Shown: piece by piece, positions 1 to 64,000 of the stretch
Position numbering within the stretch: position 1 is the stretch's first letter
Layout: every line of letters begins with the position of its first letter
Assembly (NCBI RefSeq): GCF_000600975.2
Contig: NZ_KK088653.1
Location: forward strand, 682,501 to 746,500
Direction: 5' to 3'
From: Limimaricola hongkongensis DSM 17492
GTDB taxonomy: Bacteria > Pseudomonadota > Alphaproteobacteria > Rhodobacterales > Rhodobacteraceae
Length of the DNA stretch: 64,000 bases
Notes under the pieces: generated by a model
What the model saw: only the letters and a program-made list of their open reading frames with translations
Told to the model about the DNA's origin: nothing
The model's database searches: none
Program-made: the position numbers and the translations under genes

Positions 1-91
1 GCGAGCGCAACAGGCGCAGGCGGGACAGCGTGTCTTCTTCCGAGGTGGGTGGGAGTGGGGGGTGAGCGGAAGAAGTCGGGTTATGGGCCAT
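1..91 (-). CDS. dprA: DprA-like DNA-processing protein, N-terminal fragment
   Basis: On the minus strand an ATG at 91 opens a frame that stays open to the window edge (30 codons). The residues after a Pro/Ser-rich start include PPLPPTSEEDTLSRLRLLRS, which resembles the beginning of DprA/Smf proteins in Rhodobacterales, where a short Pro-rich lead precedes the helical SAM-like domain. DprA loads RecA on incoming single-stranded DNA during transformation. It lies downstream of tldD in the same orientation, 72 nt away. Only the extreme N-terminus is present, so the Rossmann-fold DNA-binding domain cannot be checked. The call rests on recognition of this short stretch and is tentative. Confidence 0.5.
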   Translation of the reverse strand, partial: MAHNPTSSAHPPLPPTSEEDTLSRLRLLRS

Positions 92-163
92 CCGCGCCTC
101 GCCTGTTGCCCGATCAGGTCTAGGGCGACTCGGTTAACAGCGCGTAAACCATGGCGGGTGGCG

Positions 164-1597
164 TCAGCTGCCCGATCCGCCCACCGTCAGCCCGCCGATC
201 ATCAGCGAAGGCTGGCCCACGCCGACCGGCACCCATTGCCCGGCCTTGCCGCAATTGCCGATACCGGGATCGAGCGCGAGATCGTTGCCGATGCCGCGGA
301 TCTTCTGCAGCGCGGTCGCGCCGTCGCCGATCAGCGTCGCGCCCTTGACCGGCGCGCCGATCTTGCCGTTCTTCACGCGGTAGGCCTCGGTGCAGGAGAA
401 CACGAACTTGCCGGAGGTGATGTCGACCTGCCCGCCGCCGAATCCCACGGCCCAGATCCCGTCCTTCAGATCGGCGACCATCGCCTCGGGATCGTCATTG
501 CCCGCGAGCATGTAGGTATTGGTCATGCGCGGCATCGGCGTGTGTGCAAAGCTCTCGCGGCGGCCATTGCCGGTGGGGGTTACGCCCATCAGCCGCGCGT
601 TCTGCCGGTCCTGCATGTAGCCCACCAGCTTGCCGTCCTCGATCAGCGTGGTGCGGTTCGACGGCGTGCCTTCGTCGTCGAAGGTAAGAGAGCCGCGCCG
701 GTCGGGAATCGTGCCGTCATCGAGCACGGTGACGCCACGGGCCGCGACCTGGCTGCCCATCAGCCCGGAAAAGGCCGAGGATCCCTTGCGGTTGAAATCG
801 CCTTCGAGCCCGTGCCCCACCGCCTCGTGCAGCAGGATGCCAGGCCAGCCCGGCCCCAGCACCACGTCCATGACACCTGCGGGCGCGGCTTCGGCGTCGA
901 GGTTCACCAGCGCGATGCGCAGCGCCTCGCGCGCCACCGGCTCCCAGTGGTCGCGCGCCATCAGCCCGTCGAGCCCGAAGCGCCCGCCGCCGCCCATGTG
1001 GCCGCTTTCGCGGCGGCCGTCCTTTTCGACGATGACGCCGATCGAGATCCGCGCCATGGGCCGGATGTCGGTATAAAGCGCATCCTCGGGCCGCAGGATC
1101 GCCACCTCCTGATGCGAGGCGGCGAGGCTGGCGGTGACCTGCACCACCTTGGGATCGAGCGCGCGGGCGAAAGCGTCGATCTCGCGCAGCAGGTCGACCT
1201 TCACCCCGAAGGCCGCGCCCGCGATCGGATCGGCGTCGGTGTAAAGGTGGCGATTGGTGCGGGCGGGCGCGTCGGCGAGACTGCCGCCGCCATCGCCCAC
1301 GGCGAGGCGCGCGGTGGCCACGGCGCGCCTCAGCGCCGCCTCGTCGATCGTGGTCGAATGCGCATAGCCCGAGGTTTCGCCGCGCACGGCGCGCAGGCCG
1401 AAACCTTCGGCGGCGTCGAAATTGGCGTGCTTCAGCCGCCCGTCGTCGAATCCGAGCACTTCAGAGCGGCGGCGCTCGATGAACAGCTCGCCGTCATCGG
1501 CCCCCGCCACCGCCTCGCGCAGCTGCCGCAACGCGCCCGCGCGGTCGAGATGGGTTGCAAAGGGATCGAAAGCGGGCTCAGCCTGCGATGAGGACAT
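164..1597 (-). CDS. tldD: Metalloprotease TldD
   Basis: This 477-residue protein has the usual TldD length. TldD forms a cytoplasmic heterodimer with TldE/PmbA and is a zinc protease that processes modified peptides and unfolded polypeptides (known for microcin B17 and CcdA in E. coli). The zinc motif HEAVGH (HExxxH) is at residues 257-262, followed by a Gly-rich segment; a C-terminal FSCTEAY carries the Cys expected to be the third zinc ligand. The ATG at 1597 is preceded by AAGGAA about 8 nt upstream. It is divergent from ctaC across 164 bp. No pmbA partner lies in this window. Confidence 0.95.
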
Positions 1598-1761
1598 GCG
1601 ATGTTCCTTGGATGCCGCGCCGCCGGTGGGCGTCCGTTTGCCGCAACCCGACAGCTTGTTCTGCGCGGCAGTTTATGGGAATAGAGCCGCGGACGACAGG
1701 GGATTCCGCCCGTGCGGGGGCCTCGGGGCGCCGACTTACGCCACACACGCAAGGTAGAGAC

Positions 1762-2619
1762 ATGCACCTCACAAAGCCCCTCGCCATGCTCGGGACCATC
1801 GCCGCCACCCTGACGGCGGGCGCGGTCTCGGCACAGGAGACGATCGCCGAGCTGCCGATCATCGGCACACCGGTGGACGGGGCCGTGGGCTGGCAGCCCG
1901 CCGCGACCAAGCTGGCGCGCGACATCCACTGGCTCGACGGGATGCTGCTCGTCATCATCACCGCCATCACGCTTTTCGTCACCGGCCTGCTGGCCTTCGT
2001 GATCCTGCGCTACAACAAGCGCGCGAACCCGAAGCCGGCGGTGTTCACCCACAACTCGCCGCTCGAGATCGCATGGACCGTGGTGCCGATCGTGATCCTG
2101 ATCTTCATCGGCGCCTTCTCCCTGCCGGTGCTGTTCGACCAGCAGGAGATCCCCGAGGGCGACGTGCACATCAAGGTCACCGGCTACCAGTGGTACTGGG
2201 GCTACGAGTACCCCGATGAAGAGGTGGCCTTCGAAAGCTTCATGATCGGCGCCGGCATGGGCAACCTCAACGAGGAGATCCTGGCCGAGCTGAACGAGGC
2301 CGGCTACGGTGCCGACGAGTTCAAGCTGGCGACCGACACCGCCGTGGTGGTGCCCGTGGGCGCGACCGTGGTGATGGATGTCACCGGCGCTGACGTGATC
2401 CATTCCTGGACCATCCCGGCCTTCGGCGTGAAGCAGGACGCGGTGCCGGGCCGGATTGCCCAGCTGTGGTTCGAGGCCGAGCAGGAAGGCGTCTATTTCG
2501 GCCAGTGCTCGGAGCTGTGCGGCAAGGACCACGCCTACATGCCGATCACCGTCAAAGTGGTGAGCCCCGAGGCCTATGAGCAGTGGCTCGCGGGCGCCAA
2601 GGAAGAGTTCCCGGCCTGA
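1762..2619 (+). CDS. ctaC: Cytochrome c oxidase subunit II
   Basis: Subunit II of the aa3-type cytochrome c oxidase, which takes electrons from cytochrome c through the binuclear CuA centre on the periplasmic side. The 285-residue product has a cleavable signal peptide (about residues 1-24, ending VSAQE), two membrane helices (about 59-83 and 104-122), the aromatic WYWGYEYP patch (144-151), and the CuA ligands H214, C249, C253, H257 and M260 in [13 protein letters not shown]. The start at 1762 is preceded by AAGG and begins directly with the signal peptide; longer frames have no such start. It heads the cta assembly cluster, but subunit I (ctaD) is not in the window. Confidence 0.97.
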
Positions 2620-2788
2620 GCCGGAAGCGCAATGACGGGGCCGGGCGCATGAGCGCCCGCCCGACGGGGCGGCCCAGCCGCCAGCCGACATGACGACCGG
2701 CCGGGACCGCCCGGCCGCGCCGGCGGGGCAGGGCCCCGCCACCGCGCCACCAGCGACGGCGGAGACAGACCGCCGGACCGGAGCCCGC

Positions 2789-3757
2789 ATGACCGATGCC
2801 AGCATGACCAATCTGAGCCGTCCCGGCGCCCCCGAAGCGTCCTTTGGCGATTACTTCGCGCTTCTCAAGCCGCGCGTGATGTCGCTCGTGGTGTTCACCG
2901 CGCTGGTGGGCCTCGTGGTGGCGCCGGTGCCGGTGCACCCCTTTCTCGGCTTCGTCGCGATCCTGTGCATCGCGGTGGGTGGCGGGGCGTCCGGGGCGCT
3001 CAACATGTGGTGGGACGCCGATATCGACGCGATCATGCGCCGCACCAAGTCGCGTCCGATCCCGTCGGGCAAGACAAGCCCTGGCGACGCGCTGGCGCTG
3101 GGGCTCGCGCTGTCGGGCTTTTCGGTCGCGGTGCTGTTTCTGGCCGCCGGGCCGCTGGCGGCGGGGCTTTTGGCCTTCACCATTTTCTTCTACGCCGTGA
3201 TCTACACGATGTGGCTCAAGCGCTCGACGCCGCAGAACATCGTCATCGGCGGCGCCGCGGGTGCCTTTCCCCCGATGATCGGCTGGGCCGCCGCGACCGG
3301 CGACATCGCGATCGAGAGCGTGCTGATGTTCGCGCTGACCTTCATGTGGACGCCGCCGCATTTCTGGGCGCTGGCGCTGTTCGTGAAGACGGATTACGGC
3401 GATGCGGGCGTGCCGATGCTGACCGAAACGCATGGCCGCCGCTCCACCCGCCGCCACATCCTCGCCTATACCGTGCTGCTGGTGCCCGTGGCGCTGGGCC
3501 TCGGCTTCACCTCGATCGGCGGGCCGGTCTATCTCGCCATCGCGGCGGTGCTGAACCTGCAATTCCTCGCGGGCGCATGGCAGCTGTTCCGGCGGAGCGA
3601 GGAACAGGCCGAGGCCGATGGCTACGCCGCCGAGAAGAAGGTCTTCAAGATCTCGCTCGGTTATCTTTTCCTGCATTTCGGCGCGCTCCTGATCGAAGCG
3701 GCGCTGCGTCCCTGGGGCGGCTCCTGGCAGATCCTGTCGGGCCTGTTCGGGGCATAA
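2789..3757 (+). CDS. ctaB: Protoheme IX farnesyltransferase (heme o synthase)
   Basis: UbiA-family membrane prenyltransferase that adds a farnesyl group to heme b to give heme o, the precursor of heme a for the oxidase. The 322-residue protein has the prenyl-diphosphate binding motif NMWWDADID at residues 72-80 and several hydrophobic segments consistent with a polytopic inner-membrane enzyme. An upstream in-frame ATG at 2690 would add a low-complexity Pro/Ala/Arg leader; the ATG at 2789 has GGAG about 6 nt upstream and gives the usual family length, so I prefer it. It lies between ctaC and the small ctaG-linked gene. Confidence 0.95.
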
Positions 3758-3769
3758 GGAGACATGTCC

Positions 3770-3970
3770 ATGCGTGTCGAACATGAACTGCACCACCGGC
3801 GCCGCGGCCGCAATCTCGGTGTCGGCCTGCTGCTGGTGGCCTTTGTCGGGCTGATCTTCGGCCTGACCGTGGTCAAGACGCTGAGCCTTGGCAGCATCGT
3901 CGAGCTGGAGAGGTTCGACCATGTCGCGCGGCCGCAGCTGGTGCCGCAAGCCAAGGAGGCCGGGCAATGA
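3770..3970 (+). CDS. Small cytochrome oxidase-associated membrane protein (CtaF-like)
   Basis: A 66-residue protein with a basic N-terminus (HHRRRGRNLG) and one membrane helix (about residues 15-37). Small single-helix proteins are regularly found between ctaB and ctaG in Rhodobacterales oxidase clusters; their role is not well established, but position suggests oxidase assembly or a small subunit. Two ATGs are possible: 3764 has AAGGAG only 2 nt upstream and 3770 has it 8 nt upstream, so 3770 is preferred by spacing. The stop overlaps the ctaG start as ATGA at 3967-3970, which suggests translational coupling. Confidence 0.75.
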   Translation: MRVEHELHHRRRGRNLGVGLLLVAFVGLIFGLTVVKTLSLGSIVELERFDHVARPQLVPQAKEAGQ

Positions 3971-4584
3971 GCGCTGAACGGGACAGAAACATCCGTCGCA
4001 CCGCGCTTCAGACCGTGGGCGTGGTGCTGGTGATGGGCGGACTGGCCTGGGCGTCGGTGCCGTTCTACGACTGGTTCTGCCGCGTCACCGGGTTCGGCGG
4101 CGCCACCTCCGTGGCCGAGGCCGGGTCGGACACGGTGCTCGACCAGACCATCACCGTGCGCTTCGACGCCTCGCTCGAACGCGACATGCCGTGGGAGTTC
4201 AAGCCGGTCGAGCGCGAGATGGAAATCCGCATCGGCGAGACCGGGCTGGCCTTCTACGAGGCGCACAACCCGACCGACCGTCCGGTGGCGGGGCAGGCGG
4301 CCTACAACGTCGCCCCCTATGCGGCGGGCGGCTATTTCGAGAAGATCGAATGCTTCTGCTTCACCGAGCAGGTGCTGCAGCCCGGCGAGACGGTGATGAT
4401 GCCGGTCAGCTTCTTCGTCGATCCCGAGATCGTCGAGGATCGCGAGGCCAAGTATGTGCACGAGATCACGCTGAGCTATACCTTCTACGAGATCGACCTC
4501 CCCGAGGACACGCAGACCGCCGCTCTGGCGCCGGGCAACGAGTCTTTGACACCACCCGCCGGTCAGGCGATAGAAACGAACTGA
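3967..4584 (+). CDS. ctaG: Cytochrome c oxidase assembly protein CtaG/Cox11
   Basis: Cox11-family copper chaperone that delivers copper to the CuB site of subunit I. The 205-residue protein has an N-terminal basic stretch, a single transmembrane anchor (about 12-33) ending before [13 protein letters not shown], and a periplasmic beta domain with the copper-binding CFCF motif at residues 129-132. The start overlaps the stop of the preceding small gene (ATGA). The product is complete and of normal length. Its place between ctaB and ctaE is the classical alphaproteobacterial order. Confidence 0.96.
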
Positions 4585-4609
4585 ACGAAAGGCCCGAGGG
4601 ACCGACGCA

Positions 4610-5410
4610 ATGGCGCATGAGAAGAACCACGATTATCACATTCTGGCCCCGTCCATCTGGCCGTTCATTTCCTCTGTTGGCGCCTTCGCCATGCTGTTCG
4701 GCGCGGTCGTCTGGATGCATGGCTCGGGGCCCTGGCTGTTCCTGATCGGCCTCGCGGCCGTGCTTTACACCATGTATGGCTGGTGGGCCGACGTGGTGGG
4801 CGAAAGCCGGGTGGGCGATCACACCCCGGTGGTGCGGATCGGCCTGCGCTATGGCTTCATCATGTTCATCATGTCCGAGGTCATGTTCTTCGTGGCGTGG
4901 TTCTGGGCCTTCTTCAAGAACGCGCTCTATCCCATGGGGCCGCAAAGCCCGATGGTCGACGGCGTCTGGCCGCCCGAGGGCATCACCACCTTCGACCCGT
5001 GGCACCTGCCGCTGATCAACACGCTGATCCTGCTGTGCTCGGGCGCCGCCGCCACTTGGGCGCACCACGCGCTGGTGCACGAGAACAACCGCAAGGACAT
5101 GCGCAACGGCCTGCTGCTGGCGATCTGTCTCGGCGTGATCTTCACCGGTTTCCAGGCCCTGGAATACTGGGAAGCGCCCTTCACCTTCGGCGGCAACGTC
5201 TATGGCGGCGTGTTCTTCATGTCGACGGGCTTTCACGGCGCGCATGTGATCATCGGCACGATCTTCCTCGCGGTCTGCCTGATCCGCCTGCAGCGCGGCG
5301 ACTTCACCCCCGAGAAGCATGTCGGCTTCGAGGCGGCGGCCTGGTACTGGCACTTCGTCGACGTGGTCTGGCTGTTCCTGTTCTTCTCGATCTACGTCTG
5401 GGGCAGCTGA
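4610..5410 (+). CDS. ctaE: Cytochrome c oxidase subunit III
   Basis: Subunit III of the aa3 oxidase, a 266-residue seven-helix membrane protein that stabilises the core complex and contributes to sustained proton pumping. The N-terminus [12 protein letters not shown], the segment [18 protein letters not shown] and the C-terminal [14 protein letters not shown] are typical of the family. It follows ctaG by 25 nt and precedes surf1 by 88 nt, so co-transcription with the assembly genes is likely. Nothing unusual is visible. Confidence 0.97.
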
Positions 5411-5498
5411 CCGGGCGGGGCGGACGCCCCATCCACACAGCCCACCGAACACGGACGCGCGGGCCCTCTCGCGCGTCCGTCTCGTTTCCGGAGACACG

Positions 5499-6167
5499 AT
5501 GCGCCGCACCATCCTTCCCTTGTTCATGGGCCTTCTGGGCTGCGCGATCCTGATCGGTCTCGGGGTCTGGCAGGTGCAGCGCCTGTCGTGGAAAAGCGCG
5601 ATCCTCGCCGATCTCGACGCGCGCATCCTTGCCGCCCCGGTGCCGCTGTCGGGGCTGGGCACCGCCGATCCGCAGGCGCAGCGCTATTTGCCCGTGATCG
5701 CCGAAGGCCGCCTGACCGGCGACGAGATCCACGTGCTCTCCGCCGCCGACGGACCCGGCTACAGGGTGATCGGCGTGCTCGACACCGGCGGGCGCCGGGT
5801 CATGGTCGACCTGGGCTTCGTGCCGCTGGCGGCCAAGGCGCGGGGCCGCGCCGCGCTCGACGTGATGGTCACCGGCAACCTGCACTGGCCGCAGGAGGTG
5901 GATGACTGGACGCCCGCGCCGGACACCGCCGACAATATCTGGTACGCCCGCGATGTCGGCCCGATGGCCGCGGCGCTGGGCACCAAGCCGCTGCTGATCG
6001 TGGCACGGCGGGTCACGCCGGAGCTGGGCACATGGCCCATGCCGCTTGACAGCGACGCCGTGCCGAACGACCACCTCGGTTACGCGATCACCTGGTTCTC
6101 GCTGGCCGCCGTCTGGGCGGTGATGACCGGCATCTTTTTGTGGCGCGGCCGCCGCGCCGCATCCTGA
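5499..6167 (+). CDS. surf1: SURF1-family cytochrome oxidase assembly protein
   Basis: SURF1/Shy1 family protein, which helps place heme a into subunit I. The 222-residue product has an N-terminal membrane helix (about 6-24, followed by the family-typical GVWQVQRLSWK), a periplasmic loop domain, and a C-terminal membrane helix near 195-215 ending in basic residues. The ATG at 5499 is preceded by GGAG about 5 nt upstream. It closes the oxidase part of the cluster; thrC begins 17 nt later. Confidence 0.93.
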   Translation: MRRTILPLFMGLLGCAILIGLGVWQVQRLSWKSAILADLDARILAAPVPLSGLGTADPQAQRYLPVIAEGRLTGDEIHVLSAADGPGYRVIGVLDTGGRRVMVDLGFVPLAAKARGRAALDVMVTGNLHWPQEVDDWTPAPDTADNIWYARDVGPMAAALGTKPLLIVARRVTPELGTWPMPLDSDAVPNDHLGYAITWFSLAAVWAVMTGIFLWRGRRAAS

Positions 6168-6184
6168 ATTCGAAGGACAGACCC

Positions 6185-7573
6185 ATGCGCTACGTCTCGA
6201 CCCGCGGCCAGGCTCCGAGCCTCTCCTTCGAGGAGGCCATGCTGACCGGTCTCGCCCGCGATGGCGGGCTTTACGTCCCCGAGACGGTGCCGATGTTCGA
6301 CCGCGGCCAGATCGCGGCGATGGCGGGCCAGCCCTATGAGGAGGTGGCCTTCCGCGTCATGCGCCCCTTCATCGGCGATGCCTTCTCCGAAGCCGAATTC
6401 CGCGACCTTATCGCCAAGGCCTATGCCAGCTTCGCGCATCCCGCCCGCGCGCCGCTCAAGCAACTCGGCCCGAACCATCACCTGCTGGAGCTGTTCCACG
6501 GGCCGACGCTGGCCTTCAAGGATTTCGCCATGCAGCTGATCGGCCAGCTGTTCCAGGCCTCGCTCGAACGCTCGGGCGAGCGGATCACCATCGTCGGCGC
6601 GACCTCCGGCGACACCGGTTCGGCGGCGATCGAGGCGTTCCGGGGGCTCGCCAATGTCGACGTGGTGATCCTCTATCCGCATGAGCGGATCTCCGAGGTG
6701 CAGCGCCGCCAGATGACGACCCCGTCCGAGGACAACGTCCACACGCTCGCGGTGACCGGCGATTTCGACGATTGCCAGGCCGCGCTCAAGGACATGTTCA
6801 ACGATTTCGCCTTTCGCGACGAGGTGCGGCTCGCGGGCGTGAACTCGATCAACTGGGGTCGGGTGCTGGCGCAGGTGGTCTATTACTTCACCGCCGCCAC
6901 CAGCCTCGGCGCGCCGCATCGCGAGGTGGACTTCACCGTTCCCACCGGCAATTTCGGCGACATCTACGCGGGCGACATCGCGCGCCGCATGGGGCTCTCG
7001 ATCGGTCGGCTGGTGATCGCCACCAACCGCAACGACATCCTGCACCGCACCATCGAAAGCGGCGAGCACCGCAAGTCCGGCGTCACGCCGACCATCAGCC
7101 CGTCGATGGACATCCAGGTCTCGTCGAATTTCGAGCGCGCGCTGTGGGATGCTTACGGCCGCGACGGCGCGGCGGTCGCCCAGCTGATGGACGAGCTGAA
7201 GACAAAGGGCGGTTTCGCGGTGAGCCAAGGCGCCATCGGGCGGCTGCGCGACGGCTTTGCTTCGGGCCGCGCCTCCGAGGAGGAGACCCGCGAGACGATC
7301 CGCCGCATCCATGCGCAGACCGGCGAGCTTTTGTGCCCGCATTCGGCGGTCGGCGTGCATGTCGCCGAAGCCCATATGGGCGCGAACCCGATGGTGACGC
7401 TCGCCACCGCGCATCCCGCGAAGTTCCCCGACGCGGTCGAGGCCGCCACGACGATCCGTCCGCCCCTTCCAACCCGCATGGCGGGGCTGTATGACCGGCC
7501 CGAGCGGGTGACGCGCGTGGAAAACGATCTCGCCGCCCTGCAATCCGTCATTCGGGAGAAAATCGCGCGGTGA
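6185..7573 (+). CDS. thrC: Threonine synthase
   Basis: PLP enzyme converting O-phospho-L-homoserine to threonine, the last step of threonine synthesis. The 462-residue length fits the long (fungal/proteobacterial) threonine synthase class. The PLP lysine is expected to be K112 in GPTLAFKDFAMQL; ATSGDTGSAA is the phosphate-binding loop. The start MRYVSTRGQAP is the usual family beginning. It follows surf1 closely and its TGA overlaps the GTG start of the M16 peptidase, suggesting coupled translation. No threonine leader peptide or attenuator is visible upstream. Confidence 0.96.
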   Translation: MRYVSTRGQAPSLSFEEAMLTGLARDGGLYVPETVPMFDRGQIAAMAGQPYEEVAFRVMRPFIGDAFSEAEFRDLIAKAYASFAHPARAPLKQLGPNHHLLELFHGPTLAFKDFAMQLIGQLFQASLERSGERITIVGATSGDTGSAAIEAFRGLANVDVVILYPHERISEVQRRQMTTPSEDNVHTLAVTGDFDDCQAALKDMFNDFAFRDEVRLAGVNSINWGRVLAQVVYYFTAATSLGAPHREVDFTVPTGNFGDIYAGDIARRMGLSIGRLVIATNRNDILHRTIESGEHRKSGVTPTISPSMDIQVSSNFERALWDAYGRDGAAVAQLMDELKTKGGFAVSQGAIGRLRDGFASGRASEEETRETIRRIHAQTGELLCPHSAVGVHVAEAHMGANPMVTLATAHPAKFPDAVEAATTIRPPLPTRMAGLYDRPERVTRVENDLAALQSVIREKIAR

Positions 7574-8835
7574 GTGTAAGGCTTCACACCCTGTCCAACG
7601 GTTTCCGCATCGCCACCGAGCGGATGCCGGGGCTGCAATCGGCCTCGATCGGCATCTGGGTGCTGGCCGGTGGCCGCCACGAGACCGCGGACCAGAACGG
7701 CATCGCGCATTTCCTCGAACACATGGCGTTCAAGGGCACGAAGACGCGCTCCGCGCTCGCCATCGCCGAGGCGATCGAGGATGTGGGCGGCTACATCAAC
7801 GCCTATACCTCGCGCGAGATGACGGCCTATTACGCCCGCGTGCTGGGGCAGGACGTGCCGCTGGCGCTCGACGTGATCTCGGACATCCTTCTGAACCCGG
7901 TCTTTTCCGAAGACGAGATCGAGGTCGAACGCGGCGTGATCCTGCAGGAGATCGGCCAGGCGCTCGACACGCCCGACGACATCATCTTCGACTGGCTCCA
8001 GGAAGAGGCCTATCCCGATCAGCCGCTGGGCCGCACCATCCTCGGCCCGGCCGAGCGGGTGTCGCAGTTCAGCCGCGCCGATCTTCAGGATTTCACCCGG
8101 TCGCATTACGGGCCCGGCCAGCTGATCCTGTCGGCGGCGGGCGATGTCGACCATGACGAGATCGTTGCCGCCGCCGAAAAGCTGTTTGGCGGTCTGGCGC
8201 CGCGCGTCACCGCGCCGATCCAGCCCGCAGCTAGGTTCATGGGCGGCGAACGCCGCGTCATCAAGCCGCTGGAGCAGGTGCATTTCGCGATGGCGCTCGA
8301 AGGGCCGGATTACCGCGACCCGGCGATCTATACCGCGCAGATCTATGCGACCGCCTTGGGCGGCGGCATGTCGTCGCGGCTGTTCCAGAAGGTCCGCGAG
8401 GATCGCGGCCTGTGCTACACCATCTTCGCGCAGGCCGGGGCCTATGAGGACACCGGCATGACCACGATCTATGCGGGCACATCGGCCGAGGAGATCGGTG
8501 ATCTGGCGCGGATCACCATGGACGAGATGAAGCGCGCCGCCGAGGACATGTCAGAGGCCGAGGTGGCCCGCGCCCGCGCCCAGATGAAGGCCGGGATGCT
8601 GATGGGGCTCGAAAGCCCGTCGAACCGGGCCGAGCGGCTGGCCCGGATGCTGGCGATCTGGGGCCGGGTGCCCGGCGTCGAGGAGGCGGTCGAGAAGATC
8701 GACGCCGTCACCGTCGAGGCGGTGCGCGACTTCGCCGCCCATGCGGCGGGCGGCGCGGGCAGCGCGCTGGCGCTTTATGGCCCTGCCGAAAAGGCCCCGC
8801 ATCTGTCGGAGCTGAAGGAAAGGCTCGCCGCCTGA
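7570..8835 (+). CDS. M16 family zinc peptidase (mitochondrial processing peptidase-like)
   Basis: Cytoplasmic metallopeptidase of the pitrilysin/MPP family, 421 residues. The inverted zinc motif HFLEH is at residues 47-51 and the downstream conserved Glu lies in the VERGVILQEIGQ segment. Two homologous alpha/beta halves are implied by the length. Bacterial relatives (for example Rickettsia RPP, B. subtilis YmxG) are linked to mitochondrial processing peptidase; the physiological substrate is unknown. The start is a GTG that overlaps the thrC stop (GTGA), and its own stop overlaps the next gene's ATG, making a tight thrC-M16-GNAT unit. Confidence 0.93.
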   Translation: MSVRLHTLSNGFRIATERMPGLQSASIGIWVLAGGRHETADQNGIAHFLEHMAFKGTKTRSALAIAEAIEDVGGYINAYTSREMTAYYARVLGQDVPLALDVISDILLNPVFSEDEIEVERGVILQEIGQALDTPDDIIFDWLQEEAYPDQPLGRTILGPAERVSQFSRADLQDFTRSHYGPGQLILSAAGDVDHDEIVAAAEKLFGGLAPRVTAPIQPAARFMGGERRVIKPLEQVHFAMALEGPDYRDPAIYTAQIYATALGGGMSSRLFQKVREDRGLCYTIFAQAGAYEDTGMTTIYAGTSAEEIGDLARITMDEMKRAAEDMSEAEVARARAQMKAGMLMGLESPSNRAERLARMLAIWGRVPGVEEAVEKIDAVTVEAVRDFAAHAAGGAGSALALYGPAEKAPHLSELKERLAA

Positions 8836-9419
8836 TGCTCGGCCAGCGTCGGCGGGTCCAGATCGAGACCGAGCGGCTGACGCTGCGCCCGCCCGCGCAT
8901 GGCGATTTCCGGGCCTGGGCGGCGCTGCGCGAGGATTCGGCGGCCTTTCTCACCCGGTGGGAGCCGACATGGGCCGCCGATCACCTGACCCGGCGCGCCT
9001 TTACCAACCGCGTCTACTGGGCCCAGCGTTCGATCAGCCAGAACACGGCGCTGCCGCTGTTCCTCATCCGGCGCGCCGACGACATGCTGCTCGGGGCGAT
9101 CACGCTCGACAACATCCGCCGCGGCCCGGCGCAAGCGGGCACCACCGGCTACTGGATCGGCGCGCCCTTCGCGCGCGAGGGCTACATGCGCGAAGCGGTG
9201 CAGGCGGTGGTGCATCACGCCTTCACGGCGATGGATCTCAGCCGGATCGAGGCGGGCTGCCTGCCCGAGAACACGCCGTCCCGGCGGCTTCTGGAAAGCT
9301 GCGGCTACAAGTATGAGGGCGTGGCCCAGAGCTATCTTCAGATCGACGGGCGCTGGCGCAATCACGTGCTCTACGCCAATCTGCGCGCCGACAGGCGCGG
9401 CCGCACCGAGACCGGCTGA
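8835..9419 (+). CDS. GNAT family N-acetyltransferase (RimJ/RimL type)
   Basis: A 194-residue acetyltransferase. The beginning ETERLTLRPPAHGDF is the standard opening of RimJ/RimL-type GNAT domains, and TTGYWIGAPFAREGYMREA followed by LESCGYKYEGV matches the acetyl-CoA binding and C-terminal strands. Members acetylate the N-terminal amino group of ribosomal proteins or small-molecule amines; the substrate cannot be told from sequence. The start codon shares one base with the M16 peptidase stop (TGATG), so it is translated from the same transcript. Confidence 0.9.
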   Translation: MLGQRRRVQIETERLTLRPPAHGDFRAWAALREDSAAFLTRWEPTWAADHLTRRAFTNRVYWAQRSISQNTALPLFLIRRADDMLLGAITLDNIRRGPAQAGTTGYWIGAPFAREGYMREAVQAVVHHAFTAMDLSRIEAGCLPENTPSRRLLESCGYKYEGVAQSYLQIDGRWRNHVLYANLRADRRGRTETG

Positions 9420-9444
9420 CCCGAGACGCCCCAAGGAGACCGCC

Positions 9445-10854
9445 ATGCTGAATCCCGCCACGCCCGCGTTTCTCGACACCCTGCGCGACCGGCTGCCCGA
9501 CGCGGTCTTCCGCACGGCGGGGCCCGAGCATCTGGAGGAGCCGCGCGGGCGCTATCGCGGCGCGGGGCTCTTGCTCGCGCCGGGCAGCACGCAGGAGGTC
9601 GCCACGATCATGCAGGCCTGCCACGCGGCGCGCATCGGCGTGGTGCCGCATGGCGGCGGCACCGGTCTGGTGGGCGGGCAGGTGATGCAGGAAGGCGCGG
9701 CGCCGGTGATCCTGTCTCTGGCGCGGATGGATGCGATCCGCGAAGTCTACGCTTCCGAGAACGTGCTCGTGGCCGAAGGGGGCGCGATCCTGTCGGACGT
9801 GCAGGCGGCGGCGCGCGAGGCGGGGCGGCTGTTCCCGTTGTCGCTCGCCTCCGAAGGCTCGGCCCGGATCGGCGGGCTGCTCGCGACCAACGCCGGCGGG
9901 CTCAACGTGCTGCGCTATGGCAATGCGCGCGCGCAATGCCTCGGGCTGGAGGTGGTGACGGCGCAGGGCGAGATCTGGCACGGGCTGACGCGGCTTTACA
10001 AGGACAACACCGGCTACGATCTGCGCGACCTGATGATCGGCGCCGAGGGCAGCCTCGGCATCATCACCGCCGCCGCGCTGAAGCTGGCGCCGGTTCCGGC
10101 GGCCTCCGGCACGGCGCTGTTTCAAGTGGCCTCGCCGCGCGCCGCGCTCGATCTGCTGGCGCTGGCGCGCGACCGGGTCGGCGACAACGTCACCGCCTTC
10201 GAGCTGATGCACCGGCAGGGGCCGGAGTTCCTGATCGAAGCCGGGCTCGACGCGCGGGTGCCGCTCGACCCTGTACCCGAATGGATGGTGCTGGTGGAGC
10301 TGGGCCTGCCCGAGGGGCTCGCCCCCGAGGACAGTCTCGCCGCGATCTTCGAGGCGGCGGTTGAGGCGGGTATCAGCCAAGACGGCGTCATCGCCTCGTC
10401 CGAGGCGCAGTCCGAGGCGCTCTGGGCGATCCGCGAGACGATCCCCGAGGCCAATCGCCGGATCGGCTCGATCTCGTCGCACGACATCTCGGTGCCGCTC
10501 TCGGCGCTGCCCGATTTCATCGATCAGGGCGGCCCGGCGCTGCGGGCGCTTGGCGACGTGCGGATCAACTGCTTTGGCCATCTCGGCGACGGCAATCTGC
10601 ACTACAACGTCTTTCCGCCCAAGGGCCGGGACCGGAACGACTTCGAGAAGATCCGCCCGAAGGTGAAGGAACTGGTCCACGATCTCGCCCATGCCTTCGG
10701 CGGGTCGGTCAGCGCCGAACACGGGATCGGGCGGCTCAAGGTCGGGGATCTGGAGCGCTATGGCGATCCGGTGAAGCTCGCCATGATGCGGGCCATCAAG
10801 ACGGCGCTCGACCCGAACGGCATCCTCAACCCCGGCGCCGTTCTGCGCGGTTGA
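9445..10854 (+). CDS. FAD-linked oxidase (D-2-hydroxyacid dehydrogenase, GlcD/D-LDH type)
   Basis: A 469-residue flavoprotein of the vanillyl-alcohol-oxidase/GlcD superfamily. The N-terminal half is an FAD_binding_4 domain (VPHGGGTGLVGGQ, GGLLATNAGG, GAEGSLGIITAA) and the C-terminal half is the FAD-oxidase_C domain ending in FGGSVSAEHGIG and PNGILNPGAVL, which carry the conserved flavin and metal-site residues. Family members oxidise D-lactate, D-2-hydroxyglutarate or glycolate; which one applies is not determined. AAGGAG 6 nt before the ATG at 9445 decides the start. It is the last gene of the forward run and is convergent with apt. Confidence 0.92.
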   Translation: MLNPATPAFLDTLRDRLPDAVFRTAGPEHLEEPRGRYRGAGLLLAPGSTQEVATIMQACHAARIGVVPHGGGTGLVGGQVMQEGAAPVILSLARMDAIREVYASENVLVAEGGAILSDVQAAAREAGRLFPLSLASEGSARIGGLLATNAGGLNVLRYGNARAQCLGLEVVTAQGEIWHGLTRLYKDNTGYDLRDLMIGAEGSLGIITAAALKLAPVPAASGTALFQVASPRAALDLLALARDRVGDNVTAFELMHRQGPEFLIEAGLDARVPLDPVPEWMVLVELGLPEGLAPEDSLAAIFEAAVEAGISQDGVIASSEAQSEALWAIRETIPEANRRIGSISSHDISVPLSALPDFIDQGGPALRALGDVRINCFGHLGDGNLHYNVFPPKGRDRNDFEKIRPKVKELVHDLAHAFGGSVSAEHGIGRLKVGDLERYGDPVKLAMMRAIKTALDPNGILNPGAVLRG

Positions 10855-10863
10855 TGCCGGATC

Positions 10864-10928
10864 TGCGTATTTTCGGAATGGTGAAGGTCAAGCCGCGCGC
10901 GCCCCTTTCACCATTCCTCAAATACGCA
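10864..10928. repeat. Inverted repeat between convergent genes, copy 1 of the TGCGTATTT motif
   Basis: Two 22-nt arms (10864-10885 and 10907-10928) pair at 20 of 22 positions around a 21-nt GC-rich loop. Both arms carry TGCGTATTT followed by GGAATGGTGAA. It lies between the convergent FAD-oxidase and apt genes, so a role as bidirectional terminator or 3'-end stabiliser is plausible, although no canonical T-run follows. Single-arm versions occur at 13301, 24664 and 61883. Confidence 0.75.
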
Positions 10929-10944
10929 AATTCCGACGCTGGCT

Positions 10945-11475
10945 TCAGTCGCCCTCATAGGCGCAGAGCGCCTCGACCCGGTGCCCGAGCCCTTCGAGCA
11001 GCTCGCGACCGCCGAGATCCTTGAGATCGATGACGAAGGCGCAGGCCACCACCTCGGCGCCCAGCCGCTCGATCAGCTTGATCCCGGCTTCGGCGGTGCC
11101 GCCCGTGGCCAGCAGGTCGTCGACCAGAAGCACCTTCTGGCCCTGATGCAGCGCGTCGTCATGCAGCTCGACCTCGGCCTCGCCATATTCGAGCTTGTAG
11201 CTCTGGCTGATGGTGCGGCCCGGCAGCTTGCCCTTCTTGCGGATCGGCACGAAGCCGGTGCCCAGCCGGTCGGCCAGCGCGCCGCCGAGGATGAAGCCGC
11301 GCGCCTCCAGTCCCGCGACCGTGTCGATCTGCAGCCCCTCGCAGGCCTCGACCAGCCCCTCGATGGCGAGCCGCAGCCCGTCGCGATCGGCGAACAGCGT
11401 CGTCACGTCCCGGAACATGATGCCTTCATGCGGAAAATCGGGGATGGTGCGGATGTAGTCGGTCACATGGGCCAT
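10945..11475 (-). CDS. apt: Adenine phosphoribosyltransferase
   Basis: Purine salvage enzyme forming AMP from adenine and PRPP in the cytoplasm. The 176-residue product is the normal family length. The PRPP-binding motif [13 protein letters not shown] is at residues 115-127, and [12 protein letters not shown] is the base-binding region. The ATG at 11475 gives the typical [19 protein letters not shown] start; a longer frame to 11703 has an unlikely Arg/Pro-rich leader. The gene stands alone, convergent with the FAD oxidase and divergent from the SulP transporter. Confidence 0.97.
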
Positions 11476-11671
11476 GACGGCTCCTGTCTGGGGGGCGGGC
11501 GGGGCCCGCTTCGGATTTCGGCCCCCGGATGGGGGCGGCGCGTTCATAAAGCGCGCGGGCCGCGTTGCGAAGCCCGATTCGGGGAAACGGCGCGTTTGCG
11601 GGTTCCGTCGTGGCGCGGTGTGGGATATGCCCGCCCCGCAGCCCGAATGACCAGCAAGCGAAAGTGAGCCG

Positions 11672-13264
11672 ATGAGCCGATCTCCCCTGGCCGTGGTGGC
11701 CAATGCCGTTTCCTCGGAAAACGCCCCCGCCCTGCCAAGCTCCCCCGCCGACTACAAGACCGAGATCCTGTCGGGGCTGACCGTGGCGCTGGCGCTGGTG
11801 CCCGAGGCGGTGGCCTTTGCCTTCGTCGCCGGGGTGAACCCGCTGGTGGGCCTCTACGCGGCGTTTCTCGTCGGGTTGATCACGGCGCTGATCGGCGGCC
11901 GCCCGGGGATGATCTCCGGCGCCACCGGAGCGCTCGCGGTCGTCATGGTCAGCCTCGTGGCCGAGCACGGGGTGGAGTATCTCTTTGCCACCGTGGTTCT
12001 GATGGGCATCCTTCAGGTCGCGGCGGGCATCTTCAAGCTCGGCAAGTTCATGCGCCTCGTGCCGCACCCGGTGATGCTCGGCTTCGTCAACGGGTTGGCC
12101 ATCGTCATCGGCCTGTCGCAGCTCGAACAGTTCCACGATCCCGCCTCGGGCGGTTTCCTGTCGGGCTTTCCGCTGGTGCTGATGCTGGGGCTCGTGGCGC
12201 TCACCATGTTCATCATCTGGATCATGCCGCGCCTGACCCGCGCGATCCCTGCGCCGCTTGCGGCCATCGGCATCGTCGCCGCGATCGTCATCGGTCTCGG
12301 CCTGCCGGTGCCGCGCGTGGGCGATCTGGCGCAGATCTCGGGCGGGCTGCCCGAATTCTCCGTGCCGCTGGTGCCGCTGAACTTCGAGACGCTGGGCATC
12401 ATCCTGCCCTATGCGCTGATCCTCGCCGCGATCGGCCTGATCGAAAGCCTGCTGACGCTCAACCTCGTGAGCGAGATCACCGGCAAGCGCGGCGGCGCGA
12501 GCCAGGAATGCGTGGCCCAGGGCATCGCCAACGTCGTCACCGGTTTCTTCGGCGGCATGGGCGGCTGCGCGATGATCGGCCAGTCGATGATCAACGTCTC
12601 CTCGGGCGGGCGCACGCGCCTTGCCGCCGCCTCGGCCGCGATCTTCCTTCTGTGCTTCATCCTCTTCGCCGCGCCGGTGATCGAGCAGATCCCGCTCGCA
12701 GCCCTTGTCGGCGTGATGTTCATGGTCGTCATCGGCACCTTCGCGTGGAACACCTTCCGCGTGATGCGCCGCGTGCCGCGGGTCGACAGCGTGGTGATCG
12801 TGCTGGTGACGGTGATCACCGTGCTGACCGACCTCGCCACCGCCGTGGTCGCGGGCGTGATCGTCTCGGCGCTGGCCTATGCGTGGCAGAACGCCACCCG
12901 GATCGGCGCGCGCACCTTCCGCACCGAGGACGGGGCCAAGGTGTACAAGGTGCAGGGGCCGCTGTTCTTCGGCTCTGCCGACGGCTTTGCCGAGCTGTTC
13001 CAGGTGGAAACCGACCCCGAGCATGTCGTCGTCGATTTCGAGCACAGCCGCGTGGCGGACCAGTCGGCGCTGGCCGCGATCGAGACGATGGCCGACCGCT
13101 ATACCAAGGCGGGCAAGCGACTGGTGCTGCGGCACCTGTCGCCCGACTGCCACGCATTGCTGCGCCGCTCGGGCCAGCTCGTGGTCGAAAGCGATGACGA
13201 TCCGGCCTATGGCGTCGCGGTGGATTACGACGTGCAGCCCGGCGCGCTGGGCGGCGGGCACTAA
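11672..13264 (+). CDS. SulP family inorganic anion transporter with STAS domain
   Basis: A 530-residue SLC26/SulP permease. The membrane part (about 25-400) begins with the family pattern [28 protein letters not shown], and the C-terminal cytoplasmic STAS domain (about 420-520) contains [20 protein letters not shown]. Bacterial SulP proteins move sulfate, bicarbonate or dicarboxylates; the substrate is not defined here. It is a single gene with no carbonic anhydrase beside it, so a bicarbonate role has no contextual support. A 20-nt TGCGTATTT motif copy follows the stop. Confidence 0.92.
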
Positions 13265-13300
13265 AAGGCCCGGCGCGGCGCAGGGCCCGGACGTCGGGCC

Positions 13301-13320
13301 TTGCGTATTTTCGGAACAAA
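13301..13320 (+). repeat. TGCGTATTT motif, copy 2
   Basis: TTGCGTATTTTCGGAACAAA lies between the convergent SulP transporter and the flavin reductase. It follows a small GC hairpin (GGCCCG/CGGGCC) and may form a terminator with it. It matches one arm of the 10864-10928 inverted repeat over TGCGTATTTTCGGAA. Confidence 0.6.
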
Positions 13321-13359
13321 GTTGCCAAGGGGCGGTCCGAATGGGCCGCCCTTTGGCCG

Positions 13360-13966
13360 TCATGAGCCGGGGCGATCCAGGCTGAACAGCTCGGTCACGC
13401 GGGCATAGTCGCGATAGCCCAGCCGCGAAAGCGGCTGAAAGGCGGTCACGTCGAAGCGGCCGTCGCGGATGCAGTCGTCGCGCATGTGCACGCCCGTCAC
13501 CTCGCCGATGGCCATGAAGTTATGCGCGCCTTCCAGCGCGACGATCTTGACGAGGCGGCATTCGAGCGAGGCGGGGGGCGTTCGCCACGCGCGAGCAGGC
13601 GATGGTGTCGCATTCCGCGCGTTCGATGCCCGCGAGGGCGAATTCGTCATCCTCCTTGGGCCAGGGGCCAGAGGTCGCGTTCATCGCGTCGCGCATCGCG
13701 TATTCGACGATGTTGACGCAGAACTGCCCGGTTTCGCGGATGTTGAACATGGTGTCCTTGGACCAGGGCCGGTCGCCCTTGGCCGAGGTCGAGGCGAACA
13801 TCACCTGCGGCGGCACATAGGCCACGGCATTGAAGAACGAGTAGGGCGCGAGGTTCTCGCTCCCGTCCGGGCCGCGCGTCGACACCCAGGCGATGGGGCG
13901 GGGCGTGACGATGGCGTTGAACGGGTTGTGCGGCAGACCGTGGCCGTCCTCGGGGCGGTAGAACAT
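13360..13966 (-). pseudogene. Flavin reductase family protein, frameshifted
   Basis: The N-terminal two thirds (from ATG 13966, MFYRPEDGHGLPHNPFNAIV) and the C-terminal third (to TGA at 13360, ending ELFSLDRPGS) are both clear flavin-reductase (FMN-binding split barrel) sequence but lie in different frames. The switch is at a run of six G on the plus strand (13573-13578); with five G the frame reads NAPASLECRLVKIVALEGAH and yields a normal product of about 201 residues. The break could be a real inactivating indel, a slippage-tolerant gene, or a sequencing error in the homopolymer. RBS AGGAAAGGAA precedes the ATG. Such proteins reduce FMN with NAD(P)H, often for a partner monooxygenase; no partner is adjacent. 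Confidence 0.85.
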
Positions 13967-14104
13967 CGCGAATTCCTTTCCTGTCGCGCCAAGAGGTAGC
14001 GGTGCGGCGAGCCCCGGTCCAGCGGTGCGAGCAGTTTGCACCGCCCCCGTGCCATGCTAGGGCGCGCGCGCGGCGCGCATCGCCGCCGAGGGCGGGGGAG
14101 ACGG

Positions 14105-14614
14105 ATGGCGGAGATCGCGCAAGAGGGGGCCGGGGATTACCACGAGGTCGAGGCGCTGTATGACCTGTGTTTCGCGCCGGGGCGCGAGGCGCTGTCCTCC
14201 TACAGGCTGCGCGACGGCGTGGCGCCGCAGGCCGGTCTGTGCCTGATCGCGCGGGGCCGCGCCGGAGAGGTGGCGGGCGCGATCCGGACATGGCCGGTGC
14301 GTCTCGGCCGCCATGGCGCGCTTTTGCTCGGGCCCGTCGCCGTCCACCCGACCCGGCAGGGCGAGGGGCTGGGCGGATTGCTGATCTTCGAGGTGATTGC
14401 GCGTGCCCGCGCCGCCGGGCATCCGCGCATGATGCTGGTGGGCGATGCGCCCTATTACTCCCGCTTCGGTTTTGCGCGGCTCGATGGCGTGATCATGCCA
14501 CCGCCGACCAACCCCGAACGGGTGCTGGGCATCGCGCTTGTCCCCGGTGCATGGGACGGGCTGCGCGGCGAAATCGCGCGCGCGGCAGATGACGGCCGCA
14601 CGATGACGGATTGA
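14105..14614 (+). CDS. GNAT family N-acetyltransferase (YhbS-like)
   Basis: A 169-residue GNAT protein. LLLGPVAVHPTRQGEGLGGLLIFEV is the acetyl-CoA pyrophosphate-binding region with the Q/RxxGxG/A pattern, and VGDAPYYSRFGFAR is the typical YhbS-type C-terminal motif. YhbS-like proteins are small cytoplasmic acetyltransferases of unknown substrate. The ATG at 14105 is chosen because the upstream extension is Arg-rich and unlike the family. It is followed 31 nt later by the EcsC-family gene. Confidence 0.88.
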   Translation: MAEIAQEGAGDYHEVEALYDLCFAPGREALSSYRLRDGVAPQAGLCLIARGRAGEVAGAIRTWPVRLGRHGALLLGPVAVHPTRQGEGLGGLLIFEVIARARAAGHPRMMLVGDAPYYSRFGFARLDGVIMPPPTNPERVLGIALVPGAWDGLRGEIARAADDGRTMTD

Positions 14615-14645
14615 AAATCGGCCCGGTCATCCCAAGTATCGGCGC

Positions 14646-15467
14646 ATGAGCCCCCGCATGCGCGAAATCAATCCCGACCCGCCGCCACAGCCCTTCGACG
14701 ACAGCGTCCGGGCCGAGATTTCGGGGCTGGCTGCACGGCAGGCGCGCGCGGGCCGGGGGCTGATGCGGATCGTCAATCTCGCGGGCGACCGGGTCGAGGA
14801 TGGCATGCGGTTGTTGCCGAAGCCTGCCCGCGCCCGGATCGAAACGGCAGCCCGGGCCGCGCTGGCGCGCAGCTATGATCTCGCCGCGCGCACGCGGGGC
14901 GGCGGCACCTCCGGGACGGCGGCGCTGGAGGCCGCTCTGGGCACCGACGGCGCCGCGCGCGTCATGGCGACGCTGTCGGGGGCGCTGGGCGGGCTGGGCG
15001 GTCTGACCACCGCGCTGGCGGAACTGCCGGTCGCCACGACGATGATCTTTCGCGCCGTGCAGCGCGTGGCCGAGGCCAATGGCGAGGATCCCGCCAGTGC
15101 GGAAACCCGCACCGAATGCCTGCGCGTCTTTGGCGCGGGCGGGCCGGGGGCGGGCGATGATGGGATCGACACCGCCTTTCTGGGGGCGCGGCTGGGGCTG
15201 TCGGGCGTGGCGGTGAACCGGCTGATCGCGCGGATCGCGCCGCGCTTTGCCACCGTGCTGGGCCAGAAGCTCGCCGGGCAGGCGGTGCCGATCCTCGGCG
15301 CCGCCGCCGGGGCGGGCACGAATTATGCCTTCATCGACTATTATGTCGAAGTGGCGCACGTGCATTTCGGCCTGCGGCGGCTGGCGCGGCTGCATGGCGA
15401 GGAACAGGTGCTCGACGCGTTCCACGCAGCACTCGAACGCCACCGCATGCCGACGCGCCGGGGCTAG
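14646..15467 (+). CDS. EcsC family protein
   Basis: A 273-residue protein matching the EcsC family pattern: an N-terminal helical region, a Gly/Ala-rich hydrophobic centre with [30 protein letters not shown], and [20 protein letters not shown] near the C-terminus, the best conserved EcsC signature. EcsC proteins are membrane-associated and of unknown biochemical function; the name comes from the B. subtilis ecs ABC-transporter operon, but no transporter is adjacent here. The stop codon shares the palindrome CTAG (15464-15467) with the convergent arsH stop. Confidence 0.85.
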
Positions 15468-16171
15468 ATCTTCGCGGTATTGACCCGCTTGGACAGGGCC
15501 TCTGGGCTTTCCAGCCGCTCGGAGTAGCGATCGGTGAGGGTGGGCCGACCGCGCGTCATCAGCGTGAACTTCACCAGCTCCTCCATCACGTCGACGATGC
15601 GGTTGTAATAGGGCGAAGGCTTCATGCGCCCGGCCTCGTCGAATTCGTCCCATGCCTTGGCGACCGAGGACTGGTTCGGGATCGTCACCATCCGCATCCA
15701 ACGCCCCAGCACCCGCATCTGGTTGAGCGCGTTGAAGCTCTGCGAGCCGCCGCAGACCTGACACAGGGCGAGCGTCTTGCCCTGCGTGGGGCGCACGCTG
15801 CCCACGGAAAGCGGAATCCAGTCGATCTGCGCCTTGAGGATGCCGGTCATCGCGCCGTGCCGCTCGGGGCTCGACCAGACCATGCCCTCGGACCATTCAG
15901 CCAGACCGCGCAGCTCGGCCACCTTAGGGTGATCGGCGGGCGCGCCATCTGGAAGGGGAAGGCCGGCGGGGTCGAAGATCCGCACCTCGGCACCCAGATG
16001 TTCGAGCAGCCGCGCCGCCTCCTCGGCCACGAAGCGCGAAAAGGAGCGTTCCCGCAGGCTGCCATACAGGATGAGGATGCGCGGCGCATGACCCGGATCG
16101 CCGGGTGCGGCGTAAAGCGCGGGATCGATCGGCGCCAAGAGGGCGGTGTCGAGTTGTGGCAGATCGGGCAT
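15464..16171 (-). CDS. arsH: NADPH-dependent FMN reductase ArsH
   Basis: A 235-residue flavodoxin-fold protein of the ArsH family, which oxidises organoarsenicals and acts as an NADPH:FMN oxidoreductase. The FMN phosphate loop [10 protein letters not shown] is at residues 37-46, and [17 protein letters not shown] is a characteristic ArsH segment. The ATG at 16171 has GGAG 6 nt upstream. No arsR, arsB or arsC is adjacent, which is unusual since arsH is commonly in an ars operon. A 30-bp palindrome at 16189-16218 directly upstream could be an ArsR-type operator. It is convergent with ecsC, stops overlapping. Confidence 0.93.
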
Positions 16172-16188
16172 GAGGAACTCCGGCGTTT

Positions 16189-16218
16189 CATTTCCAATAT
16201 TCTGGATATATGGAAATG
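16189..16218. promoter_or_regulatory. Palindromic operator candidate upstream of arsH
   Basis: An AT-rich 30-bp palindrome with outer arms CATTTCCA (16189-16196) and TGGAAATG (16211-16218) and AT-rich inner bases lies 17 nt upstream of the arsH start. Its position and symmetry fit a dimeric repressor site, by analogy with ArsR control of arsH genes. No regulator gene is adjacent, so this is inference. Confidence 0.5.
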
Positions 16219-16235
16219 AGCTGCTGGATCAAGCC

Positions 16236-18491
16236 CTACATCAGCCAGCCCTGCGAGGTCAGCCAGCGGGTCACGGCGGGCCGGACCGAGGCGTTTTCGC
16301 TGCCGCGCGCCTCGTCGATCACTTCGCGCAGCGCCTTGAGGTTGCAGTGCCGGATCAGGTGCTTGACCGGGCCGACCGAGGCGGGGCGCATTGACAGCAT
16401 CGGAAATCCAAGCGCCGCGAGACACAGCGCCTCCATCGGCCGCCCGGCATCCTCGCCGCAAAACGAGATCGGCGTGCCGGCCGCCTTGGCGCGGCCGAGG
16501 ATGTGGTCGAGAAAGCCGAGAAAGCTCACATCGAGCGTGTCGTAGCGGCGGCGCACCCGTTCGTTTTCTCGGTCGGCGGCAAAGAAGAACTGCTTGAGAT
16601 CATTGCCGCCCACCGACAGGAAATCGACATCGCGAAAGAAGCTTTCGGGCGCATAGGCGAGGCTGGGTGTCTCCAGCATCGCGCCGACTTCGACGCTTTC
16701 GGGCAGCGGGTGGCCGAGGATGCGCTCGCGCTCCATCGCCTTTTCGAACTCCTCGCGCGCGGCGTAGAACTCCGCCGGCAGCGCGATGAAGGGAAACATC
16801 ACCGCGAGCGGGCGGCCATTGGCCGCGCGGATCAACGCCTGAAGCTGCATCCTGAGCACGCCCGGCTTGTCGAGCCCGACCCGGATCGCGCGCCAGCCCA
16901 TCGCCGGGTTCGGCTCGTCATTGGGCTTCATGTAGCTCAGCACCTTGTCCGAGCCGATGTCGAGCGTGCGAAAGGCGACGCGCTTGCCGTTGGCCGAATC
17001 CATGACCCGCGCATAGAGCGCCGACAGCTCGGCCCGCTTAGGCATCTTGTTGCGGATCAGGAATTGCAGCTCGGTGCGAAACAGCCCCACGCCCTCGGCG
17101 CCCGATCCCTTGAGCGAGGGCAGGTCGGCCATCAGGCCCGCGTTCATGTGCAGCGACACGGTGGTGCCGCACAGCGCCGTGGCCTTCAGGTCGCGGATCG
17201 AGGCATAGCGTTCGAGCGCCCGTGCCTGCATCGCGATCTTGTCGCGAAAGGCGGTCTTGATGGTTTCCTCGGGGCGCAGATGCGCGACACCCTGATCGCC
17301 GTCGACGAGGATCACGTCGCCGTTCAGCGCCTCTTGCGTGACGTTCTTGGCATGGATCACCAGCGGGATCGCCCAGGCCCGCGCCACGATCGCGGCGTGG
17401 GAGCCGACCGAGCCATCCTCCAGCACGATGCCCTTGAGCTTCTTGCCGTATTCCAGAAGCTCGCCGGGGCCGATATTGCGCGCCACCAGCACCGGGTCGT
17501 CGGGCATCTCGGCGCCGGTGTCGCGGCCCTGTCCGGTGAGAATGCGCAAGAGCCGGTTCGACAGATCGTCGAGATCCGACAGCCGTTCGCGCATGTAGTG
17601 ATCGCCCGACCGGTTCATCCGCGAGCGTGCGAGCGACTGTTCCTTTTCGACCGCGGCCTCGGCCGAAAGGCCGCTTTCGATGTCCTCCTCCATGCGCCGC
17701 ATCCAGCTGCGCGAATTGGCGAACATGCGATAGGTTTCCAGGATCTGCACCTGGTCGGGATTGGTCTTGGTGGCGCCCGACAGCATTTCGTCCACCGTCA
17801 CCCGCAGCTCGTCCACCGCGTCGCGCAGCCGCGCCAGCTCGGCGGCCGGGTCCTCGGCGATCGGGTTCGTGACGACGACGCGCGGCTCGTGCAGCCAGAC
17901 GCGCCCCTCGGCCGCGCCCTCCTGCCCGGAGGTGCCGCGAAACAGCACCGCCTGCTGGTGGCGCGCCGAGAGCGCGGCGCCGGTGTCGACGAAGGCGCCA
18001 AGCTCGGTCATCTCGGCCAGTACCATGGCGACCACCTCCAGCGCGTAGATCTCGTCGGGGGTGAATTCACGGGCGTTCTTGGATTGGACGACAAGCACGC
18101 CCAAGGGTTCGCCCAGTCGCTGGATCGGCACGCCGCAAAAGCTCGAATACCGCTCCTCGCCGGTTTCGGGCATGTAGCGAAAGCCGTGTTCAGAGGGCGC
18201 GTCGGCGGTGTTGACCACCTGCCGCGTGCGGGCGGTGCGGCCCACCAGGCCTTCGCCCAGCCGCATCCGCGTCTGGTGCACGGATTCGGCCATCAGCCCT
18301 TCGGTGGCGCACAGCTCCAGCGTTTCGGCGTCGCGAAACAGGTAGATCGAGCAGACCTCCGTCTTCATCGACGAGGCGATCAGCCCGACGATGCGATCGA
18401 GCCGCGCCTGGCCCGCCCCGCCTTCGGCCATCACGGCCGAAAGCCGACCAAGGAGCTTGCGGCTTTCGGTTTCTACCAGTCGATCGACCAT
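16236..18491 (-). CDS. ptsP: Phosphoenolpyruvate-protein phosphotransferase PtsP (EI-Ntr)
   Basis: Enzyme I of the nitrogen-related PTS, 751 residues. It starts the PEP to EI-Ntr to NPr to EIIA-Ntr phosphorelay that senses nitrogen status. Domain order: N-terminal GAF domain (about 25-165), linker, PEP-utiliser N-terminal domain (about 185-310), swivelling domain with the phosphorylated His in GSHAAIVAR (H365), then the TIM-barrel PEP-binding domain with FRTLDIGSDK and the active-site Cys in SFCGEDAGRP. Length and organisation are complete. It lies 41 nt downstream of lysC on the same strand. ptsN and npr are not in the window. Confidence 0.96.
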   Translation of the reverse strand: MVDRLVETESRKLLGRLSAVMAEGGAGQARLDRIVGLIASSMKTEVCSIYLFRDAETLELCATEGLMAESVHQTRMRLGEGLVGRTARTRQVVNTADAPSEHGFRYMPETGEERYSSFCGVPIQRLGEPLGVLVVQSKNAREFTPDEIYALEVVAMVLAEMTELGAFVDTGAALSARHQQAVLFRGTSGQEGAAEGRVWLHEPRVVVTNPIAEDPAAELARLRDAVDELRVTVDEMLSGATKTNPDQVQILETYRMFANSRSWMRRMEEDIESGLSAEAAVEKEQSLARSRMNRSGDHYMRERLSDLDDLSNRLLRILTGQGRDTGAEMPDDPVLVARNIGPGELLEYGKKLKGIVLEDGSVGSHAAIVARAWAIPLVIHAKNVTQEALNGDVILVDGDQGVAHLRPEETIKTAFRDKIAMQARALERYASIRDLKATALCGTTVSLHMNAGLMADLPSLKGSGAEGVGLFRTELQFLIRNKMPKRAELSALYARVMDSANGKRVAFRTLDIGSDKVLSYMKPNDEPNPAMGWRAIRVGLDKPGVLRMQLQALIRAANGRPLAVMFPFIALPAEFYAAREEFEKAMERERILGHPLPESVEVGAMLETPSLAYAPESFFRDVDFLSVGGNDLKQFFFAADRENERVRRRYDTLDVSFLGFLDHILGRAKAAGTPISFCGEDAGRPMEALCLAALGFPMLSMRPASVGPVKHLIRHCNLKALREVIDEARGSENASVRPAVTRWLTSQGWLM

Positions 18492-18532
18492 CGCCGCCCT
18501 CTCACCGCCATGCCCGGGGGGAGTGGTCCCGG

Positions 18533-19771
18533 TCAGGCGGCCTTGTCCAGCCCGAAGGCATCATGCAGGGCCTGCACCGCGAGTTCCATGTATTTCCGGT
18601 CGATCAGAACGGAAATCTTGATCTCGGAGGTGGTGATGACCTTGATGTTGATCCCCTCGGCGGCGAGCGCCTTGAACATGTCGGCGGCGACGCCGGTATG
18701 GCTGCGCATGCCGATGCCGACGACCGACACCTTGGCGACGCCGGTGTCGGTGACGAGATCGTTGAAGCGGATGTCGCCGCGCTCGCGCGCCGCCTCGACC
18801 GCCTTTTCGGCGCGCATCACCTGGTCGTTGGGGCAGGAGAAGGTCATGTCGGTGCGACCTTCTTCGGAGATGTTCTGGACGATCATGTCCACGTTCACGC
18901 CCGCATCGGCGAGCGCGCCGAAGATCGCCGAGGCGATGCCGGGCCGGTCGGCCACGGAGATGAGCGTCATCTTGGCCTCGTCGCGCGAATAGGCGACACC
19001 GGCGACCACGTTGCTTTCCATGATTTCCTCCTCGTCGCAGACGAGCGTTCCGGCCTCGTCGGACTGTTCCTCGAAGCTCGACAGCACGCGCAGCTTCACC
19101 TTGTAGCGCATCGCCAGCTCGACCGAGCGGGTCTGCAGCACCTTGGCCCCGAGCGAGGCCAGCTCCAGCATTTCCTCAAAGGCGATCCGGTCGAGCTTGC
19201 GCGCCTTTTCGCAGATCCGCGGGTCGGTGGTGTAGATCCCGTCCACGTCGGTGTAGATGTCACAGCGCTCGGCCTCGAAGGCGGCGGCGAAGGCCACGGC
19301 GGTCGTGTCCGACCCGCCGCGCCCCAGCGTGGTGATCCGGCCTTCAGGGCTCACGCCCTGAAATCCCGCGATCACCGCGACCTTCATGCCTTCGGCGAAC
19401 TTGGCGCGGATATTGGCGGGCGGGATGTCCTCGATCCGCGCGGCGCCATGGGCGCTCGTTGTCTGCACCGGCACCTGCCAGCCCTGCCAGCTGCGCGCCG
19501 GAACATCCATTTCCTGCAACCGCAGCGCCATCAGCCCGGCGGTCACGTTCTCGCCCGAGGAGGTGACGGCGTCGTATTCGCGTGCGTCGTACATCGGCGA
19601 GGTCTCGTTCACCCAGCCGACCAGCTCGTTGGTCTTGCCCGCCATCGCCGAGACGATCACGATCACCTCGTGCCCCTTGGCCACCTCGACGGCCACGCGT
19701 TTCGCGGCCCGGTGGATCCGGTCGAGCGTGGCGACGGAGGTGCCGCCGAATTTCATCACCAGGACCGACAT
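18533..19771 (-). CDS. lysC: Aspartate kinase
   Basis: Monofunctional aspartokinase, 412 residues, phosphorylating aspartate at the entry to Lys/Thr/Met/diaminopimelate synthesis. VMKFGGTSVA (5-14) is the start of the kinase domain, TTLGRGGSDTTAVA the nucleotide/substrate loop, and two C-terminal ACT domains (about 265-400) carry allosteric sites. The ATG at 19771 begins the family-standard MSVLVMKFGGTS; a longer frame to 19816 adds an unlikely leader. It is upstream of ptsP in the same direction. No lysine riboswitch is visible in the 70-nt gap upstream. Confidence 0.96.
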   Translation of the reverse strand: MSVLVMKFGGTSVATLDRIHRAAKRVAVEVAKGHEVIVIVSAMAGKTNELVGWVNETSPMYDAREYDAVTSSGENVTAGLMALRLQEMDVPARSWQGWQVPVQTTSAHGAARIEDIPPANIRAKFAEGMKVAVIAGFQGVSPEGRITTLGRGGSDTTAVAFAAAFEAERCDIYTDVDGIYTTDPRICEKARKLDRIAFEEMLELASLGAKVLQTRSVELAMRYKVKLRVLSSFEEQSDEAGTLVCDEEEIMESNVVAGVAYSRDEAKMTLISVADRPGIASAIFGALADAGVNVDMIVQNISEEGRTDMTFSCPNDQVMRAEKAVEAARERGDIRFNDLVTDTGVAKVSVVGIGMRSHTGVAADMFKALAAEGINIKVITTSEIKISVLIDRKYMELAVQALHDAFGLDKAA

Positions 19772-19841
19772 GTCTCTCCCCGCGCAGATTCCGGCGCCTG
19801 CATAGCGGCGGGGCAACGCGAGGGCAATGCGCGATGGCGGG

Positions 19842-20264
19842 CTAGTTGGTCCGGCGCTTCGGCGCGAAGGGCAGGGGCGCCACGGAGATGCCGTCCTCGA
19901 TCAACCGACGCGCCTCCTCGGGGCGGGCCTCGCCGTGGATCGCGCGTTCGGGGCTCTTGCCCTCGTGCATGTCACGGGCCTCGCGCGCGAAGGCATCGCC
20001 GACATAGTCGGAGCTCGCCTCCACCTTGCGGCGCAGCTCGGCCATCGCCTTTTCGAGCGGGTTGCCCGGCTCGGAAAGCCCGCGCCTCGCGGATCGGCCG
20101 CTTTCGCTCACCGAAGGGGCCATCAGCGCCTTGCTCACGCGGCTATCGCCGCAGACCGCGCAGGAAAGCTGCCCCGCGCGCTCCAGCGCGTCATAAGCGT
20201 TGGCGGAGGCGAACCAGCTGTCGAAGGCGTGGCCGTTCTTGCAGGTGAGGTCGTAACGGATCAT
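19842..20264 (-). CDS. DUF1178 family protein
   Basis: A 140-residue protein starting MIRYDLTCKNGHAFDSWFAS, with a second Cys pair in LSCAVCGDSRV. The CxxGHxFxxWF plus CxxCG arrangement is diagnostic of DUF1178 and suggests a zinc ribbon. The middle is charged and the C-terminal part reads LIEDGISVAPLPFAPKR, also family-typical. Function is not known. The ATG at 20264 is chosen because the longer frame adds a leader without family character. It lies between the Nudix gene and lysC on the same strand. Confidence 0.88.
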   Translation of the reverse strand: MIRYDLTCKNGHAFDSWFASANAYDALERAGQLSCAVCGDSRVSKALMAPSVSESGRSARRGLSEPGNPLEKAMAELRRKVEASSDYVGDAFAREARDMHEGKSPERAIHGEARPEEARRLIEDGISVAPLPFAPKRRTN

Positions 20265-20365
20265 CGGCGCATGTCCCGGTGGCGGATAGGCTTCAGATAG
20301 GCGTTCGGGCGTGGCTGTGCAAAGCACGGCGCTTCACGAGCGCGCGGAAGGCGGGCAAAGCTGCC

Positions 20366-20815
20366 TCAGCCGGGCGCTGCCATGCCGGAAACCAAACCGA
20401 GCACCATCTGCCGCAGCTCCGGCGCGTCGAGCTTGGCCGCGGCGCGGGCGGGGGTGAACCATTTGCGCCGCCGCTCCGCGCGTTCGGGCCAGTCGTCGAG
20501 CGTCCGCGTGACCTGCAGCGGAAAGACCATCGCGAAATGCGGAATGCCGGATTTCGTGTAGGTCCAGATGCCAAGGCAGCGATCCTCGGGCTGGCCCAGC
20601 AGGCCGGCCTCCTCGCGCGCCTCGATGGCGGCGGCCTCGGCGGGCGTGGTGCGATCCATCGGCCAGCCCTTGGGCAAGATCCAGCGGCCCCGTCCGCGGC
20701 TGGTGACAAGGCAGATCTCGATTCCGTCCGCGGCATCGCGCCACGGCAGCGCCGCGAACTGCGTGCGCCCGAGGCGCTGGTGCTGCTTGGCGATGCGGAG
20801 CGGAAGCTGGATCAT
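20366..20815 (-). CDS. Nudix hydrolase
   Basis: A 149-residue Nudix protein. ILPKGWPMDRTTPAEAAAIE leads into AREEAGL, forming the Nudix box with the RE..EE pair that binds catalytic magnesium; the PKGWP.D.(8)AEAAAIEA.EEAG form is typical of the diphosphoinositol-polyphosphate-hydrolase-like branch in alphaproteobacteria. The substrate is unknown. The ATG at 20815 has GGAG 6 nt upstream (CGGAGACCTC) and is preferred over the ATG at 20836, which would place that RBS inside the gene. It is divergent from the deacetylase gene. Confidence 0.9.
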   Translation of the reverse strand: MIQLPLRIAKQHQRLGRTQFAALPWRDAADGIEICLVTSRGRGRWILPKGWPMDRTTPAEAAAIEAREEAGLLGQPEDRCLGIWTYTKSGIPHFAMVFPLQVTRTLDDWPERAERRRKWFTPARAAAKLDAPELRQMVLGLVSGMAAPG

Positions 20816-20958
20816 GAGGTCTCCGAAAAAGGGCACGCGACGTCGCGGCAGGTTTCACGAGCGGGCCGGGGCTTGCAAGATCGTCGCGCGTGCTATCTGC
20901 GCCATGGTGCAAAGGGGCCGCGCCCACCCGGAGGCGCGCGCGGCACGACGGGAGAGGC

Positions 20959-22083
20959 ATGGCCGCATCGGCGCGTTTCATCGGATCGGAGATCTATCGC
21001 GGGTCGAGCTATGGCGATTGGCACCCGCTGCGGGTGCCGCGGGTCTCGACCGTCATGGATCTAGGCCGGGCGCTGGGCTGGCTGCCGCCGGAGATCTACA
21101 TCCGCAGTCCTCGCGCGCGCCCGGCGGCTCTGCACGCCTTTCACACGCCGGACTACGTCTCGGCCCTGCTGGCGGCGGAGGAGACGCAGGCGGTCGATGC
21201 GCGGACCCGCGCGCGGCATCATCTCGGCAGCCCGGCGAACCCGGTCTTTCCCGAAATGTACCGCCGCCCGGCCACGGGGGTCGGTGGTGCGCTGCTGGCG
21301 GGGGAGCTGCTGCGCGCGGGCGGGCGGCTGCACCTGCCGGGGGGCGGCACGCATCACGGCCTGCCGGACCGGGCGAACGGGTTTTGCTATCTCAACGACC
21401 CGGTCTTCGCGATCCTGTCGCTCAAGGCGCATGGCGCGCGGCGTGTCGCCTATGTCGATATCGACGCGCATCATTGCGACGGCGTCGAGGCGGGCTTTGC
21501 CAAGGACCCCGACACGCTGCTCGTTTCCACCCATGAAGAGAACCGCTGGCCGCGCACCGGCGCGGTGACGGATGAAGGCGCGGGGCAGGTGTTCAACCTG
21601 CCGATCCCCTCGGGCGCGGCGGACGACGCGATGGCGCTGGCGCGCGACCGGGTGATCGTTCCCGCCGTCGCGGCCTTTCGGCCCGATGCGATCGTGCTGC
21701 AATGCGGGGCCGACGCGCTGCTCGAAGACCCGCAGTCGCGGCTGGCGATGTCGGGGCATGCGCATCTGGCTGTATTGCGAGCGCTGCTGCCGCTGGCGCC
21801 GCGCTTCCTGCTGATGGGCGGCGGCGGCTACAACCCGTGGAGCGTCGGGCGGCTCTGGACCGCCGCATGGGCCGTGCTGTCGGAGCGCGAGATCCCCGAA
21901 CGGTTGCCCGCCGCCGCGCAGGCGGTGTTGCGGGCGCTGGTCTGGCGGGGGCAAAAACGGGTCGCGACACCGCCCGAGGCATGGCTCACGACGCTGATCG
22001 ATCTTCCGCGCCCCGGCGAGATCCCGCAGCCGCTGCGCGACCGGGTCGCGGCGCTGGAGTCACGGCTGCTCGCCTGGGTATAG
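20959..22083 (+). CDS. Histone deacetylase-fold hydrolase (AcuC/acetylpolyamine amidohydrolase-like)
   Basis: A 374-residue zinc amidohydrolase of the arginase/deacetylase superfamily. The catalytic His pair is in GGTHHGLP (H132, H133), zinc ligands are D169 and H171 in YVDIDAHHCDG, and the third acidic ligand lies in LQCGADALLEDP; MGGGGYNPWSVGRLW is the C-terminal substrate-gate motif. Bacterial members deacetylate acetyl-CoA synthetase (AcuC), acetylpolyamines or other acetyl-lysines. The ATG at 20959 follows GGAGAGG. It is followed by modABC with a 60-nt gap; no functional link is evident. Confidence 0.9.
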   Translation: MAASARFIGSEIYRGSSYGDWHPLRVPRVSTVMDLGRALGWLPPEIYIRSPRARPAALHAFHTPDYVSALLAAEETQAVDARTRARHHLGSPANPVFPEMYRRPATGVGGALLAGELLRAGGRLHLPGGGTHHGLPDRANGFCYLNDPVFAILSLKAHGARRVAYVDIDAHHCDGVEAGFAKDPDTLLVSTHEENRWPRTGAVTDEGAGQVFNLPIPSGAADDAMALARDRVIVPAVAAFRPDAIVLQCGADALLEDPQSRLAMSGHAHLAVLRALLPLAPRFLLMGGGGYNPWSVGRLWTAAWAVLSEREIPERLPAAAQAVLRALVWRGQKRVATPPEAWLTTLIDLPRPGEIPQPLRDRVAALESRLLAWV

Positions 22084-22143
22084 GGGCGGTCTTGCGGGGC
22101 AGGGCCGGGGGATGCGACAGGGGCGCGTGAAACGAGGTGACCG

Positions 22144-22893
22144 ATGCACGTGAAACCCCTTCTCGCGGCGCTGGCGCTGGCGCTGCCCGGCGCGGCGCGG
22201 GCCGACATCCTGACCTTTGCGGCGGCCAGCTTGGGCGGCCCGCTCGACCGCGTCGTCGCCGCATGGGAAGCGCAGGGCGGCGAGGCGGTGACGGTCTCCT
22301 ATGCCGGAAGCTCGGCGCTGGCGCGGCAGATCGCGGCGGGGGCTCCGGCGGAGCTGTTCATCTCGGCGAACCCGGACTGGATGGACGCCGTGGCCGAGGA
22401 GGGGTTGCTCGTGGACGAGAGCCGCCGCGACCTGTTGGGCAACACGCTGGTGCTCATCGCCGCCGATGCGCAGGCCGCGCCGGTCGAGATCGGCCCTGAT
22501 CTCGACTTGGGGGCGATGCTGGGCTCGGGGCGCCTCGCGATGGCGCTGGTCGATGCGGTGCCCGCGGGCCAGTATGGCCGCGCGGCGCTGCGGCATCTGG
22601 GGCTGTGGGACGCTGTCGCACCGCATGTCGCGCAGGCCGAGAACGTGCGCGCGGCGCTGGCGCTCGTGGCCAGCGGGGCCGCGCCCCTTGGCATAGGCTA
22701 TGCGACCGACGCCGCCGAGGAGCCGCGCGTCGGTGTCATCGGGACGTTTCCGAAAAACAGCCACGCGCCGATCCGCTACCCGGCGGCGCTGATCGACGGG
22801 GCGAGCGAGGGCGCGGTGGATTTCCTCGACTTCCTGTCGGGCCCCGAGGCGACGGCGATCTTCGCCGAGGCCGGGTTCGAGGTGTCGCGATGA
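22144..22893 (+). CDS. modA: Molybdate ABC transporter substrate-binding protein
   Basis: Periplasmic molybdate-binding protein, 249 residues, with a Sec signal peptide (about 1-20, ending GAARA before DILTFAAASL). YAGSSALARQI and ELFISANPDWMDA are the classical ModA anion-binding segments. It captures molybdate or tungstate for ModBC. The stop overlaps the modB start (ATGA, 22890-22893), so the three genes form one operon. I see no ModE gene and no molybdenum-cofactor riboswitch in the 60-nt upstream gap. Confidence 0.95.
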   Translation: MHVKPLLAALALALPGAARADILTFAAASLGGPLDRVVAAWEAQGGEAVTVSYAGSSALARQIAAGAPAELFISANPDWMDAVAEEGLLVDESRRDLLGNTLVLIAADAQAAPVEIGPDLDLGAMLGSGRLAMALVDAVPAGQYGRAALRHLGLWDAVAPHVAQAENVRAALALVASGAAPLGIGYATDAAEEPRVGVIGTFPKNSHAPIRYPAALIDGASEGAVDFLDFLSGPEATAIFAEAGFEVSR

Positions 22894-23582
22894 TCGACTG
22901 GCTCGGTCCCGAGGAATGGCAGGCGGTGCGGCTGTCGCTCAAGGTGTCGGCGACAGCCGTCGCCGCGAGCCTGCCGCTGGGCCTTCTGTGCGCGCTGGCG
23001 CTGGCCAAGGGGCGGTTTCCGGGGCGGCAGTTGCTCAACGGGCTGGTGCACCTGCCGCTGATCCTGCCGCCGGTGGTCACGGGCTACCTGCTGCTCGTCG
23101 CGTTCTCGCGGCAGGGTCCGCTCGGCTCGGTTCTCGAACCACTGGGCATCTCGTTTGCCTTTCGCTGGACCGGGGCGGCACTGGCGGCGGCGATCATGGC
23201 GTTTCCGCTGATGGTGCGCCCCATGCGGCTTGCGTTCGAGGCGGTGCCGCCCGCCTTGGAACAGGCGGCGGCGACGCTGGGGGCGTCGCGGTTGCGGGTG
23301 TTCGCCACGGTGACGTTGCCGCTGGCGCTGCCGGGGGTGGTCGCGGGTGCGATCCTCGCCTTCGCCAAGGCGATGGGAGAGTTTGGCGCGACGATCACCT
23401 TCGTGTCGAACATCCCCGGTGAAACCCGCACCGTGCCGACCGCGATCTATGCCTTCCTGCAGATGCCGGGCGGCGAGGGCGCGGCGCTGCGGCTGGTGGC
23501 GGTCTCGGTGGTGCTGGCCATGGGGGCGCTTCTGGTTTCGGAATGGCTGTCGCGCCGCATCGCAAGACGGGTCGCGGCATGA
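22890..23582 (+). CDS. modB: Molybdate ABC transporter permease
   Basis: Inner-membrane permease of the molybdate transporter, 230 residues, with several hydrophobic helices and the EAA-type cytoplasmic loop AAATLGASRLRVFATVTLPLALPG that docks on ModC. ATG overlaps the modA stop and its TGA overlaps the modC start (ATGA, 23579-23582), the usual translational coupling of mod operons. Length and topology are normal. Confidence 0.95.
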   Translation: MIDWLGPEEWQAVRLSLKVSATAVAASLPLGLLCALALAKGRFPGRQLLNGLVHLPLILPPVVTGYLLLVAFSRQGPLGSVLEPLGISFAFRWTGAALAAAIMAFPLMVRPMRLAFEAVPPALEQAAATLGASRLRVFATVTLPLALPGVVAGAILAFAKAMGEFGATITFVSNIPGETRTVPTAIYAFLQMPGGEGAALRLVAVSVVLAMGALLVSEWLSRRIARRVAA

Positions 23583-24643
23583 TCGCGGTCGCGGCGAAAA
23601 AGCGGCTCGGCGCCTTCGATCTCGACGCGGCGTTCGAGGCGCCGCCGGGCGTCACCGCGCTGTTCGGCAAATCGGGTTCGGGCAAGACCAGCCTGATCAA
23701 CGCCGTAGCCGGGCTGATGCGTCCCGATGCGGGGCGGATCGAGATCGACGGCGCGGTGCTGTTCGATAGTTCAGCGCGGATCGACGTACCCGTGCATCGC
23801 CGCCGCGTCGGCTATGTGTTTCAGGATGCGCGGCTGTTTCCGCATATGAACGTCGCGAAGAACCTTGCCTATGGCGGCCGGCACGACCGCGACCGGGTGA
23901 TCGATCTGCTGGGGCTCGACGGCCTGCTCGACCGGCGCCCCGCCGCGCTGTCGGGCGGTGAGCGGCAGCGCGTGGCGATCGGGCGGGCGCTGATGTCGGA
24001 CCCGCGCATCCTGTTGATGGACGAGCCGCTTTCGGCGCTCGACGCCGAGCGCAAATCCGAGATCCTGCCCTGGCTGGAGCGGCTGCGCGACGAGGCCGGT
24101 CTGCCGATCCTCTATGTCAGCCATGCCGCCTCGGAGGTCGCGCGTCTGGCCACCACGGTCGTCGTGATGGAGGCGGGCGGCGTGAAGCGCGCGGGCGCGG
24201 TGGCCGAGGTGCTGTCGGACCCGGCGGCGGTGGGCATGATCGGCGCGCAGGAGGCGGGCGCGGTGGTGCGGGCGCGGATCGCCGGGCTCGACCGGATCGA
24301 CGGGCTGACCGAGCTTGCGCTCGCGGGCGGACGGATCGTTCTGCCGGGGCGGCTGGGCGGAATCGGCACGCATCTGCGGCTGCGGATCTCGGCGCAGGAC
24401 GTGATCCTGAGCCGCGACAAGCCGCAGGGGCTGAGCGCGCTCAACATCCTGTCGGCCAAGGTGACGGCGATCGACGAGGGCCCCGAAGGGGTCGCGGTGG
24501 GGCTGCTTTGCGGCGCCGACCGGCTTCTTGCCCGTGTCACCCGTCGCTCGGCGCGGGCATTGCGGCTGGAGCCGGGCCAGCAGGTCTGGGCCATCGTCAA
24601 GGCCAGCGCCGTGGCCCCCGACGACGTGAGCGGCGCGACTTGA
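23579..24643 (+). CDS. modC: Molybdate ABC transporter ATP-binding protein
   Basis: ATPase subunit of the molybdate importer, 354 residues. The Walker A motif GKSGSGKT is at 30-37, the signature LSGGERQ at 124-130 and Walker B ILLMDEP with catalytic E149. The C-terminal about 110 residues form the TOBE/Mop-like domain (LSALNILSAKVTAIDEGPEG), which in ModC proteins can bind molybdate for regulation. It is the last gene of modABC and is convergent with the zinc-finger gene at 24705. Confidence 0.96.
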   Translation: MIAVAAKKRLGAFDLDAAFEAPPGVTALFGKSGSGKTSLINAVAGLMRPDAGRIEIDGAVLFDSSARIDVPVHRRRVGYVFQDARLFPHMNVAKNLAYGGRHDRDRVIDLLGLDGLLDRRPAALSGGERQRVAIGRALMSDPRILLMDEPLSALDAERKSEILPWLERLRDEAGLPILYVSHAASEVARLATTVVVMEAGGVKRAGAVAEVLSDPAAVGMIGAQEAGAVVRARIAGLDRIDGLTELALAGGRIVLPGRLGGIGTHLRLRISAQDVILSRDKPQGLSALNILSAKVTAIDEGPEGVAVGLLCGADRLLARVTRRSARALRLEPGQQVWAIVKASAVAPDDVSGAT

Positions 24644-24663
24644 GCGCAGGCCGCATAGCGCGC

Positions 24664-24689
24664 CTTTCGTCATTCCTCAAATACGCAAG
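24664..24689 (-). repeat. TGCGTATTT motif, copy 3
   Basis: Read on the minus strand this is CTTGCGTATTTGAGGAATGA followed by CGAAAG, matching the right arm of the 10864-10928 inverted repeat. It sits in the 61-nt gap between the convergent modC and zinc-finger genes. Confidence 0.6.
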
Positions 24690-24704
24690 AACCGCCGCCG
24701 GCGA

Positions 24705-24974
24705 TCAGCGCAGCTGGCTGTCCTTGGAGCCGCGCCGGTTGAACCCGCCGCGGGCCTGTGGCCGGGCATCGCGCCCCTGCTGGCAGTCGACGCAGAGCTT
24801 GACCCCCGGGATCGCCGCGCGGCGCCTTTCGGGGATCTCCTCGTCGCATTCGGCGCAATGGGTGCGGCTTTCGCCGGTGGGTCCGCGCCGCGCCTGCATG
24901 CGTTTCAGTTCGTCATTGATCGAGGCTTCGATCTGTTCTTCCACCGCGCCGTCGCGGGCCCATCCACCGGCCAT
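24705..24974 (-). CDS. DksA/TraR family C4-type zinc finger protein
   Basis: An 89-residue protein with a DksA/TraR zinc finger: C40-x2-C43 in THCAECDEEIPERRRAAIPG and C61-x2-C64 in KLCVDCQQ. The upstream helix is short, so the coiled-coil of full DksA that enters the RNA polymerase secondary channel is missing; it resembles short TraR/YbiI-type proteins. The C-terminus is Arg/Gly-rich (RDARPQARGGFNRRG). The ATG at 24974 has AGAGG about 8 nt upstream. A role in transcription is inferred from the family only. Confidence 0.88.
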   Translation of the reverse strand: MAGGWARDGAVEEQIEASINDELKRMQARRGPTGESRTHCAECDEEIPERRRAAIPGVKLCVDCQQGRDARPQARGGFNRRGSKDSQLR

Positions 24975-25096
24975 GTGATGTCCTCTCTGGTCCAGTCCCC
25001 CCTTCGACATAGGCAGGTGCTGCCATGATCCAACCCCCGGAACGCGAAACGCCCCGCCGGTGCGGCGGGGCGTTCCAAGCCGTGCGGCGGGTCGGA

Positions 25097-26605
25097 TCAG
25101 ACCGGCATGGCTTCCTTGGAGGGGCCGGGATCGCCGAGGTGATCATGGTCCGACAGGTCCATGATGTCCTCGTTGTCATTGGCCCAGTTGGCGCGGTCCT
25201 TTTCGGAGGCCTTGGGCGAGAACAGGCCGGTGATGGCATAGAACACGCCGATGACCGGTGCCGTCCAGCAGGCGAAGGCCAGCGGGATGTAGAGCAGGTT
25301 CTCCATGTTGCCGTCCATGATGCCGAGCCCCAGCGCGGTGATCACGAAGGCGCCGCCGGCGTTCCACGGGATCAGCGGGCTCATCAGCGTGCCGCCTTCC
25401 TCGACGGCGCGGCTGAGGTTGAGCGTGGAGTAGCCCATGCCGCGATAGAGCGGTGCGTACATCCGGCCCGGCAGCGCGATCGAGATGTAAGGATCGCCCG
25501 CCACCACGTTGGTCGCAAAGGCCGTGAAGATGGCCGAGGACTGCACCGCGGTGAAGCTCTTCACCTTGTTGACGATCGACAGGATGATCGATTCGAGGCA
25601 GCCGGTGCGCTCCAGCGCGCCGCCAAAGCCCAGCGCGATCAGCATGAGCGAGATCGTCCACATCATCGACTGGATGCCGCCCTTGTTCAGCAGGGCGTCG
25701 ATATCGGCGATGCCGGTATCGATCGAGTACCCCGACTGCGCGAAGGTGAACACGTCATGCAGGCCCACGCCCTGCTGGAAAATCGCGATCACGCCACCGA
25801 GCAGCACGCCCGCGAAAAGCGACGGAAGCGGCGGCTGGCGGAACAGCGCGAGGCCGATGACCAGCAGCGCAGGCGTCAGCGGGATCAGCCCGAGGGCAAA
25901 GTCCTGTTCGAGCCGCGCGGTGATCTGTGTGATCGCCTCGAGCGAGGTGTCGGCCGGTTCGATCAGCCCGTAACCCGCGACGATATAGACGCCGAGCGCG
26001 ATCAGCATGGCCGGCACGGTGGTCGGCAGCATGTTCTGGATGTGATCGAAGATGTTCACGCCGGTCACGGCGGGCGCGAGGTTGGTGGTGTCGGACAGCG
26101 GCGAGATCTTGTCGCCGAAGAAGGCGCCCGAGACAATCGCGCCAGCGGTCCAGTACATCGGGATGCCGAAGCCCGCGCCGATGCCCATCAGCGCGACGCC
26201 GATGGTGCCGACGGTGCCCCAGGACGTGCCCAGCGACAGCGAGACGACCGCACAGAGGATCATCGCCGCGGCAAGGAAGATCGAGGGGTTCAGAAGCGTC
26301 AGGCCGTAATAGATCAGTGTCGGCACGGTGCCCGAGGCGATCCAGACGCCGATGATCATGCCGACCACGATCAGCACCGACAGCGACGGCAGGGAGACGT
26401 GGATGACGTGGAACACGCCTTCGCGGATATCGGTCCATTTCTGGCCGCGCATCACGCCCAGAAGACCGGTGATGGCAAGGCCGATCACCAGCGGGATATG
26501 CGGCGTGAAGTCGCCGAAATAGAACAGCTGCAAGGCCAGAAGGCCCAGCGTCAGCACGACCGGCAGCAGGGCCAGTCCGAGGGAAGGCAGGTTTCTATCG
26601 GTCAC
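25097..26605 (-). CDS. Na+/H+ antiporter NhaC family protein
   Basis: A polytopic inner-membrane antiporter of 502 residues. The many hydrophobic helices and segments such as GTSWGTVGTIGVALMGIG and SGAFFGDKISPLSDTTNLA are characteristic of the NhaC family (the GDKxSPLSDTT motif is the best marker). It exchanges sodium for protons or, in some members, organic substrates. The start is taken as the GTG at 26605, with AGGAGAA about 9 nt upstream; a TTG at 26632 would place that RBS inside the gene. It is divergent from the yghU-like gene. Confidence 0.93.
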   Translation of the reverse strand: MTDRNLPSLGLALLPVVLTLGLLALQLFYFGDFTPHIPLVIGLAITGLLGVMRGQKWTDIREGVFHVIHVSLPSLSVLIVVGMIIGVWIASGTVPTLIYYGLTLLNPSIFLAAAMILCAVVSLSLGTSWGTVGTIGVALMGIGAGFGIPMYWTAGAIVSGAFFGDKISPLSDTTNLAPAVTGVNIFDHIQNMLPTTVPAMLIALGVYIVAGYGLIEPADTSLEAITQITARLEQDFALGLIPLTPALLVIGLALFRQPPLPSLFAGVLLGGVIAIFQQGVGLHDVFTFAQSGYSIDTGIADIDALLNKGGIQSMMWTISLMLIALGFGGALERTGCLESIILSIVNKVKSFTAVQSSAIFTAFATNVVAGDPYISIALPGRMYAPLYRGMGYSTLNLSRAVEEGGTLMSPLIPWNAGGAFVITALGLGIMDGNMENLLYIPLAFACWTAPVIGVFYAITGLFSPKASEKDRANWANDNEDIMDLSDHDHLGDPGPSKEAMPV

Positions 26606-26864
26606 GTGGGAGCGTTCTCCTGGCTGTTTCAAAGAGAGCCTTATGGGGGAACTAGCGGAGAATTGCTACCGGGGTAGGGGAATTTCGTCTGAAAATATGC
26701 GCATTCGAAGGCCAAATGATCGGCAAACTTGCATTATTTCAGCCAGATCGGTTTGTCGTGCGAAAGGGCGCAGGTGTTTGTGCAGGAGGGCGCCCTAGAC
26801 GCGGCGGGTGCGGGCCCACATCTGTTGTCGTCGACCGGACAACTGATTGACGAGGACGACCGCG

Positions 26865-27731
26865 ATGAAGGATCTCAACGACTACACCCCGCCCAAGGTC
26901 TGGCGCTGGAACGCCGAGAACGGCGGTCAGTTCTCCAAGACCAACCGCCCCACCGCCGGGGCCACGCATGAGGCGGCGCTGCCCGAGGGCAAGCATCCGT
27001 TCCAGCTCTATTCCATGGCCACGCCCAATGGCGTGAAGGTCACGGTGCTGTTCGAGGAGCTTCTGGAGGCGGGGCACACGGGCGCCGAATACGATGCCTG
27101 GCTCATCAAGATCGGGGATGGCGACCAGTTCGGCTCGGGCTTCGTGGAGTTGAACCCGAATTCCAAGATCCCGGCGCTTCTGGACCGCTCCGGCGAAAAA
27201 CCGCAGCGCGTGTTCGAATCCGGCGCGATCCTTCTGCATCTCGCGGAGACGTTCGGCGCCTTCCTGCCCAAGGATCCGGGTCAGCGTACCGAGGCATTGA
27301 ACTGGCTGTTCTGGCAGATGGGCAGCGCGCCCTATCTGGGCGGCGGCTTTGGCCATTTCTATGCCTATGCGCCCGAGAAGTTCGAATACCCGATCGACCG
27401 GTTCAGCATGGAGGCCAAGCGCCAGCTCGACGTGCTCGACCGTCACCTGGCCGAGAACGACTATATGGCCGGTGAGTATTCGATCGCCGATATCGCGATC
27501 TGGTCGTGGTACGGCCAGCTGGTTCTGGGGCGTCTTTACGACGCGGCCGAATTCCTCGACGTGGAAAGCTACAGCCACGTGATGCGCTGGGCCAAGGCGA
27601 TCGACGCCCGCCCCGCGGTGCAGCGCGGCCGCATGGTCAACCGCCCCTTCGGCGACCCGGCCATGCAGCTGCACGAGCGGCACTCGGCCGAGGATTTCGA
27701 AACCAAGACACAAGACAAGATCGGCGGCTGA
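26865..27731 (+). CDS. yghU: Glutathione S-transferase, YghU type
   Basis: A 288-residue glutathione transferase with an N-terminal thioredoxin-fold domain (about 45-130; ELNPNSKIPALLD and FESGAILLHLAE) and an all-helical C-terminal domain (about 140-270). The opening YTPPKVWRWNAENGGQFSKT and the segment APYLGGGFGHFYAYAPEK are typical of YghU/YfcG-like enzymes, which have GSH-dependent peroxidase and disulfide-reductase activity. The ATG at 26865 follows GAGGA; an upstream TTG at 26847 is less likely. It is a single gene ending in a strong terminator. Confidence 0.94.
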   Translation: MKDLNDYTPPKVWRWNAENGGQFSKTNRPTAGATHEAALPEGKHPFQLYSMATPNGVKVTVLFEELLEAGHTGAEYDAWLIKIGDGDQFGSGFVELNPNSKIPALLDRSGEKPQRVFESGAILLHLAETFGAFLPKDPGQRTEALNWLFWQMGSAPYLGGGFGHFYAYAPEKFEYPIDRFSMEAKRQLDVLDRHLAENDYMAGEYSIADIAIWSWYGQLVLGRLYDAAEFLDVESYSHVMRWAKAIDARPAVQRGRMVNRPFGDPAMQLHERHSAEDFETKTQDKIGG

Positions 27732-27754
27732 TCGCGGATCCTTGCAAGACGGGA

Positions 27755-27783
27755 GGCCGGTATCGAAAGATGCCGGCCTTTTT
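27755..27783 (+). terminator. Rho-independent terminator after yghU
   Basis: Inverted repeat GGCCGGTATC / GATGCCGGCC with a GAAA-like tetraloop followed by TTTTT, 23 nt after the yghU stop. The remaining gap to 27930 shows no further feature I can support. Confidence 0.85.
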
Positions 27784-27929
27784 CTATTCAAGAGCAGCGA
27801 TTTGAGTGGCTGGCTTCATGCGGCTCACGCGCGTCTGCCCCCGCCTTCCTGCGCGCCTTTTCCTATCGGTGTCCTGTCGCGAAACCCGGCAATGCGCGAC
27901 GCGCGGGCCAAGAGCTGCGGGAGGAAGGG

Positions 27930-29360
27930 TCAACTGGCCCAGGAGGACGCGGTGCTTTCGGGGTCGAGCAGATCGGTCTCGGCCAGCTCGTATTCCTCGA
28001 TCTCGGGAAAATCGGGCGCCTCGAAGGGCACGAGGCTGCGTCCCTCGCCTCTGAGCGCGTCGATTGCCGCGATCAGGGAGCCGCGCTTGTCGATCTCCGT
28101 CTCGACCGTCTCGTTCGATCGGCCCAGATGTTCGGCCAGCAGGTCGTTGCGCAGGCCCATGATCCTGTCGCGCAGCTCGGGCGCTGTCCCGTCATGTGCT
28201 TCGATCGAGACGTCGCATTCGGTGTCGAAGCCCATCGAGCGGTTGTTCATATTGGACGACCCCACCCGCAACAGCCGGTCATCCATGATGACCACCTTGG
28301 CATGGACATAGATATGGGTGCCGCCTTCCGAGACCGGCGTATAGAGCCGGAATCGGTCCTGCGCATCGGCGCCGCGCACCATGCGCAAGAGCCGGGCGCG
28401 GGCGGTGCCCATGGCCTTTTCCTCGAGCCAGCCCTGCGCGGTGTGCGGATTGACCACCACGATCTCGGGGCCGTCCGGTTCACGCAGCCGCGCCGCCATC
28501 GCCTCGGCGATGCGGCGCGAGGCGAAATACTGGCTTTCGATATAGAGCGTTCTTTCGGCCCGGCCGATGGCCTCGAGATAGAGCGCCTCGATCTCGCGCA
28601 CCTCCTCGCGGTCCTTGTATGTGGGCAGGGTGCGCGAGATGGCGGCGGGATGGCCCGAGGCGATGGGATGCAGCCCCGAGGGCCAGATCGGCGCCTGTTC
28701 GCCCGGCGCCTCCAGCCTTTCGCCGGTCGCGTCGAACCAGCGCTGCCGCGCCAGATCGCCGAGCGCGCGCGCCGCCTCGCCGCTCACGGCGGTGGTGATG
28801 TCATGCCACGGCCCGTAATGGCGTCCCGAGGTGGGCCGCTTGCGGCGCGGATCCTCGTCGGGATGGTCGCGGGTGTCCCAGCGCGTGGCGGTGATGTCGA
28901 TGCCGCCGCAAAAGGCGAGAACGTCGTCGATCACCACGATCTTCTGGTGGTGCGCGGCGCCCGAAGGGTGGGCGTGGTCGAGCTTCATGTGGATGCGCTC
29001 ATTGGTGAGCCAGTCGGCCAGCACGAGCGGCGTCGAGCCGCGCGACAGGGTTTCGAGAATGCCGAGATCCCATTTGAGCATGTGCACCTGCAGGTCGGGA
29101 TTCTGATCGACCACCCATTCGAGATAGGCGCCCAGCGTGTTGGGCACGCCGTCCTCGCCGGCATCGGGCTCCAGCTCGATCCGCGTGTCGAAATCCCAGC
29201 CGATGAACAGCACGCTGCGCTTGGCGTGGCGCACCACCTCGCGGATCGTGGCGAAGTAATCGGCGGCGTCGATGATCACCGCCAGACGGTCGGCCCGCGC
29301 GATCTGCCAGCAGGTCTCGCCGGGCCTCAGGATCGGTCGTTTCGCATCGGGGGCGTTCAT
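27930..29360 (-). CDS. Phospholipase D-like protein (two HKD motifs)
   Basis: A 476-residue member of the PLD superfamily. The first HKD motif is in HHQKIVVIDD (H138, K140, D145) and the second in VHAKVVIMDD, about 210 residues later, each followed by the expected Gly/Ser-rich segment (FCGGIDI; VGSSNMNNRS). There is no signal peptide or membrane anchor, unlike cardiolipin synthases, which suggests a soluble phospholipase D. It may hydrolyse phosphatidyl groups or carry out transphosphatidylation. It lies 89 nt downstream of the lytic transglycosylase on the same strand. Confidence 0.92.
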   Translation of the reverse strand: MNAPDAKRPILRPGETCWQIARADRLAVIIDAADYFATIREVVRHAKRSVLFIGWDFDTRIELEPDAGEDGVPNTLGAYLEWVVDQNPDLQVHMLKWDLGILETLSRGSTPLVLADWLTNERIHMKLDHAHPSGAAHHQKIVVIDDVLAFCGGIDITATRWDTRDHPDEDPRRKRPTSGRHYGPWHDITTAVSGEAARALGDLARQRWFDATGERLEAPGEQAPIWPSGLHPIASGHPAAISRTLPTYKDREEVREIEALYLEAIGRAERTLYIESQYFASRRIAEAMAARLREPDGPEIVVVNPHTAQGWLEEKAMGTARARLLRMVRGADAQDRFRLYTPVSEGGTHIYVHAKVVIMDDRLLRVGSSNMNNRSMGFDTECDVSIEAHDGTAPELRDRIMGLRNDLLAEHLGRSNETVETEIDKRGSLIAAIDALRGEGRSLVPFEAPDFPEIEEYELAETDLLDPESTASSWAS

Positions 29361-29449
29361 CGGAAAGCTCCTGCCTTTTCGGTCAGAACGGAAACGGGCG
29401 GGACGGTGCCGCGTTCCGCATCGATTTCCGCCGCCCGGCGTGCCTCGGC

Positions 29450-30682
29450 TCAGCGCGCCAACGCGCCGCGCATCGCGGTGTCGGGAAAACAGGTGGCCGG
29501 TCGGCCACTGGCCTGCTGCCAGCGGCCGATCGAGCGGCGCGTCTTGTAGCCGGCCAGACCGTCGGCGCCACCGACATCGTGCCCCATCGCCTCCAGCGCG
29601 CGCTGCATGGCCGCCACGTCCGAGCGCATCAGCCCGCCGACGCGGCCCCAGCCGGCTTCGAAATCGCCCATGCCATAGGCGATCCGGTCACCGACATGAC
29701 CGACGAACAGCGCGTAGAGATCGCTCATGTTGTAGCTTTTCAGCGCATAGAAGTTCGGCGTCACAATGAAGGCGGGCCCGTGCCGCCCGGCGGGCATCAG
29801 CAGGTATCCCTCGCGCGCCGCCTCGTGATCGGGAAAGGGTTTGCCGGAAACGCGGCTGATCCCCATCGCGGCCCAGTCCCGGATCAAGCGGCCCTGATCG
29901 GGGCCTTCGAGCGCGCAGGAGACGTCCGCGGGCACCCGGACCTCGAACCCCCAGTCGCGCCCGGCGACCCAGCCATGCCGGGCGAGGTAGTTGCCGATCG
30001 AGGCCAGCGTGTCGGCCTCCGAGCGCCAGATATCGGCGCGCCCGTCGCCATCGCCGTCTGCGGCGTATTTCAGAAAGCTCGACGGCATGAATTGCGGCTG
30101 ACCCAGCGCCCCCGCCCAGCTCGATTTCATGGCTCGGCTCGGGGCGTGACCGGCCTGCGCGATGCGCAGCGCGGCGACGAGCTCGTCGGTGAAATAGGCC
30201 TCGCGGCGTCCCATGAATCCCTTGGTGGCAAGCACGCGGAAGGCGTCATGCGGGATCGCGGCGCGGCCATATCCGCTTTCCCGGCCCCAGATCGCGAGGA
30301 GGATGCGCGACGGCACCCCGGTGGCCCGTTCGACCGCGCGCAGCGTTTCCGCATGGCGCGCGGCCATCTGCCGCCCGACCGATGTGGCGCCATCGACTGC
30401 ACCGCGCCTGAAATAGCGGTCCGGGCTGCCAAACTCGGCCTGCCGCTGCGCCTGGCGCGGCTGCGCTGGCGCGCCGGGCGGCACGAGATCCGGCAGCGCC
30501 CAGTCGAGCGTGACGCCCGACAGCGCCGTCTCGAAGGTGCCGCGCGCCACCCCTGCGCCGCGCGCACGGGGCCACACGGTCTGTTCGAGCCAGCCCCGGA
30601 ACTGCTTTTCGGTCGCCGCGCGGTCCTGCGCGGCAAGCGGGGCGGGCACCAGGGCGATAAGCAGGATCAGGAAGCGCAGCAT
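29450..30682 (-). CDS. Lytic murein transglycosylase (MltB type) with peptidoglycan-binding domain
   Basis: A 410-residue exported enzyme that cleaves the MurNAc-GlcNAc bond with 1,6-anhydro product formation. It has a signal peptide (about 1-18, ending PLAAQ), an SLT_2 catalytic domain with the catalytic Glu in IWGRESGYGR (E135) and the conserved AGALGQPQFMPSSFLKYA, and a C-terminal peptidoglycan_binding_1 domain (about 345-405: MQRALEAMGHDVGGADGLAG). No lipobox Cys is seen, so it is periplasmic rather than a lipoprotein. The upstream region carries two G-rich 27-bp direct repeats. Confidence 0.93.
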   Translation of the reverse strand: MLRFLILLIALVPAPLAAQDRAATEKQFRGWLEQTVWPRARGAGVARGTFETALSGVTLDWALPDLVPPGAPAQPRQAQRQAEFGSPDRYFRRGAVDGATSVGRQMAARHAETLRAVERATGVPSRILLAIWGRESGYGRAAIPHDAFRVLATKGFMGRREAYFTDELVAALRIAQAGHAPSRAMKSSWAGALGQPQFMPSSFLKYAADGDGDGRADIWRSEADTLASIGNYLARHGWVAGRDWGFEVRVPADVSCALEGPDQGRLIRDWAAMGISRVSGKPFPDHEAAREGYLLMPAGRHGPAFIVTPNFYALKSYNMSDLYALFVGHVGDRIAYGMGDFEAGWGRVGGLMRSDVAAMQRALEAMGHDVGGADGLAGYKTRRSIGRWQQASGRPATCFPDTAMRGALAR

Positions 30683-30703
30683 GGCGGGGGTCTCCGTTGC
30701 CGA

Positions 30704-30757
30704 AAGGGTGGGGTGGGGCGCTTTGGAGGCAAGGGTGGGGTGGGGCGCTTTGGAGGC
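30704..30757. repeat. Two perfect 27-bp direct repeats upstream of the lytic transglycosylase
   Basis: Positions 30704-30730 and 30731-30757 are identical, head to tail. Each contains GGGTGGGGTGGGGCGC and TTTGGAGG. They begin 21 bp upstream of the transglycosylase start. They could be a recent slippage duplication or carry regulatory or G-rich secondary structure; nothing here shows function. Confidence 0.8.
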
Positions 30758-30907
30758 GCAGCCTAGGCGGCGCTGCTCCGGCTGTCACGAAGCTGCGGAG
30801 GTCGCGGCCATGCGCGGGCGCCTTCCTGCCGGTCACGCCGGCATTTTTCCTTGCCGGCGGCGCAACGGGGCGCAGTTTGTCCCGGCGACTGGAGAGGTTT
30901 GGAGCGG

Positions 30908-32170
30908 ATGCAGGACGAGGCGTTCTTTGGGTTGAACCGCTATCACATCGCGTTGGCGGTGGTCGGCATCGTCGTCATCCTCGCGCGCTGGCTGCCGCGG
31001 CTGATCTCGAAGCGCGAGCCGGCATCGGCGCCGCTGATGATCCTGTTCGGGGCCGGCGTCGCGGTCTGGCTGCCCGATCTCGCGACGTTGCCCGATCCGC
31101 GCGAGACGCCGCTGCCATGGGAGCTGGTGAGCGAACTGACGGTGATCGTGGCGCTGTTCGGCTCGGGGATGCGGCTCGACGAGCTGCGCCCCTGGTCGCG
31201 CTGGGGGCCGACCTTCCGGATGCTGGGCATCGCCATGCCGCTGACCATCCTGGCGGTGGCGATTCTCGGTGTCGGGATCGAGGGAATGACCGTGGCCGGG
31301 GCGATCCTGCTGGGCGCGGTGCTGGCGCCGACCGATCCGGTGCTGGCCGCCGACGTGCAGGTCGGGCCGCCGCAGGAGGGAGCCGAGCACCCGGTGCGCT
31401 TCACCCTCACCACCGAGGCCGCGCTCAATGACGGGCTGGCCTTTCCCTTCGTCTATCTCGGGCTGATCATCGCCGCCGAGGGGCTCAACCCCGGCGGTTG
31501 GGCGCTCGACTGGCTGTGGCGCGACGTGCTCTACCGGATCGCGCTGGGCACGGTGATGGGCTGGCTTGGCGGCAAGGCGCTGGGCTATGTCCTGTTCCGG
31601 TTGCCGCGGGATGCGGCGTTGGCAGAGACCGGCTCGGGGGTGATCGCGCTGGCGGGGATCCTGCTGTGCTACGGCTCGACCGAGCTGATCGAGGGCTATG
31701 GTTTCATCTCGGTCGCGGTGCTGGGGCTGACTTTGCGCCGGGTCCGGCAGGAGCATCATTTTCACCGCCGCCTGCACGATTTCTCCGAATCGATCGAACA
31801 TGCCCTGACGGCGGGGCTTCTGGTGGCGCTGGGCACGGTGCTGCCGCTTTTGTTTCGCGACCTGACCTGGACTCAGGTCGGCATCGCCGCGGTGCTGCTT
31901 CTGCTGGTGCGCCCGCTTTCTGGCTGGCTGGCGCTGTCGGGGGCCGGGCTCGGGCGGCGCGACCGGGCGATCGTGGCGGTTTACGGCGTGCGCGGTATCG
32001 GGTCGATCTATTACCTGTGCTACGCGGGCAGCCACATGGAGTTCATCGACGAGGCCGCCTTGTGGTCCCTCGTGGCGCTGGTGATCCTCGCCTCGACCTT
32101 TCTGCATGGTTTCAGCGTCGGCTGGGCGATGGAGCGGTCGACCGAAGGCCGCGCAAGGCAAGGCCGCTGA
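30908..32170 (+). CDS. Cation:proton antiporter (CPA1/NhaP type)
   Basis: A 420-residue sodium/hydrogen exchanger-like membrane protein. Conserved segments include the ion-site region GAILLGAVLAPTDPVLAADVQVG, TEAALNDGLAFPFVYL with the ND pair found in CPA1 antiporters, and the C-terminal AVYGVRGIGSIYYL. These indicate Na+(K+)/H+ exchange at the inner membrane. The ATG at 30908 gives MQDEAFFGLNRYHIAL directly before the first helix; the longer frame to 30851 adds a polar leader. It stands alone, followed by tRNA-Cys on the opposite strand. Confidence 0.92.
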   Translation: MQDEAFFGLNRYHIALAVVGIVVILARWLPRLISKREPASAPLMILFGAGVAVWLPDLATLPDPRETPLPWELVSELTVIVALFGSGMRLDELRPWSRWGPTFRMLGIAMPLTILAVAILGVGIEGMTVAGAILLGAVLAPTDPVLAADVQVGPPQEGAEHPVRFTLTTEAALNDGLAFPFVYLGLIIAAEGLNPGGWALDWLWRDVLYRIALGTVMGWLGGKALGYVLFRLPRDAALAETGSGVIALAGILLCYGSTELIEGYGFISVAVLGLTLRRVRQEHHFHRRLHDFSESIEHALTAGLLVALGTVLPLLFRDLTWTQVGIAAVLLLLVRPLSGWLALSGAGLGRRDRAIVAVYGVRGIGSIYYLCYAGSHMEFIDEAALWSLVALVILASTFLHGFSVGWAMERSTEGRARQGR

Positions 32171-32239
32171 GGGATCGCGGCTGGCCGGCTCCTGCGGCAG
32201 GGCGCTGGCCTGCCGGGTGCGGAGATATGCAGGGAGAAA

Positions 32240-32313
32240 TGGAGGCGGGTACCGGAATCGAACCGGTCTACACGGATTTGCAATCCGCTGCGTAACCTCT
32301 CCGCCAACCCGCC
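32240..32313 (-). tRNA. tRNA-Cys (GCA)
   Basis: On the minus strand a complete cloverleaf is seen: acceptor GGCGGGT / ACCCGCC with discriminator U, anticodon arm GGATT-GCA-AATCC, T arm CCGGTTCGATTCCGG and an encoded CCA end (32240-32242). The anticodon GCA and the U discriminator are right for cysteine. The total with CCA is 74 nt. The rest of the 32171-32503 gap holds no gene I can recognise, and no integrase or attachment-site duplication is seen. Confidence 0.96.
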
Positions 32314-32503
32314 TCGGTGGGCGTTTCACTAGGCCCTGCCGGATGACGCGTCAAGCGGTTATCGGGCAGGATTGCGCATCGGCTGCCCGCCTCGCGCCAA
32401 AGAAATCCGAGGCGGGTGTGATCCGGGCGGCACGTCCGGGCCGGGCCGGGCGGAGCTGGCCGCTCTGCAGTTGCCGCCTGCCGGCAGTTGTGGCATCACG
32501 GCC

Positions 32504-33187
32504 ATGGCGAAACTGAACGAAAGAGCCCGGTCCGTGGTTGATTATGCGACCCGCCGCGTCTTCATGGTCGACACGCAGGTGCGACCCTCGGACGTGACGA
32601 AATTCCCGATCATCGACGCAATGCTCGATGTGCCACGCGAAGCCTACGTGCCCGCAGGGCGGCGCGAGGCGGCCTATGTCGGCGAGAATCTCCCGCTTGG
32701 CGGCGACCGGGTGGTGCTGGAGCCGCGCACGCTGGCCAAGATGCTCGACGGGCTGGAGATCGATCCGCAGGACGCGGTGCTCGATCTGGGGTGCGGGCTG
32801 GGCTATTCGACCGCGCTGCTGGCGCGGCTGGCGGGGTTCGTCGCCGCGGTCGAGGATGATGAGCCGCGCGCAACCGAGGCGCAGTCGATCCTGTCCGAGC
32901 ACGGCGTCGACAACGCCGCGGTGGTCTGCGGCCCGCTGGCCGAGGGCGCGCCCAAGAGCGGCCCCTACGACGTGATCATGATCGAGGGCGCGATCGAGCG
33001 GTTCCCCGACGCGCTGGCCGAACAGCTGCGCGAAGGTGGTCGGGTCGCGGCGATCTTTGCCGAAGGTGCGCTGGGCGTGGTTCGGATCGGCTACAAGATC
33101 GATGGCCGGATCTCGTGGCGCTTTGCCTTCAACGCGGGTGCGCCGCTGTTGCAGGGCTTCGAAGCGGCACAGGACTTCGTGTTGTAA
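32504..33187 (+). CDS. pcm: Protein-L-isoaspartate O-methyltransferase family protein
   Basis: A 227-residue SAM-dependent methyltransferase of the PCMT family, which repairs isoaspartyl damage in proteins. The pre-motif VPREAYVPAGRREAAYVGENLPLG and SAM-binding motif I DLGCGLG (94-100) are present. As in other Rhodobacterales homologues beside tolC, the N-terminal region departs from E. coli Pcm, so enzymatic identity is not certain. The ATG at 32504 gives the usual start; a longer frame has an Arg/Pro-rich leader. The tolC gene follows 31 nt later. Confidence 0.85.
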   Translation: MAKLNERARSVVDYATRRVFMVDTQVRPSDVTKFPIIDAMLDVPREAYVPAGRREAAYVGENLPLGGDRVVLEPRTLAKMLDGLEIDPQDAVLDLGCGLGYSTALLARLAGFVAAVEDDEPRATEAQSILSEHGVDNAAVVCGPLAEGAPKSGPYDVIMIEGAIERFPDALAEQLREGGRVAAIFAEGALGVVRIGYKIDGRISWRFAFNAGAPLLQGFEAAQDFVL

Positions 33188-33218
33188 GCACAAGACAATA
33201 AGAAAGAGCAGGGGCGGT

Positions 33219-34604
33219 ATGCGGCGAATTGTTGGACGTTTGATTCTCGGCGCTGGCCTTGCGGTTGCCGCCATGGGCCCCGCGCGGGCCGACACGCTCG
33301 CCTCGGCGCTGGCGCATGGCTATGAGAACAGCGGTCTGCTCGATCGGAACCGGGGCCTGCTGCGCGCCGCCGACGAGGACGTGGCGCAGGCGCTCGCGAT
33401 CCTGCGACCGATCATCAACTGGTCGGCGGAAACCGCCATCGCGAGCAGCAGCGGGCTGCGCGATGCGCCTCCGGGCTCCGGTGTCGACAGCTACGACGTC
33501 TCGGCTTCGGCCACGCTTACCGCGTCCTTGCTGCTCTATGATGGCGGTCAGAGCCGCTATGCCATCGATTCGCAAAAGGCGCTCGTTCTGTCCACCCGCG
33601 AAGGGCTGCGGCAGGTTGAACAGCAGGTGCTGCAACGGGTCGTCGAAGCCTATATGGAGGTGCGCCGCGCCAACGCCTTCGTCGATCTGCGCCGCAACAA
33701 CCTGCGGCTGATCACGCAGGAGTTGCGCGCCGCGCAGGACCGGTTCGAGGTTGGCGAAGTCACCCGGACGGACGTGTCTCTGGCCGAGGCGGCGCTGGCC
33801 TCCGCGCGCAGTCTGCTGGCCACCGACGAGGGTCGGCTGACGCAGGCCATGGCCGAATTCCAGGCCGCCGTCGGGCGTGCGCCGGGCGATCTGGCCGCGG
33901 CACCGGATGCCCGCATTCCCGGCAGCCTCTCCGAAGCGCAGGCGATCGCCCGGCGGGAGCACCCCTCCATTCGCGAGGCGCAGCACGCCGTCACGGTGAA
34001 CGAGCTGAACATCGCGCAGGCCGAGGCGGCAAAGCGCCCGCAGCTGTCGCTGAACGGTCGCGTTTCGGTCGATGACGACTTCGATGATACCGAGCAGGTC
34101 GGGATCGCCCTCAGCCAGCCGCTCTATACCGGTGGCCGGATCTCCAGCCAGGTGCGGCAGGCCAAGGCCCGCCGCGATGCGTCCCGCGGAGCGCTGATCA
34201 ATGTCAGCCGCACGGTCGAGCGTTCCGTGGCGAACGCCTATTCGCGGCTCGCCGTCGCCCGCGCCAGCATCGAGGCCTCGGGGCGCGAGGTCCGCGCCGC
34301 GCAGGTTGCTTTCGACGGGTTGCGCGAGGAGGCCCGCCTCGGCGCGCGCACCACGCTCGACGTGCTCAATGCCGAGCAGGACCTGCTCGATGCCCGCGCC
34401 ACGCTGGTGTCGGCCCAGATCGACGAAACGCTGGCCAGCTACGTGGTGCTGGCCGCCATCGGACGGCTGACCGCCGATCAGCTCGGCCTGCCGGTGCAGG
34501 TCTACGATCCGGCTGCTTATTACAACCTCGTGCGCAACGCGCCTTCCTCGACCTCCGAGCAGGGCCGCGCGCTCGACCGGGTGCTCGAGGCCATTGGCCG
34601 CTGA
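33219..34604 (+). CDS. tolC: TolC family outer membrane efflux protein
   Basis: Outer-membrane channel protein of 461 residues for type I secretion or RND efflux. It has a signal peptide (about 1-25, ending GPARA before DTLASALAHGY), and the two homologous OEP repeats rich in long amphipathic helices, with LLLYDGGQSRYAID and IALSQPLYTGGRISSQVRQA as the paired strand-turn motifs typical of TolC. The ATG at 33219 follows AGGGG. It may serve exporters elsewhere in the genome and could export the RTX-like protein at 39099, but that is only inference. Confidence 0.93.
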   Translation: MRRIVGRLILGAGLAVAAMGPARADTLASALAHGYENSGLLDRNRGLLRAADEDVAQALAILRPIINWSAETAIASSSGLRDAPPGSGVDSYDVSASATLTASLLLYDGGQSRYAIDSQKALVLSTREGLRQVEQQVLQRVVEAYMEVRRANAFVDLRRNNLRLITQELRAAQDRFEVGEVTRTDVSLAEAALASARSLLATDEGRLTQAMAEFQAAVGRAPGDLAAAPDARIPGSLSEAQAIARREHPSIREAQHAVTVNELNIAQAEAAKRPQLSLNGRVSVDDDFDDTEQVGIALSQPLYTGGRISSQVRQAKARRDASRGALINVSRTVERSVANAYSRLAVARASIEASGREVRAAQVAFDGLREEARLGARTTLDVLNAEQDLLDARATLVSAQIDETLASYVVLAAIGRLTADQLGLPVQVYDPAAYYNLVRNAPSSTSEQGRALDRVLEAIGR

Positions 34605-34678
34605 GGCGGGGTCCGGCATGATTCTTGCCGTGCGCGACGGGCTTCGCTAGATTTCTCCCGAGGCAAGCAGGGTAGATC

Positions 34679-35557
34679 ATGTCCGATCCGGTCAAGAACG
34701 TCGAAATAGAGGACGTGCTCTCCTCCATCCGCAGATTGCTCGCGGATGGCGAAGGGCAGGGAGAGGGCCGTCCCGCCACCGCGCCGCAGCCGGTCGAGGC
34801 CGGGCCGCGTGCGGTCGTGGCGCCGTCACGGGTTCGCCCAGAGCGCCGGGGCGATGCGCCCTTGGTGCTGACGCCGGCGCTGCGCGTGGCCGGGCGCCCG
34901 GAAAAACCGGCCGAGCCGGCGCCGCTCCGCGAAGCGCAGGCTGGCCCGGCCGCGGCCGACGATGATTTCGAGGCCCCCGATCTGCCCGATGCGCCCGGCG
35001 CAACGCTCCGCTCCCGGCTCAAGGAAACGATCGCCGAGCTCGAGGCGGCGATCACCCATCAGGCCGATGACTGGGAGCCCGATGGCAGCGAGGCCGCGCC
35101 GGTGATGGATTGGCACGGCACCCGGCCCGAGGACACGCCGTTCCTGAGCCGCCGTCATGCCGGACAGGCGGAACCCGAGCGGCCCGCGCCGGGCGCGCCG
35201 TCCTTCGCCGCAGAGGCGGGGCCGGGGGCAGCGACCGGGACGGATGACCGGTTGACCGAAAATTCCGCGTTCGACGCGCCGCGTGCCGACACTCTCCCGG
35301 AGCAGCCCGATCAGGCCATGGCGGCACCGCCCGCACCCGATCCGCAGGCCGATACCCGCGAAACCGATGACGCGTCCGACATGCAGGCGTCCGAACCGCC
35401 CCGGACCGAGATCGACGAGGAGATGCTGCGCCGCCTGATCGTCGAGGTGCTGCGCGAGGAGTTGCGCGGTCCGCTCGGCGACCGGATCACCGGCAACCTG
35501 CGCAAGCTGGTCCGGCGCGAAATCTTCCGGGCGCTGGCCAGCGGAGAGTTCGACTAG
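34679..35557 (+). CDS. DUF2497/PopZ-like protein
   Basis: A 292-residue acidic, Pro/Ala-rich protein with conserved ends. The N-terminus NVEIEDVLSSIRRLLADG resembles the short helix of PopZ/DUF2497 proteins (EDILASIRRI), and the C-terminus IDEEMLRRLIVEVLREELRG plus ITGNLRKLVRREIFRALA resembles the oligomerisation helices. The middle (about 30-240) is low complexity and probably disordered. PopZ organises cell poles and ParB-bound chromosome origins in Caulobacter; whether this protein does so is unproven. It follows tolC by 74 nt. Confidence 0.65.
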   Translation: MSDPVKNVEIEDVLSSIRRLLADGEGQGEGRPATAPQPVEAGPRAVVAPSRVRPERRGDAPLVLTPALRVAGRPEKPAEPAPLREAQAGPAAADDDFEAPDLPDAPGATLRSRLKETIAELEAAITHQADDWEPDGSEAAPVMDWHGTRPEDTPFLSRRHAGQAEPERPAPGAPSFAAEAGPGAATGTDDRLTENSAFDAPRADTLPEQPDQAMAAPPAPDPQADTRETDDASDMQASEPPRTEIDEEMLRRLIVEVLREELRGPLGDRITGNLRKLVRREIFRALASGEFD

Positions 35558-35561
35558 CCGT

Positions 35562-37013
35562 TCAGACCGGCGCCGCTAGCGAGAGCAACCGGTCGATGTC
35601 GAGATGGCGTTCCAGATGCGCGGCCAGCGCGTCGAGCACCGCGTCGACGCCGTCCTCGTAGCCCGGCTGCGATCGCCCGCCCAGCTCCGCGAGAAAGCGC
35701 GCGCGGAACCCGTCATCCGAAAACAGCCCGTGCAGATAGCAGCCGCGCACGCGCCCGTCGGGGCTGGCCGCGCCCTCGGCCTTCCCGTCGATCTCGATCC
35801 AGGCGCGCGCCGCGTGATCTGGTCCTTCGGTCTGGCCGATATGGATTTCGTAGCCCGTGACCGTTCCGCCGCCATCGCGTAGCCGGCCTTGCACCAGCCC
35901 GAGCCGCTTTTCGGGGCGCATCACCGTCTCCACGTCCAGCAGCCCGAGCCCCTCGACCGTGCCGGGCGGTCCCTCGATGCCCTCGGGGTCGGCAATGCTG
36001 CGGCCCAGCATCTGGTAGCCGCCGCAGATCCCCATGATCCGGCCACCGCGCCGCGCATGCGCCGCGAGATCGATGTCCCAGCCTGCGGCACGAAAGGCGG
36101 CCAGATCGGCGATGGTGGATTTCGTGCCCGGAATCAGCACGAGATCGGCATCGCCGGGCAGGGGGCGGCCCGGCGGGATCAGCTCGACGCTGACCTCGGG
36201 CTCCGCCGAAAGCGGGTCGAGATCGTCGAAATTGGCGATGCGGCCAAGGCGCGGCACGGCGATCTTCACCGGCCCGCCGGGCCGCGAGACGATCTCGGCG
36301 GCATCCTCTGCGGGCAGGCGCCACGCCTCCGTGAAATGCGGCACGATGCCCAGGGGCGCCCAGCCGGTGCGCGCGGCGATGAAGTCCATACCATCGGCAA
36401 AGAGGCTGGCATCGCCGCGGAACTTGTTGACCGCAAAGCCGCGGATCAGCCGCGCATCCGCGGGGTCGAGCACCGCGTGGCTGCCCACCAGCTGCGCGAT
36501 GACGCCGCCGCGGTCGATGTCGCCCAAGAGCACGACCGGCACGCCCGCGGCCTGCGCAAAGCCCATATTCGCGATGTCGCCCGCCCGTAGGTTGACCTCC
36601 GCCGGGCTGCCGGCGCCTTCGATCACGACGATGTCATGCGCCGCGGCCAGCCGGTGAAAGCTGTCGAGCACGCGCGGCAGCAGCGTCGGCTTGAGCGCGG
36701 CGTAATCGCGGGCCCGCGCGGTGGTGAGCCTGCGGCCCTGCACCACGACCTGCGCGCCGGTCTCGCTTTCGGGTTTGAGCAGCACCGGGTTCATGTCGAT
36801 CGCGGGCGCGAGCCCGGCGGCGCGGGCCTGCAGCGCCTGCGCCCGGCCGATTTCGCCGCCATCGGCGGTGACGGCGGCGTTGTTGGACATGTTCTGCGGC
36901 TTGAACGGCGCGACCGACAGGCCGCGCCGCCGCAGGGCCCGCGCCAGCCCCGCGACGATCATCGATTTGCCGACATTCGAGCCCGCGCCCTGGATCATGA
37001 TCGCTTGTGCCAT
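35562..37013 (-). CDS. cobQ: Cobyric acid synthase
   Basis: Glutamine-dependent amidotransferase (483 residues) that amidates four side-chain carboxylates of adenosylcobyrinic acid a,c-diamide in B12 synthesis. The N-terminal dethiobiotin-synthetase-like ATPase domain has the P-loop GAGSNVGKS (8-16); the C-terminal type 1 glutaminase domain has the nucleophile Cys in [11 protein letters not shown] and the late His in CYLHGLF. ATG 37013 is preferred over a GTG six bases upstream. No other cob gene lies in the window, so it is separated from the main B12 cluster. Confidence 0.95.
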
Positions 37014-37085
37014 GCGCACCCCCGCTGTTGTTGCCCGCCGCCCTGCGTTAGCTGTCTAGGGACGGGGCCGCGGAAGGGAAAGTGC

Positions 37086-37655
37086 ATGAACACGCCGGCG
37101 CATCTGATCTTTGGCGCGGCGGCCTTCGGGCGGCCCGGACATGCGGGCGTCACCGCGGCGGCGCTGTTGGGCGCGCTTGCGCCCGACCTGTCGCTCTATC
37201 TCATGGTGGCATGGGCGCGCTTCGTCGCTGAAGTGCCCGCCCGCGTCATCTTCGGCGACTATTATTTCTCGGACGCGTGGATGGCGGTCTTTGCCATCGA
37301 CAACTCGTTTCCGCTGTGGGGCGCGCTGCTGGCGCTCGCGCTGTGGCGGCGCTGGCCGGTGCTGGTGGCCTTTGCCGGGGCGGGGCTGCTGCACCTCGCC
37401 TTCGATCTGCCGCTGCACGGCGCCGATGCGCGGCCGATGTTCTGGCCATTCAGCGACTGGCGTTTCGATTCACCGTTCAGCTACTGGGACAACAGCCATC
37501 ATGCGGGGATCGTCGGTCCGATCGAGGCCGGACTGTCGATCGCGCTCACCGGTTTCATGCTCTGGCGTTTCGAAAGCCTTGCGCTGCGAGCGGGCTTCGT
37601 CCTGCTGCTGCTGGCCGAGCTGGGCTCTTCCGGGATCTGGCGTTTCGTCTTCTGA
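37086..37655 (+). CDS. Membrane protein, DUF457/YdjM-like
   Basis: A 189-residue polytopic membrane protein starting MNTPAHLIFGAAAFGRPG, with about four or five helices. The conserved polar residues THLI-like (PAHLI), APD and HLAFDLPLH resemble LexA-regulated YdjM/DUF457 membrane-bound metal-dependent hydrolases. Homologues next to cobQ in Rhodobacterales have sometimes been labelled cobalamin biosynthesis proteins; I find no motif for that. The ATG at 37086 is chosen because the longer frame is antisense to cobQ. It ends in a bidirectional terminator. Confidence 0.75.
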   Translation: MNTPAHLIFGAAAFGRPGHAGVTAAALLGALAPDLSLYLMVAWARFVAEVPARVIFGDYYFSDAWMAVFAIDNSFPLWGALLALALWRRWPVLVAFAGAGLLHLAFDLPLHGADARPMFWPFSDWRFDSPFSYWDNSHHAGIVGPIEAGLSIALTGFMLWRFESLALRAGFVLLLLAELGSSGIWRFVF

Positions 37656-37660
37656 CAAAG

Positions 37661-37693
37661 AAAAACGCGGCTCCCGGAGGAGCCGCGCTTTTT
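37661..37693. terminator. Bidirectional intrinsic terminator
   Basis: AAAAA, then a perfect 9-bp stem CGCGGCTCC / GGAGCCGCG with a CGGA tetraloop, then CTTTTT. The T-run occurs on both strands, so it can serve both the membrane protein gene and the convergent DUF6280 gene. Confidence 0.9.
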
Positions 37694-37712
37694 CCATGCC
37701 CTCGGGCCGCGA

Positions 37713-38036
37713 TCAGGCGGCGCGGGACTCCAGCTCGGCGGCGTGACGGCGCTCGCTTTCCTCGCGCGACAGCGCGACCGAGGTGCGCACACCCTTGCCC
37801 ACGAATTCCATCAGCCCGGCGACGACGCGCTCATTGGGGTCGATCCCGGCGCAGGACAGCACCTCGCGGCCATCGCGCGAGCGCGCCCAACGGGCGATCT
37901 GCTCGGGGCCGTTGCCATATTTCTTGTCGTCGGCGATCGCATCGTCCAGAGCGGCAAGGACGACGGCCGCGAAGAGCTTGCGGGCGCGGTTGCCCTGCTC
38001 GTTGTTGTAGGCGGTGCCGTCAACGAAATCCTTCAT
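37713..38036 (-). CDS. DUF6280 family protein
   Basis: A 107-residue soluble protein: [20 protein letters not shown], a helical segment [20 protein letters not shown] and a C-terminal half [26 protein letters not shown]. It is strongly conserved in Rhodobacterales but without a known function; it has no Cys cluster, signal peptide or membrane helix. Two adjacent ATGs exist; the one at 38036 has the better distance (6 nt) from AAGGA. It shares a bidirectional terminator with the membrane protein gene. Confidence 0.85.
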
Positions 38037-38267
38037 CATGCTTCCTTACGTTCTTTTTGCTCTTGTCGCCACTGCGTCCGAGTGACTATCCCGATTTCGC
38101 CCCGATTCGGGTCGTTGATTTCGGAATGCCAGTCATGCGTATGGTGCATGGCTCGAAACGCTGCGACCTTGCGGGGCGGGCTCAGCTTGCCTTGGGGCGG
38201 CCCGCGAGATATAGGCGGGGGCCAATCTCGATCAACCCATCGCCACAATTCCGTCACATGGACCGAC

Positions 38268-38831
38268 ATGCCCAAGATCAACGGTAACGAAATCCGCCCC
38301 GGCAACATTCTCGAGCACAATGGCGGCCTCTGGGCTGCCGTGAAGGTCGATCACGTGAAGCCCGGCAAGGGCGGCGCCTTCGCGCAGGTCGAGCTGAAGA
38401 ACCTGCGCAACGGCTCCAAGCTCAACGAGCGGTTCCGCTCCGCCGACAAGGTCGAGCGCGTGCGTCTCGAGCAGCGCGACCAGCAATTCCTGTTCGAAAC
38501 CGACGGCATGCTGACTTTCATGGACAGCGAGACCTATGACCAGATCGCGCTGCCCGCCGATCTTCTGGGCGAGCGCCGGCCCTTCCTGCAGGACGGCATG
38601 ACCGTGCAGATCGAGTATTACGGCGAAGAGGCGCTCAACGTGTCGCTGCCGCAGAAGGTCACCTGCAAGATCGTCGAGACCGAGCCGGTCGTGAAGGGCC
38701 AGACCGCGGCCAACAGCTTCAAGCCCGCCACGCTCGACAACGGCGTGCGCGTGATGGTGCCGCCCTTCGTCGGGCAGGACGAGGACATCGTCGTCAACAC
38801 CGAGACCATGGAATATTCCGAGCGCGCATGA
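38268..38831 (+). CDS. efp: Elongation factor P
   Basis: Translation factor of 187 residues that relieves ribosome stalling at polyproline stretches. The three beta domains are present, and the tip loop VKPGKGGAF places the modifiable Lys at K34. The pattern with Lys suggests beta-lysylation by EpmA or an unmodified mode, as in other alphaproteobacteria. The ATG at 38268 gives the family-standard start; longer frames are spurious. An intrinsic terminator follows 52 nt after the stop. Confidence 0.97.
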
Positions 38832-38883
38832 TCGCGCTCCCGGTCTTGGGGCCGGCGAGCGACAGGTTGCGCCATGATGGATG

Positions 38884-38912
38884 GGGCGGCTCCTTCGGGA
38901 GCCGCCCTTTTT
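38884..38912 (+). terminator. Rho-independent terminator of efp
   Basis: Perfect 10-bp stem GGGCGGCTCC / GGAGCCGCCC closed by a TTCG tetraloop and followed by TTTTT. It separates efp from the next gene. The rest of the gap to 39098 is relatively AT-rich (around 38990-39050) and may hold the promoter of the RTX-like gene. Confidence 0.92.
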
Positions 38913-39098
38913 CTTCGCGACCGGAGCCGCCGCGTCGCCATGCCGTCCGGCGCGACATGTAGCAAACGCGAGCTTCGTCCGAAGACGGTCGTTCCATTGA
39001 CCGAAAAGTGATAATCTGTGTCTAGTTCATGATGCGGCGATCACTCGCCGCCATCTCCAGCTCCATTTTTCCAGTGCCGTTGTTTGGGAGAGCGTGTC

Positions 39099-40313
39099 AT
39101 GGCTCGTATTAAGTTTTTTCCCGCCGCTGCGTGGATCTACCGGTATAGTTCATTCGAAGATGCCGAAGTTGTCTCTCTGAACAGCCAGAAGATGGTCCTG
39201 AGTTATCTCGGCGACGGTTTCGAGCCGGATCAAAGCCCGGCCAGGGCGGTCATTTCCTTCAAGGAGGCCAGCCTGTTTACCCCGTCTCAGGGTCGCGAGG
39301 CCGGTCAGGACCTTTTTCTGGATGGGCTGGTCGACAAGATCGTCTGGTTCAACGAAGCCGGTGCGCGGCTGATGGTTCTCGATCAAGTGGATTTGGATGC
39401 GGGGCTGTTTCACCATTACCTTCGGAACGAACCCTGGCAGGCCTATGATCTGCTGGTCTCGGGCGGTTCGCGCTTCATCAGCAATGCGCCCGATCGGGAC
39501 GGCAATGACATCACGACCGGGGTCGGTGACGATATCGTACGGATCGTGAAGGGCGGCTCCTATATCAAGGATACGGGCGGGTCCGACAGTTACGAAGGTC
39601 ACGCCGATGGCCATGATGCCGTCACATATGATCACTGGAATTTCGGCGGGCGGCTGCCCGAGCGAGGGATCGACGCCAATCTCGAAAAGGGCCGCATTCT
39701 GGGGCCGGATGGGGAAATCGACCGAATTTCATCGGTCGAGGAGGTTCGCGGCACGAATCTGGCCGACGTGTTTCGGGGAAACGGGCAGGACAACACGTTC
39801 CACGGGTTTCGTGGCAATGACCTGATGATCGGCGGCGGTGGTTTCGATATCGTGTCCTACAGGCGTGACGACGAGTCCGGCGGTGATGACGCGGTGAGCG
39901 TGAATCTCGCGCGCGGGCGGGCGCGTGACGGCTTCGGCACGACGGATCGTCTCAGGTCGATAGAAGGCGCCGAAGGCTCCGATCAGGATGACCTGTTCAG
40001 AGACGACAGGGGCGACAACTATTTCAACGGGCATGACGGTGATGACCGCTTTTTTCTCAAGGTCGGCAATGACGTCGTCTTTGGCGATGACGGCGCCGAT
40101 ACGTTCATTTTCCTCAGCCGAAAGTTCGGATCCGACAGGATCGGTGATTTCAATCCCGACGAAGGTGACAGGATCGACATTCGGGCCGCGGCCTCGATCG
40201 ACGATGTCAGCATTTTCACGGACATGAACGGCACCGGCATCGAGCTCAACGGCAAGAGCAGTGTATTCCTCGAAGACTATTTCGGCGCGGTCGAGCCTTA
40301 CCTTCTGCTCTAG
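39099..40313 (+). CDS. RTX-like calcium-binding protein
   Basis: A 404-residue acidic protein. The C-terminal 270 residues contain Gly/Asp-rich nonapeptide-like repeats (GNDITTGVGDDIVR, FRGNDLMIGGGGFD, GHDGDDRFF, GNDVVFGDDGADTFIF) and the closing SDRIGDFNPDEGDRIDI, all typical of RTX proteins exported by type I systems and folding on extracellular calcium. The first 130 residues match nothing I recognise. There is no Sec signal peptide. ATG 39099 has GGGAGAG 6 nt upstream. Its base composition is visibly less GC-rich than its neighbours, which suggests transfer. Its stop shares CTAG with ygfZ. Confidence 0.82.
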   Translation: MARIKFFPAAAWIYRYSSFEDAEVVSLNSQKMVLSYLGDGFEPDQSPARAVISFKEASLFTPSQGREAGQDLFLDGLVDKIVWFNEAGARLMVLDQVDLDAGLFHHYLRNEPWQAYDLLVSGGSRFISNAPDRDGNDITTGVGDDIVRIVKGGSYIKDTGGSDSYEGHADGHDAVTYDHWNFGGRLPERGIDANLEKGRILGPDGEIDRISSVEEVRGTNLADVFRGNGQDNTFHGFRGNDLMIGGGGFDIVSYRRDDESGGDDAVSVNLARGRARDGFGTTDRLRSIEGAEGSDQDDLFRDDRGDNYFNGHDGDDRFFLKVGNDVVFGDDGADTFIFLSRKFGSDRIGDFNPDEGDRIDIRAAASIDDVSIFTDMNGTGIELNGKSSVFLEDYFGAVEPYLLL

Positions 40314-41047
40314 TCGGCGCGCGTGACCCTTGCTTCGCCCGCGTGCATCTCGCCCTGTGCCCGGTCGAAGCGCAGCCATGCGATGGCTTCGTCGCCGGCG
40401 CGGCTGTGCAGCGTGCCAACGGCTTTGTCGCCCGACATGATCGAGGTGCCCGGATCGGCGGCGCCGTCGATCGCGACGCGGGCAAAGCCCTTGCGCAGCT
40501 CGGTCTTGTGTTTCATCCGCGCCGTGACCTCCTGGCCGACATAGCAGCCTTTCTTGAAGTCGACGCCGCCCATCCGCTCGAAGCCGGCCTCGAGGATATA
40601 GCTCTCCGGGCCGAGCTCGCTGCCCCATTCGGGGATCAGCTTCGCGACCCGGATCGCGGTCCAGTCCGTGCCGTCATCGCCCGACGCGGCGCCATAAAGT
40701 CGCCAGCCCAGATCGGGATGGCGCGGGTCGGGCAGGGCGCCCTCGGGCGCCGGGCCGGTGCCGCGCGAGACCTTCACATCCGCCTCGGCCAGCGCGACGT
40801 CGGCGCGCAGCTTGTACATGGAAAGACGCTGGAACAGCTGCGGCGCAACGCCCGCGTCGACGTCGATCAGGAAGCGCGCATCCTCTCCCTTGAGGAAGAA
40901 ATCCGCGATGAGCTTGCCCTGCGGCGTCAGCAGGGCGGCATAGGCCAGCTTGTCCTTCGCGCGCGCGATGTCATTGGTGACGAGCCCCTGAAGGAACTCC
41001 TCTCGGTCGGCGCCGGTGACGGCGATGATGGTGCGGTCCTGTGTCAT
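40310..41047 (-). CDS. ygfZ: Folate-binding protein YgfZ
   Basis: A 245-residue GcvT-like protein of the YgfZ/IBA57 family, which uses tetrahydrofolate to support maturation or repair of Fe-S enzymes such as MiaB and radical-SAM proteins. The family fingerprint KGCYVGQEV is present (in DFKKGCYVGQEVTARMKHK), and VTGADREEFLQGLVTNDI is the typical start of the folate-binding region. ATG 41047 is chosen over a longer frame with an implausible leader. It is read with the ABC exporter genes upstream, 31 nt away, and its stop overlaps the convergent RTX-like gene. Confidence 0.93.
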   Translation of the reverse strand: MTQDRTIIAVTGADREEFLQGLVTNDIARAKDKLAYAALLTPQGKLIADFFLKGEDARFLIDVDAGVAPQLFQRLSMYKLRADVALAEADVKVSRGTGPAPEGALPDPRHPDLGWRLYGAASGDDGTDWTAIRVAKLIPEWGSELGPESYILEAGFERMGGVDFKKGCYVGQEVTARMKHKTELRKGFARVAIDGAADPGTSIMSGDKAVGTLHSRAGDEAIAWLRFDRAQGEMHAGEARVTRAD

Positions 41048-41078
41048 GGCCCCTACATAGGGGCGCGCGCGGCCCGCG

Positions 41079-42872
41079 TCAGCCCGTCTCGGCGTCGCGG
41101 AACTGCAGCGCGTGCAGATCGGCATAGATGCCGCCGCGCGCCAGAAGCTCGGCATGGCTGCCTTGGTCGACGACCTCGCCGTGATCCATCACCACGATGC
41201 TGTCGGCGCTCTGCACGGTCGAAAGGCGGTGCGCGATCACCAGCGTCGTGCGCCCCTCAGACAGCCGCTCCAGCGCCTGCTGCACCACCGCTTCGGATTT
41301 CGTGTCGAGCGCGCTGGTCGCCTCGTCGAGCAGCAGCACCGGCGTGTCTCGCAGAAGCGCGCGTGCGATCGCGACGCGCTGGCGCTGGCCGCCAGACAGC
41401 GACGAGCCGCGCGGGCCCGCCGGGCTGTCGAGCCCGTTGGGCAGGCGCGGCAGGAAATCCGAGACATGGGCCGCGTCGAGCACCTCGCGCAGCCGCGTTT
41501 CGCTGACATCGGTGCGGCCCAGCAGGATGTTGTCGCGGATCGTCTCGTCGAACAAAAGCGCATCCTGCGTGACCACGGAAATGAGCCCGCGCAGCTCCTC
41601 GATCTTCAATGCCCGCGTCGGAACGCCGCCGATGCTGATCTCGCCCGATTGCGGATCGACGAGCCGGGCCAGCAGGTTGAACACGGTGCTCTTGCCCGCG
41701 CCCGAGGCGCCGACCAGCGCGGTGGTGCGGCCCGGCTTGGCGGTGAAGCTCGCGCCGCGCAGCACCGGCAGGTCGCCATAGGCCAGCCGCACGTCGTCGA
41801 GCCGGATTTCCGGCGCGCCGCCGGGGGCGGGGCGGGGGCTTTGGGGCGATACGAGAGAGGGCTTGGCATCGAAGATCGCGCGCATCCGCTCGATGCTGGC
41901 GGCGGCGGTCTGCCATTGGCCCGAGATGTTGCCCAGGCGGCGCAGCGGCTCGAAGGCGAGGCTCATGGCGGTGAAGAAGGCCATGAACTGGCCCACCGAC
42001 TTGTCGCCCGCGATGATCTCGGCGCCGCCATAGAACAGCACGCCGAGAAACCCGAGACCGGTCATGATGTCGATCATCGACGGGATCGCGGCCTGCCCGG
42101 AGGCGGCGCGGATCTCGGCGTGCAGGCGCTGGTCGATCAGCTTGCCATAGCGGTCGGACTGGTAGCTTTCGAGCCCGTTGAGCTTGATCGGCGCGATGCC
42201 ATGGAACACCTCGTCGAGCCGGGTCGACATGCGCGCCGCGATCTCGCGCGAGACGCGCGAGCGGCGGCGCACGTATTTCTGCGCGATCAGCGAGGGCAGC
42301 ACGAGCACGGGAATGCCGATCAGCGCCACCAGCGTCCAGCGCCAGTCGACCGACAGCGCCACCGCGAATAGCGCAACCACCGAAGTGAGGTCGCGCCCAG
42401 CGCCGGTGACGAGCGTGGCCCAGACCCGGTTGATCGAACCGACATCGCCCTGCACCCGCTCGATCAGGTAACCCGGCGGATGCGCCTGGTGCCAGCCGCC
42501 ATCGAGCCGCATCAGATGCGACAGCAGGTCGGAGCGCAGATCGGCGGCGCTGCGTTCGCGGATCATCGTCATGATCACCCGCTGGCTCATCGAGGTGACG
42601 GCGCGCACCACGAAGATGCCCATGACGACGACGCCGACGATCCACAGCGCATCGGTGCGCCCGGCGACGAAGACCTCGTCGAACATCGGCCGCATCATCG
42701 AAGCGAAGAGCCCCAGCGAGCCGCCCTCGATCGCCATCAGCACCATCGCGACGACGAGCCAGCGCCAATGCTTGGCGAGATAGCCGCGCCACAACCACAA
42801 AAACAGCCCGCGCGGATCGGGATGCGGGGTGCCGGGATCGGCGTCGGCGGGCGGGCGCAGCGCCGTGGTCAC
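41079..42872 (-). CDS. ABC transporter, fused permease and ATPase (MsbA-like exporter)
   Basis: A 597-residue half-transporter: six membrane helices (about 35-330) followed by an ATPase domain with Walker A GASGAGKST, signature LSGGQRQRVAIARALL, Walker B VLLLDEATSALD and the switch His in VIAHRLS. This organisation matches MsbA/BmrA-type lipid or drug exporters that work as homodimers. The substrate cannot be assigned. The start ATG overlaps the stop of the upstream phosphatase gene (42869-42872), so the two are probably translated together. Confidence 0.92.
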   Translation of the reverse strand: MTTALRPPADADPGTPHPDPRGLFLWLWRGYLAKHWRWLVVAMVLMAIEGGSLGLFASMMRPMFDEVFVAGRTDALWIVGVVVMGIFVVRAVTSMSQRVIMTMIRERSAADLRSDLLSHLMRLDGGWHQAHPPGYLIERVQGDVGSINRVWATLVTGAGRDLTSVVALFAVALSVDWRWTLVALIGIPVLVLPSLIAQKYVRRRSRVSREIAARMSTRLDEVFHGIAPIKLNGLESYQSDRYGKLIDQRLHAEIRAASGQAAIPSMIDIMTGLGFLGVLFYGGAEIIAGDKSVGQFMAFFTAMSLAFEPLRRLGNISGQWQTAAASIERMRAIFDAKPSLVSPQSPRPAPGGAPEIRLDDVRLAYGDLPVLRGASFTAKPGRTTALVGASGAGKSTVFNLLARLVDPQSGEISIGGVPTRALKIEELRGLISVVTQDALLFDETIRDNILLGRTDVSETRLREVLDAAHVSDFLPRLPNGLDSPAGPRGSSLSGGQRQRVAIARALLRDTPVLLLDEATSALDTKSEAVVQQALERLSEGRTTLVIAHRLSTVQSADSIVVMDHGEVVDQGSHAELLARGGIYADLHALQFRDAETG

Positions 42873-43567
42873 GGCTTGGCCCGCCCGGCGTCAAAACCGC
42901 GCTGCGCGGCCTCGGCGTCGTATTCGGTGGCGATCCATTCCTCGATGCCGATCGGGCCCTGTTCCTGCCGCGCGGCGTAGAGATCGAGGATGTGGTCGAG
43001 AATGCCGGTGCGCGAGCGCCGGAAATGCAGGAAACGCGGATGCAGCTGGCGGCGCGCCGCCTCGATGCCATGCCCTTCGGCCAGAAGGTGCAGCGCCGAG
43101 GCGAAACCGGCGCGGTCGGCGCCGGATTTGCAATGCATCACCACCGGGCGCTCGGCCTCGCGCAAAAGCGCGAACAGCCGCAGAATCTGGTCGCGGGGGG
43201 CGGCGCGGCGGGCCGAAAGCTGGGTCGACACCAGCCGCAGCCCGAGCGCGCGGCAGCTTTCGGCCTCGAACAGGTAGCGCGGATGCGCGCCCTCGCCGCG
43301 CAGGTTGATGACCGTGCGGATGCCGATCTTGGCCATTTTGCCGAAGCGGCCATGCGTCGGCTGGTTGGAGCGGAACACGCCGGGGCTCACGAGATGGAAA
43401 TTGGTCCACCAGTAGCGCAGGATCGCGTGGTCGAGGATCAGGTAGCTCGCCAGCGCCCGGCGCCGTGCGCCCGGGTCGCCCAGATGATGATGGTGCCCCG
43501 TGCGGGCGCGCCGCTCCCAGGCCTTCAGATTGTCGAGAAGCTTCATCGCCAGTCCCATCACACGCAT
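42869..43567 (-). CDS. Tyrosine/dual-specificity phosphatase family protein
   Basis: About 232 residues with the cysteine phosphatase P-loop HCKSGADRAG (CX5R) and an upstream VINLRGEGAHPRYL region typical of the DSP/PTPLA-like fold of bacterial tyrosine phosphatases. FHLVSPGVFRSNQPTHGRF is the conserved N-terminal motif of this small-phosphatase group. Several ATGs are possible; 43567 has GGAAGG just upstream, but 43558 or 43546 would also do. It overlaps the ABC transporter start, so a regulatory or envelope-polysaccharide role is possible but not shown. Confidence 0.85.
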   Translation of the reverse strand: MRVMGLAMKLLDNLKAWERRARTGHHHHLGDPGARRRALASYLILDHAILRYWWTNFHLVSPGVFRSNQPTHGRFGKMAKIGIRTVINLRGEGAHPRYLFEAESCRALGLRLVSTQLSARRAAPRDQILRLFALLREAERPVVMHCKSGADRAGFASALHLLAEGHGIEAARRQLHPRFLHFRRSRTGILDHILDLYAARQEQGPIGIEEWIATEYDAEAAQRGFDAGRAKP

Positions 43568-43681
43568 CCGGCCTTCCATAAGCCGCCACGCCCCCCCTCG
43601 CAAGGCAGCGGGGTTTGACGGGGGCGCGGCGGCGGCCTAGGGCAAGAGGGGTCAGGGCAGATCGGACGGGAGAGGCGGGCC

Positions 43682-44296
43682 ATGGTTGAGGCAAGGGTCG
43701 AGGTGATCGACAGGGTGCGGCTCTGGCCGAGCCACGCCATGGTCTCTGGCCGCCCGGCCCGCGTCAAATGGGGCGCCTGGGCGGTTTACCTGCCGGGGCC
43801 GCAGATCAAGCTCATGCACGCGGTGGCGGGGCAACAGCATTGCATCTACCACAAGGCGCCCAAGCGCGAAGAGGTGCTCGGCGGTTTTGATACGCGAAAC
43901 GGGGCCGAGGATTGGGCCCGCGCCTTTTCGACGCCCGTGCTGCGCCGGGTGGCCGAGAACTGGGTGATGTTCACGCGGCTGCACGCCGCGGGGCTGGGGC
44001 CCGAGCCGATGGGGCTCGTGGTGGTGCGCGACTATCGCAGCTTCTTTTCGCGCGGGCGCTCGATCACGGCGGGGCTCAGGCTCGCCGATCTGACGAAGTA
44101 TCCCGAGAAGACCCCCGCCACCGAAGGCGAATTGCGCGCCGCCGGCATCCTGCCCGATCGCAGCCGCGCTTCGCTGCGCGAGCAGATCCGCGGCTATGTG
44201 AGCGATCTCAACAACCTGCACGGCGCGATGCCCGAAGGTGGCGATGCCGAGGTCGCGCGGGTCGAGGCGGCGTTGTCGCAGGCCTTGGGGCGCTGA
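43682..44296 (+). CDS. Uncharacterised protein
   Basis: A 204-residue soluble protein that I cannot assign to a family with confidence. It has no signal peptide or membrane helix and is rich in Arg and aromatic residues. The stretch RVAENWVMFTRLHAAGLGPEPMGLVVVRDY recalls the hinge of kinase-like folds (a helix, then GLGP, then a strand), but no catalytic HxD or DFG is visible, so this is only an impression. RBS is weak (GAGAGGCGGGCC). It lies between divergent phosphatase and aminotransferase genes. Its codon use is ordinary for the region, so it is probably real. Confidence 0.7.
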   Translation: MVEARVEVIDRVRLWPSHAMVSGRPARVKWGAWAVYLPGPQIKLMHAVAGQQHCIYHKAPKREEVLGGFDTRNGAEDWARAFSTPVLRRVAENWVMFTRLHAAGLGPEPMGLVVVRDYRSFFSRGRSITAGLRLADLTKYPEKTPATEGELRAAGILPDRSRASLREQIRGYVSDLNNLHGAMPEGGDAEVARVEAALSQALGR

Positions 44297-44364
44297 AGGA
44301 CCGTTGACGCCGGGGGCGGGGGGCGCGAGGCTGCGCGCGGTCCATCCTTGCGCGAGGCTTTCGC

Positions 44365-45546
44365 ATGACGCTCTCCCACGGCCGTCCCTATCTTGCCATC
44401 CCCGGCCCCTCGGTCATGCCCGACCGGGTGATCGCCGCGATGCAGCGCCCGGCCCCCAACATCTATACCGGCGCGCTGCACGAGATGACCGCCACGCTGT
44501 TGCCGGACCTGAAGCGGATCGCGGGCACCGCGCATCACGCGGCGATCTACATCGCCAACGGCCACGGCATGTGGGAGGCGGCGCTCTTGAACGTGCTGGC
44601 GCGCGGCGACCGGGTGCTGGCGCTGGTATCGGGGCATTTCGGGCAGGGCTGGGCCGCGACCGCCCGCGCGCTGGGCGCGCAGGTCGAGGTGATCGAAAGC
44701 GACGGAACCGGTCCGGTCGATCCGGCGCGGCTCGAAGCCTATCTGCGGGCCGATCGCGGTCATGACATCCGCGCCGTCATCGCCTGCCATGTCGATACCG
44801 CGACCGGGGTGCGCACCGACATGGCGGCCTGCCGGGCGGCGATGGATGCCGCCGGGCATCCGGCGCTGCTGATGGCCGATTGCATCGCCTCGCTGGGCTG
44901 CGACCGCTTCGAGATGGATGCTTGGGGCGTCGATGTCGCCATCACGGCCAGCCAGAAGGGGCTGATGACGCCGCCGGGGCTCGGCTTTGTTTTCTTCAAC
45001 GACCGCGCCGCCGCGGCCCGCGACCGGGCCGACATGGTCACGCCCTATTGGGACTGGCGGCCACGCGCCGCGCCCGAGCTCTATTACCAGTACTTCGCGG
45101 GCACCGCGCCGACGCATCATCTCTATGCGCTGCGCGCCGCGCTCGACCTGATCGGCGAGGAGGGGATCGAAGCGGTCTGGACGCGCCATGCGCGGCTGGC
45201 CGACGCGATCTGGGCCGCGGTCGAAAGCTGGGGGCGGGCTGGCGAGATGCGGCTTGGCGTCGGCGACCGGTCGGCACGCAGCCATGCCGTGACCTCGATT
45301 TCGCTCACCGCGCCAGATGCCGACCGGCTGCGGGCGTGGTGCGAGACCGAGATGGGGGTGACATTGGGGATCGGGCTGGGGCGGGTGCCGCCCGAGGGCT
45401 GGTTCCGCATCGGCCATATGGGCCATGTCAACGCGCATATGGTGCTGGGTGCGCTCGGCGCGATCGAGGCGGGGCTTTGCGCGCTGCGTATTCCGCATGG
45501 CGCAGGCGGTGTGGCGGCGGCCGCGCAAAGGCTGGCCGCCGCCTGA
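44365..45546 (+). CDS. Class V aminotransferase (serine/alanine-glyoxylate aminotransferase family)
   Basis: A 393-residue PLP enzyme. The start YLAIPGPSVMPDRVIAAM, the cofactor-binding VLALVSGHFGQGW, and the PLP lysine in ITASQKGLMTPPG (K198) are the hallmarks of the serine-glyoxylate/alanine-glyoxylate transaminase group. It probably transfers an amino group between serine, alanine or aspartate and glyoxylate, but substrate specificity is open. It ends 4 nt before the convergent phaZ stop. No serine-cycle genes are nearby. Confidence 0.9.
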   Translation: MTLSHGRPYLAIPGPSVMPDRVIAAMQRPAPNIYTGALHEMTATLLPDLKRIAGTAHHAAIYIANGHGMWEAALLNVLARGDRVLALVSGHFGQGWAATARALGAQVEVIESDGTGPVDPARLEAYLRADRGHDIRAVIACHVDTATGVRTDMAACRAAMDAAGHPALLMADCIASLGCDRFEMDAWGVDVAITASQKGLMTPPGLGFVFFNDRAAAARDRADMVTPYWDWRPRAAPELYYQYFAGTAPTHHLYALRAALDLIGEEGIEAVWTRHARLADAIWAAVESWGRAGEMRLGVGDRSARSHAVTSISLTAPDADRLRAWCETEMGVTLGIGLGRVPPEGWFRIGHMGHVNAHMVLGALGAIEAGLCALRIPHGAGGVAAAAQRLAAA

Positions 45547-45550
45547 GACG

Positions 45551-47413
45551 TCAACCCTTGTCGGAGCGGCTCTGCTGCCCGGTCTGCGTGGGGGCGGCGG
45601 CGTTGGCCTCCGGCTTGGGCGTGTCCGACTTGGGGGTGTCGGCTTTCGGCTGACCGGCACTGGCGGGCTGATCCGCGGCGGGCGCCGAGCTTTGCGCCGG
45701 GGCAGGGGTGTTCGAGGCGACAAGCGTGGGCTTGGACGCCGCGGGCCGTTCAGGCGCGGCTCCCGGTGCGTTCGTCTCCGCTGCCTCGGCCTGCACTGGC
45801 GCGGTCTCCGGTGCCTTGGGCTCGGATTTCGGCGCGGCGGGTTTCGTGGGCGCGGCTTCCTGCGCTTTCGCTTCCGTCGCCTTGGCCTGCGCTGGCACGG
45901 CCTGTGGTGCTTCGGGCTCGGATTTTGGCGCGGCGGGTTTCGCGGCAACCGGCTCCGGGGCTTTCGCCTGCGGCGCCGTTGCCTGCGCTTTCGTCGTGTC
46001 CGGCGTTTTGGGCGCAGCCGCTTCCTTGGCCTTTGCCTCGGGCGCCTTCGCCTCGGTCTTGGCCGGAGCGGGCTTGGCGGCGGCGCGCGGCTTCGTGCCC
46101 GCTTTCGGGGCGGACGCGGCCTTGCGCTTGGCGGCGGGCGCGGACTCCTTCGCCGTTACCTTGGCCGTGTGCGCCGTCGGCGCGTCGGAATTGGCGTCGA
46201 TGAATTCGAGCACCAGCGGGCGGATGTTGTTGCGCCAGCTCGATCCGGCGAAGATGCCGTAATGCCCGGCGCCCGGCTCCAGATGCGCGGCCTTCTTGTC
46301 GCTAGAGAGACCGGTCAGCAGGTCGAGCGCGGCGAGGCACTGGCCCGGCGCCGAGATGTCGTCCTTTTCACCTTCGACGATCTTGACCGCGACGGAGGTG
46401 ATCTTGCCGAGATCGAGCCTGCGCCCATCGACGCTGAAGGCGTTGCGGGCGATGTCGCGGCTCTTGAAGACGCGCTCCACGGTCGAAAGGTAGAACTCGG
46501 CCGACATGTCCATCACGGCGAGGTATTCGTCGTAGAACTGGTTGTGCTTGTCGTGCTCGGAGGCCTTGCCATGCGCGGCGCGGAAGATCTGGTCGGTGAA
46601 GGCCTGCGCGTGGGTCGAGGCGTTCATCGTGATGAAGGAACCGAGCTGCAGCAGGCCGGGATAGACCTGCCGTCCCACGCCCTTGTACTTGAAGCCGACG
46701 CGCTGGATCATCGAATGTTCGAGCTGGCCCATCGTCACCCGGCGGCCGAAATCGGTCACGTCGGTGGCGGCGGCGTCGGGATCGACCGGCCCGCCGATCA
46801 GGGTGAGCGAGCGCGGCTGCGCCGTGGGATCGTCCTCGGCCAGCATCGCGGTCGCCGCCAGCGTCAGCGGCACCGGCTGGCAGACCGCGATCACGTGCAG
46901 GTCGGGCCCGAGATGGCGCATGAACTCGGCGACGTATTTGGTGTAATCCTCGACGTCGAATTTCCCCTTGCTCACGGGGATGTCGCGGGCGTTGTGCCAA
47001 TCGGTGATGTGCACGTCGCAATCGGGCAGCAGGCTGATCACCGTCTTGCGCAGCAGCGTGGCGTAATGGCCCGACATCGGCGCTACCAGAAGAACGCGGC
47101 GCTTGGGTGATTTTCTGCCGGGGGTTGTGAAGTGGATCAGGTCGCCGAAAGGGCGCTCCAGAAGCGTCTCGACCCGGACGACGTGATCCTTGCCGTCGGG
47201 GCCGGTGACGGTGGGGATGCCCCAGTCGGGCTTGGCCACCATGCGCTCGAAGCTGCGTTCGGTCACTTCGCCCCAGGCTTTGAGAAGCTGCATGGCGGGG
47301 TTGGCGGTCATCGCCATCGCCGGGTGGTCGCCCATGGCACGCGCGGTCGCACCCAACCACTGGTTGGTGTTGCGCATGCTTTCCATCAGGTCGTAGGTCG
47401 GCATATACTTCAT
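45551..47413 (-). CDS. phaZ: Intracellular polyhydroxyalkanoate depolymerase with long Pro/Ala/Lys-rich tail
   Basis: A 620-residue protein. Residues 1-410 are a complete PhaZ-type PHB depolymerase (MKYMPTYDLMESMRNTNQWL start; nucleophile Cys in VCQP, C178; catalytic His region LEPGAGHYGIF), which degrades native intracellular PHA granules. Residues 411-620 are an added low-complexity tail of Ala, Pro, Lys, Glu and Thr, including near-tandem 32-residue repeats starting KPAAPKSEP at 492 and 524. The family is usually about 420 residues, so the tail is an extension; a histone-H1-like DNA or granule-binding role is conceivable but unproven. It is divergent from phaC. Confidence 0.94.
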   Translation of the reverse strand: MKYMPTYDLMESMRNTNQWLGATARAMGDHPAMAMTANPAMQLLKAWGEVTERSFERMVAKPDWGIPTVTGPDGKDHVVRVETLLERPFGDLIHFTTPGRKSPKRRVLLVAPMSGHYATLLRKTVISLLPDCDVHITDWHNARDIPVSKGKFDVEDYTKYVAEFMRHLGPDLHVIAVCQPVPLTLAATAMLAEDDPTAQPRSLTLIGGPVDPDAAATDVTDFGRRVTMGQLEHSMIQRVGFKYKGVGRQVYPGLLQLGSFITMNASTHAQAFTDQIFRAAHGKASEHDKHNQFYDEYLAVMDMSAEFYLSTVERVFKSRDIARNAFSVDGRRLDLGKITSVAVKIVEGEKDDISAPGQCLAALDLLTGLSSDKKAAHLEPGAGHYGIFAGSSWRNNIRPLVLEFIDANSDAPTAHTAKVTAKESAPAAKRKAASAPKAGTKPRAAAKPAPAKTEAKAPEAKAKEAAAPKTPDTTKAQATAPQAKAPEPVAAKPAAPKSEPEAPQAVPAQAKATEAKAQEAAPTKPAAPKSEPKAPETAPVQAEAAETNAPGAAPERPAASKPTLVASNTPAPAQSSAPAADQPASAGQPKADTPKSDTPKPEANAAAPTQTGQQSRSDKG

Positions 47414-47509
47414 GTTACTGCTCCAGGCAGGGATCCGTGGTCAACCGGGGCCGGGTCCCGCCTCGGCGGCACGCGGGGCGCGCGCAGGCCTGTCGCGGCA
47501 GGCCTCATG

Positions 47510-47520
47510 CTGCACCTGCA
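47510..47520. promoter_or_regulatory. Possible PhaR half-matched site between phaZ and phaC
   Basis: CTGCACCTGCA at 47510-47520 is one base short of the CTGC-N4-GCAG pattern of PhaR sites (the next base is A, not G). It lies 22 nt upstream of the phaC start. A second inverted repeat, AGGCCTG / CAGGCCT, lies at 47485-47504. Either may regulate phaC or phaZ; this is inference. Confidence 0.35.
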
Positions 47521-47541
47521 AACTAGGGCGCAGGAGGGCGT

Positions 47542-49371
47542 ATGACAACTGACGATCAGGGCAGGGGCACGGATCAGGGCGGCGGTGGTGACGCGCCGGC
47601 CACGGATGCGAAGGAGCGGCTCGAGGCCAATCTCGCCCGGATCGAGGCGCTGACCCAGAGGCTTGTCGGCGCGATGGGGCAGGGCCGGCAGGTCCGGCCC
47701 GCGCTGCAGGGGCCGAGCCATGATCTCTACATGAAGGCCGCCGGGGCCTACTGGTCCGAGGTGATGCGCGACCCCGCCCGGCTGATGGAGCATCAGCTCG
47801 GCTACTGGGGCAAGACGCTGAAGCATTACGTCGAGGCGCAGCAGCAGGCCATGCAGGGCGCGGTGCCCGAAAGCGAGGCCCCCAAGGATCGCCGCTTTGC
47901 CAACCCGCTGTGGGACACGCATCCTTGGTTCGCCTATATCAAGCAGCAATACCTGACCAATGCCGAGGCCGTGCAAAGGGCGGTCGATTCGATCGAGGGG
48001 CTGGACCCGCGCGAAAAGAAGCGGCTCGATTATTTCGCGGGCCAGATCGTCGACATGTTCAGCCCGACCAATTTCTTCGCCACCAATCCCGACGCGCTGC
48101 AAAAGGCGCTGGAGACCGAAGGGCAGAGCCTGATCGACGGGCTCGAGAACCTCGTGCGCGATCTTGAGGCCAATGGCGGCGATCTCGTGGTGACGCTGGC
48201 CGATGCCGACGCGTTCCGGGTGGGCGAGAATCTCGCCACCACGCCCGGCGAAGTGGTGTTTCGCAACCATTTGTTCGAGCTGATCCAGTACGCGCCCCAG
48301 ACCGAGGACGTGCACGAGACGCCCATCGTGCTGTTCCCGCCATGGATCAACAAGTACTACATCCTCGACCTGAAACCGCAGAACAGCCTGATCCGCCACG
48401 TCGTGGAGCAGGGCCATACCCTGTTCGTGGTGAGCTGGATCAACCCCGATGCGAGCTATGCCGAGATCGGCATGACCGATTACGTCGAGGATGGCTTCAT
48501 CCAGGCGATCGAGACCGCCAAGGAGATCTGCGGGACCAAGAAGGTCAACGCCGTGGGTTACTGCATCGCCGGGACGACGCTGGCGATCACGCTGTCGGTG
48601 CTCAAGGCCCGCAAGGACAAGTCGGTCAAATCGGCCACCTTCTTCACCACGCTCACCGATTTCTCCGACCAGGGCGAGGTCGGCGTGTTTCTCGACGATG
48701 ATTTCGTCGACGGGATAGAGGCCGAGGCGCGCGCGGCGGGGGTGCTCGACAAATTCTACATGTCGCGCACCTTCTCGTTCCTGCGCGCCCGCGACCTGAT
48801 CTACCAGCCGGCGATCCGCAGCTACATGATGGGCGAGGCACCACCCGCCTTCGACCTGCTCTACTGGAATGGCGACGGCACCAACCTGCCGGCGCGGATG
48901 GCGGTCGAATACCTGCGCGGGCTGTGCCAGGAAGACCGCTTTGCAAGGGATGGTTTCACCGTGGCCGGGCACACGGCCCGGATCGGCGAGGTGACGGTGC
49001 CGGTCTTTGCCGTGGGCTGCGAAAGCGACCACATCGCGGCCTGGGATTCGAGCTGGCGCGGCGTCGATCAAATGGGTGCGAAGGACAAGACCTTCGTGCT
49101 GTCGGGCTCGGGCCATATCGCGGGCATCGTGAACCCGCCCGCCAAGAAGAAATACGGCTACTGGACCAACGACGCGCCCGCCAAGAACCCCGAGGAATGG
49201 CGCGCGGGCGCGACCAGGCACGAAGGGTCGTGGTGGCCCGCCTGGATGGGCTGGCTGAAACCCCGTGCGGGCGAGATGGTGCCCGCGCGCCAGCCCGGCT
49301 CCAAGGCGCATCCCGCGCTTGGCCCGGCGCCGGGGCGCTACGTGACGGGCGGGCGACTCGCCGCGGAATAA
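47542..49371 (+). CDS. phaC: Class I poly(3-hydroxyalkanoate) synthase
   Basis: PHA polymerase of 609 residues, using 3-hydroxyacyl-CoA to build PHA at granule surfaces. The lipase-box-like GYCIAG holds the catalytic Cys (C341); the Asp and His of the triad are expected in AVGCESDHIAAW and SGSGHIAG. PIVLFPPWINKYYILDL and FVVSWINPD are class I signatures. The N-terminal 25 residues are Gly/Asp-rich. It is divergent from phaZ and followed by phaP and phaR, the standard alphaproteobacterial order. No phaE partner is needed for class I. Confidence 0.97.
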   Translation: MTTDDQGRGTDQGGGGDAPATDAKERLEANLARIEALTQRLVGAMGQGRQVRPALQGPSHDLYMKAAGAYWSEVMRDPARLMEHQLGYWGKTLKHYVEAQQQAMQGAVPESEAPKDRRFANPLWDTHPWFAYIKQQYLTNAEAVQRAVDSIEGLDPREKKRLDYFAGQIVDMFSPTNFFATNPDALQKALETEGQSLIDGLENLVRDLEANGGDLVVTLADADAFRVGENLATTPGEVVFRNHLFELIQYAPQTEDVHETPIVLFPPWINKYYILDLKPQNSLIRHVVEQGHTLFVVSWINPDASYAEIGMTDYVEDGFIQAIETAKEICGTKKVNAVGYCIAGTTLAITLSVLKARKDKSVKSATFFTTLTDFSDQGEVGVFLDDDFVDGIEAEARAAGVLDKFYMSRTFSFLRARDLIYQPAIRSYMMGEAPPAFDLLYWNGDGTNLPARMAVEYLRGLCQEDRFARDGFTVAGHTARIGEVTVPVFAVGCESDHIAAWDSSWRGVDQMGAKDKTFVLSGSGHIAGIVNPPAKKKYGYWTNDAPAKNPEEWRAGATRHEGSWWPAWMGWLKPRAGEMVPARQPGSKAHPALGPAPGRYVTGGRLAAE

Positions 49372-49400
49372 GGAGAATCTGCCCTAGGGGAAGTTTTTTG

Positions 49401-49449
49401 CTGCACCGCAGAAAAAGATCTTGAAATGCTGCGGTGCAGCACGCATATT
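49401..49449 (+). promoter_or_regulatory. phaP promoter with two PhaR-type operators
   Basis: Two palindromes, CTGCACCGCAG (49401-49411) and CTGCGGTGCAG (49429-49439), match the CTGC-N3-GCAG site recognised by PhaR of Paracoccus denitrificans. A sigma-70-like promoter with -35 TTGAAA (49421-49426), a 17-nt spacer and -10 CATATT (49444-49449) is arranged so that the second operator lies inside the spacer and the first lies just upstream of -35. Binding there would block RNA polymerase. The cognate repressor gene phaR is 650 bp downstream. Confidence 0.8.
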
Positions 49450-49513
49450 CGGCTCATGAGTGATCAAGCGGGGCCGCCGAGCTGCCGCACCAGCGACCAG
49501 AAAGGGTATTCTC

Positions 49514-49969
49514 ATGGCCAACACGCAAGACTTCACCGCGATCTTCAAGGACATGATGGGGTCGTTCCCCGTCGACACCAAGAACATGGAAGAGACCTTC
49601 CGCAACCAGTCGGCTCTGGCCGAGAAGCTGTCGGCTGCCAATCTCGAAGCCGCGCAGAAATCGACCGAGCTGTCGGCCAAGTGGGCCCAGGACACGCTCG
49701 CCAAGTTCGGCGAAGTGACCCGCGCCAAGTCCGACCCGGCCGACTATGCCAAGTCGATGGGCGATTTCGCCTCGGCCTCGGCCGAAGCCGCTTCCGAGCA
49801 CATGGCCGCCTTTGCCGAGATCGCCAAGAAGCTTCAGACCGAGACGCTCGAGCTGATGCTGTCGGCCGGCAAGGACATGAGCGACGACATGACCGCCGCC
49901 GCCAAGAAGGCCGGCTCGGACGCGCAGGCCGCGACCCGCAAGGCCGCCGCGACCACCGGCTCCAAGTAA
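49514..49969 (+). CDS. phaP: Phasin (PHA granule-associated protein)
   Basis: A 151-residue phasin, the abundant amphipathic protein that coats PHA granules. It is almost all helical, rich in Ala, Lys and Glu, with FRNQSALAEKLSAANLEAAQ and ASAEAASEHMAAFAEIAKKL typical of phasin_2 proteins. ATG 49514 gives MANTQDFTAIFKDMMGSF; a longer frame overlaps the operator region and is unlikely. It is preceded by PhaR-type operators and followed by a strong terminator, consistent with high, repressible expression. Confidence 0.94.
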   Translation: MANTQDFTAIFKDMMGSFPVDTKNMEETFRNQSALAEKLSAANLEAAQKSTELSAKWAQDTLAKFGEVTRAKSDPADYAKSMGDFASASAEAASEHMAAFAEIAKKLQTETLELMLSAGKDMSDDMTAAAKKAGSDAQAATRKAAATTGSK

Positions 49970-50001
49970 GCCGCATTGCGGCGATCCTCCCCGCCGCAAC
50001 C

Positions 50002-50035
50002 GGGCGGGCTGCCACGCGCAGCCCGCCCTTTCTTT
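50002..50035 (+). terminator. Rho-independent terminator of phaP
   Basis: Perfect 10-bp stem GGGCGGGCTG / CAGCCCGCCC, 7-nt loop, then TTTCTTTTT. It isolates the phasin transcript from phaR. Confidence 0.9.
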
Positions 50036-50093
50036 TTGTGAAACACGGGCCTAGGCTTTCGCTGCAGCGCATCATGTCCAGGGGGGAACCGAG

Positions 50094-50636
50094 ATGGCCG
50101 AGACCACGAAACCGCTTTTGATCAAGCGATATGCCAGCCGCCGCCTCTACAACACCGAAACCAGCGATTACGTCACGCTCGAGGACATCGCGGGCTTCAT
50201 CCGCGCGGGCCGCGAGGTGCAGATCGTCGATCTGAAATCCGGCGACGACCTGACCCGGCAATACCTGCTGCAGATCATCGCCGAACATGAAAGCCGCGGC
50301 GAAAGCGTGCTGCCCGTCGACGTGCTGACCGACCTGGTGCGCAGCTATACCAGCCAGGCCAGCTCGGTCGTGCCGCAGTTCCTCGCCGCCTCCTTCGAGA
50401 TGCTGCGCGACGGGCAGTCGAAGATGATGGAGAACATGACCAAGGTGTCGCCGATGGCGCAGATGCCCGGCTTCGACGCCATGCGCGCGCAGCAGCAGGC
50501 CTTTCTCAAGGCGATGAGCGGTGGCATGATGGGGGCGACCGGCCCCGCTTCGGAAAAATCCTCGGACGACAATCTCGACGATATCAAGAAGCAGCTCGCC
50601 GAGCTGCAGTCGAAGCTGTCGAAGATGGGGAAGTGA
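50094..50636 (+). CDS. phaR: PHA synthesis repressor PhaR
   Basis: A 180-residue repressor that binds both PHA and DNA. The N-terminal PHB_acc_N domain (LLIKRYASRRLYNTETSDYV, about 8-70) is the DNA-binding part, followed by a PHB_acc domain (about 75-115) and a C-terminal acidic/coiled region (DNLDDIKKQLAELQSKLSKM). In this family, binding of nascent PHA releases the repressor from the phaP and phaR promoters. A 10-bp palindrome CGCTGCAGCG (50060-50069) precedes the gene and might serve autoregulation. Confidence 0.96.
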   Translation: MAETTKPLLIKRYASRRLYNTETSDYVTLEDIAGFIRAGREVQIVDLKSGDDLTRQYLLQIIAEHESRGESVLPVDVLTDLVRSYTSQASSVVPQFLAASFEMLRDGQSKMMENMTKVSPMAQMPGFDAMRAQQQAFLKAMSGGMMGATGPASEKSSDDNLDDIKKQLAELQSKLSKMGK

Positions 50637-50886
50637 CGATCCGATCCTGCCGCGCCGGGCCTCGCGAGGGGCGGGCGCGACAGGGTGCGGCGCGGCGCGC
50701 CCGCACTTCATGACCCCGTAGGCCATCATGGCCGACAGTGTTCGGCGCGACGAGGGCGCGGGCACATTCCGAATAGGACCGATCCCGCCCGCCAGGCGTC
50801 GCCGCGCTCAAAGCGCCCGCTTCGGGGCAGCGCGGCGGGACCAATCGTGCTACGCTGAATCGTGGGACATTGGGGGAGAGGTTGTC

Positions 50887-51681
50887 ATGGAACAGACCGT
50901 TTCGCGGCGCGACGCCGAGGCCTACGAGCTGTTCATGGGGCGCTGGAGCCGTCCCGTCGCCGACCGCTTTCTCGACTGGCTCCGCGCGCCCACGGGGGCC
51001 GACTGGGTCGATGTCGGCTCTGGCACCGGGGTGCTCGTCGCGGCGATCCTCGACCGGTCGGCGCCGCGCGACCTGCTGGCGGTCGATGCCTCCGACGCCT
51101 TTACCGACTATGCCCGCCACCGGTTCTCGGATCCGCGCCTGCGCATCGAGCAGGGGGACGCGCTGCAGCTGCCTCTGGCCCCGCAAAGCCGCGACGTGGC
51201 GGTGTCGGGGCTGTTCGTGAACACCGTCACGCCGATGCAGAACCTGCTGTCGGAGATGCGGCGCGTGCTGCGGCCCGGTGGGCTTTTGGGATTTTACGTC
51301 TGGGACTACCCGTCGGGGGGCATGGGCATGCTCGATGCCTTCTGGCAGGCCGCCGGTGGGATCGATGCCGGGGCCGTGGAGCTGTCGGAGCGGCACCGCT
51401 TTGCCGAGTGCGATTTCGCCGGGCTGGACCGGGCCTGTCGCGCCGCGGGTCTGGAGCCGGCGATCGGGCTGATCGACACGGTGAGTGAGCACGAGGATTT
51501 CGAAGCCTACTGGCGGCCCTTTACCCAGGCCGAGAGCCCGGCGAAGCGCTATCTCGACGGGCTCGACCCGGCGGGGCGGGCCGAGCTGCGCGGCGCGCTG
51601 GCGCAGCGTCTCGACCATGGCGGGCCGATCCGGCTGCCCGCGCGCGCGTGGTGCGTGAAGGCGGTCCTGCCGCAGGGCTGA
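50887..51681 (+). CDS. Class I SAM-dependent methyltransferase
   Basis: A 264-residue methyltransferase with motif I VDVGSGTGVLVAAI (41-54) and motif sequence DASDAF, QGDALQLPL and MRRVLRPGGLLGFYVWD in the usual order of UbiE/Methyltransf_11 enzymes. The substrate is unknown. The ATG at 50887 follows GGGGGAGAGG; a longer frame begins at 50728 but adds an Arg-rich leader with no family character. It is isolated, and the 250-nt upstream gap shows no other gene. Confidence 0.86.
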   Translation: MEQTVSRRDAEAYELFMGRWSRPVADRFLDWLRAPTGADWVDVGSGTGVLVAAILDRSAPRDLLAVDASDAFTDYARHRFSDPRLRIEQGDALQLPLAPQSRDVAVSGLFVNTVTPMQNLLSEMRRVLRPGGLLGFYVWDYPSGGMGMLDAFWQAAGGIDAGAVELSERHRFAECDFAGLDRACRAAGLEPAIGLIDTVSEHEDFEAYWRPFTQAESPAKRYLDGLDPAGRAELRGALAQRLDHGGPIRLPARAWCVKAVLPQG

Positions 51682-51820
51682 GCCGGCTGCCGTGCAGGGC
51701 ATGAGCGGCCCCCGCCGCGCCAGTGCCAAGAGAGCGGAGATCGGGAAACGGCTTCTCCGCGGCATCGATCTTGGGCGAAATTCGATGGCTGCGCGCCTGC
51801 TTTCTGAATAGCCTGCGGCG

Positions 51821-52372
51821 ATGACAGCTACACCTCCTCTCGAAATCCGCGCAGCCGAACCGGCTGACGCATGCGCGCTCACGGCGATGGTCAATTTGCC
51901 GGGTGTGCGGCACGGCACGCTGCAATTGCCATACGCCCCCCGGGCCAGGCTTGAGCATCGCCTTGTCGCCGCGTCCGACGAGCATTTTCTCGTCGGTGAA
52001 ATCGTGGATGCGGATGGCGTCCGAAGGATCGTCGCGCATGGCGGGCTCTTGCCCCGCAAGAGGCGCCGCGCGCATGTGGGCGAGGTGGTCCTGATCGTCC
52101 ATGACGATCATGTCGGCAGGGGCTATGGCGCGTCGGTCCTCCGGGCGCTTCTTGATCTGGCGGACAACTGGTTGGGGTTGCGCCGTCTGGAGCTTGAAGT
52201 GAACGCCGACAACCTCTTTGCGATCCGCCTTTACGAGCGGCATGGCTTCGTGGTGGAGGGCACCAAGCGGGGCGACGTGCTCCGGGCGGGCGAGCTGATC
52301 GATTCGCATGTCATGGGGCGCCTGCGCGACACGCCGCAGAGAAAAACGGTTCAGCCGGGCGAGACAGGCTGA
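51821..52372 (+). CDS. GNAT family N-acetyltransferase
   Basis: A 183-residue GNAT protein: EIRAAEPADACALTAMVN opens the fold, VGEVVLIVHDDHVGRGYGASVLRALL is the acetyl-CoA binding region with VGRGYG, and LELEVNADNLFAIRLYERHG followed by FVVEGTKRGD is the typical C-terminal motif of the L-amino-acid/phosphinothricin-type group. The substrate is not known. It is convergent with the Bax-inhibitor-like gene and followed by a hairpin terminator. Confidence 0.88.
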   Translation: MTATPPLEIRAAEPADACALTAMVNLPGVRHGTLQLPYAPRARLEHRLVAASDEHFLVGEIVDADGVRRIVAHGGLLPRKRRRAHVGEVVLIVHDDHVGRGYGASVLRALLDLADNWLGLRRLELEVNADNLFAIRLYERHGFVVEGTKRGDVLRAGELIDSHVMGRLRDTPQRKTVQPGETG

Positions 52373-52403
52373 GCCACGAAGCGCCATCCAGCCCATATAG
52401 CAA

Positions 52404-52429
52404 AGGGGCCGGCGATGTCGCCGGCCCCT
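52404..52429 (-). terminator. Hairpin terminator between convergent genes
   Basis: A perfect 12-bp stem AGGGGCCGGCGA / TCGCCGGCCCCT with a 2-nt gap. On the minus strand it is followed by TTTG, so it best serves the Bax-inhibitor-like gene, but the stem is symmetric and may stop both. Confidence 0.75.
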
Positions 52430-52454
52430 CTCGTGTCATCGCTGTGCCAGTGGC

Positions 52455-53231
52455 TTATTCGCGATTGCCGAACAGCTGCAGCAGGAACATGAACATATTG
52501 ATGAAGTCGAGATAGAGACGCAGCGCGCCCATGATCGCCGACTTGCCGAGCCACTCGCTGTCGCCATGATGCGCATGCTCGACATACTCGGTCTTGATCT
52601 GTTGCGTGTCATAGGCCGTCAGGCCCGCGAAGATCAGCACGCCGAGCACCGAGATCGCGAAGGCCACCGCCGAGGAGGCGAGGAAGATGTTCACGATCGA
52701 GGCGACGATCAGGCCGATCACGCCCATGATCAGGAAGGTGCCGAAGCCCGACAGGTCCTTTTTGGTGGTGTAGCCGTAAAGCGACAGCCCCGCGAAGGCG
52801 ATGGCGGTGATCAGGAACACCTGGATGATCGACATGCCGGTGAAGACGAGGAAGATCGAGCTGAGCGACAGGCCCATCACGGCGGCGAAGGCATAGAACA
52901 CGACCTGCGCGGTCGCGGCCGACATGCGGTTGATGCCCGCCGAGAAGCCGAACACGAACAGCAGCGGCGCGAACATGATCAGCCAGCGCAGCGGCGAGGT
53001 GTAGATCGCCGCGCCGAACTCGGTCAGGTACTTGCCGGTGCCGATCTGCGCGGCGGCCATGCCGGGATCGGTCGTCACCGCGAGGCCCGAGATGGCCCAT
53101 GCGGCGGCGGCCGTGATCAACATGCCGACGGCCATCGTGCCGTAGACCTTGTTCATGTGGGCGCGGAGCCCTTCGTCGATCCGAGCGGAGCGGGCCCCGG
53201 CCGTCGCGCGGATCGTATTGAATTCAGCCAT
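52455..53231 (-). CDS. Bax inhibitor-1 (TMBIM/YccA) family protein
   Basis: A 258-residue integral membrane protein with seven predicted helices after a polar N-terminus. GTMAVGMLITAAAAWAIS, FAGLTAYDTQQIKTEY and LRLYLDFINMFMFLLQLFG are BI-1 signatures; the DxxxxxY region includes the acidic pair that gates calcium leak in characterised homologues. Bacterial members may control membrane protein turnover (YccA inhibits FtsH) or calcium flux. A strong GGAGGT RBS precedes the ATG. Confidence 0.94.
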   Translation of the reverse strand: MAEFNTIRATAGARSARIDEGLRAHMNKVYGTMAVGMLITAAAAWAISGLAVTTDPGMAAAQIGTGKYLTEFGAAIYTSPLRWLIMFAPLLFVFGFSAGINRMSAATAQVVFYAFAAVMGLSLSSIFLVFTGMSIIQVFLITAIAFAGLSLYGYTTKKDLSGFGTFLIMGVIGLIVASIVNIFLASSAVAFAISVLGVLIFAGLTAYDTQQIKTEYVEHAHHGDSEWLGKSAIMGALRLYLDFINMFMFLLQLFGNRE

Positions 53232-53629
53232 TGAGACCTCCGATCAGAGTGTAAACTGCTCGGGTCTGATATTGGCGATCGGCGTTCGGTTTTCAAGACG
53301 CATGCCCCGCGGGTGCCGCGCGCCCGCGCGTCTTCGGTCAAAGGGGGCGTGGCGGCCGGATGAGGCGAGTGACGCGAAGCAGGGGCGGGGGGGCGTTCAG
53401 CCATGTTCCGCCAAATGAAACATCGACTTGTGAGCCGGGCCTGACCTTCGGGACAGGTCCCGGTGCCCATATGACCCCATTCATGACCAAAAAGCCATGA
53501 TGACCGATGCAACCGATGCGTGTCTAAATAGGTATATACTGATGGGCGATTATACCCAGAACACATTTTAGCAGGATGAGCTCCGGGTCTTGGACCATTT
53601 GAGGGGCCGAGAAAGAAGAAGGACAGGCG
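53232..53629. other. Divergent intergenic region between the Bax-inhibitor and XRE genes
   Basis: A 398-nt gap with no convincing gene on either strand. It holds the Bax-inhibitor RBS at its left edge and an AT-rich stretch at 53520-53575. In that stretch GGTATA (53531-53536) and TATACC (53551-53556) form an inverted repeat that could be an operator for the XRE regulator downstream. Confidence 0.5.
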
Positions 53630-53998
53630 ATGAAGCACCCCGTTGACGTCCATGTCGGCAAGCGCATCCGCCATCGGCGGTGGATGAACGGCACGACGCA
53701 GCAGCAGCTGGCCGAAAAGGTCGGCATCAAGTTTCAGCAGATCCAGAAATACGAAACCGGGATGAACCGGGTCAGCGCTTCGCGCCTGTGGGACATCGCC
53801 CACGCGCTCGGCGTGCCGGTCTCGTTCTTCTTCGAAGGCATGGACATGGCCGAACCCGAGGCCAAGCCCGGCGACATGCCCGGTGACGTCATGGCCGACC
53901 GCGAGGCGCTGGAACTGCTGCGCTCCTACTACGCGATTCCCGAACAGCAGCGCCGCCGCCTGTTCGATCTCGCCCGCGTGCTGAGCGACGCCGCCTGA
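53630..53998 (+). CDS. XRE family transcriptional regulator
   Basis: A 122-residue DNA-binding protein with a standard HTH_3 domain (about residues 9-65: VGKRIRHRRWMNGTTQQQLA, then EKVGIKFQQIQKYETGMNRV). SASRLWDIAHALGVPVSFFF closes the domain. The C-terminal half is helical and acidic, ending LLRSYYAIPEQQRRRLFDLARVL. This is the small SinR-like regulator conserved in Rhodobacterales; its targets are unknown. An inverted repeat upstream may be for autoregulation. Confidence 0.92.
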   Translation: MKHPVDVHVGKRIRHRRWMNGTTQQQLAEKVGIKFQQIQKYETGMNRVSASRLWDIAHALGVPVSFFFEGMDMAEPEAKPGDMPGDVMADREALELLRSYYAIPEQQRRRLFDLARVLSDAA

Positions 53999-54099
53999 AA
54001 GCCCCCGTCAGGGGACGGCCCCCCGGCTTGACCGGGGCGCCGCCCGCGCGCTACCGCCCGACCGGGGCGGGTGGTCCGTCCGATCAGGATGGACGCTTC

Positions 54100-54909
54100 A
54101 TGACCGGTACACTCCCCGATGATCTCGTGCAGGATCTCGTCGCCACCGCCCATGCGCTGGCCGACGCCGCCCGGCCCGAAACGCTGCGCCATTTCCGCCG
54201 CGACATCGCGACCGACGACAAGACCGGCGACGAGGCGGGCTTCGATCCCGTGACCGAAGCCGACCGCGCCGCCGAGCGGGCGATGCGCGCCGTGCTCGCC
54301 GCGCGCCGCCCCGAAGACGCGATCCTGGGCGAGGAATACGGGCACAGCCCCGGCACCAGCAGCCTGACATGGGTGCTCGACCCGATCGACGGCACCCGCG
54401 CCTATATCGCGGGCGCGCCCACCTGGGGCGTGCTGGTGTCGGTGCGCGACGCCGATGGCCCGGTCTTCGGCCTGATCGACCAGCCCCATATCAATGAGCG
54501 CTTCGAAGGCGGCTTCGGCGTGGCCCGGCTCGCGGGGCCGCGAGGAGAGAGCGATCTCAGGACCCGTGCCGCGCGCCCGCTTTCCGAGGCGATCTTGATG
54601 ACGACCTTTCCCGAGGTCGGCAGCCCGGCCGAACGCGCCGGGTTCGAGGCGGTCAGCCAGGCCGCGAAGCTCACCCGTTACGGCATGGATTGCTACGCCT
54701 ACGCGCTCGTGGCGCTGGGGCAGGTCGATCTGGTGATCGAGGCGGGGCTGAACAGCTACGACATCTGCGCCCCGATCGCGGTGATCGAAGCCGCGGGCGG
54801 GCGCGTCACCGATTGGGAGGGCGGCCCCGCCCATGAGGGGGGGCGCGTCATCGCCGCCGCCAACCCCCAGATCCATGCCGAGGCGCTGGCAATGCTGCGC
54901 GGGCGCTAG
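54100..54909 (+). CDS. hisN: Histidinol-phosphatase (inositol monophosphatase family)
   Basis: A 269-residue Mg-dependent phosphatase. The metal site is in GEEY (E79) and DPIDGT (D94-T99), with NSYDICAPIAVIEAAGG as the second motif region. In actinobacteria and alphaproteobacteria, this clade (HisN) carries out histidinol-phosphate dephosphorylation; 3'-phosphoadenosine or inositol phosphate activity is an alternative. ATG 54100 has AGGA 10 nt upstream. Its stop shares CTAG (54906-54909) with the convergent guanine deaminase. Confidence 0.88.
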   Translation: MTGTLPDDLVQDLVATAHALADAARPETLRHFRRDIATDDKTGDEAGFDPVTEADRAAERAMRAVLAARRPEDAILGEEYGHSPGTSSLTWVLDPIDGTRAYIAGAPTWGVLVSVRDADGPVFGLIDQPHINERFEGGFGVARLAGPRGESDLRTRAARPLSEAILMTTFPEVGSPAERAGFEAVSQAAKLTRYGMDCYAYALVALGQVDLVIEAGLNSYDICAPIAVIEAAGGRVTDWEGGPAHEGGRVIAAANPQIHAEALAMLRGR

Positions 54910-56195
54910 CCCTTCATTTGCCGGCCGGCCACGTAGGTCTTCGCGATCGCCCGGTCGTCGCCCATCATGATCGTCGGGAACAGCGCCTCCCAGATGTCGG
55001 AAGCCAGCGCCGAACGCTGCGCGATGGCGGGCGTCGAGGCGAGGTCGAGCACGATCATGTCGGCGGCCGACCCCGGCGCGAGACGGCCGATCTCGCCTTG
55101 CGCATGCAGCACCCGCGCCGAACCTTCGGTGGCGAGCCACAGCAGCTGCGCCGGGTGGATCGGGTTGCGCTTCAGCTGGCCGATCTCGTAGGCCGCGCCC
55201 ATCACCCGCAGCATCGAGAAGGACGAGCCGCCGCCGGTGTCGGAGGCGAGCCCGATCCGCTGCCCCTCGGCCACCCTTGCGGCCATGTCGAACAGCCCCG
55301 AGCCGATGAAGGTGTTCGAGGTCGGGCAATGCACCAGTCCCGCGCCCACTTCGCGCAGCCGGTCGGCCTCGCGTGGTTCCAGATGGATCGCGTGCCCATA
55401 GAGACCGCGTTCGCCCAGCAGGCCGTGTGCTTCGTAGGTGTCGAGATAGTCGCGCGCCTGCGGGTAGAGCCCCTTGACCCAGTCGATCTCGTCGACCTGT
55501 TCCGACAGGTGCGTCTGCATCAGGCAGGTGGGGTTCGCGACCCAGAGCGCGCCCAGCGCGCCGAGCTGCTCGGGGCTGGAGGTGGGCGAAAAGCGTGGCG
55601 TGATGACATAGGTGGCGCGGCCCTTGCCGTGCCAGCGTTCGATCAGCGTCTTGCTGTCATCATGCGCGCTCTGCGCCGTGTCGCTCAGGTAATCGGGCGC
55701 GTTGCGGTCCATGCAGGTCTTGCCGGCGAAACCCGCCATGCCGCGCGCCTCGGCCGCCGCGAAGAAGGCGTCGACGCTGCCGGGATGGATCGTGCAGAAG
55801 CTGGTAAGCGCGGTGGTGCCATTGGCGATGGCCAGATCGAGCGTGCGGGCCGCGATTTCGTCGGCATAGGCGCGATCGGCGAACTTGCCTTCCTCGGGAA
55901 AGGTATAGCTGTTGAGCCAGTCGATCAGCCGCTTGCCCCAGCTCGCGATCATCGCGGTCTGCGGGTAGTGCATATGTGCATCGACGAAGCCCGGCAGGAT
56001 CAGCCCGTCGCCGTGATCCCGCACATCCGCCTGCGGATGGGCGGCGCGCAGGGCGTCGGCCTCGCCGGTCTCGATGACGCGGCCTCCTTCGACCAGCACC
56101 GCGCCGCGGCTTGAATGGGTGGTGGCGGACGGCCCCTCGCGGAAAGGGTCGCCGGTGAAGGTCAGGGTCTGGCCCAGATGCAACGTCATCATCAT
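54906..56195 (-). CDS. guaD: Guanine deaminase
   Basis: A 429-residue amidohydrolase converting guanine to xanthine. Zinc ligands are in FVDAHMHYPQ, in the HLSEQ and HAIHLE segments, and in GLASDTGGGSSF; LPGFVDAHMHYPQT and SYTFPEEGKFAD are guanine-deaminase-specific. Three consecutive ATGs lie at 56189-56195 and another ATG is at 56207; none has a strong RBS, so the exact start is uncertain. It is convergent with hisN and divergent from mgtE. Confidence 0.93.
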   Translation of the reverse strand: MMMTLHLGQTLTFTGDPFREGPSATTHSSRGAVLVEGGRVIETGEADALRAAHPQADVRDHGDGLILPGFVDAHMHYPQTAMIASWGKRLIDWLNSYTFPEEGKFADRAYADEIAARTLDLAIANGTTALTSFCTIHPGSVDAFFAAAEARGMAGFAGKTCMDRNAPDYLSDTAQSAHDDSKTLIERWHGKGRATYVITPRFSPTSSPEQLGALGALWVANPTCLMQTHLSEQVDEIDWVKGLYPQARDYLDTYEAHGLLGERGLYGHAIHLEPREADRLREVGAGLVHCPTSNTFIGSGLFDMAARVAEGQRIGLASDTGGGSSFSMLRVMGAAYEIGQLKRNPIHPAQLLWLATEGSARVLHAQGEIGRLAPGSAADMIVLDLASTPAIAQRSALASDIWEALFPTIMMGDDRAIAKTYVAGRQMKG

Positions 56196-56307
56196 GCGCG
56201 CGACCATATGAGCGGCGCAGGCCAAGGTAAATCTCCTCTGAAACGTGGCCCCGGCTTGTCGTCGGGCGTGCATGGATTATGGTCCGCCCCAAGCAAGCGG
56301 GGGCGCC

Positions 56308-57693
56308 ATGAACGACCAGACCGAGATCGACACGCCCGAGGACGAAGATGATTTCGGCCTGCCCGCACGGCTCTTCGACGAAGTGCTCGACGCGGTCGAG
56401 GAGGGCGATGCCGACCGGCTCGAGGCGCTGCTCGATCCGCTGCACCCCGCCGACATCGCCGACCTTCTCGAACAGATCGACGCGCGCGACCGCCGGGCGC
56501 TTCTGGCCCTGTGGAAGGGTGGCATGGATGGCGAGATCCTTTCGGAGCTCGACGACAACCTGCGCGAGGAGATCATCCAGAGCCTGGCGCCGACCGAGCT
56601 CGCGGAGGCGGTGCGCGAGCTCGAATCCGACGACGTGGTCGACCTCGTCGAGTATCTCGACGAGGACCAGCAGAGCGCCGTTCTGGATGCGCTTGCCGCG
56701 ACCGACCGGATCGCGGTGGAAAAGGCGCTCGCCTACCCGGAGGAATCCGCGGGCCGCCTGATGCAGGTCGAGGTGGTGCGCGCGCCAGAGCACTGGACCG
56801 TCGGCGAGGCGATCGATTTCCTGCGCCGGGCCGAGACGCTGCCCGATCAGTTCTACCACGTGATGCTGGTCGATCCACGCATGAAGCCGGTGGGCTACGT
56901 GCAGATCGGCAGGCTGTTGTCCAAGCCGCGCGCGACGCCGCTGCGCGACATCACCGAAGAGAGCTTTCGCACGTTTCACGTGGAGGATGACGAGGGCGCG
57001 GTGGCCTATGCCTTCAACCAGTATCACCTGATCTCCGCCCCGGTGGTGGATGACGACGACCGGCTGGTCGGCGTGATCACCATCGACGACGCGATGAACG
57101 TGCTCGACGAGGAGCACGAGGAGGACATCCTGCGGCTTGCCGGCGTCGGCGGCGAAAGCGAGCTGTCGGATTCGGTGCGCGAGACGACCAAGCAGCGGCT
57201 GCCTTGGCTCGCCGTCAATCTCGGCACCGCGATCATCGCTTCGCTTGTCATCTCGCTCTTCGAGGAGACCATCGCGGGGCTGGTGGCGCTCGCGGTGCTG
57301 ATGCCGATCGTCGCTTCGATGGGCGGCAATGCCGGGACGCAATCTCTCACCGTCGCGGTGCGCGCCATCGCCACGCGCGACCTCACCACGTCGAATGTCT
57401 GGCGCGTGATCCGGCGCGAGGTGGCGGTGGGTCTGGTCAATGGCATCGCCTTCGCGGTGGTGATGGGGATCGTCGGGCTCGTCTGGTTCGGCTCGCCGAT
57501 GCTGGGGGCGGTGATCGCGGTGGCGATGGTCATCAACCTCGTCGTCGCGGGGCTGTCGGGGGTGGTGGTGCCGGTGGTACTCGACCGGTTCGGGGTCGAC
57601 CCGGCGCTGGCATCGGGCACCTTCGTCACCACGGTGACCGACGTGGTCGGCTTTTTCGCCTTTCTCGGTCTCGCCTCGGTGGTCCTGCTGTGA
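56308..57693 (+). CDS. mgtE: Magnesium transporter MgtE
   Basis: A 461-residue Mg2+ channel. N-terminal MgtE_N superhelical domain (about 30-140, repeated DLLEQID/LVEYLDED patterns), tandem CBS domains (about 145-270) that sense cytoplasmic Mg2+, and five membrane helices (about 305-460) with MPIVASMGGNAGTQSLTV, the pore signature. ATG 56308 starts after a weak RBS. Its stop overlaps the GTG start of the cyclo-ligase gene. No ykoK (M-box) riboswitch is visible upstream. Confidence 0.96.
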   Translation: MNDQTEIDTPEDEDDFGLPARLFDEVLDAVEEGDADRLEALLDPLHPADIADLLEQIDARDRRALLALWKGGMDGEILSELDDNLREEIIQSLAPTELAEAVRELESDDVVDLVEYLDEDQQSAVLDALAATDRIAVEKALAYPEESAGRLMQVEVVRAPEHWTVGEAIDFLRRAETLPDQFYHVMLVDPRMKPVGYVQIGRLLSKPRATPLRDITEESFRTFHVEDDEGAVAYAFNQYHLISAPVVDDDDRLVGVITIDDAMNVLDEEHEEDILRLAGVGGESELSDSVRETTKQRLPWLAVNLGTAIIASLVISLFEETIAGLVALAVLMPIVASMGGNAGTQSLTVAVRAIATRDLTTSNVWRVIRREVAVGLVNGIAFAVVMGIVGLVWFGSPMLGAVIAVAMVINLVVAGLSGVVVPVVLDRFGVDPALASGTFVTTVTDVVGFFAFLGLASVVLL

Positions 57694-58256
57694 CGGAGCA
57701 TACCGGTCTTGCCGCGCGCAAGAAGGCGGCCCGCGAGGCGGCGTTCCTGCGCCGCGAACTGGCGCATCGCTCGGCGGGCGCGCAGGCAGCGCATCTGACG
57801 CGCTGGATCGCGGAGCATCCGGGCCGCGCCGTCGCGGGCTACATGCCGATGCGCAGCGAGATCGATCCGCTGCCCGCCATGACGGCGGCGGCGGCGACCG
57901 CCCGGGTCGGCGTGCCGGTGATCGAAGCGGCGGGGCAGCCGCTGCGGTTTCGCGAATGGAGGCCGGGCTGCGCGCTCAAGCGCGGGCATTTCGGCGCCGA
58001 CATCCCGGTGTCGGGCGACTGGATCACGCCCGGGATCGTCATCGTGCCGCTGGTGGCCTTCGACCGGCACGGGCACCGGCTCGGCTATGGCGGCGGGTTC
58101 TACGACCGGACGCTGGAGCGGCTGCGTGCTGCGGGTCCGGTCACGGCGGTGGGGTTCGCCTTTGCCGCGCAGGAAGCCGAAGAGATTCCCATCGAACCGA
58201 CCGACCAGCCGCTGGACCTCGTCATCACCGAATCCGGGATCGTGGTTCCGACTTGA
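57690..58256 (+). CDS. 5-formyltetrahydrofolate cyclo-ligase
   Basis: A 188-residue enzyme converting 5-formyl-THF to 5,10-methenyl-THF with ATP. AARKKAAREAAFLRRELAHR opens the protein, and IVPLVAFDRHGHRLGYGGGFYDR is the family signature (GYGGGxYDR) near the nucleotide site. The GTG start overlaps the mgtE stop (GTGA), which fixes the start and suggests coupled translation. YmdB follows 136 nt later. Confidence 0.92.
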   Translation: MTEHTGLAARKKAAREAAFLRRELAHRSAGAQAAHLTRWIAEHPGRAVAGYMPMRSEIDPLPAMTAAAATARVGVPVIEAAGQPLRFREWRPGCALKRGHFGADIPVSGDWITPGIVIVPLVAFDRHGHRLGYGGGFYDRTLERLRAAGPVTAVGFAFAAQEAEEIPIEPTDQPLDLVITESGIVVPT

Positions 58257-58392
58257 ATGGGCGGGCGCGAACGCGCGTTTCGGGGTTCGCCGGGCTGCCG
58301 GACCGGGCGGTCCGCTAGACGTCGCGGCGTGACGGGGCCGCGCCGTAACGCTGTGCTTGCCCTTTGGAAATGGCGGCCCTAACACCGGTGAA

Positions 58393-59208
58393 ATGAGAAT
58401 TCTGTTTCTGGGCGACGTGATGGGTCGCGGGGGCCGGCAGGCCGTGGCGGAGCGGCTTCCCGGCCTGCGCCGTGACTGGCGGCTCGATTTCGTGGTGGTC
58501 AACGGCGAGAACGCCACCGGTGGGCGCGGGCTTTCGACCGAGCATGCCAAGGGCATTCTCGAAGCGGGGGCCGACGTGATCACGCTGGGCGATCACGCCT
58601 TCGACCAAAAGGACATGATGCGGTTCTGCGAGGCCGAGTCGCGCATCATCCGGCCACTCAACTACTCCAAATCCGCCCCCGGCACCGGCGCGCGCGTGTT
58701 CGAGGCGACGCGTGGCCGCAAGGTGCTCGTGGCGCAGGTGCTGGGGCAGGTCTTCATGAGCCGCCCCTATGACGACCCGTTCTCGGCGCTGGAGCCGGTG
58801 CTCAAGGCGCACCCGCCGGGCGGCGCGGTCGCGGCGAGCCTGATCGACATCCATTGCGAGGCGACGAGCGAAAAGATGGGCGTCGGCCATTTTTGCGACG
58901 GCCGCGCCAGCATCGTGGTCGGCACCCACACCCATGTCCCCACGGCGGATGCGACGATCCTGCCGCGCGGCACCGCGTTCCAGTCGGATGCCGGCATGTG
59001 CGGCGATTACGACAGCGTCATCGGCATGCAGAAAGACGAACCGCTCCGGCGATTCATCACCGGCATGCCGGGCGGGCGGTTCACCCCCGCGATGGAGGAT
59101 GTCACGCTGTCGGGGCTCTACGTGGAAACCGACGACCGCACCGGGCTCGCCACGCGGGTGGAGATGGTGCGCAAGGGCGGCAGGCTGTCGCAATGCGGTC
59201 CTGCGTGA
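58393..59208 (+). CDS. ymdB: YmdB family metallophosphoesterase
   Basis: A 271-residue calcineurin-like phosphoesterase. The metal ligands are in FLGDVMGRGG, NGENATGG, HAFDQ and GTHTHVPTAD, in the order of YmdB proteins, which hydrolyse 2',3'-cyclic nucleotides and influence RNA turnover and biofilm choice in Bacillus. ATG 58393 gives MRILFLGDVMGR. Pairing with the cyclo-ligase gene is common in alphaproteobacteria. No unusual feature is seen. Confidence 0.95.
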   Translation: MRILFLGDVMGRGGRQAVAERLPGLRRDWRLDFVVVNGENATGGRGLSTEHAKGILEAGADVITLGDHAFDQKDMMRFCEAESRIIRPLNYSKSAPGTGARVFEATRGRKVLVAQVLGQVFMSRPYDDPFSALEPVLKAHPPGGAVAASLIDIHCEATSEKMGVGHFCDGRASIVVGTHTHVPTADATILPRGTAFQSDAGMCGDYDSVIGMQKDEPLRRFITGMPGGRFTPAMEDVTLSGLYVETDDRTGLATRVEMVRKGGRLSQCGPA

Positions 59209-59274
59209 GATGCGGGCCTCTGGCCGAGTACAAGTCCCGACCGTGATCCGCGGTCATACCTGAAGGGTCTGACG

Positions 59275-61053
59275 ATGTTCGGCATTTCCCTGTCGCCCGA
59301 TGTCCAGGCGGTCGCCGCCATGATGATCGTGCTGGCGATGTTCCTGGCCTTCCTGAGAGAGGCCTACCCGGTCGAGGTGGTGGCGATCACCGGCGCGGTG
59401 GTGATGCTGGTGCTCGGCATCCTGCCCGAGGACGCCGCCATCGGCGTCTTTGCCAACCCCGCCCCCTGGACCATCGCGGCGTTGTTCGTGGTGGTCGGCG
59501 CGCTGGTGCGCACCGGCGCGCTCGACTGGATTTCGGCGCAGGCCGCGCGGCATGTGGAGCGACGCCCCAAGACGACGCTGATCACCCTGACCTTCACGGT
59601 GCTGGCGATGTCGGCGGTCATCAACAACACGCCGATCGTGGTGGTGATGATCCCGATCTTCGTGCGGCTTTCGGCGCAGATGGGGCATCAGCCCTCCAAG
59701 CTGCTGATCCCGCTGAGCTACTTTGCGATCTTCGGCGGCATGCTGACGCTGATCGGCACTTCGACCAACCTGCTCGTGGACGGCGTGGTGCAGGCGGCGG
59801 GCATGCAGCCCTTCGGGATTTTCGAGATCACCGGCGCGGGGCTGCTGCTGGCCGGCGTGGCGGTGGCCTATCTCGGGCTGATCGGGCGCAAGCTGCTGCC
59901 CGACCGCGATTCCATGGCCGGTCTGCTGTCCGGCAAATCCAAGATGCGCTTCTTCACCGAGGCCGTGATCCCGCCCGACAGCAACCTGATCGGCCGCGAG
60001 GTCACCGATGTGCAGCTGTTCAAGCGCGACGGCGTGCGGCTGATCGACGTGGTGCGCGGCGACGATTCGCTGCGACGCAATCTCACCGGCGTCACGCTTC
60101 AGGTCGGCGACCGTGTCGTGCTCAGGACCGCGATGGCCGAGCTTCTGTCGCTGCAGGCCAACAAGAGCCTGCGCCGCGTCGACCAGGTTTCGGCAGTGGA
60201 GACCACGACGGTCGAGGTGCTGATCTCGCCCGATTGCCGGATGGTCGGCCGCAAGCTGGGCGACTTGCGGCTGCGCCGCCGCTACGGCGTCTATACCCTC
60301 GCGGTGCATCGCCGCGACAAGAACATCGGCCGCCAGATCGACGATCTGGTGGTGCGCGTCGGCGACACGCTGCTGCTCGAGGGCGGCGTCGCCGACATCC
60401 AACGCCTCGCCGTCGACATGAACCTCGTCAACGTCGCGCAACCCGCCGAGCGGGCCTATCGCCGCAGCCATGCGCCGATCGTGATCGCGGTGCTGGTGGC
60501 CATCGTCGGGCTGTCGGCCATCGGTCTGGCCAATATCGCGGTGATGAGCTTCATCGGCGTGGCGGTGGTGCTTCTGACGCGCTGCATCGACGCCGACGAG
60601 GCGTTCGGTTTCATCGACGGGCGATTGCTGGCGCTGATCTTCGGCATGCTGGCGGTCGGGGCGGGGCTCGACCATTCCGGGGCGGTGTCGCTGCTGGTCG
60701 ACTGGCTGACGCCCACGCTCATGCATTTGCCGAACTGGGCGCTGGTGCTGGTGGTCTACCTGCTGGCCTCGGTGCTGACCGAGATCGTGTCGAACAACGC
60801 CGTGGCGGTGATCCTGACCCCGGTGGCCATCGGTCTGGCGCAGGCGCTCGGCGTCGATCCGCGCCCGCTGGTGGTGGCGGTGATGTTCGGCGCCTCGGCC
60901 GCCTTCGCCACGCCGATCGGCTACCAGACCAACACGCTGGTCTATGGTCCCGGCGGCTACAAGTTCGTCGACTTCCTGAAGATCGGCGTGCCGCTCAACG
61001 CGCTGACCGCGCTGACCGCCTCCGTGGTGATCCCGATGTTCTTCCCGCTTTGA
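59275..61053 (+). CDS. SLC13/DASS-like transporter with two TrkA-C domains
   Basis: A 592-residue membrane protein. Two CitMHS/SLC13-type membrane halves (about 10-205 and 400-590) flank two central TrkA_C (RCK_C) domains (about 220-295 and 310-385), seen as SNLIGREVTDVQLFKRDGV and CRMVGRKLGDLRLRRRYGV. Key motifs are NNTPIVVVMIPIF, GTSTNLLVDG, and TEIVSNNAVAVILTPVAI with the SNNA pair. The substrate could be a di/tricarboxylate, sulfate or taurine; it is unresolved. The ATG at 59275 precedes the first helix. It is followed by yebC. Confidence 0.92.
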   Translation: MFGISLSPDVQAVAAMMIVLAMFLAFLREAYPVEVVAITGAVVMLVLGILPEDAAIGVFANPAPWTIAALFVVVGALVRTGALDWISAQAARHVERRPKTTLITLTFTVLAMSAVINNTPIVVVMIPIFVRLSAQMGHQPSKLLIPLSYFAIFGGMLTLIGTSTNLLVDGVVQAAGMQPFGIFEITGAGLLLAGVAVAYLGLIGRKLLPDRDSMAGLLSGKSKMRFFTEAVIPPDSNLIGREVTDVQLFKRDGVRLIDVVRGDDSLRRNLTGVTLQVGDRVVLRTAMAELLSLQANKSLRRVDQVSAVETTTVEVLISPDCRMVGRKLGDLRLRRRYGVYTLAVHRRDKNIGRQIDDLVVRVGDTLLLEGGVADIQRLAVDMNLVNVAQPAERAYRRSHAPIVIAVLVAIVGLSAIGLANIAVMSFIGVAVVLLTRCIDADEAFGFIDGRLLALIFGMLAVGAGLDHSGAVSLLVDWLTPTLMHLPNWALVLVVYLLASVLTEIVSNNAVAVILTPVAIGLAQALGVDPRPLVVAVMFGASAAFATPIGYQTNTLVYGPGGYKFVDFLKIGVPLNALTALTASVVIPMFFPL

Positions 61054-61128
61054 CAGCCCGCTTGCCCCCTTTGCGGGGGCTGGCTTATAGAGATCCGGAT
61101 TTTCGCACACCACGACAGGAGCCCCGCC

Positions 61129-61878
61129 ATGGCCGGCCATTCCAAATGGGCCAACATCCAGCATCGCAAGGGGCGGCAGGACGCCGCGCGCTCCAAGCTG
61201 TTCTCGAAGCTCTCCAAGGAGATCACCGTCGCCGCCAAGATGGGCGACCCCGATCCCGAGAAGAACCCCCGCCTGCGCATGGCGGTGAAGGAGGCCAAGT
61301 CGGTCTCGGTCCCCAAGGACGTGATCGACCGCGCCATCAAGAAGAGCCAGGGCGGCGACGCCGAGAGCTATGACGAGATCCGCTACGAGGGTTACGGCCC
61401 GAACGGCGTCGCTGTGATCGTCGAGGCGATGACCGACAACCGCAACCGCACCGCCTCCAACGTGCGCTCCACCTTCGGCAAGAGCGGCGGCAATCTGGGC
61501 GAGACCGGCTCGGTGTCGTTCATGTTCGACCGCAAGGGCGAGATCATGTACCCGGCCAGCGTCGGCGATGCCGACACGGTGATGATGGCCGCGATCGAGG
61601 CCGGGGCCGACGATGTCGAGAGCGACGAGGACGGCCACTGGATCTATTGCGCCGACACCGATCTCAACGAGGTGGCGACCGCGCTGGAGGCCAGCTTGGG
61701 CGAGAGCGAGACCACCAAGCTGATCTGGAAGCCGCAGACCCGCACGCCGCTCGATCTCGAAGGCGTGCAGAAGCTGATGAAGCTCGTGGAGACGCTCGAG
61801 GACGATGACGACGTGCAGAACGTCACGACGAATTTCGAGGCTTCCGACGAGGTGATGCAGGCCTATTCGGAGAGCTGA
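61129..61878 (+). CDS. yebC: YebC/PmpR family DNA-binding regulator
   Basis: A 249-residue protein of the YebC/TACO1 family. [20 protein letters not shown] is the invariant start, and [19 protein letters not shown] is the second signature. Family members were described as transcriptional regulators (PmpR) and more recently as ribosome-associated factors acting at proline stretches, along with EF-P. A GC hairpin without a T-run (61064-61080) lies upstream. It is convergent with the lysE-family gene across a TGCGTATTT motif. Confidence 0.96.
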
Positions 61879-61882
61879 TCCG

Positions 61883-61910
61883 CTTCACCACTCCACAAAT
61901 ACGCAGATCC
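61883..61910 (-). repeat. TGCGTATTT motif, copy 4
   Basis: On the minus strand this reads GGATCTGCGTATTTGTGGAG then TGGTGAAG, matching the 10864-10928 arms with two or three changes. It lies between the convergent yebC and lysE-family genes. Confidence 0.6.
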
Positions 61911-61947
61911 GACGCCGGGGGCCCTGACAGGTCTTCGGCGTTTCGCG

Positions 61948-62553
61948 TCACAGCGCCGCGAGAATCGGCCAGAGCGTGGCCACGAGCAGCAGCGCCATGA
62001 CGATATTGAACGCCCTGAGCCGCCGCGGCTCGGACAAAAGCCGCCGCAGGCCTTGGCCCAGCACCGTCCACAGCCCTGCCGACAGCGTGCCCATCGCCGC
62101 GAAGACCGTCACCACGACCGCCACTCCGAGGATACCGGCATCGCCGACATAGGCGCTGGTCGCGGTCACCGCCATCGCCCAGGCCTTGGGGTTGACCCAT
62201 TGGAACGCGGCCGCCTGCAGGAAGGTGAGCGGCGTGCCTTTGGTTTCGGGCGCGTCGGCGGCGCGGGGGGCCGCGGTGGCGATCTTCCATGCCAGCCATA
62301 ATAAAAACAGGATCGAGACCCCGCGCAGCACCACGGTCAGCGCGGGCCAGATGTCGAACACCTGCGCCAGCCCCAGCCCGACCAGCCCCGCCATGCCCGC
62401 GAATCCCAGCGCCACCCCCGCCATGTGCGGCACCGATCGGCGCAACCCGAAATTGGCCCCCGATGCCATCAGCATCAGGTTGTTGGGCCCCGGTGTGAAC
62501 AGGGTGACGAGGGCGAAGCCCATCAGGGCGGGCAGGAGCGAAAACACGGTCAT
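61948..62553 (-). CDS. LysE family translocator
   Basis: A 201-residue membrane protein with about six helices. LVTLFTPGPNNLMLMASGANFG is the LysE/RhtB family N-terminal motif, and FQWVNPKAWAMAVTATSAY is the conserved second-half motif. Members export amino acids such as lysine, homoserine or threonine. ATG 62553 starts the usual MTVFSLLPALMGF; frames extending to 62742 run into the hairpin array and are spurious. The array terminator lies 40 nt upstream of it on the same strand. Confidence 0.9.
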   Translation of the reverse strand: MTVFSLLPALMGFALVTLFTPGPNNLMLMASGANFGLRRSVPHMAGVALGFAGMAGLVGLGLAQVFDIWPALTVVLRGVSILFLLWLAWKIATAAPRAADAPETKGTPLTFLQAAAFQWVNPKAWAMAVTATSAYVGDAGILGVAVVVTVFAAMGTLSAGLWTVLGQGLRRLLSEPRRLRAFNIVMALLLVATLWPILAAL

Positions 62554-62592
62554 GGCGCCAATCTGCACCGCCGGGCGGAAATGAAAAGTCCC

Positions 62593-62637
62593 AAAAACGA
62601 GAAACGGCGACGCCCAGGGAGGAGGAGGGGCGCCGCC
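62593..62637 (-). terminator. Intrinsic terminator formed by the last hairpin of the array
   Basis: The stem GGCGACGCCC / GGGCGCCGCC (one A-C mismatch on plus, U-G in the RNA) is followed on the minus strand by GTTTCTCGTTTTT. A T-run occurs only on this side of the array, which supports minus-strand transcription from the DUF1127 gene. Confidence 0.75.
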
Positions 62638-62778
62638 GCTGTGTTCCGAACCGCGGATCCTCAGGGAGGAGGAGGAGAACCCGTGGTCGTCTCGGTCGAC
62701 CGGCTTGGCCAGGGAGGAGGAGGGCCCGGCCGGTCCATGCAACGGATGCCTGATTGGGAGGAGAGCATCCGTATTCTG

Positions 62779-62823
62779 TGCGACCGGCAGGGTCAGGGAG
62801 GAGGAGGACCCTGCCGGTCTGAT
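62779..62823 (-). repeat. Identical hairpin segment, copy A
   Basis: These 45 nt are identical to 62956-63000. They include a perfect 13-bp stem (GACCGGCAGGGTC and its complement) with the 12-nt array loop. Confidence 0.9.
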
Positions 62824-62955
62824 GCGCGCCGTTCCAGGGAGGAGGAGGGAACGGCCCGTATTCGAATTCCTGCGAGCGACGGGGCAGGGAGGAGGAGGCC
62901 CCGTCGCTCTGTGGTCCGCGTGCGCTCCAAGGGAGGAGGAGAAGCGCCCGTGGCA

Positions 62956-63000
62956 TGCGACCGGCAGGGTCAGGGAGGAGGAGGACCCTGCCGGTCTGAT
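62956..63000 (-). repeat. Identical hairpin segment, copy B
   Basis: These 45 nt are identical to 62779-62823, 177 nt away. Flanking hairpins also correspond (63003 with 62828; 63059 with 62875), so a block of about four hairpins was probably duplicated. Confidence 0.9.
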
Positions 63001-63184
63001 CTACGCGCGCGCCCCAGGGAGGAGGAGAGGGCGGCCCGTATCTCGGGAAACTATCAAAGCGACGGCATCAGGGAGGAGGAAGATGCCGTCGCCTTGTTGC
63101 GGGCCGCCCAGGGAGGAGGAGGGGCGGGACCGCGGCTCGCGATCGGTTCAGGGAGGAGGAGGAACCGGTCGGGATGCGGGAAAC

Positions 63185-63394
63185 TTACTTGGCTTCGCTG
63201 GCCTCGATCGCGATCCGCTTGATCATCGAGCGGCTGATGCCGAGATCGGCGAGGTCGCGGTCGGTCAGCGCCTGCAGCTCGTTGAAGGTCGTGCGGTAGA
63301 TCTTGCTCTTCGCGACCCGGTCGGCCAGGCTGGCACGAAGGGCGGCGATGCGCTGGCCGAGGCCGGCGCTGCGGGTGTCGGTGGTGTATGCCAT
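63185..63394 (-). CDS. ccaF1: DUF1127 family small RNA-binding protein (CcaF1-like)
   Basis: A 69-residue basic protein. The DUF1127 motif is in RTTFNELQALTDRDLADLG and ISRSMIKRIA, with the conserved L..LsdRdLaDLGisR pattern (about 35-60). In R. sphaeroides the DUF1127 protein CcaF1 (RSP_6037) binds RNA and takes part in maturation of the downstream CcsR sRNAs. ATG 63394 has GAAAGAGG about 8 nt upstream; longer frames are unlikely. Its place directly upstream of the hairpin array reproduces that locus. It is divergent from the Mrp gene. Confidence 0.9.
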   Translation of the reverse strand: MAYTTDTRSAGLGQRIAALRASLADRVAKSKIYRTTFNELQALTDRDLADLGISRSMIKRIAIEASEAK

Positions 63395-63510
63395 GGTGCA
63401 TACCTCTTTCATTCGGGGCCCCAGTCGGGGGGCCGGCTCTGCTGATCTGGTCGATCCCAGACTGCGGGACCGGACGTCGTCGAAGCCGCCGTATTGCGTC
63501 TTCGAGATCC

Positions 63511-63540
63511 AAAATAGGCTTGTGCCGCAGATGCACAATC
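63511..63540 (-). promoter_or_regulatory. Candidate stress (RpoH-type) promoter of the DUF1127-sRNA operon
   Basis: On the minus strand TTGTGC and CTATTT are separated by 15 nt, resembling CTTG / CYATnT elements of RpoH-type promoters. It lies about 120 nt upstream of the DUF1127 start. The match is weak and is offered because the homologous R. sphaeroides operon depends on RpoHI/RpoHII. The rest of 63395-63727 shows only a small palindrome, TGCTGCTATGCAGCA, at 63554-63568. Confidence 0.3.
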
Positions 63541-63727
63541 CCTCGGATCGGCAATGCTGCTATGCAGCAAACGCATGGTAAAAGTTTCATGAAAACACAG
63601 TCTTACCTAGGGTAATCCAAGTTTTCGCGGGCCGCTTGCGCTTTGGGCGACAAAGCGCGACCCTTGCGCGGAATTCGGGCGGGACGTGAAGCGAGGCCCG
63701 AAAAAGAGACCAGGAAACGGACCCCAG

Positions 63728-64000
63728 ATGACCCTGACGCGCGACCATATTCTCGACGAACTGCGCCGTATCGGGCTGCCAGATGGCGGCGATCTTGTCT
63801 CGCGCGACATGATCCGCGCGCTGGGCCTTGAAGGCGACAAGGTGCGGTTCGTCATCGAGGCGCCCGATGCCGATACCGCCCGCAGGATGGAGCCGGTGCG
63901 TCGCGCCGCAGAGGCCGCGGTGGCAGCGTTGCCGGGAGTCGCGTCGGTCAGCGTGGTGCTGACCGCGCATGGGCCGGCGAGCCCGGCGGCGAAAAAGGCG
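63728..64000 (+). CDS. Mrp/ApbC family Fe-S cluster carrier protein, N-terminal fragment
   Basis: The frame from ATG 63728 is open to the window edge (91 codons). It encodes a MIP18/DUF59-like domain: TRDHILDELRRIGLPDGGDL, then GLEGDKVRFVIEAPDAD and VRRAAEAAVAALPGVASVSV, the usual N-terminal domain of Mrp (ApbC) P-loop ATPases that carry Fe-S clusters. The Ala/Pro-rich linker GPASPAAKKA begins at the edge; the ATPase domain is outside the window. AGGAA lies about 13 nt upstream of the start. It is divergent from the DUF1127-sRNA operon. Confidence 0.85.
   Translation, partial: MTLTRDHILDELRRIGLPDGGDLVSRDMIRALGLEGDKVRFVIEAPDADTARRMEPVRRAAEAAVAALPGVASVSVVLTAHGPASPAAKKA

Follow-up and report, generated by a model that had tools for sequence, protein, structure and literature searches.

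A DUF1127 gene followed by thirteen cuckoo-type RNA hairpins in Limimaricola hongkongensis, with a promoter element resembling the LsrB/VtlR box

Organization of the locus

The window analyzed here is a stretch of 64,000 nucleotides from Limimaricola hongkongensis DSM 17492 (contig NZ_KK088653.1). On its minus strand, a DUF1127 open reading frame (ORF) is followed by an array of 13 hairpins, spanning 63174 to 62603, and by a T-rich end. In minus-strand order, the parts are as follows.

63185..63394, minus strand: DUF1127 protein gene, 69 aa, CcaF1-like, predicted RNA-binding (from Pfam PF06568 and the place upstream of cuckoo arrays)
63181..63190, minus strand: AU-rich, RNWUU-like predicted RNase E site at the stop codon (from an AU-rich/RNWUU scan)
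63137..63174, minus strand: hairpin 1
63099..63133, minus strand: hairpin 2
63055..63096, minus strand: hairpin 3
63047..63058, minus strand: AU-rich predicted RNase E site, 3' of hairpin 3
62998..63044, minus strand: hairpin 4
62959..62996, minus strand: hairpin 5, identical to hairpin 9
62916..62953, minus strand: hairpin 6
62874..62909, minus strand: hairpin 7; L. variabilis and L. pyoseonensis have an extra four-hairpin block at the same place
62856..62870, minus strand: AU-rich predicted RNase E site, 3' of hairpin 7
62818..62865, minus strand: hairpin 8
62782..62819, minus strand: hairpin 9, identical to hairpin 5
62769..62778, minus strand: CAGAATACGG linker, a weaker AU-rich site, after hairpin 9
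62742..62772, minus strand: hairpin 10, with a degenerate loop (CTCTCCTCCC)
62696..62737, minus strand: hairpin 11
62650..62687, minus strand: hairpin 12
62603..62640, minus strand: hairpin 13, likely a terminator together with the T-rich tract
62593..62604, minus strand: T-rich tract TTTCTCGTTTTT of the likely intrinsic terminator (from the sequence)

This layout had been proposed in the original prediction, and the Pfam match, the motif map, and the folds agree with it: the 69-aa ORF scores 44.3 bits against PF06568 (cut-off, 23.3). The loop is near invariant, as claimed, with CCTCCTCCC present in 12 of the 13 hairpins; hairpin 10 carries CTCTCCTCCC in a 13-nt loop, while its L. variabilis counterpart has an odd, 14-nt loop that keeps CCTCCTCCC. 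All 13 copies of CTCCTCCC found on both strands of the 64-kb window lie inside a 0.54-kb stretch of the array, a confinement that excludes chance. The gap between gene and array is short, as predicted, although the constrained fold places 10 nt, rather than 14 nt, between the stop codon and the first hairpin. The last hairpin is absent from the output of a simple terminator scan, which admits loops of 3 to 8 nt only. Downstream of the array lies a LysE-type gene (62553-61948), the start of which is also present in both congeners.

Hairpin folds and family assignment

The stems vary in sequence while their arms keep complementarity, so that hairpin formation is maintained. When the motif is constrained to stay unpaired, the 13 hairpins have a mean folding energy of -20.9 kcal/mol with their own flanks, versus -10.7 kcal/mol when 5' and 3' flanks are taken from different hairpins and -9.7 kcal/mol with shuffled flanks. 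The 897 hairpins of DUF1127 arrays behave similarly (-20.1 own, -10.0 cross, and -8.2 shuffled, the cross and shuffled energies being computed on random samples). We used energies because the control that counts pairs between 7-nt arms is weak: in a free register, which biases it, 46% of shuffles reach 6/7 pairs and the separation is poor, and its cross-arm figures are not register matched, so that it does not enter the evidence. Neither does loop constancy among the relatives, whose hairpins were picked by CTCCTCCC itself, making that constancy partly a product of selection. When the whole array is folded freely, the identical hairpins 5 and 9 pair long-range with each other.

The locus belongs to the CIN1 loci of cuckoo RNAs (CcsR, alpha-r14): CCUCCUCCC-loop hairpins stand next to one another, their complementary stems are variable, and a short DUF1127 gene adjoins them. 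The best Rfam matches, both on the minus strand, are to ar14 (RF02344; 54.9 bits, E 6.7e-9, short of the gathering score of 58.8 bits) and to CcsR1 (RF02791; 43.2 bits, E 6.2e-9, short of the gathering score of 65.3 bits). Matches to the two models run along the array, at E values from 6e-9 to 4e-3 and always under the gathering scores, so that the array is filed as cuckoo RNA by its modules and not under either entry. The Rfam search proposed in the original prediction thus recovers both models, but below threshold; together with the position of DUF1127 genes upstream of such arrays, these matches support the claimed kinship to the ccaF1-CcsR locus of Rhodobacter sphaeroides. The locus is a large member of an already described RNA family.

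Repeat unit and array size

Stem similarity along the array is 0.20, 0.34, 0.20, 0.39, 0.22, and 0.33 at lags of one to six hairpins, respectively, and the best lag is four (p 0.037; 300 permutations, best of lags 1 to 6), a weak signal when this array is taken by itself. Aligned with those of L. variabilis and L. pyoseonensis, the array lacks exactly four hairpins, with the junction inside the homologous hairpin 7. Motif counts in this array and the two congeners are 13, 15, and 16, and hairpin counts including decayed loops, read by eye from the linkers, are 13, 17, and 17, that is, 3 + 4k + 2. Tested by itself, neither congener gives a significant lag (L. pyoseonensis, p 0.227 at lag 4; L. 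variabilis, p 0.563 at its best lag, 3); hairpins with decayed loops go uncounted in this test, which shifts the register. Since both congeners carry a homologous array with four more hairpins each, the array is real and not the assembly artefact that the original prediction had allowed for, even if one block may have collapsed in this draft genome.

Higher-order repeats are widespread in such arrays. Among 65 DUF1127 arrays with at least eight motifs, the best lag is four in 26, two in 25, three in 9, six in 3, five in 1, and one in 1, and unit repeats reach p <=0.05 in 49 of the 65 (at lags 2, 3, 4, or 6). Lag three is found in Wenxinia marina, Carideicomes alvinocaridis, and genome G165. 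Lineages thus differ in unit size. Frequent unit repeats and a difference of one whole unit between congeners might also be seen in a neutral tandem repeat without function; such a reading is nevertheless very improbable, since arms stay complementary while stems differ and since the family conserves both the gene order and the promoter.

The array had also been thought to be the largest of its kind, a claim that does not survive comparison. The pattern of two CTCCTCCC with 20 to 50 nt between them is present in 246 of 295 family genomes, and 7 of the 295 have at least 12 such pairs on the same strand, including the genome under study (12 pairs). The other six are G107 (14), G006 (15, one of them on another contig), G018 (13), G050 (15), G165 (25), and G272 (13), so that 6 of the 294 other genomes exceed this one in closely spaced loop pairs in the comparison of hairpin number that had been suggested; the pattern undercounts by missing wide spacings, also counts pairs outside arrays, and does not give hairpin totals for the 295 genomes. 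Counted as motifs per single array, G165 has 26, Primorskyibacter flagellatus 23, Oceanicola sp. m2 20, and Wenxinia marina 17, and the congeners' arrays are larger than this one as well. The G165 array (locus L023) consists mostly of three-hairpin units of about 140 nt and is the longest among the arrays listed. The array of G107, a genome of the same genus, is identical to that on NZ_FNAT01000002.1 of Limimaricola pyoseonensis.

Scanning genome contigs for long arrays gave at least 118 stretches. The 118 listed comprise 51 with at least eight stem-checked hairpins, 6 with four to seven, 26 with two or three, and 35 with fewer than two, the last indicating that the pattern also caught unrelated repeats. 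Arrays with at least four stem-checked hairpins number 86, in 84 loci, with L128 and L188 contributing two each. Among the matches listed, a DUF1127 ORF lies at most 700 nt upstream of the locus's array for 80 of these 86 arrays, and the stop codon is 18 to 32 nt from the first motif in 70 of the 78 loci having such an ORF. The six loci without one are L119, L186, L187 (cut by locus end), L080, L145, and L034. In L034 (genome G128, 8 hairpins), no DUF1127 ORF was seen and the promoter composite described below is kept. L080 and L145, with 12 hairpins each, have a short ORF only, and in them TTGTGCA is kept and the box is weaker. L119 (Streptacidiphilus sp. ASG 303) is a low-complexity repeat with a 61-bp period and 28 copies of CTCCTCCC, apparently unrelated to cuckoo hairpins. 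Locus L169 lies in a contig labelled as actinobacterial (Enemella evansiae TN21-6, JAFKDC010000010.1) and has a 10-hairpin array, a DUF1127 ORF, and the promoter block, for which reason it is probably a mis-sorted Rhodobacteraceae-like contig. The genome under study has three further DUF1127 loci (L190, L191, and L193).

Predicted processing of the transcript

RNWUU is a form of the RNase E consensus. The R. sphaeroides enzyme is described in an excerpt of PMC6238624 as preferring AU-rich sites. In this operon, AU-rich windows and RNWUU matches are confined to four places: the stop codon, the stretches following hairpins 3 and 7, and the terminator. AU-rich linkers repeat at the stem lag 104 times in the 49 arrays whose lag is significant, versus 85.0 (sd 4.6) in 2000 permutations; the figures for all 65 arrays are 123 and 98.7 (sd 5.1). 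An RNWUU lies between the DUF1127 stop codon and the first hairpin in 41 of 75 loci.

We propose that a single transcript would run from about 63503 to 62593 and that RNase E would cut it after the stop codon, hairpin 3, and hairpin 7, releasing RNAs of three, four, and six hairpins, the last perhaps split further into two plus four. In R. sphaeroides, RNase E releases CcsR1-4 from the ccaF1 3' UTR with the involvement of CcaF1, according to the available parts of PMC8625941 and PMC10253847, and the DUF1127 protein may help processing here in the same way. Recombination between homologous hairpins would let arrays grow or shrink by whole units.

The original prediction envisaged instead six or more two-hairpin units plus one, and cutting into as many CcsR-like RNAs, as in R. 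sphaeroides, is the corresponding alternative. It finds some support in the 25 of 65 arrays whose best lag is two, in the CcsR1 model, which matches four two-hairpin stretches here, and in the second-best rank of lag two in this array (0.34 versus 0.39 at lag four). However, this array has no AU-rich site between successive hairpin pairs, its hairpin spacing does not alternate, and the congeners differ from it by four hairpins. The lag-four repeat, the four-hairpin indel, and the AU-rich sites after hairpins 3 and 7 do not bear out the two-hairpin arrangement, and we regard such cutting as quite unlikely.

A conserved promoter block

Upstream of the DUF1127 gene, three elements follow one another.

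63552..63566, minus strand: LsrB/VtlR-box-like element TGCATAGCAGCATTG, 15 bp (2 mismatches to the reverse complement of the VtlR motif)
63532..63538, minus strand: TTGTGCA, predicted -35 region containing the TTG of RpoH-type promoters (from ATTGTGCA conservation)
63511..63516, minus strand: TATTTT, predicted -10 region, with a predicted transcription start near 63503 (from RpoH determinants)

Among 63 upstream regions, ATTGTGCA is found in 52 (0.5 expected), GCAGCATT in 47, and TGCTGCAT in 30. The composite GCATRGCRGCATT-N6-36-TTGTGCA is present in 152 of 295 family genomes, mostly as one copy, and the reversed pattern in none; its length is 33 or 34 nt among the matches listed, so that the spacing between box and TTGTGCA is fixed within 1 nt. 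By a hand tally, it occurs in 145 of the 246 genomes with hairpin pairs versus 7 of the 49 without them. Of 76 array loci that have a DUF1127 ORF and 450 nt or more of upstream sequence, 43 have the strict composite and 33 are without that form; all 45 composite copies in array loci measure 33 or 34 nt. The 15-mer has one exact copy in this genome, at the array, with no other within one mismatch and eight others at two mismatches (reversed control, 3 in all).

The RpoH promoter determinants at -12, -11, and -9 given in a section of PMC3441632 recur downstream of TTGTGCA: A-12, T-11, and T-9, within 1 nt, are found in 60 of the 73 loci that carry TTGTGCA versus 16 of 678 other TTG occurrences. 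The promoter spacing in the window is one base shorter than the commonest. An RpoH-type core promoter of this kind is consistent with stress induction, and the ccaF1 gene of R. sphaeroides is reported, in the portion of PMC10253847 available, to have an RpoHI/RpoHII promoter.

A candidate LsrB/VtlR-like regulator

The VtlR motif quoted in an excerpt of PMC12595884 is CAATGCAGCCATGCA, and TGCATAGCAGCATTG differs from its reverse complement at 2 of 15 positions. In 63 family loci, a match to the VtlR 15-mer within two mismatches is present in 42 upstream regions (one mismatch in 17, two in 25) versus 1 of 1260 shuffled sequences. A proposed core, GCAT-N3-TG-N3-T, has one fixed position that differs in the box of this locus. 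In Sinorhizobium meliloti, LsrB is reported to activate the alpha-r14 RNA NfeR1, to be essential for it, and to bind its promoter from -72 to -57; the LsrB motif given there is TGCA-N6-GCAT (all from the accessible text of PMC10746234), whereas five bases separate TGCA and GCAT in the element described here.

The genome encodes a LysR-type protein (L261:2356-3261, minus strand) that resembles LsrB. It was chosen for comparison because it looked like LsrB. Its nearest solved relative is PDB 9HH1 (236.6 bits; next, 97.2), which is the Agrobacterium LsrB (PMC11975290, seen in part). Among the genome's 20 LysR-like loci, this protein is the best match to 9HH1 (40% identity overall, 233 bits; next, 132). 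Over the DNA-binding domain, identity to 9HH1 is 75%, and the other LysR loci reach at most 49% over a comparable length, a 10-residue, 70% match in L242 being set aside. A protein named from L. variabilis shares 91% identity with the candidate. Of the four cysteines that LsrB has in the aligned stretch, none is conserved, and Cys190 is the candidate's only one. Its gene adjoins a murI-like gene (named by eye) and not trxB. A trxB-linked LsrB gene was sought as well; there is no such gene beside trxB, and the candidate came from listing the LysR genes.

Co-occurrence of this gene with the array gave no support to the link. In 60 of the 295 genomes, chosen by completeness, the LysR gene is present in 30 of 30 with array and box (73 to 89% identity) and in 29 of 30 where neither the array nor the box pattern was found (48 to 81% identity), so that at least in the latter the protein must have other work. 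LsrB has been called unique to Rhizobiales in the part of PMC11975290 available; the LysR protein closest to LsrB occurs in 59 of the 60 family genomes examined. Above small cuckoo-like clusters on other contigs, mostly no close VtlR 15-mer was found among the matches listed. One such cluster, on a Sulfitobacter contig (L115), has the 15-mer at one mismatch. The co-occurrence result, the described restriction to Rhizobiales, the clusters lacking the 15-mer, the unshared cysteines, and the absent trxB neighbor all count against the link.

The conserved promoter element likely ties the operon to a regulator known from rhizobia, judging from motif and protein comparisons. We propose that the LsrB/VtlR-like regulator would bind the box, located around -64 to -50, and assist an RpoH-type polymerase at the core promoter. 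The alternative is that another regulator binds the block, or that the block is simply an extended RpoH promoter, with the LsrB-like protein unrelated to it. The R. sphaeroides promoter has been reported as RpoHI/RpoHII dependent with no LysR regulator named in the excerpts of PMC10253847 and PMC8307010, the LysR gene is also present in genomes in which no box pattern was found, and further TGC/GCA half-sites surround the box; we therefore give this alternative appreciable weight. We nevertheless think it the less probable account, since the enrichment of the VtlR 15-mer over shuffled sequences, the 75% identical DNA-binding domain, and a box position comparable to the LsrB site of S. meliloti speak against it. 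A link between LsrB/VtlR and the cuckoo operon of Rhodobacteraceae was not found in the literature searched; the main cuckoo RNA and CcaF1 papers lay outside that literature, and the link may be in print there.

Possible targets of the loops

The UCCUCCC of the loops is complementary to GGGAGGA. The pattern GGGAGGA-N4-12-ATG occurs at 103 places in the genome versus 11 for the reversed pattern, a count that takes any ATG, gene start or not, includes some places repeatedly, and has one inside the array, in antisense. A 16S-tail-like site, found with a pattern for the 16S tail, reads GGATCACCTCCTTTCG, and the loop accordingly shares CCUCCU with the anti-Shine-Dalgarno sequence. The loops could pair with GGGAGGA in translation starts and cover Shine-Dalgarno sequences. 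We infer such masking in line with passages of PMC3927594 and PMC10746234, the latter describing the pairing of NfeR1 with the translation start of ntrB mRNA.

Alternatively, the hairpins might mainly titrate the DUF1127 protein or Hfq, with hairpin number setting how much protein sponge, rather than how much mRNA blocker, is present. CcaF1 binds RNA and its excess is reported to disturb CcsR maturation, CcsR is reported to bind Hfq (both in excerpts of PMC8307010), and gene and array share one likely operon, all of which suit a sponge. Yet the loop is complementary to Shine-Dalgarno-like sites, the related NfeR1 is reported to pair with a translation start (PMC10746234, in part), and the L034 array retains the promoter composite with no DUF1127 ORF found; on balance we hold titration as the main role to be unlikely.

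An integrated model and comparison with known systems

The gene, the hairpins, the kept arm complementarity, the four-hairpin repeat, the AU-rich sites, and the conserved promoter block are all seen in the sequence. Taken as a whole, we consider it probable, at about three chances in four, that these parts form one operon of the cuckoo kind, driven by one stress-type promoter with an LsrB/VtlR-like regulator at the box, with RNase E releasing a few multi-hairpin RNAs whose loops cover Shine-Dalgarno sequences and with arrays changing by recombination.

A broader version is offered more tentatively, as an idea somewhat short of an even chance. Across the Rhodobacteraceae, an LsrB/VtlR-type regulator and RpoH polymerase would switch the DUF1127-cuckoo operon, in an old circuit shared with the rhizobial LsrB-NfeR1 pair; in the higher-order repeats, each unit of two, three, or four hairpins would correspond to one RNase E-released RNA, and unit copy number would tune the dose of anti-Shine-Dalgarno loops. 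What is added here is a testable control circuit, in which a LysR-type box lies at a fixed distance upstream of the core promoter in about half of the family genomes scanned, and a rule by which arrays grow in whole units with predicted RNase E sites at their borders. If true, this would join the literature on R. sphaeroides CcsR/CcaF1 with that on rhizobial LsrB/VtlR-NfeR1, which stand apart in the literature searched, and would make hairpin dosage comparable between Limimaricola species with 13 versus 17 hairpins.

The closest known system is the ccaF1-CcsR1-4 operon of R. sphaeroides, with which the locus shares a small DUF1127 gene, same-strand CCUCCUCCC-loop hairpins, a terminator, and the RpoH-type core promoter (PMC10253847, in part). 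That operon yields four RNAs of two hairpins each, whereas the array described here has 13 hairpins with a repeat unit of four. Members of the cuckoo/alpha-r14 family, such as SmelA075, SmelA099, and NfeR1 of Sinorhizobium, likewise have a variable number of modules, CCUCCUCCC loops, and variable stems; those in the accessible part of PMC3927594, which include RS0680a RNA with two hairpins, have two to four, unlike the single long array behind a DUF1127 gene found here. Finally, the VtlR/LsrB control described in Brucella, Agrobacterium, and Sinorhizobium has in common with the circuit proposed here the DNA-binding domain (75% identical), a similar 15-bp box, and DUF1127 and sRNA targets, but differs from it in the gene neighbor, which is murI-like here instead of trxB, and in the cysteines.
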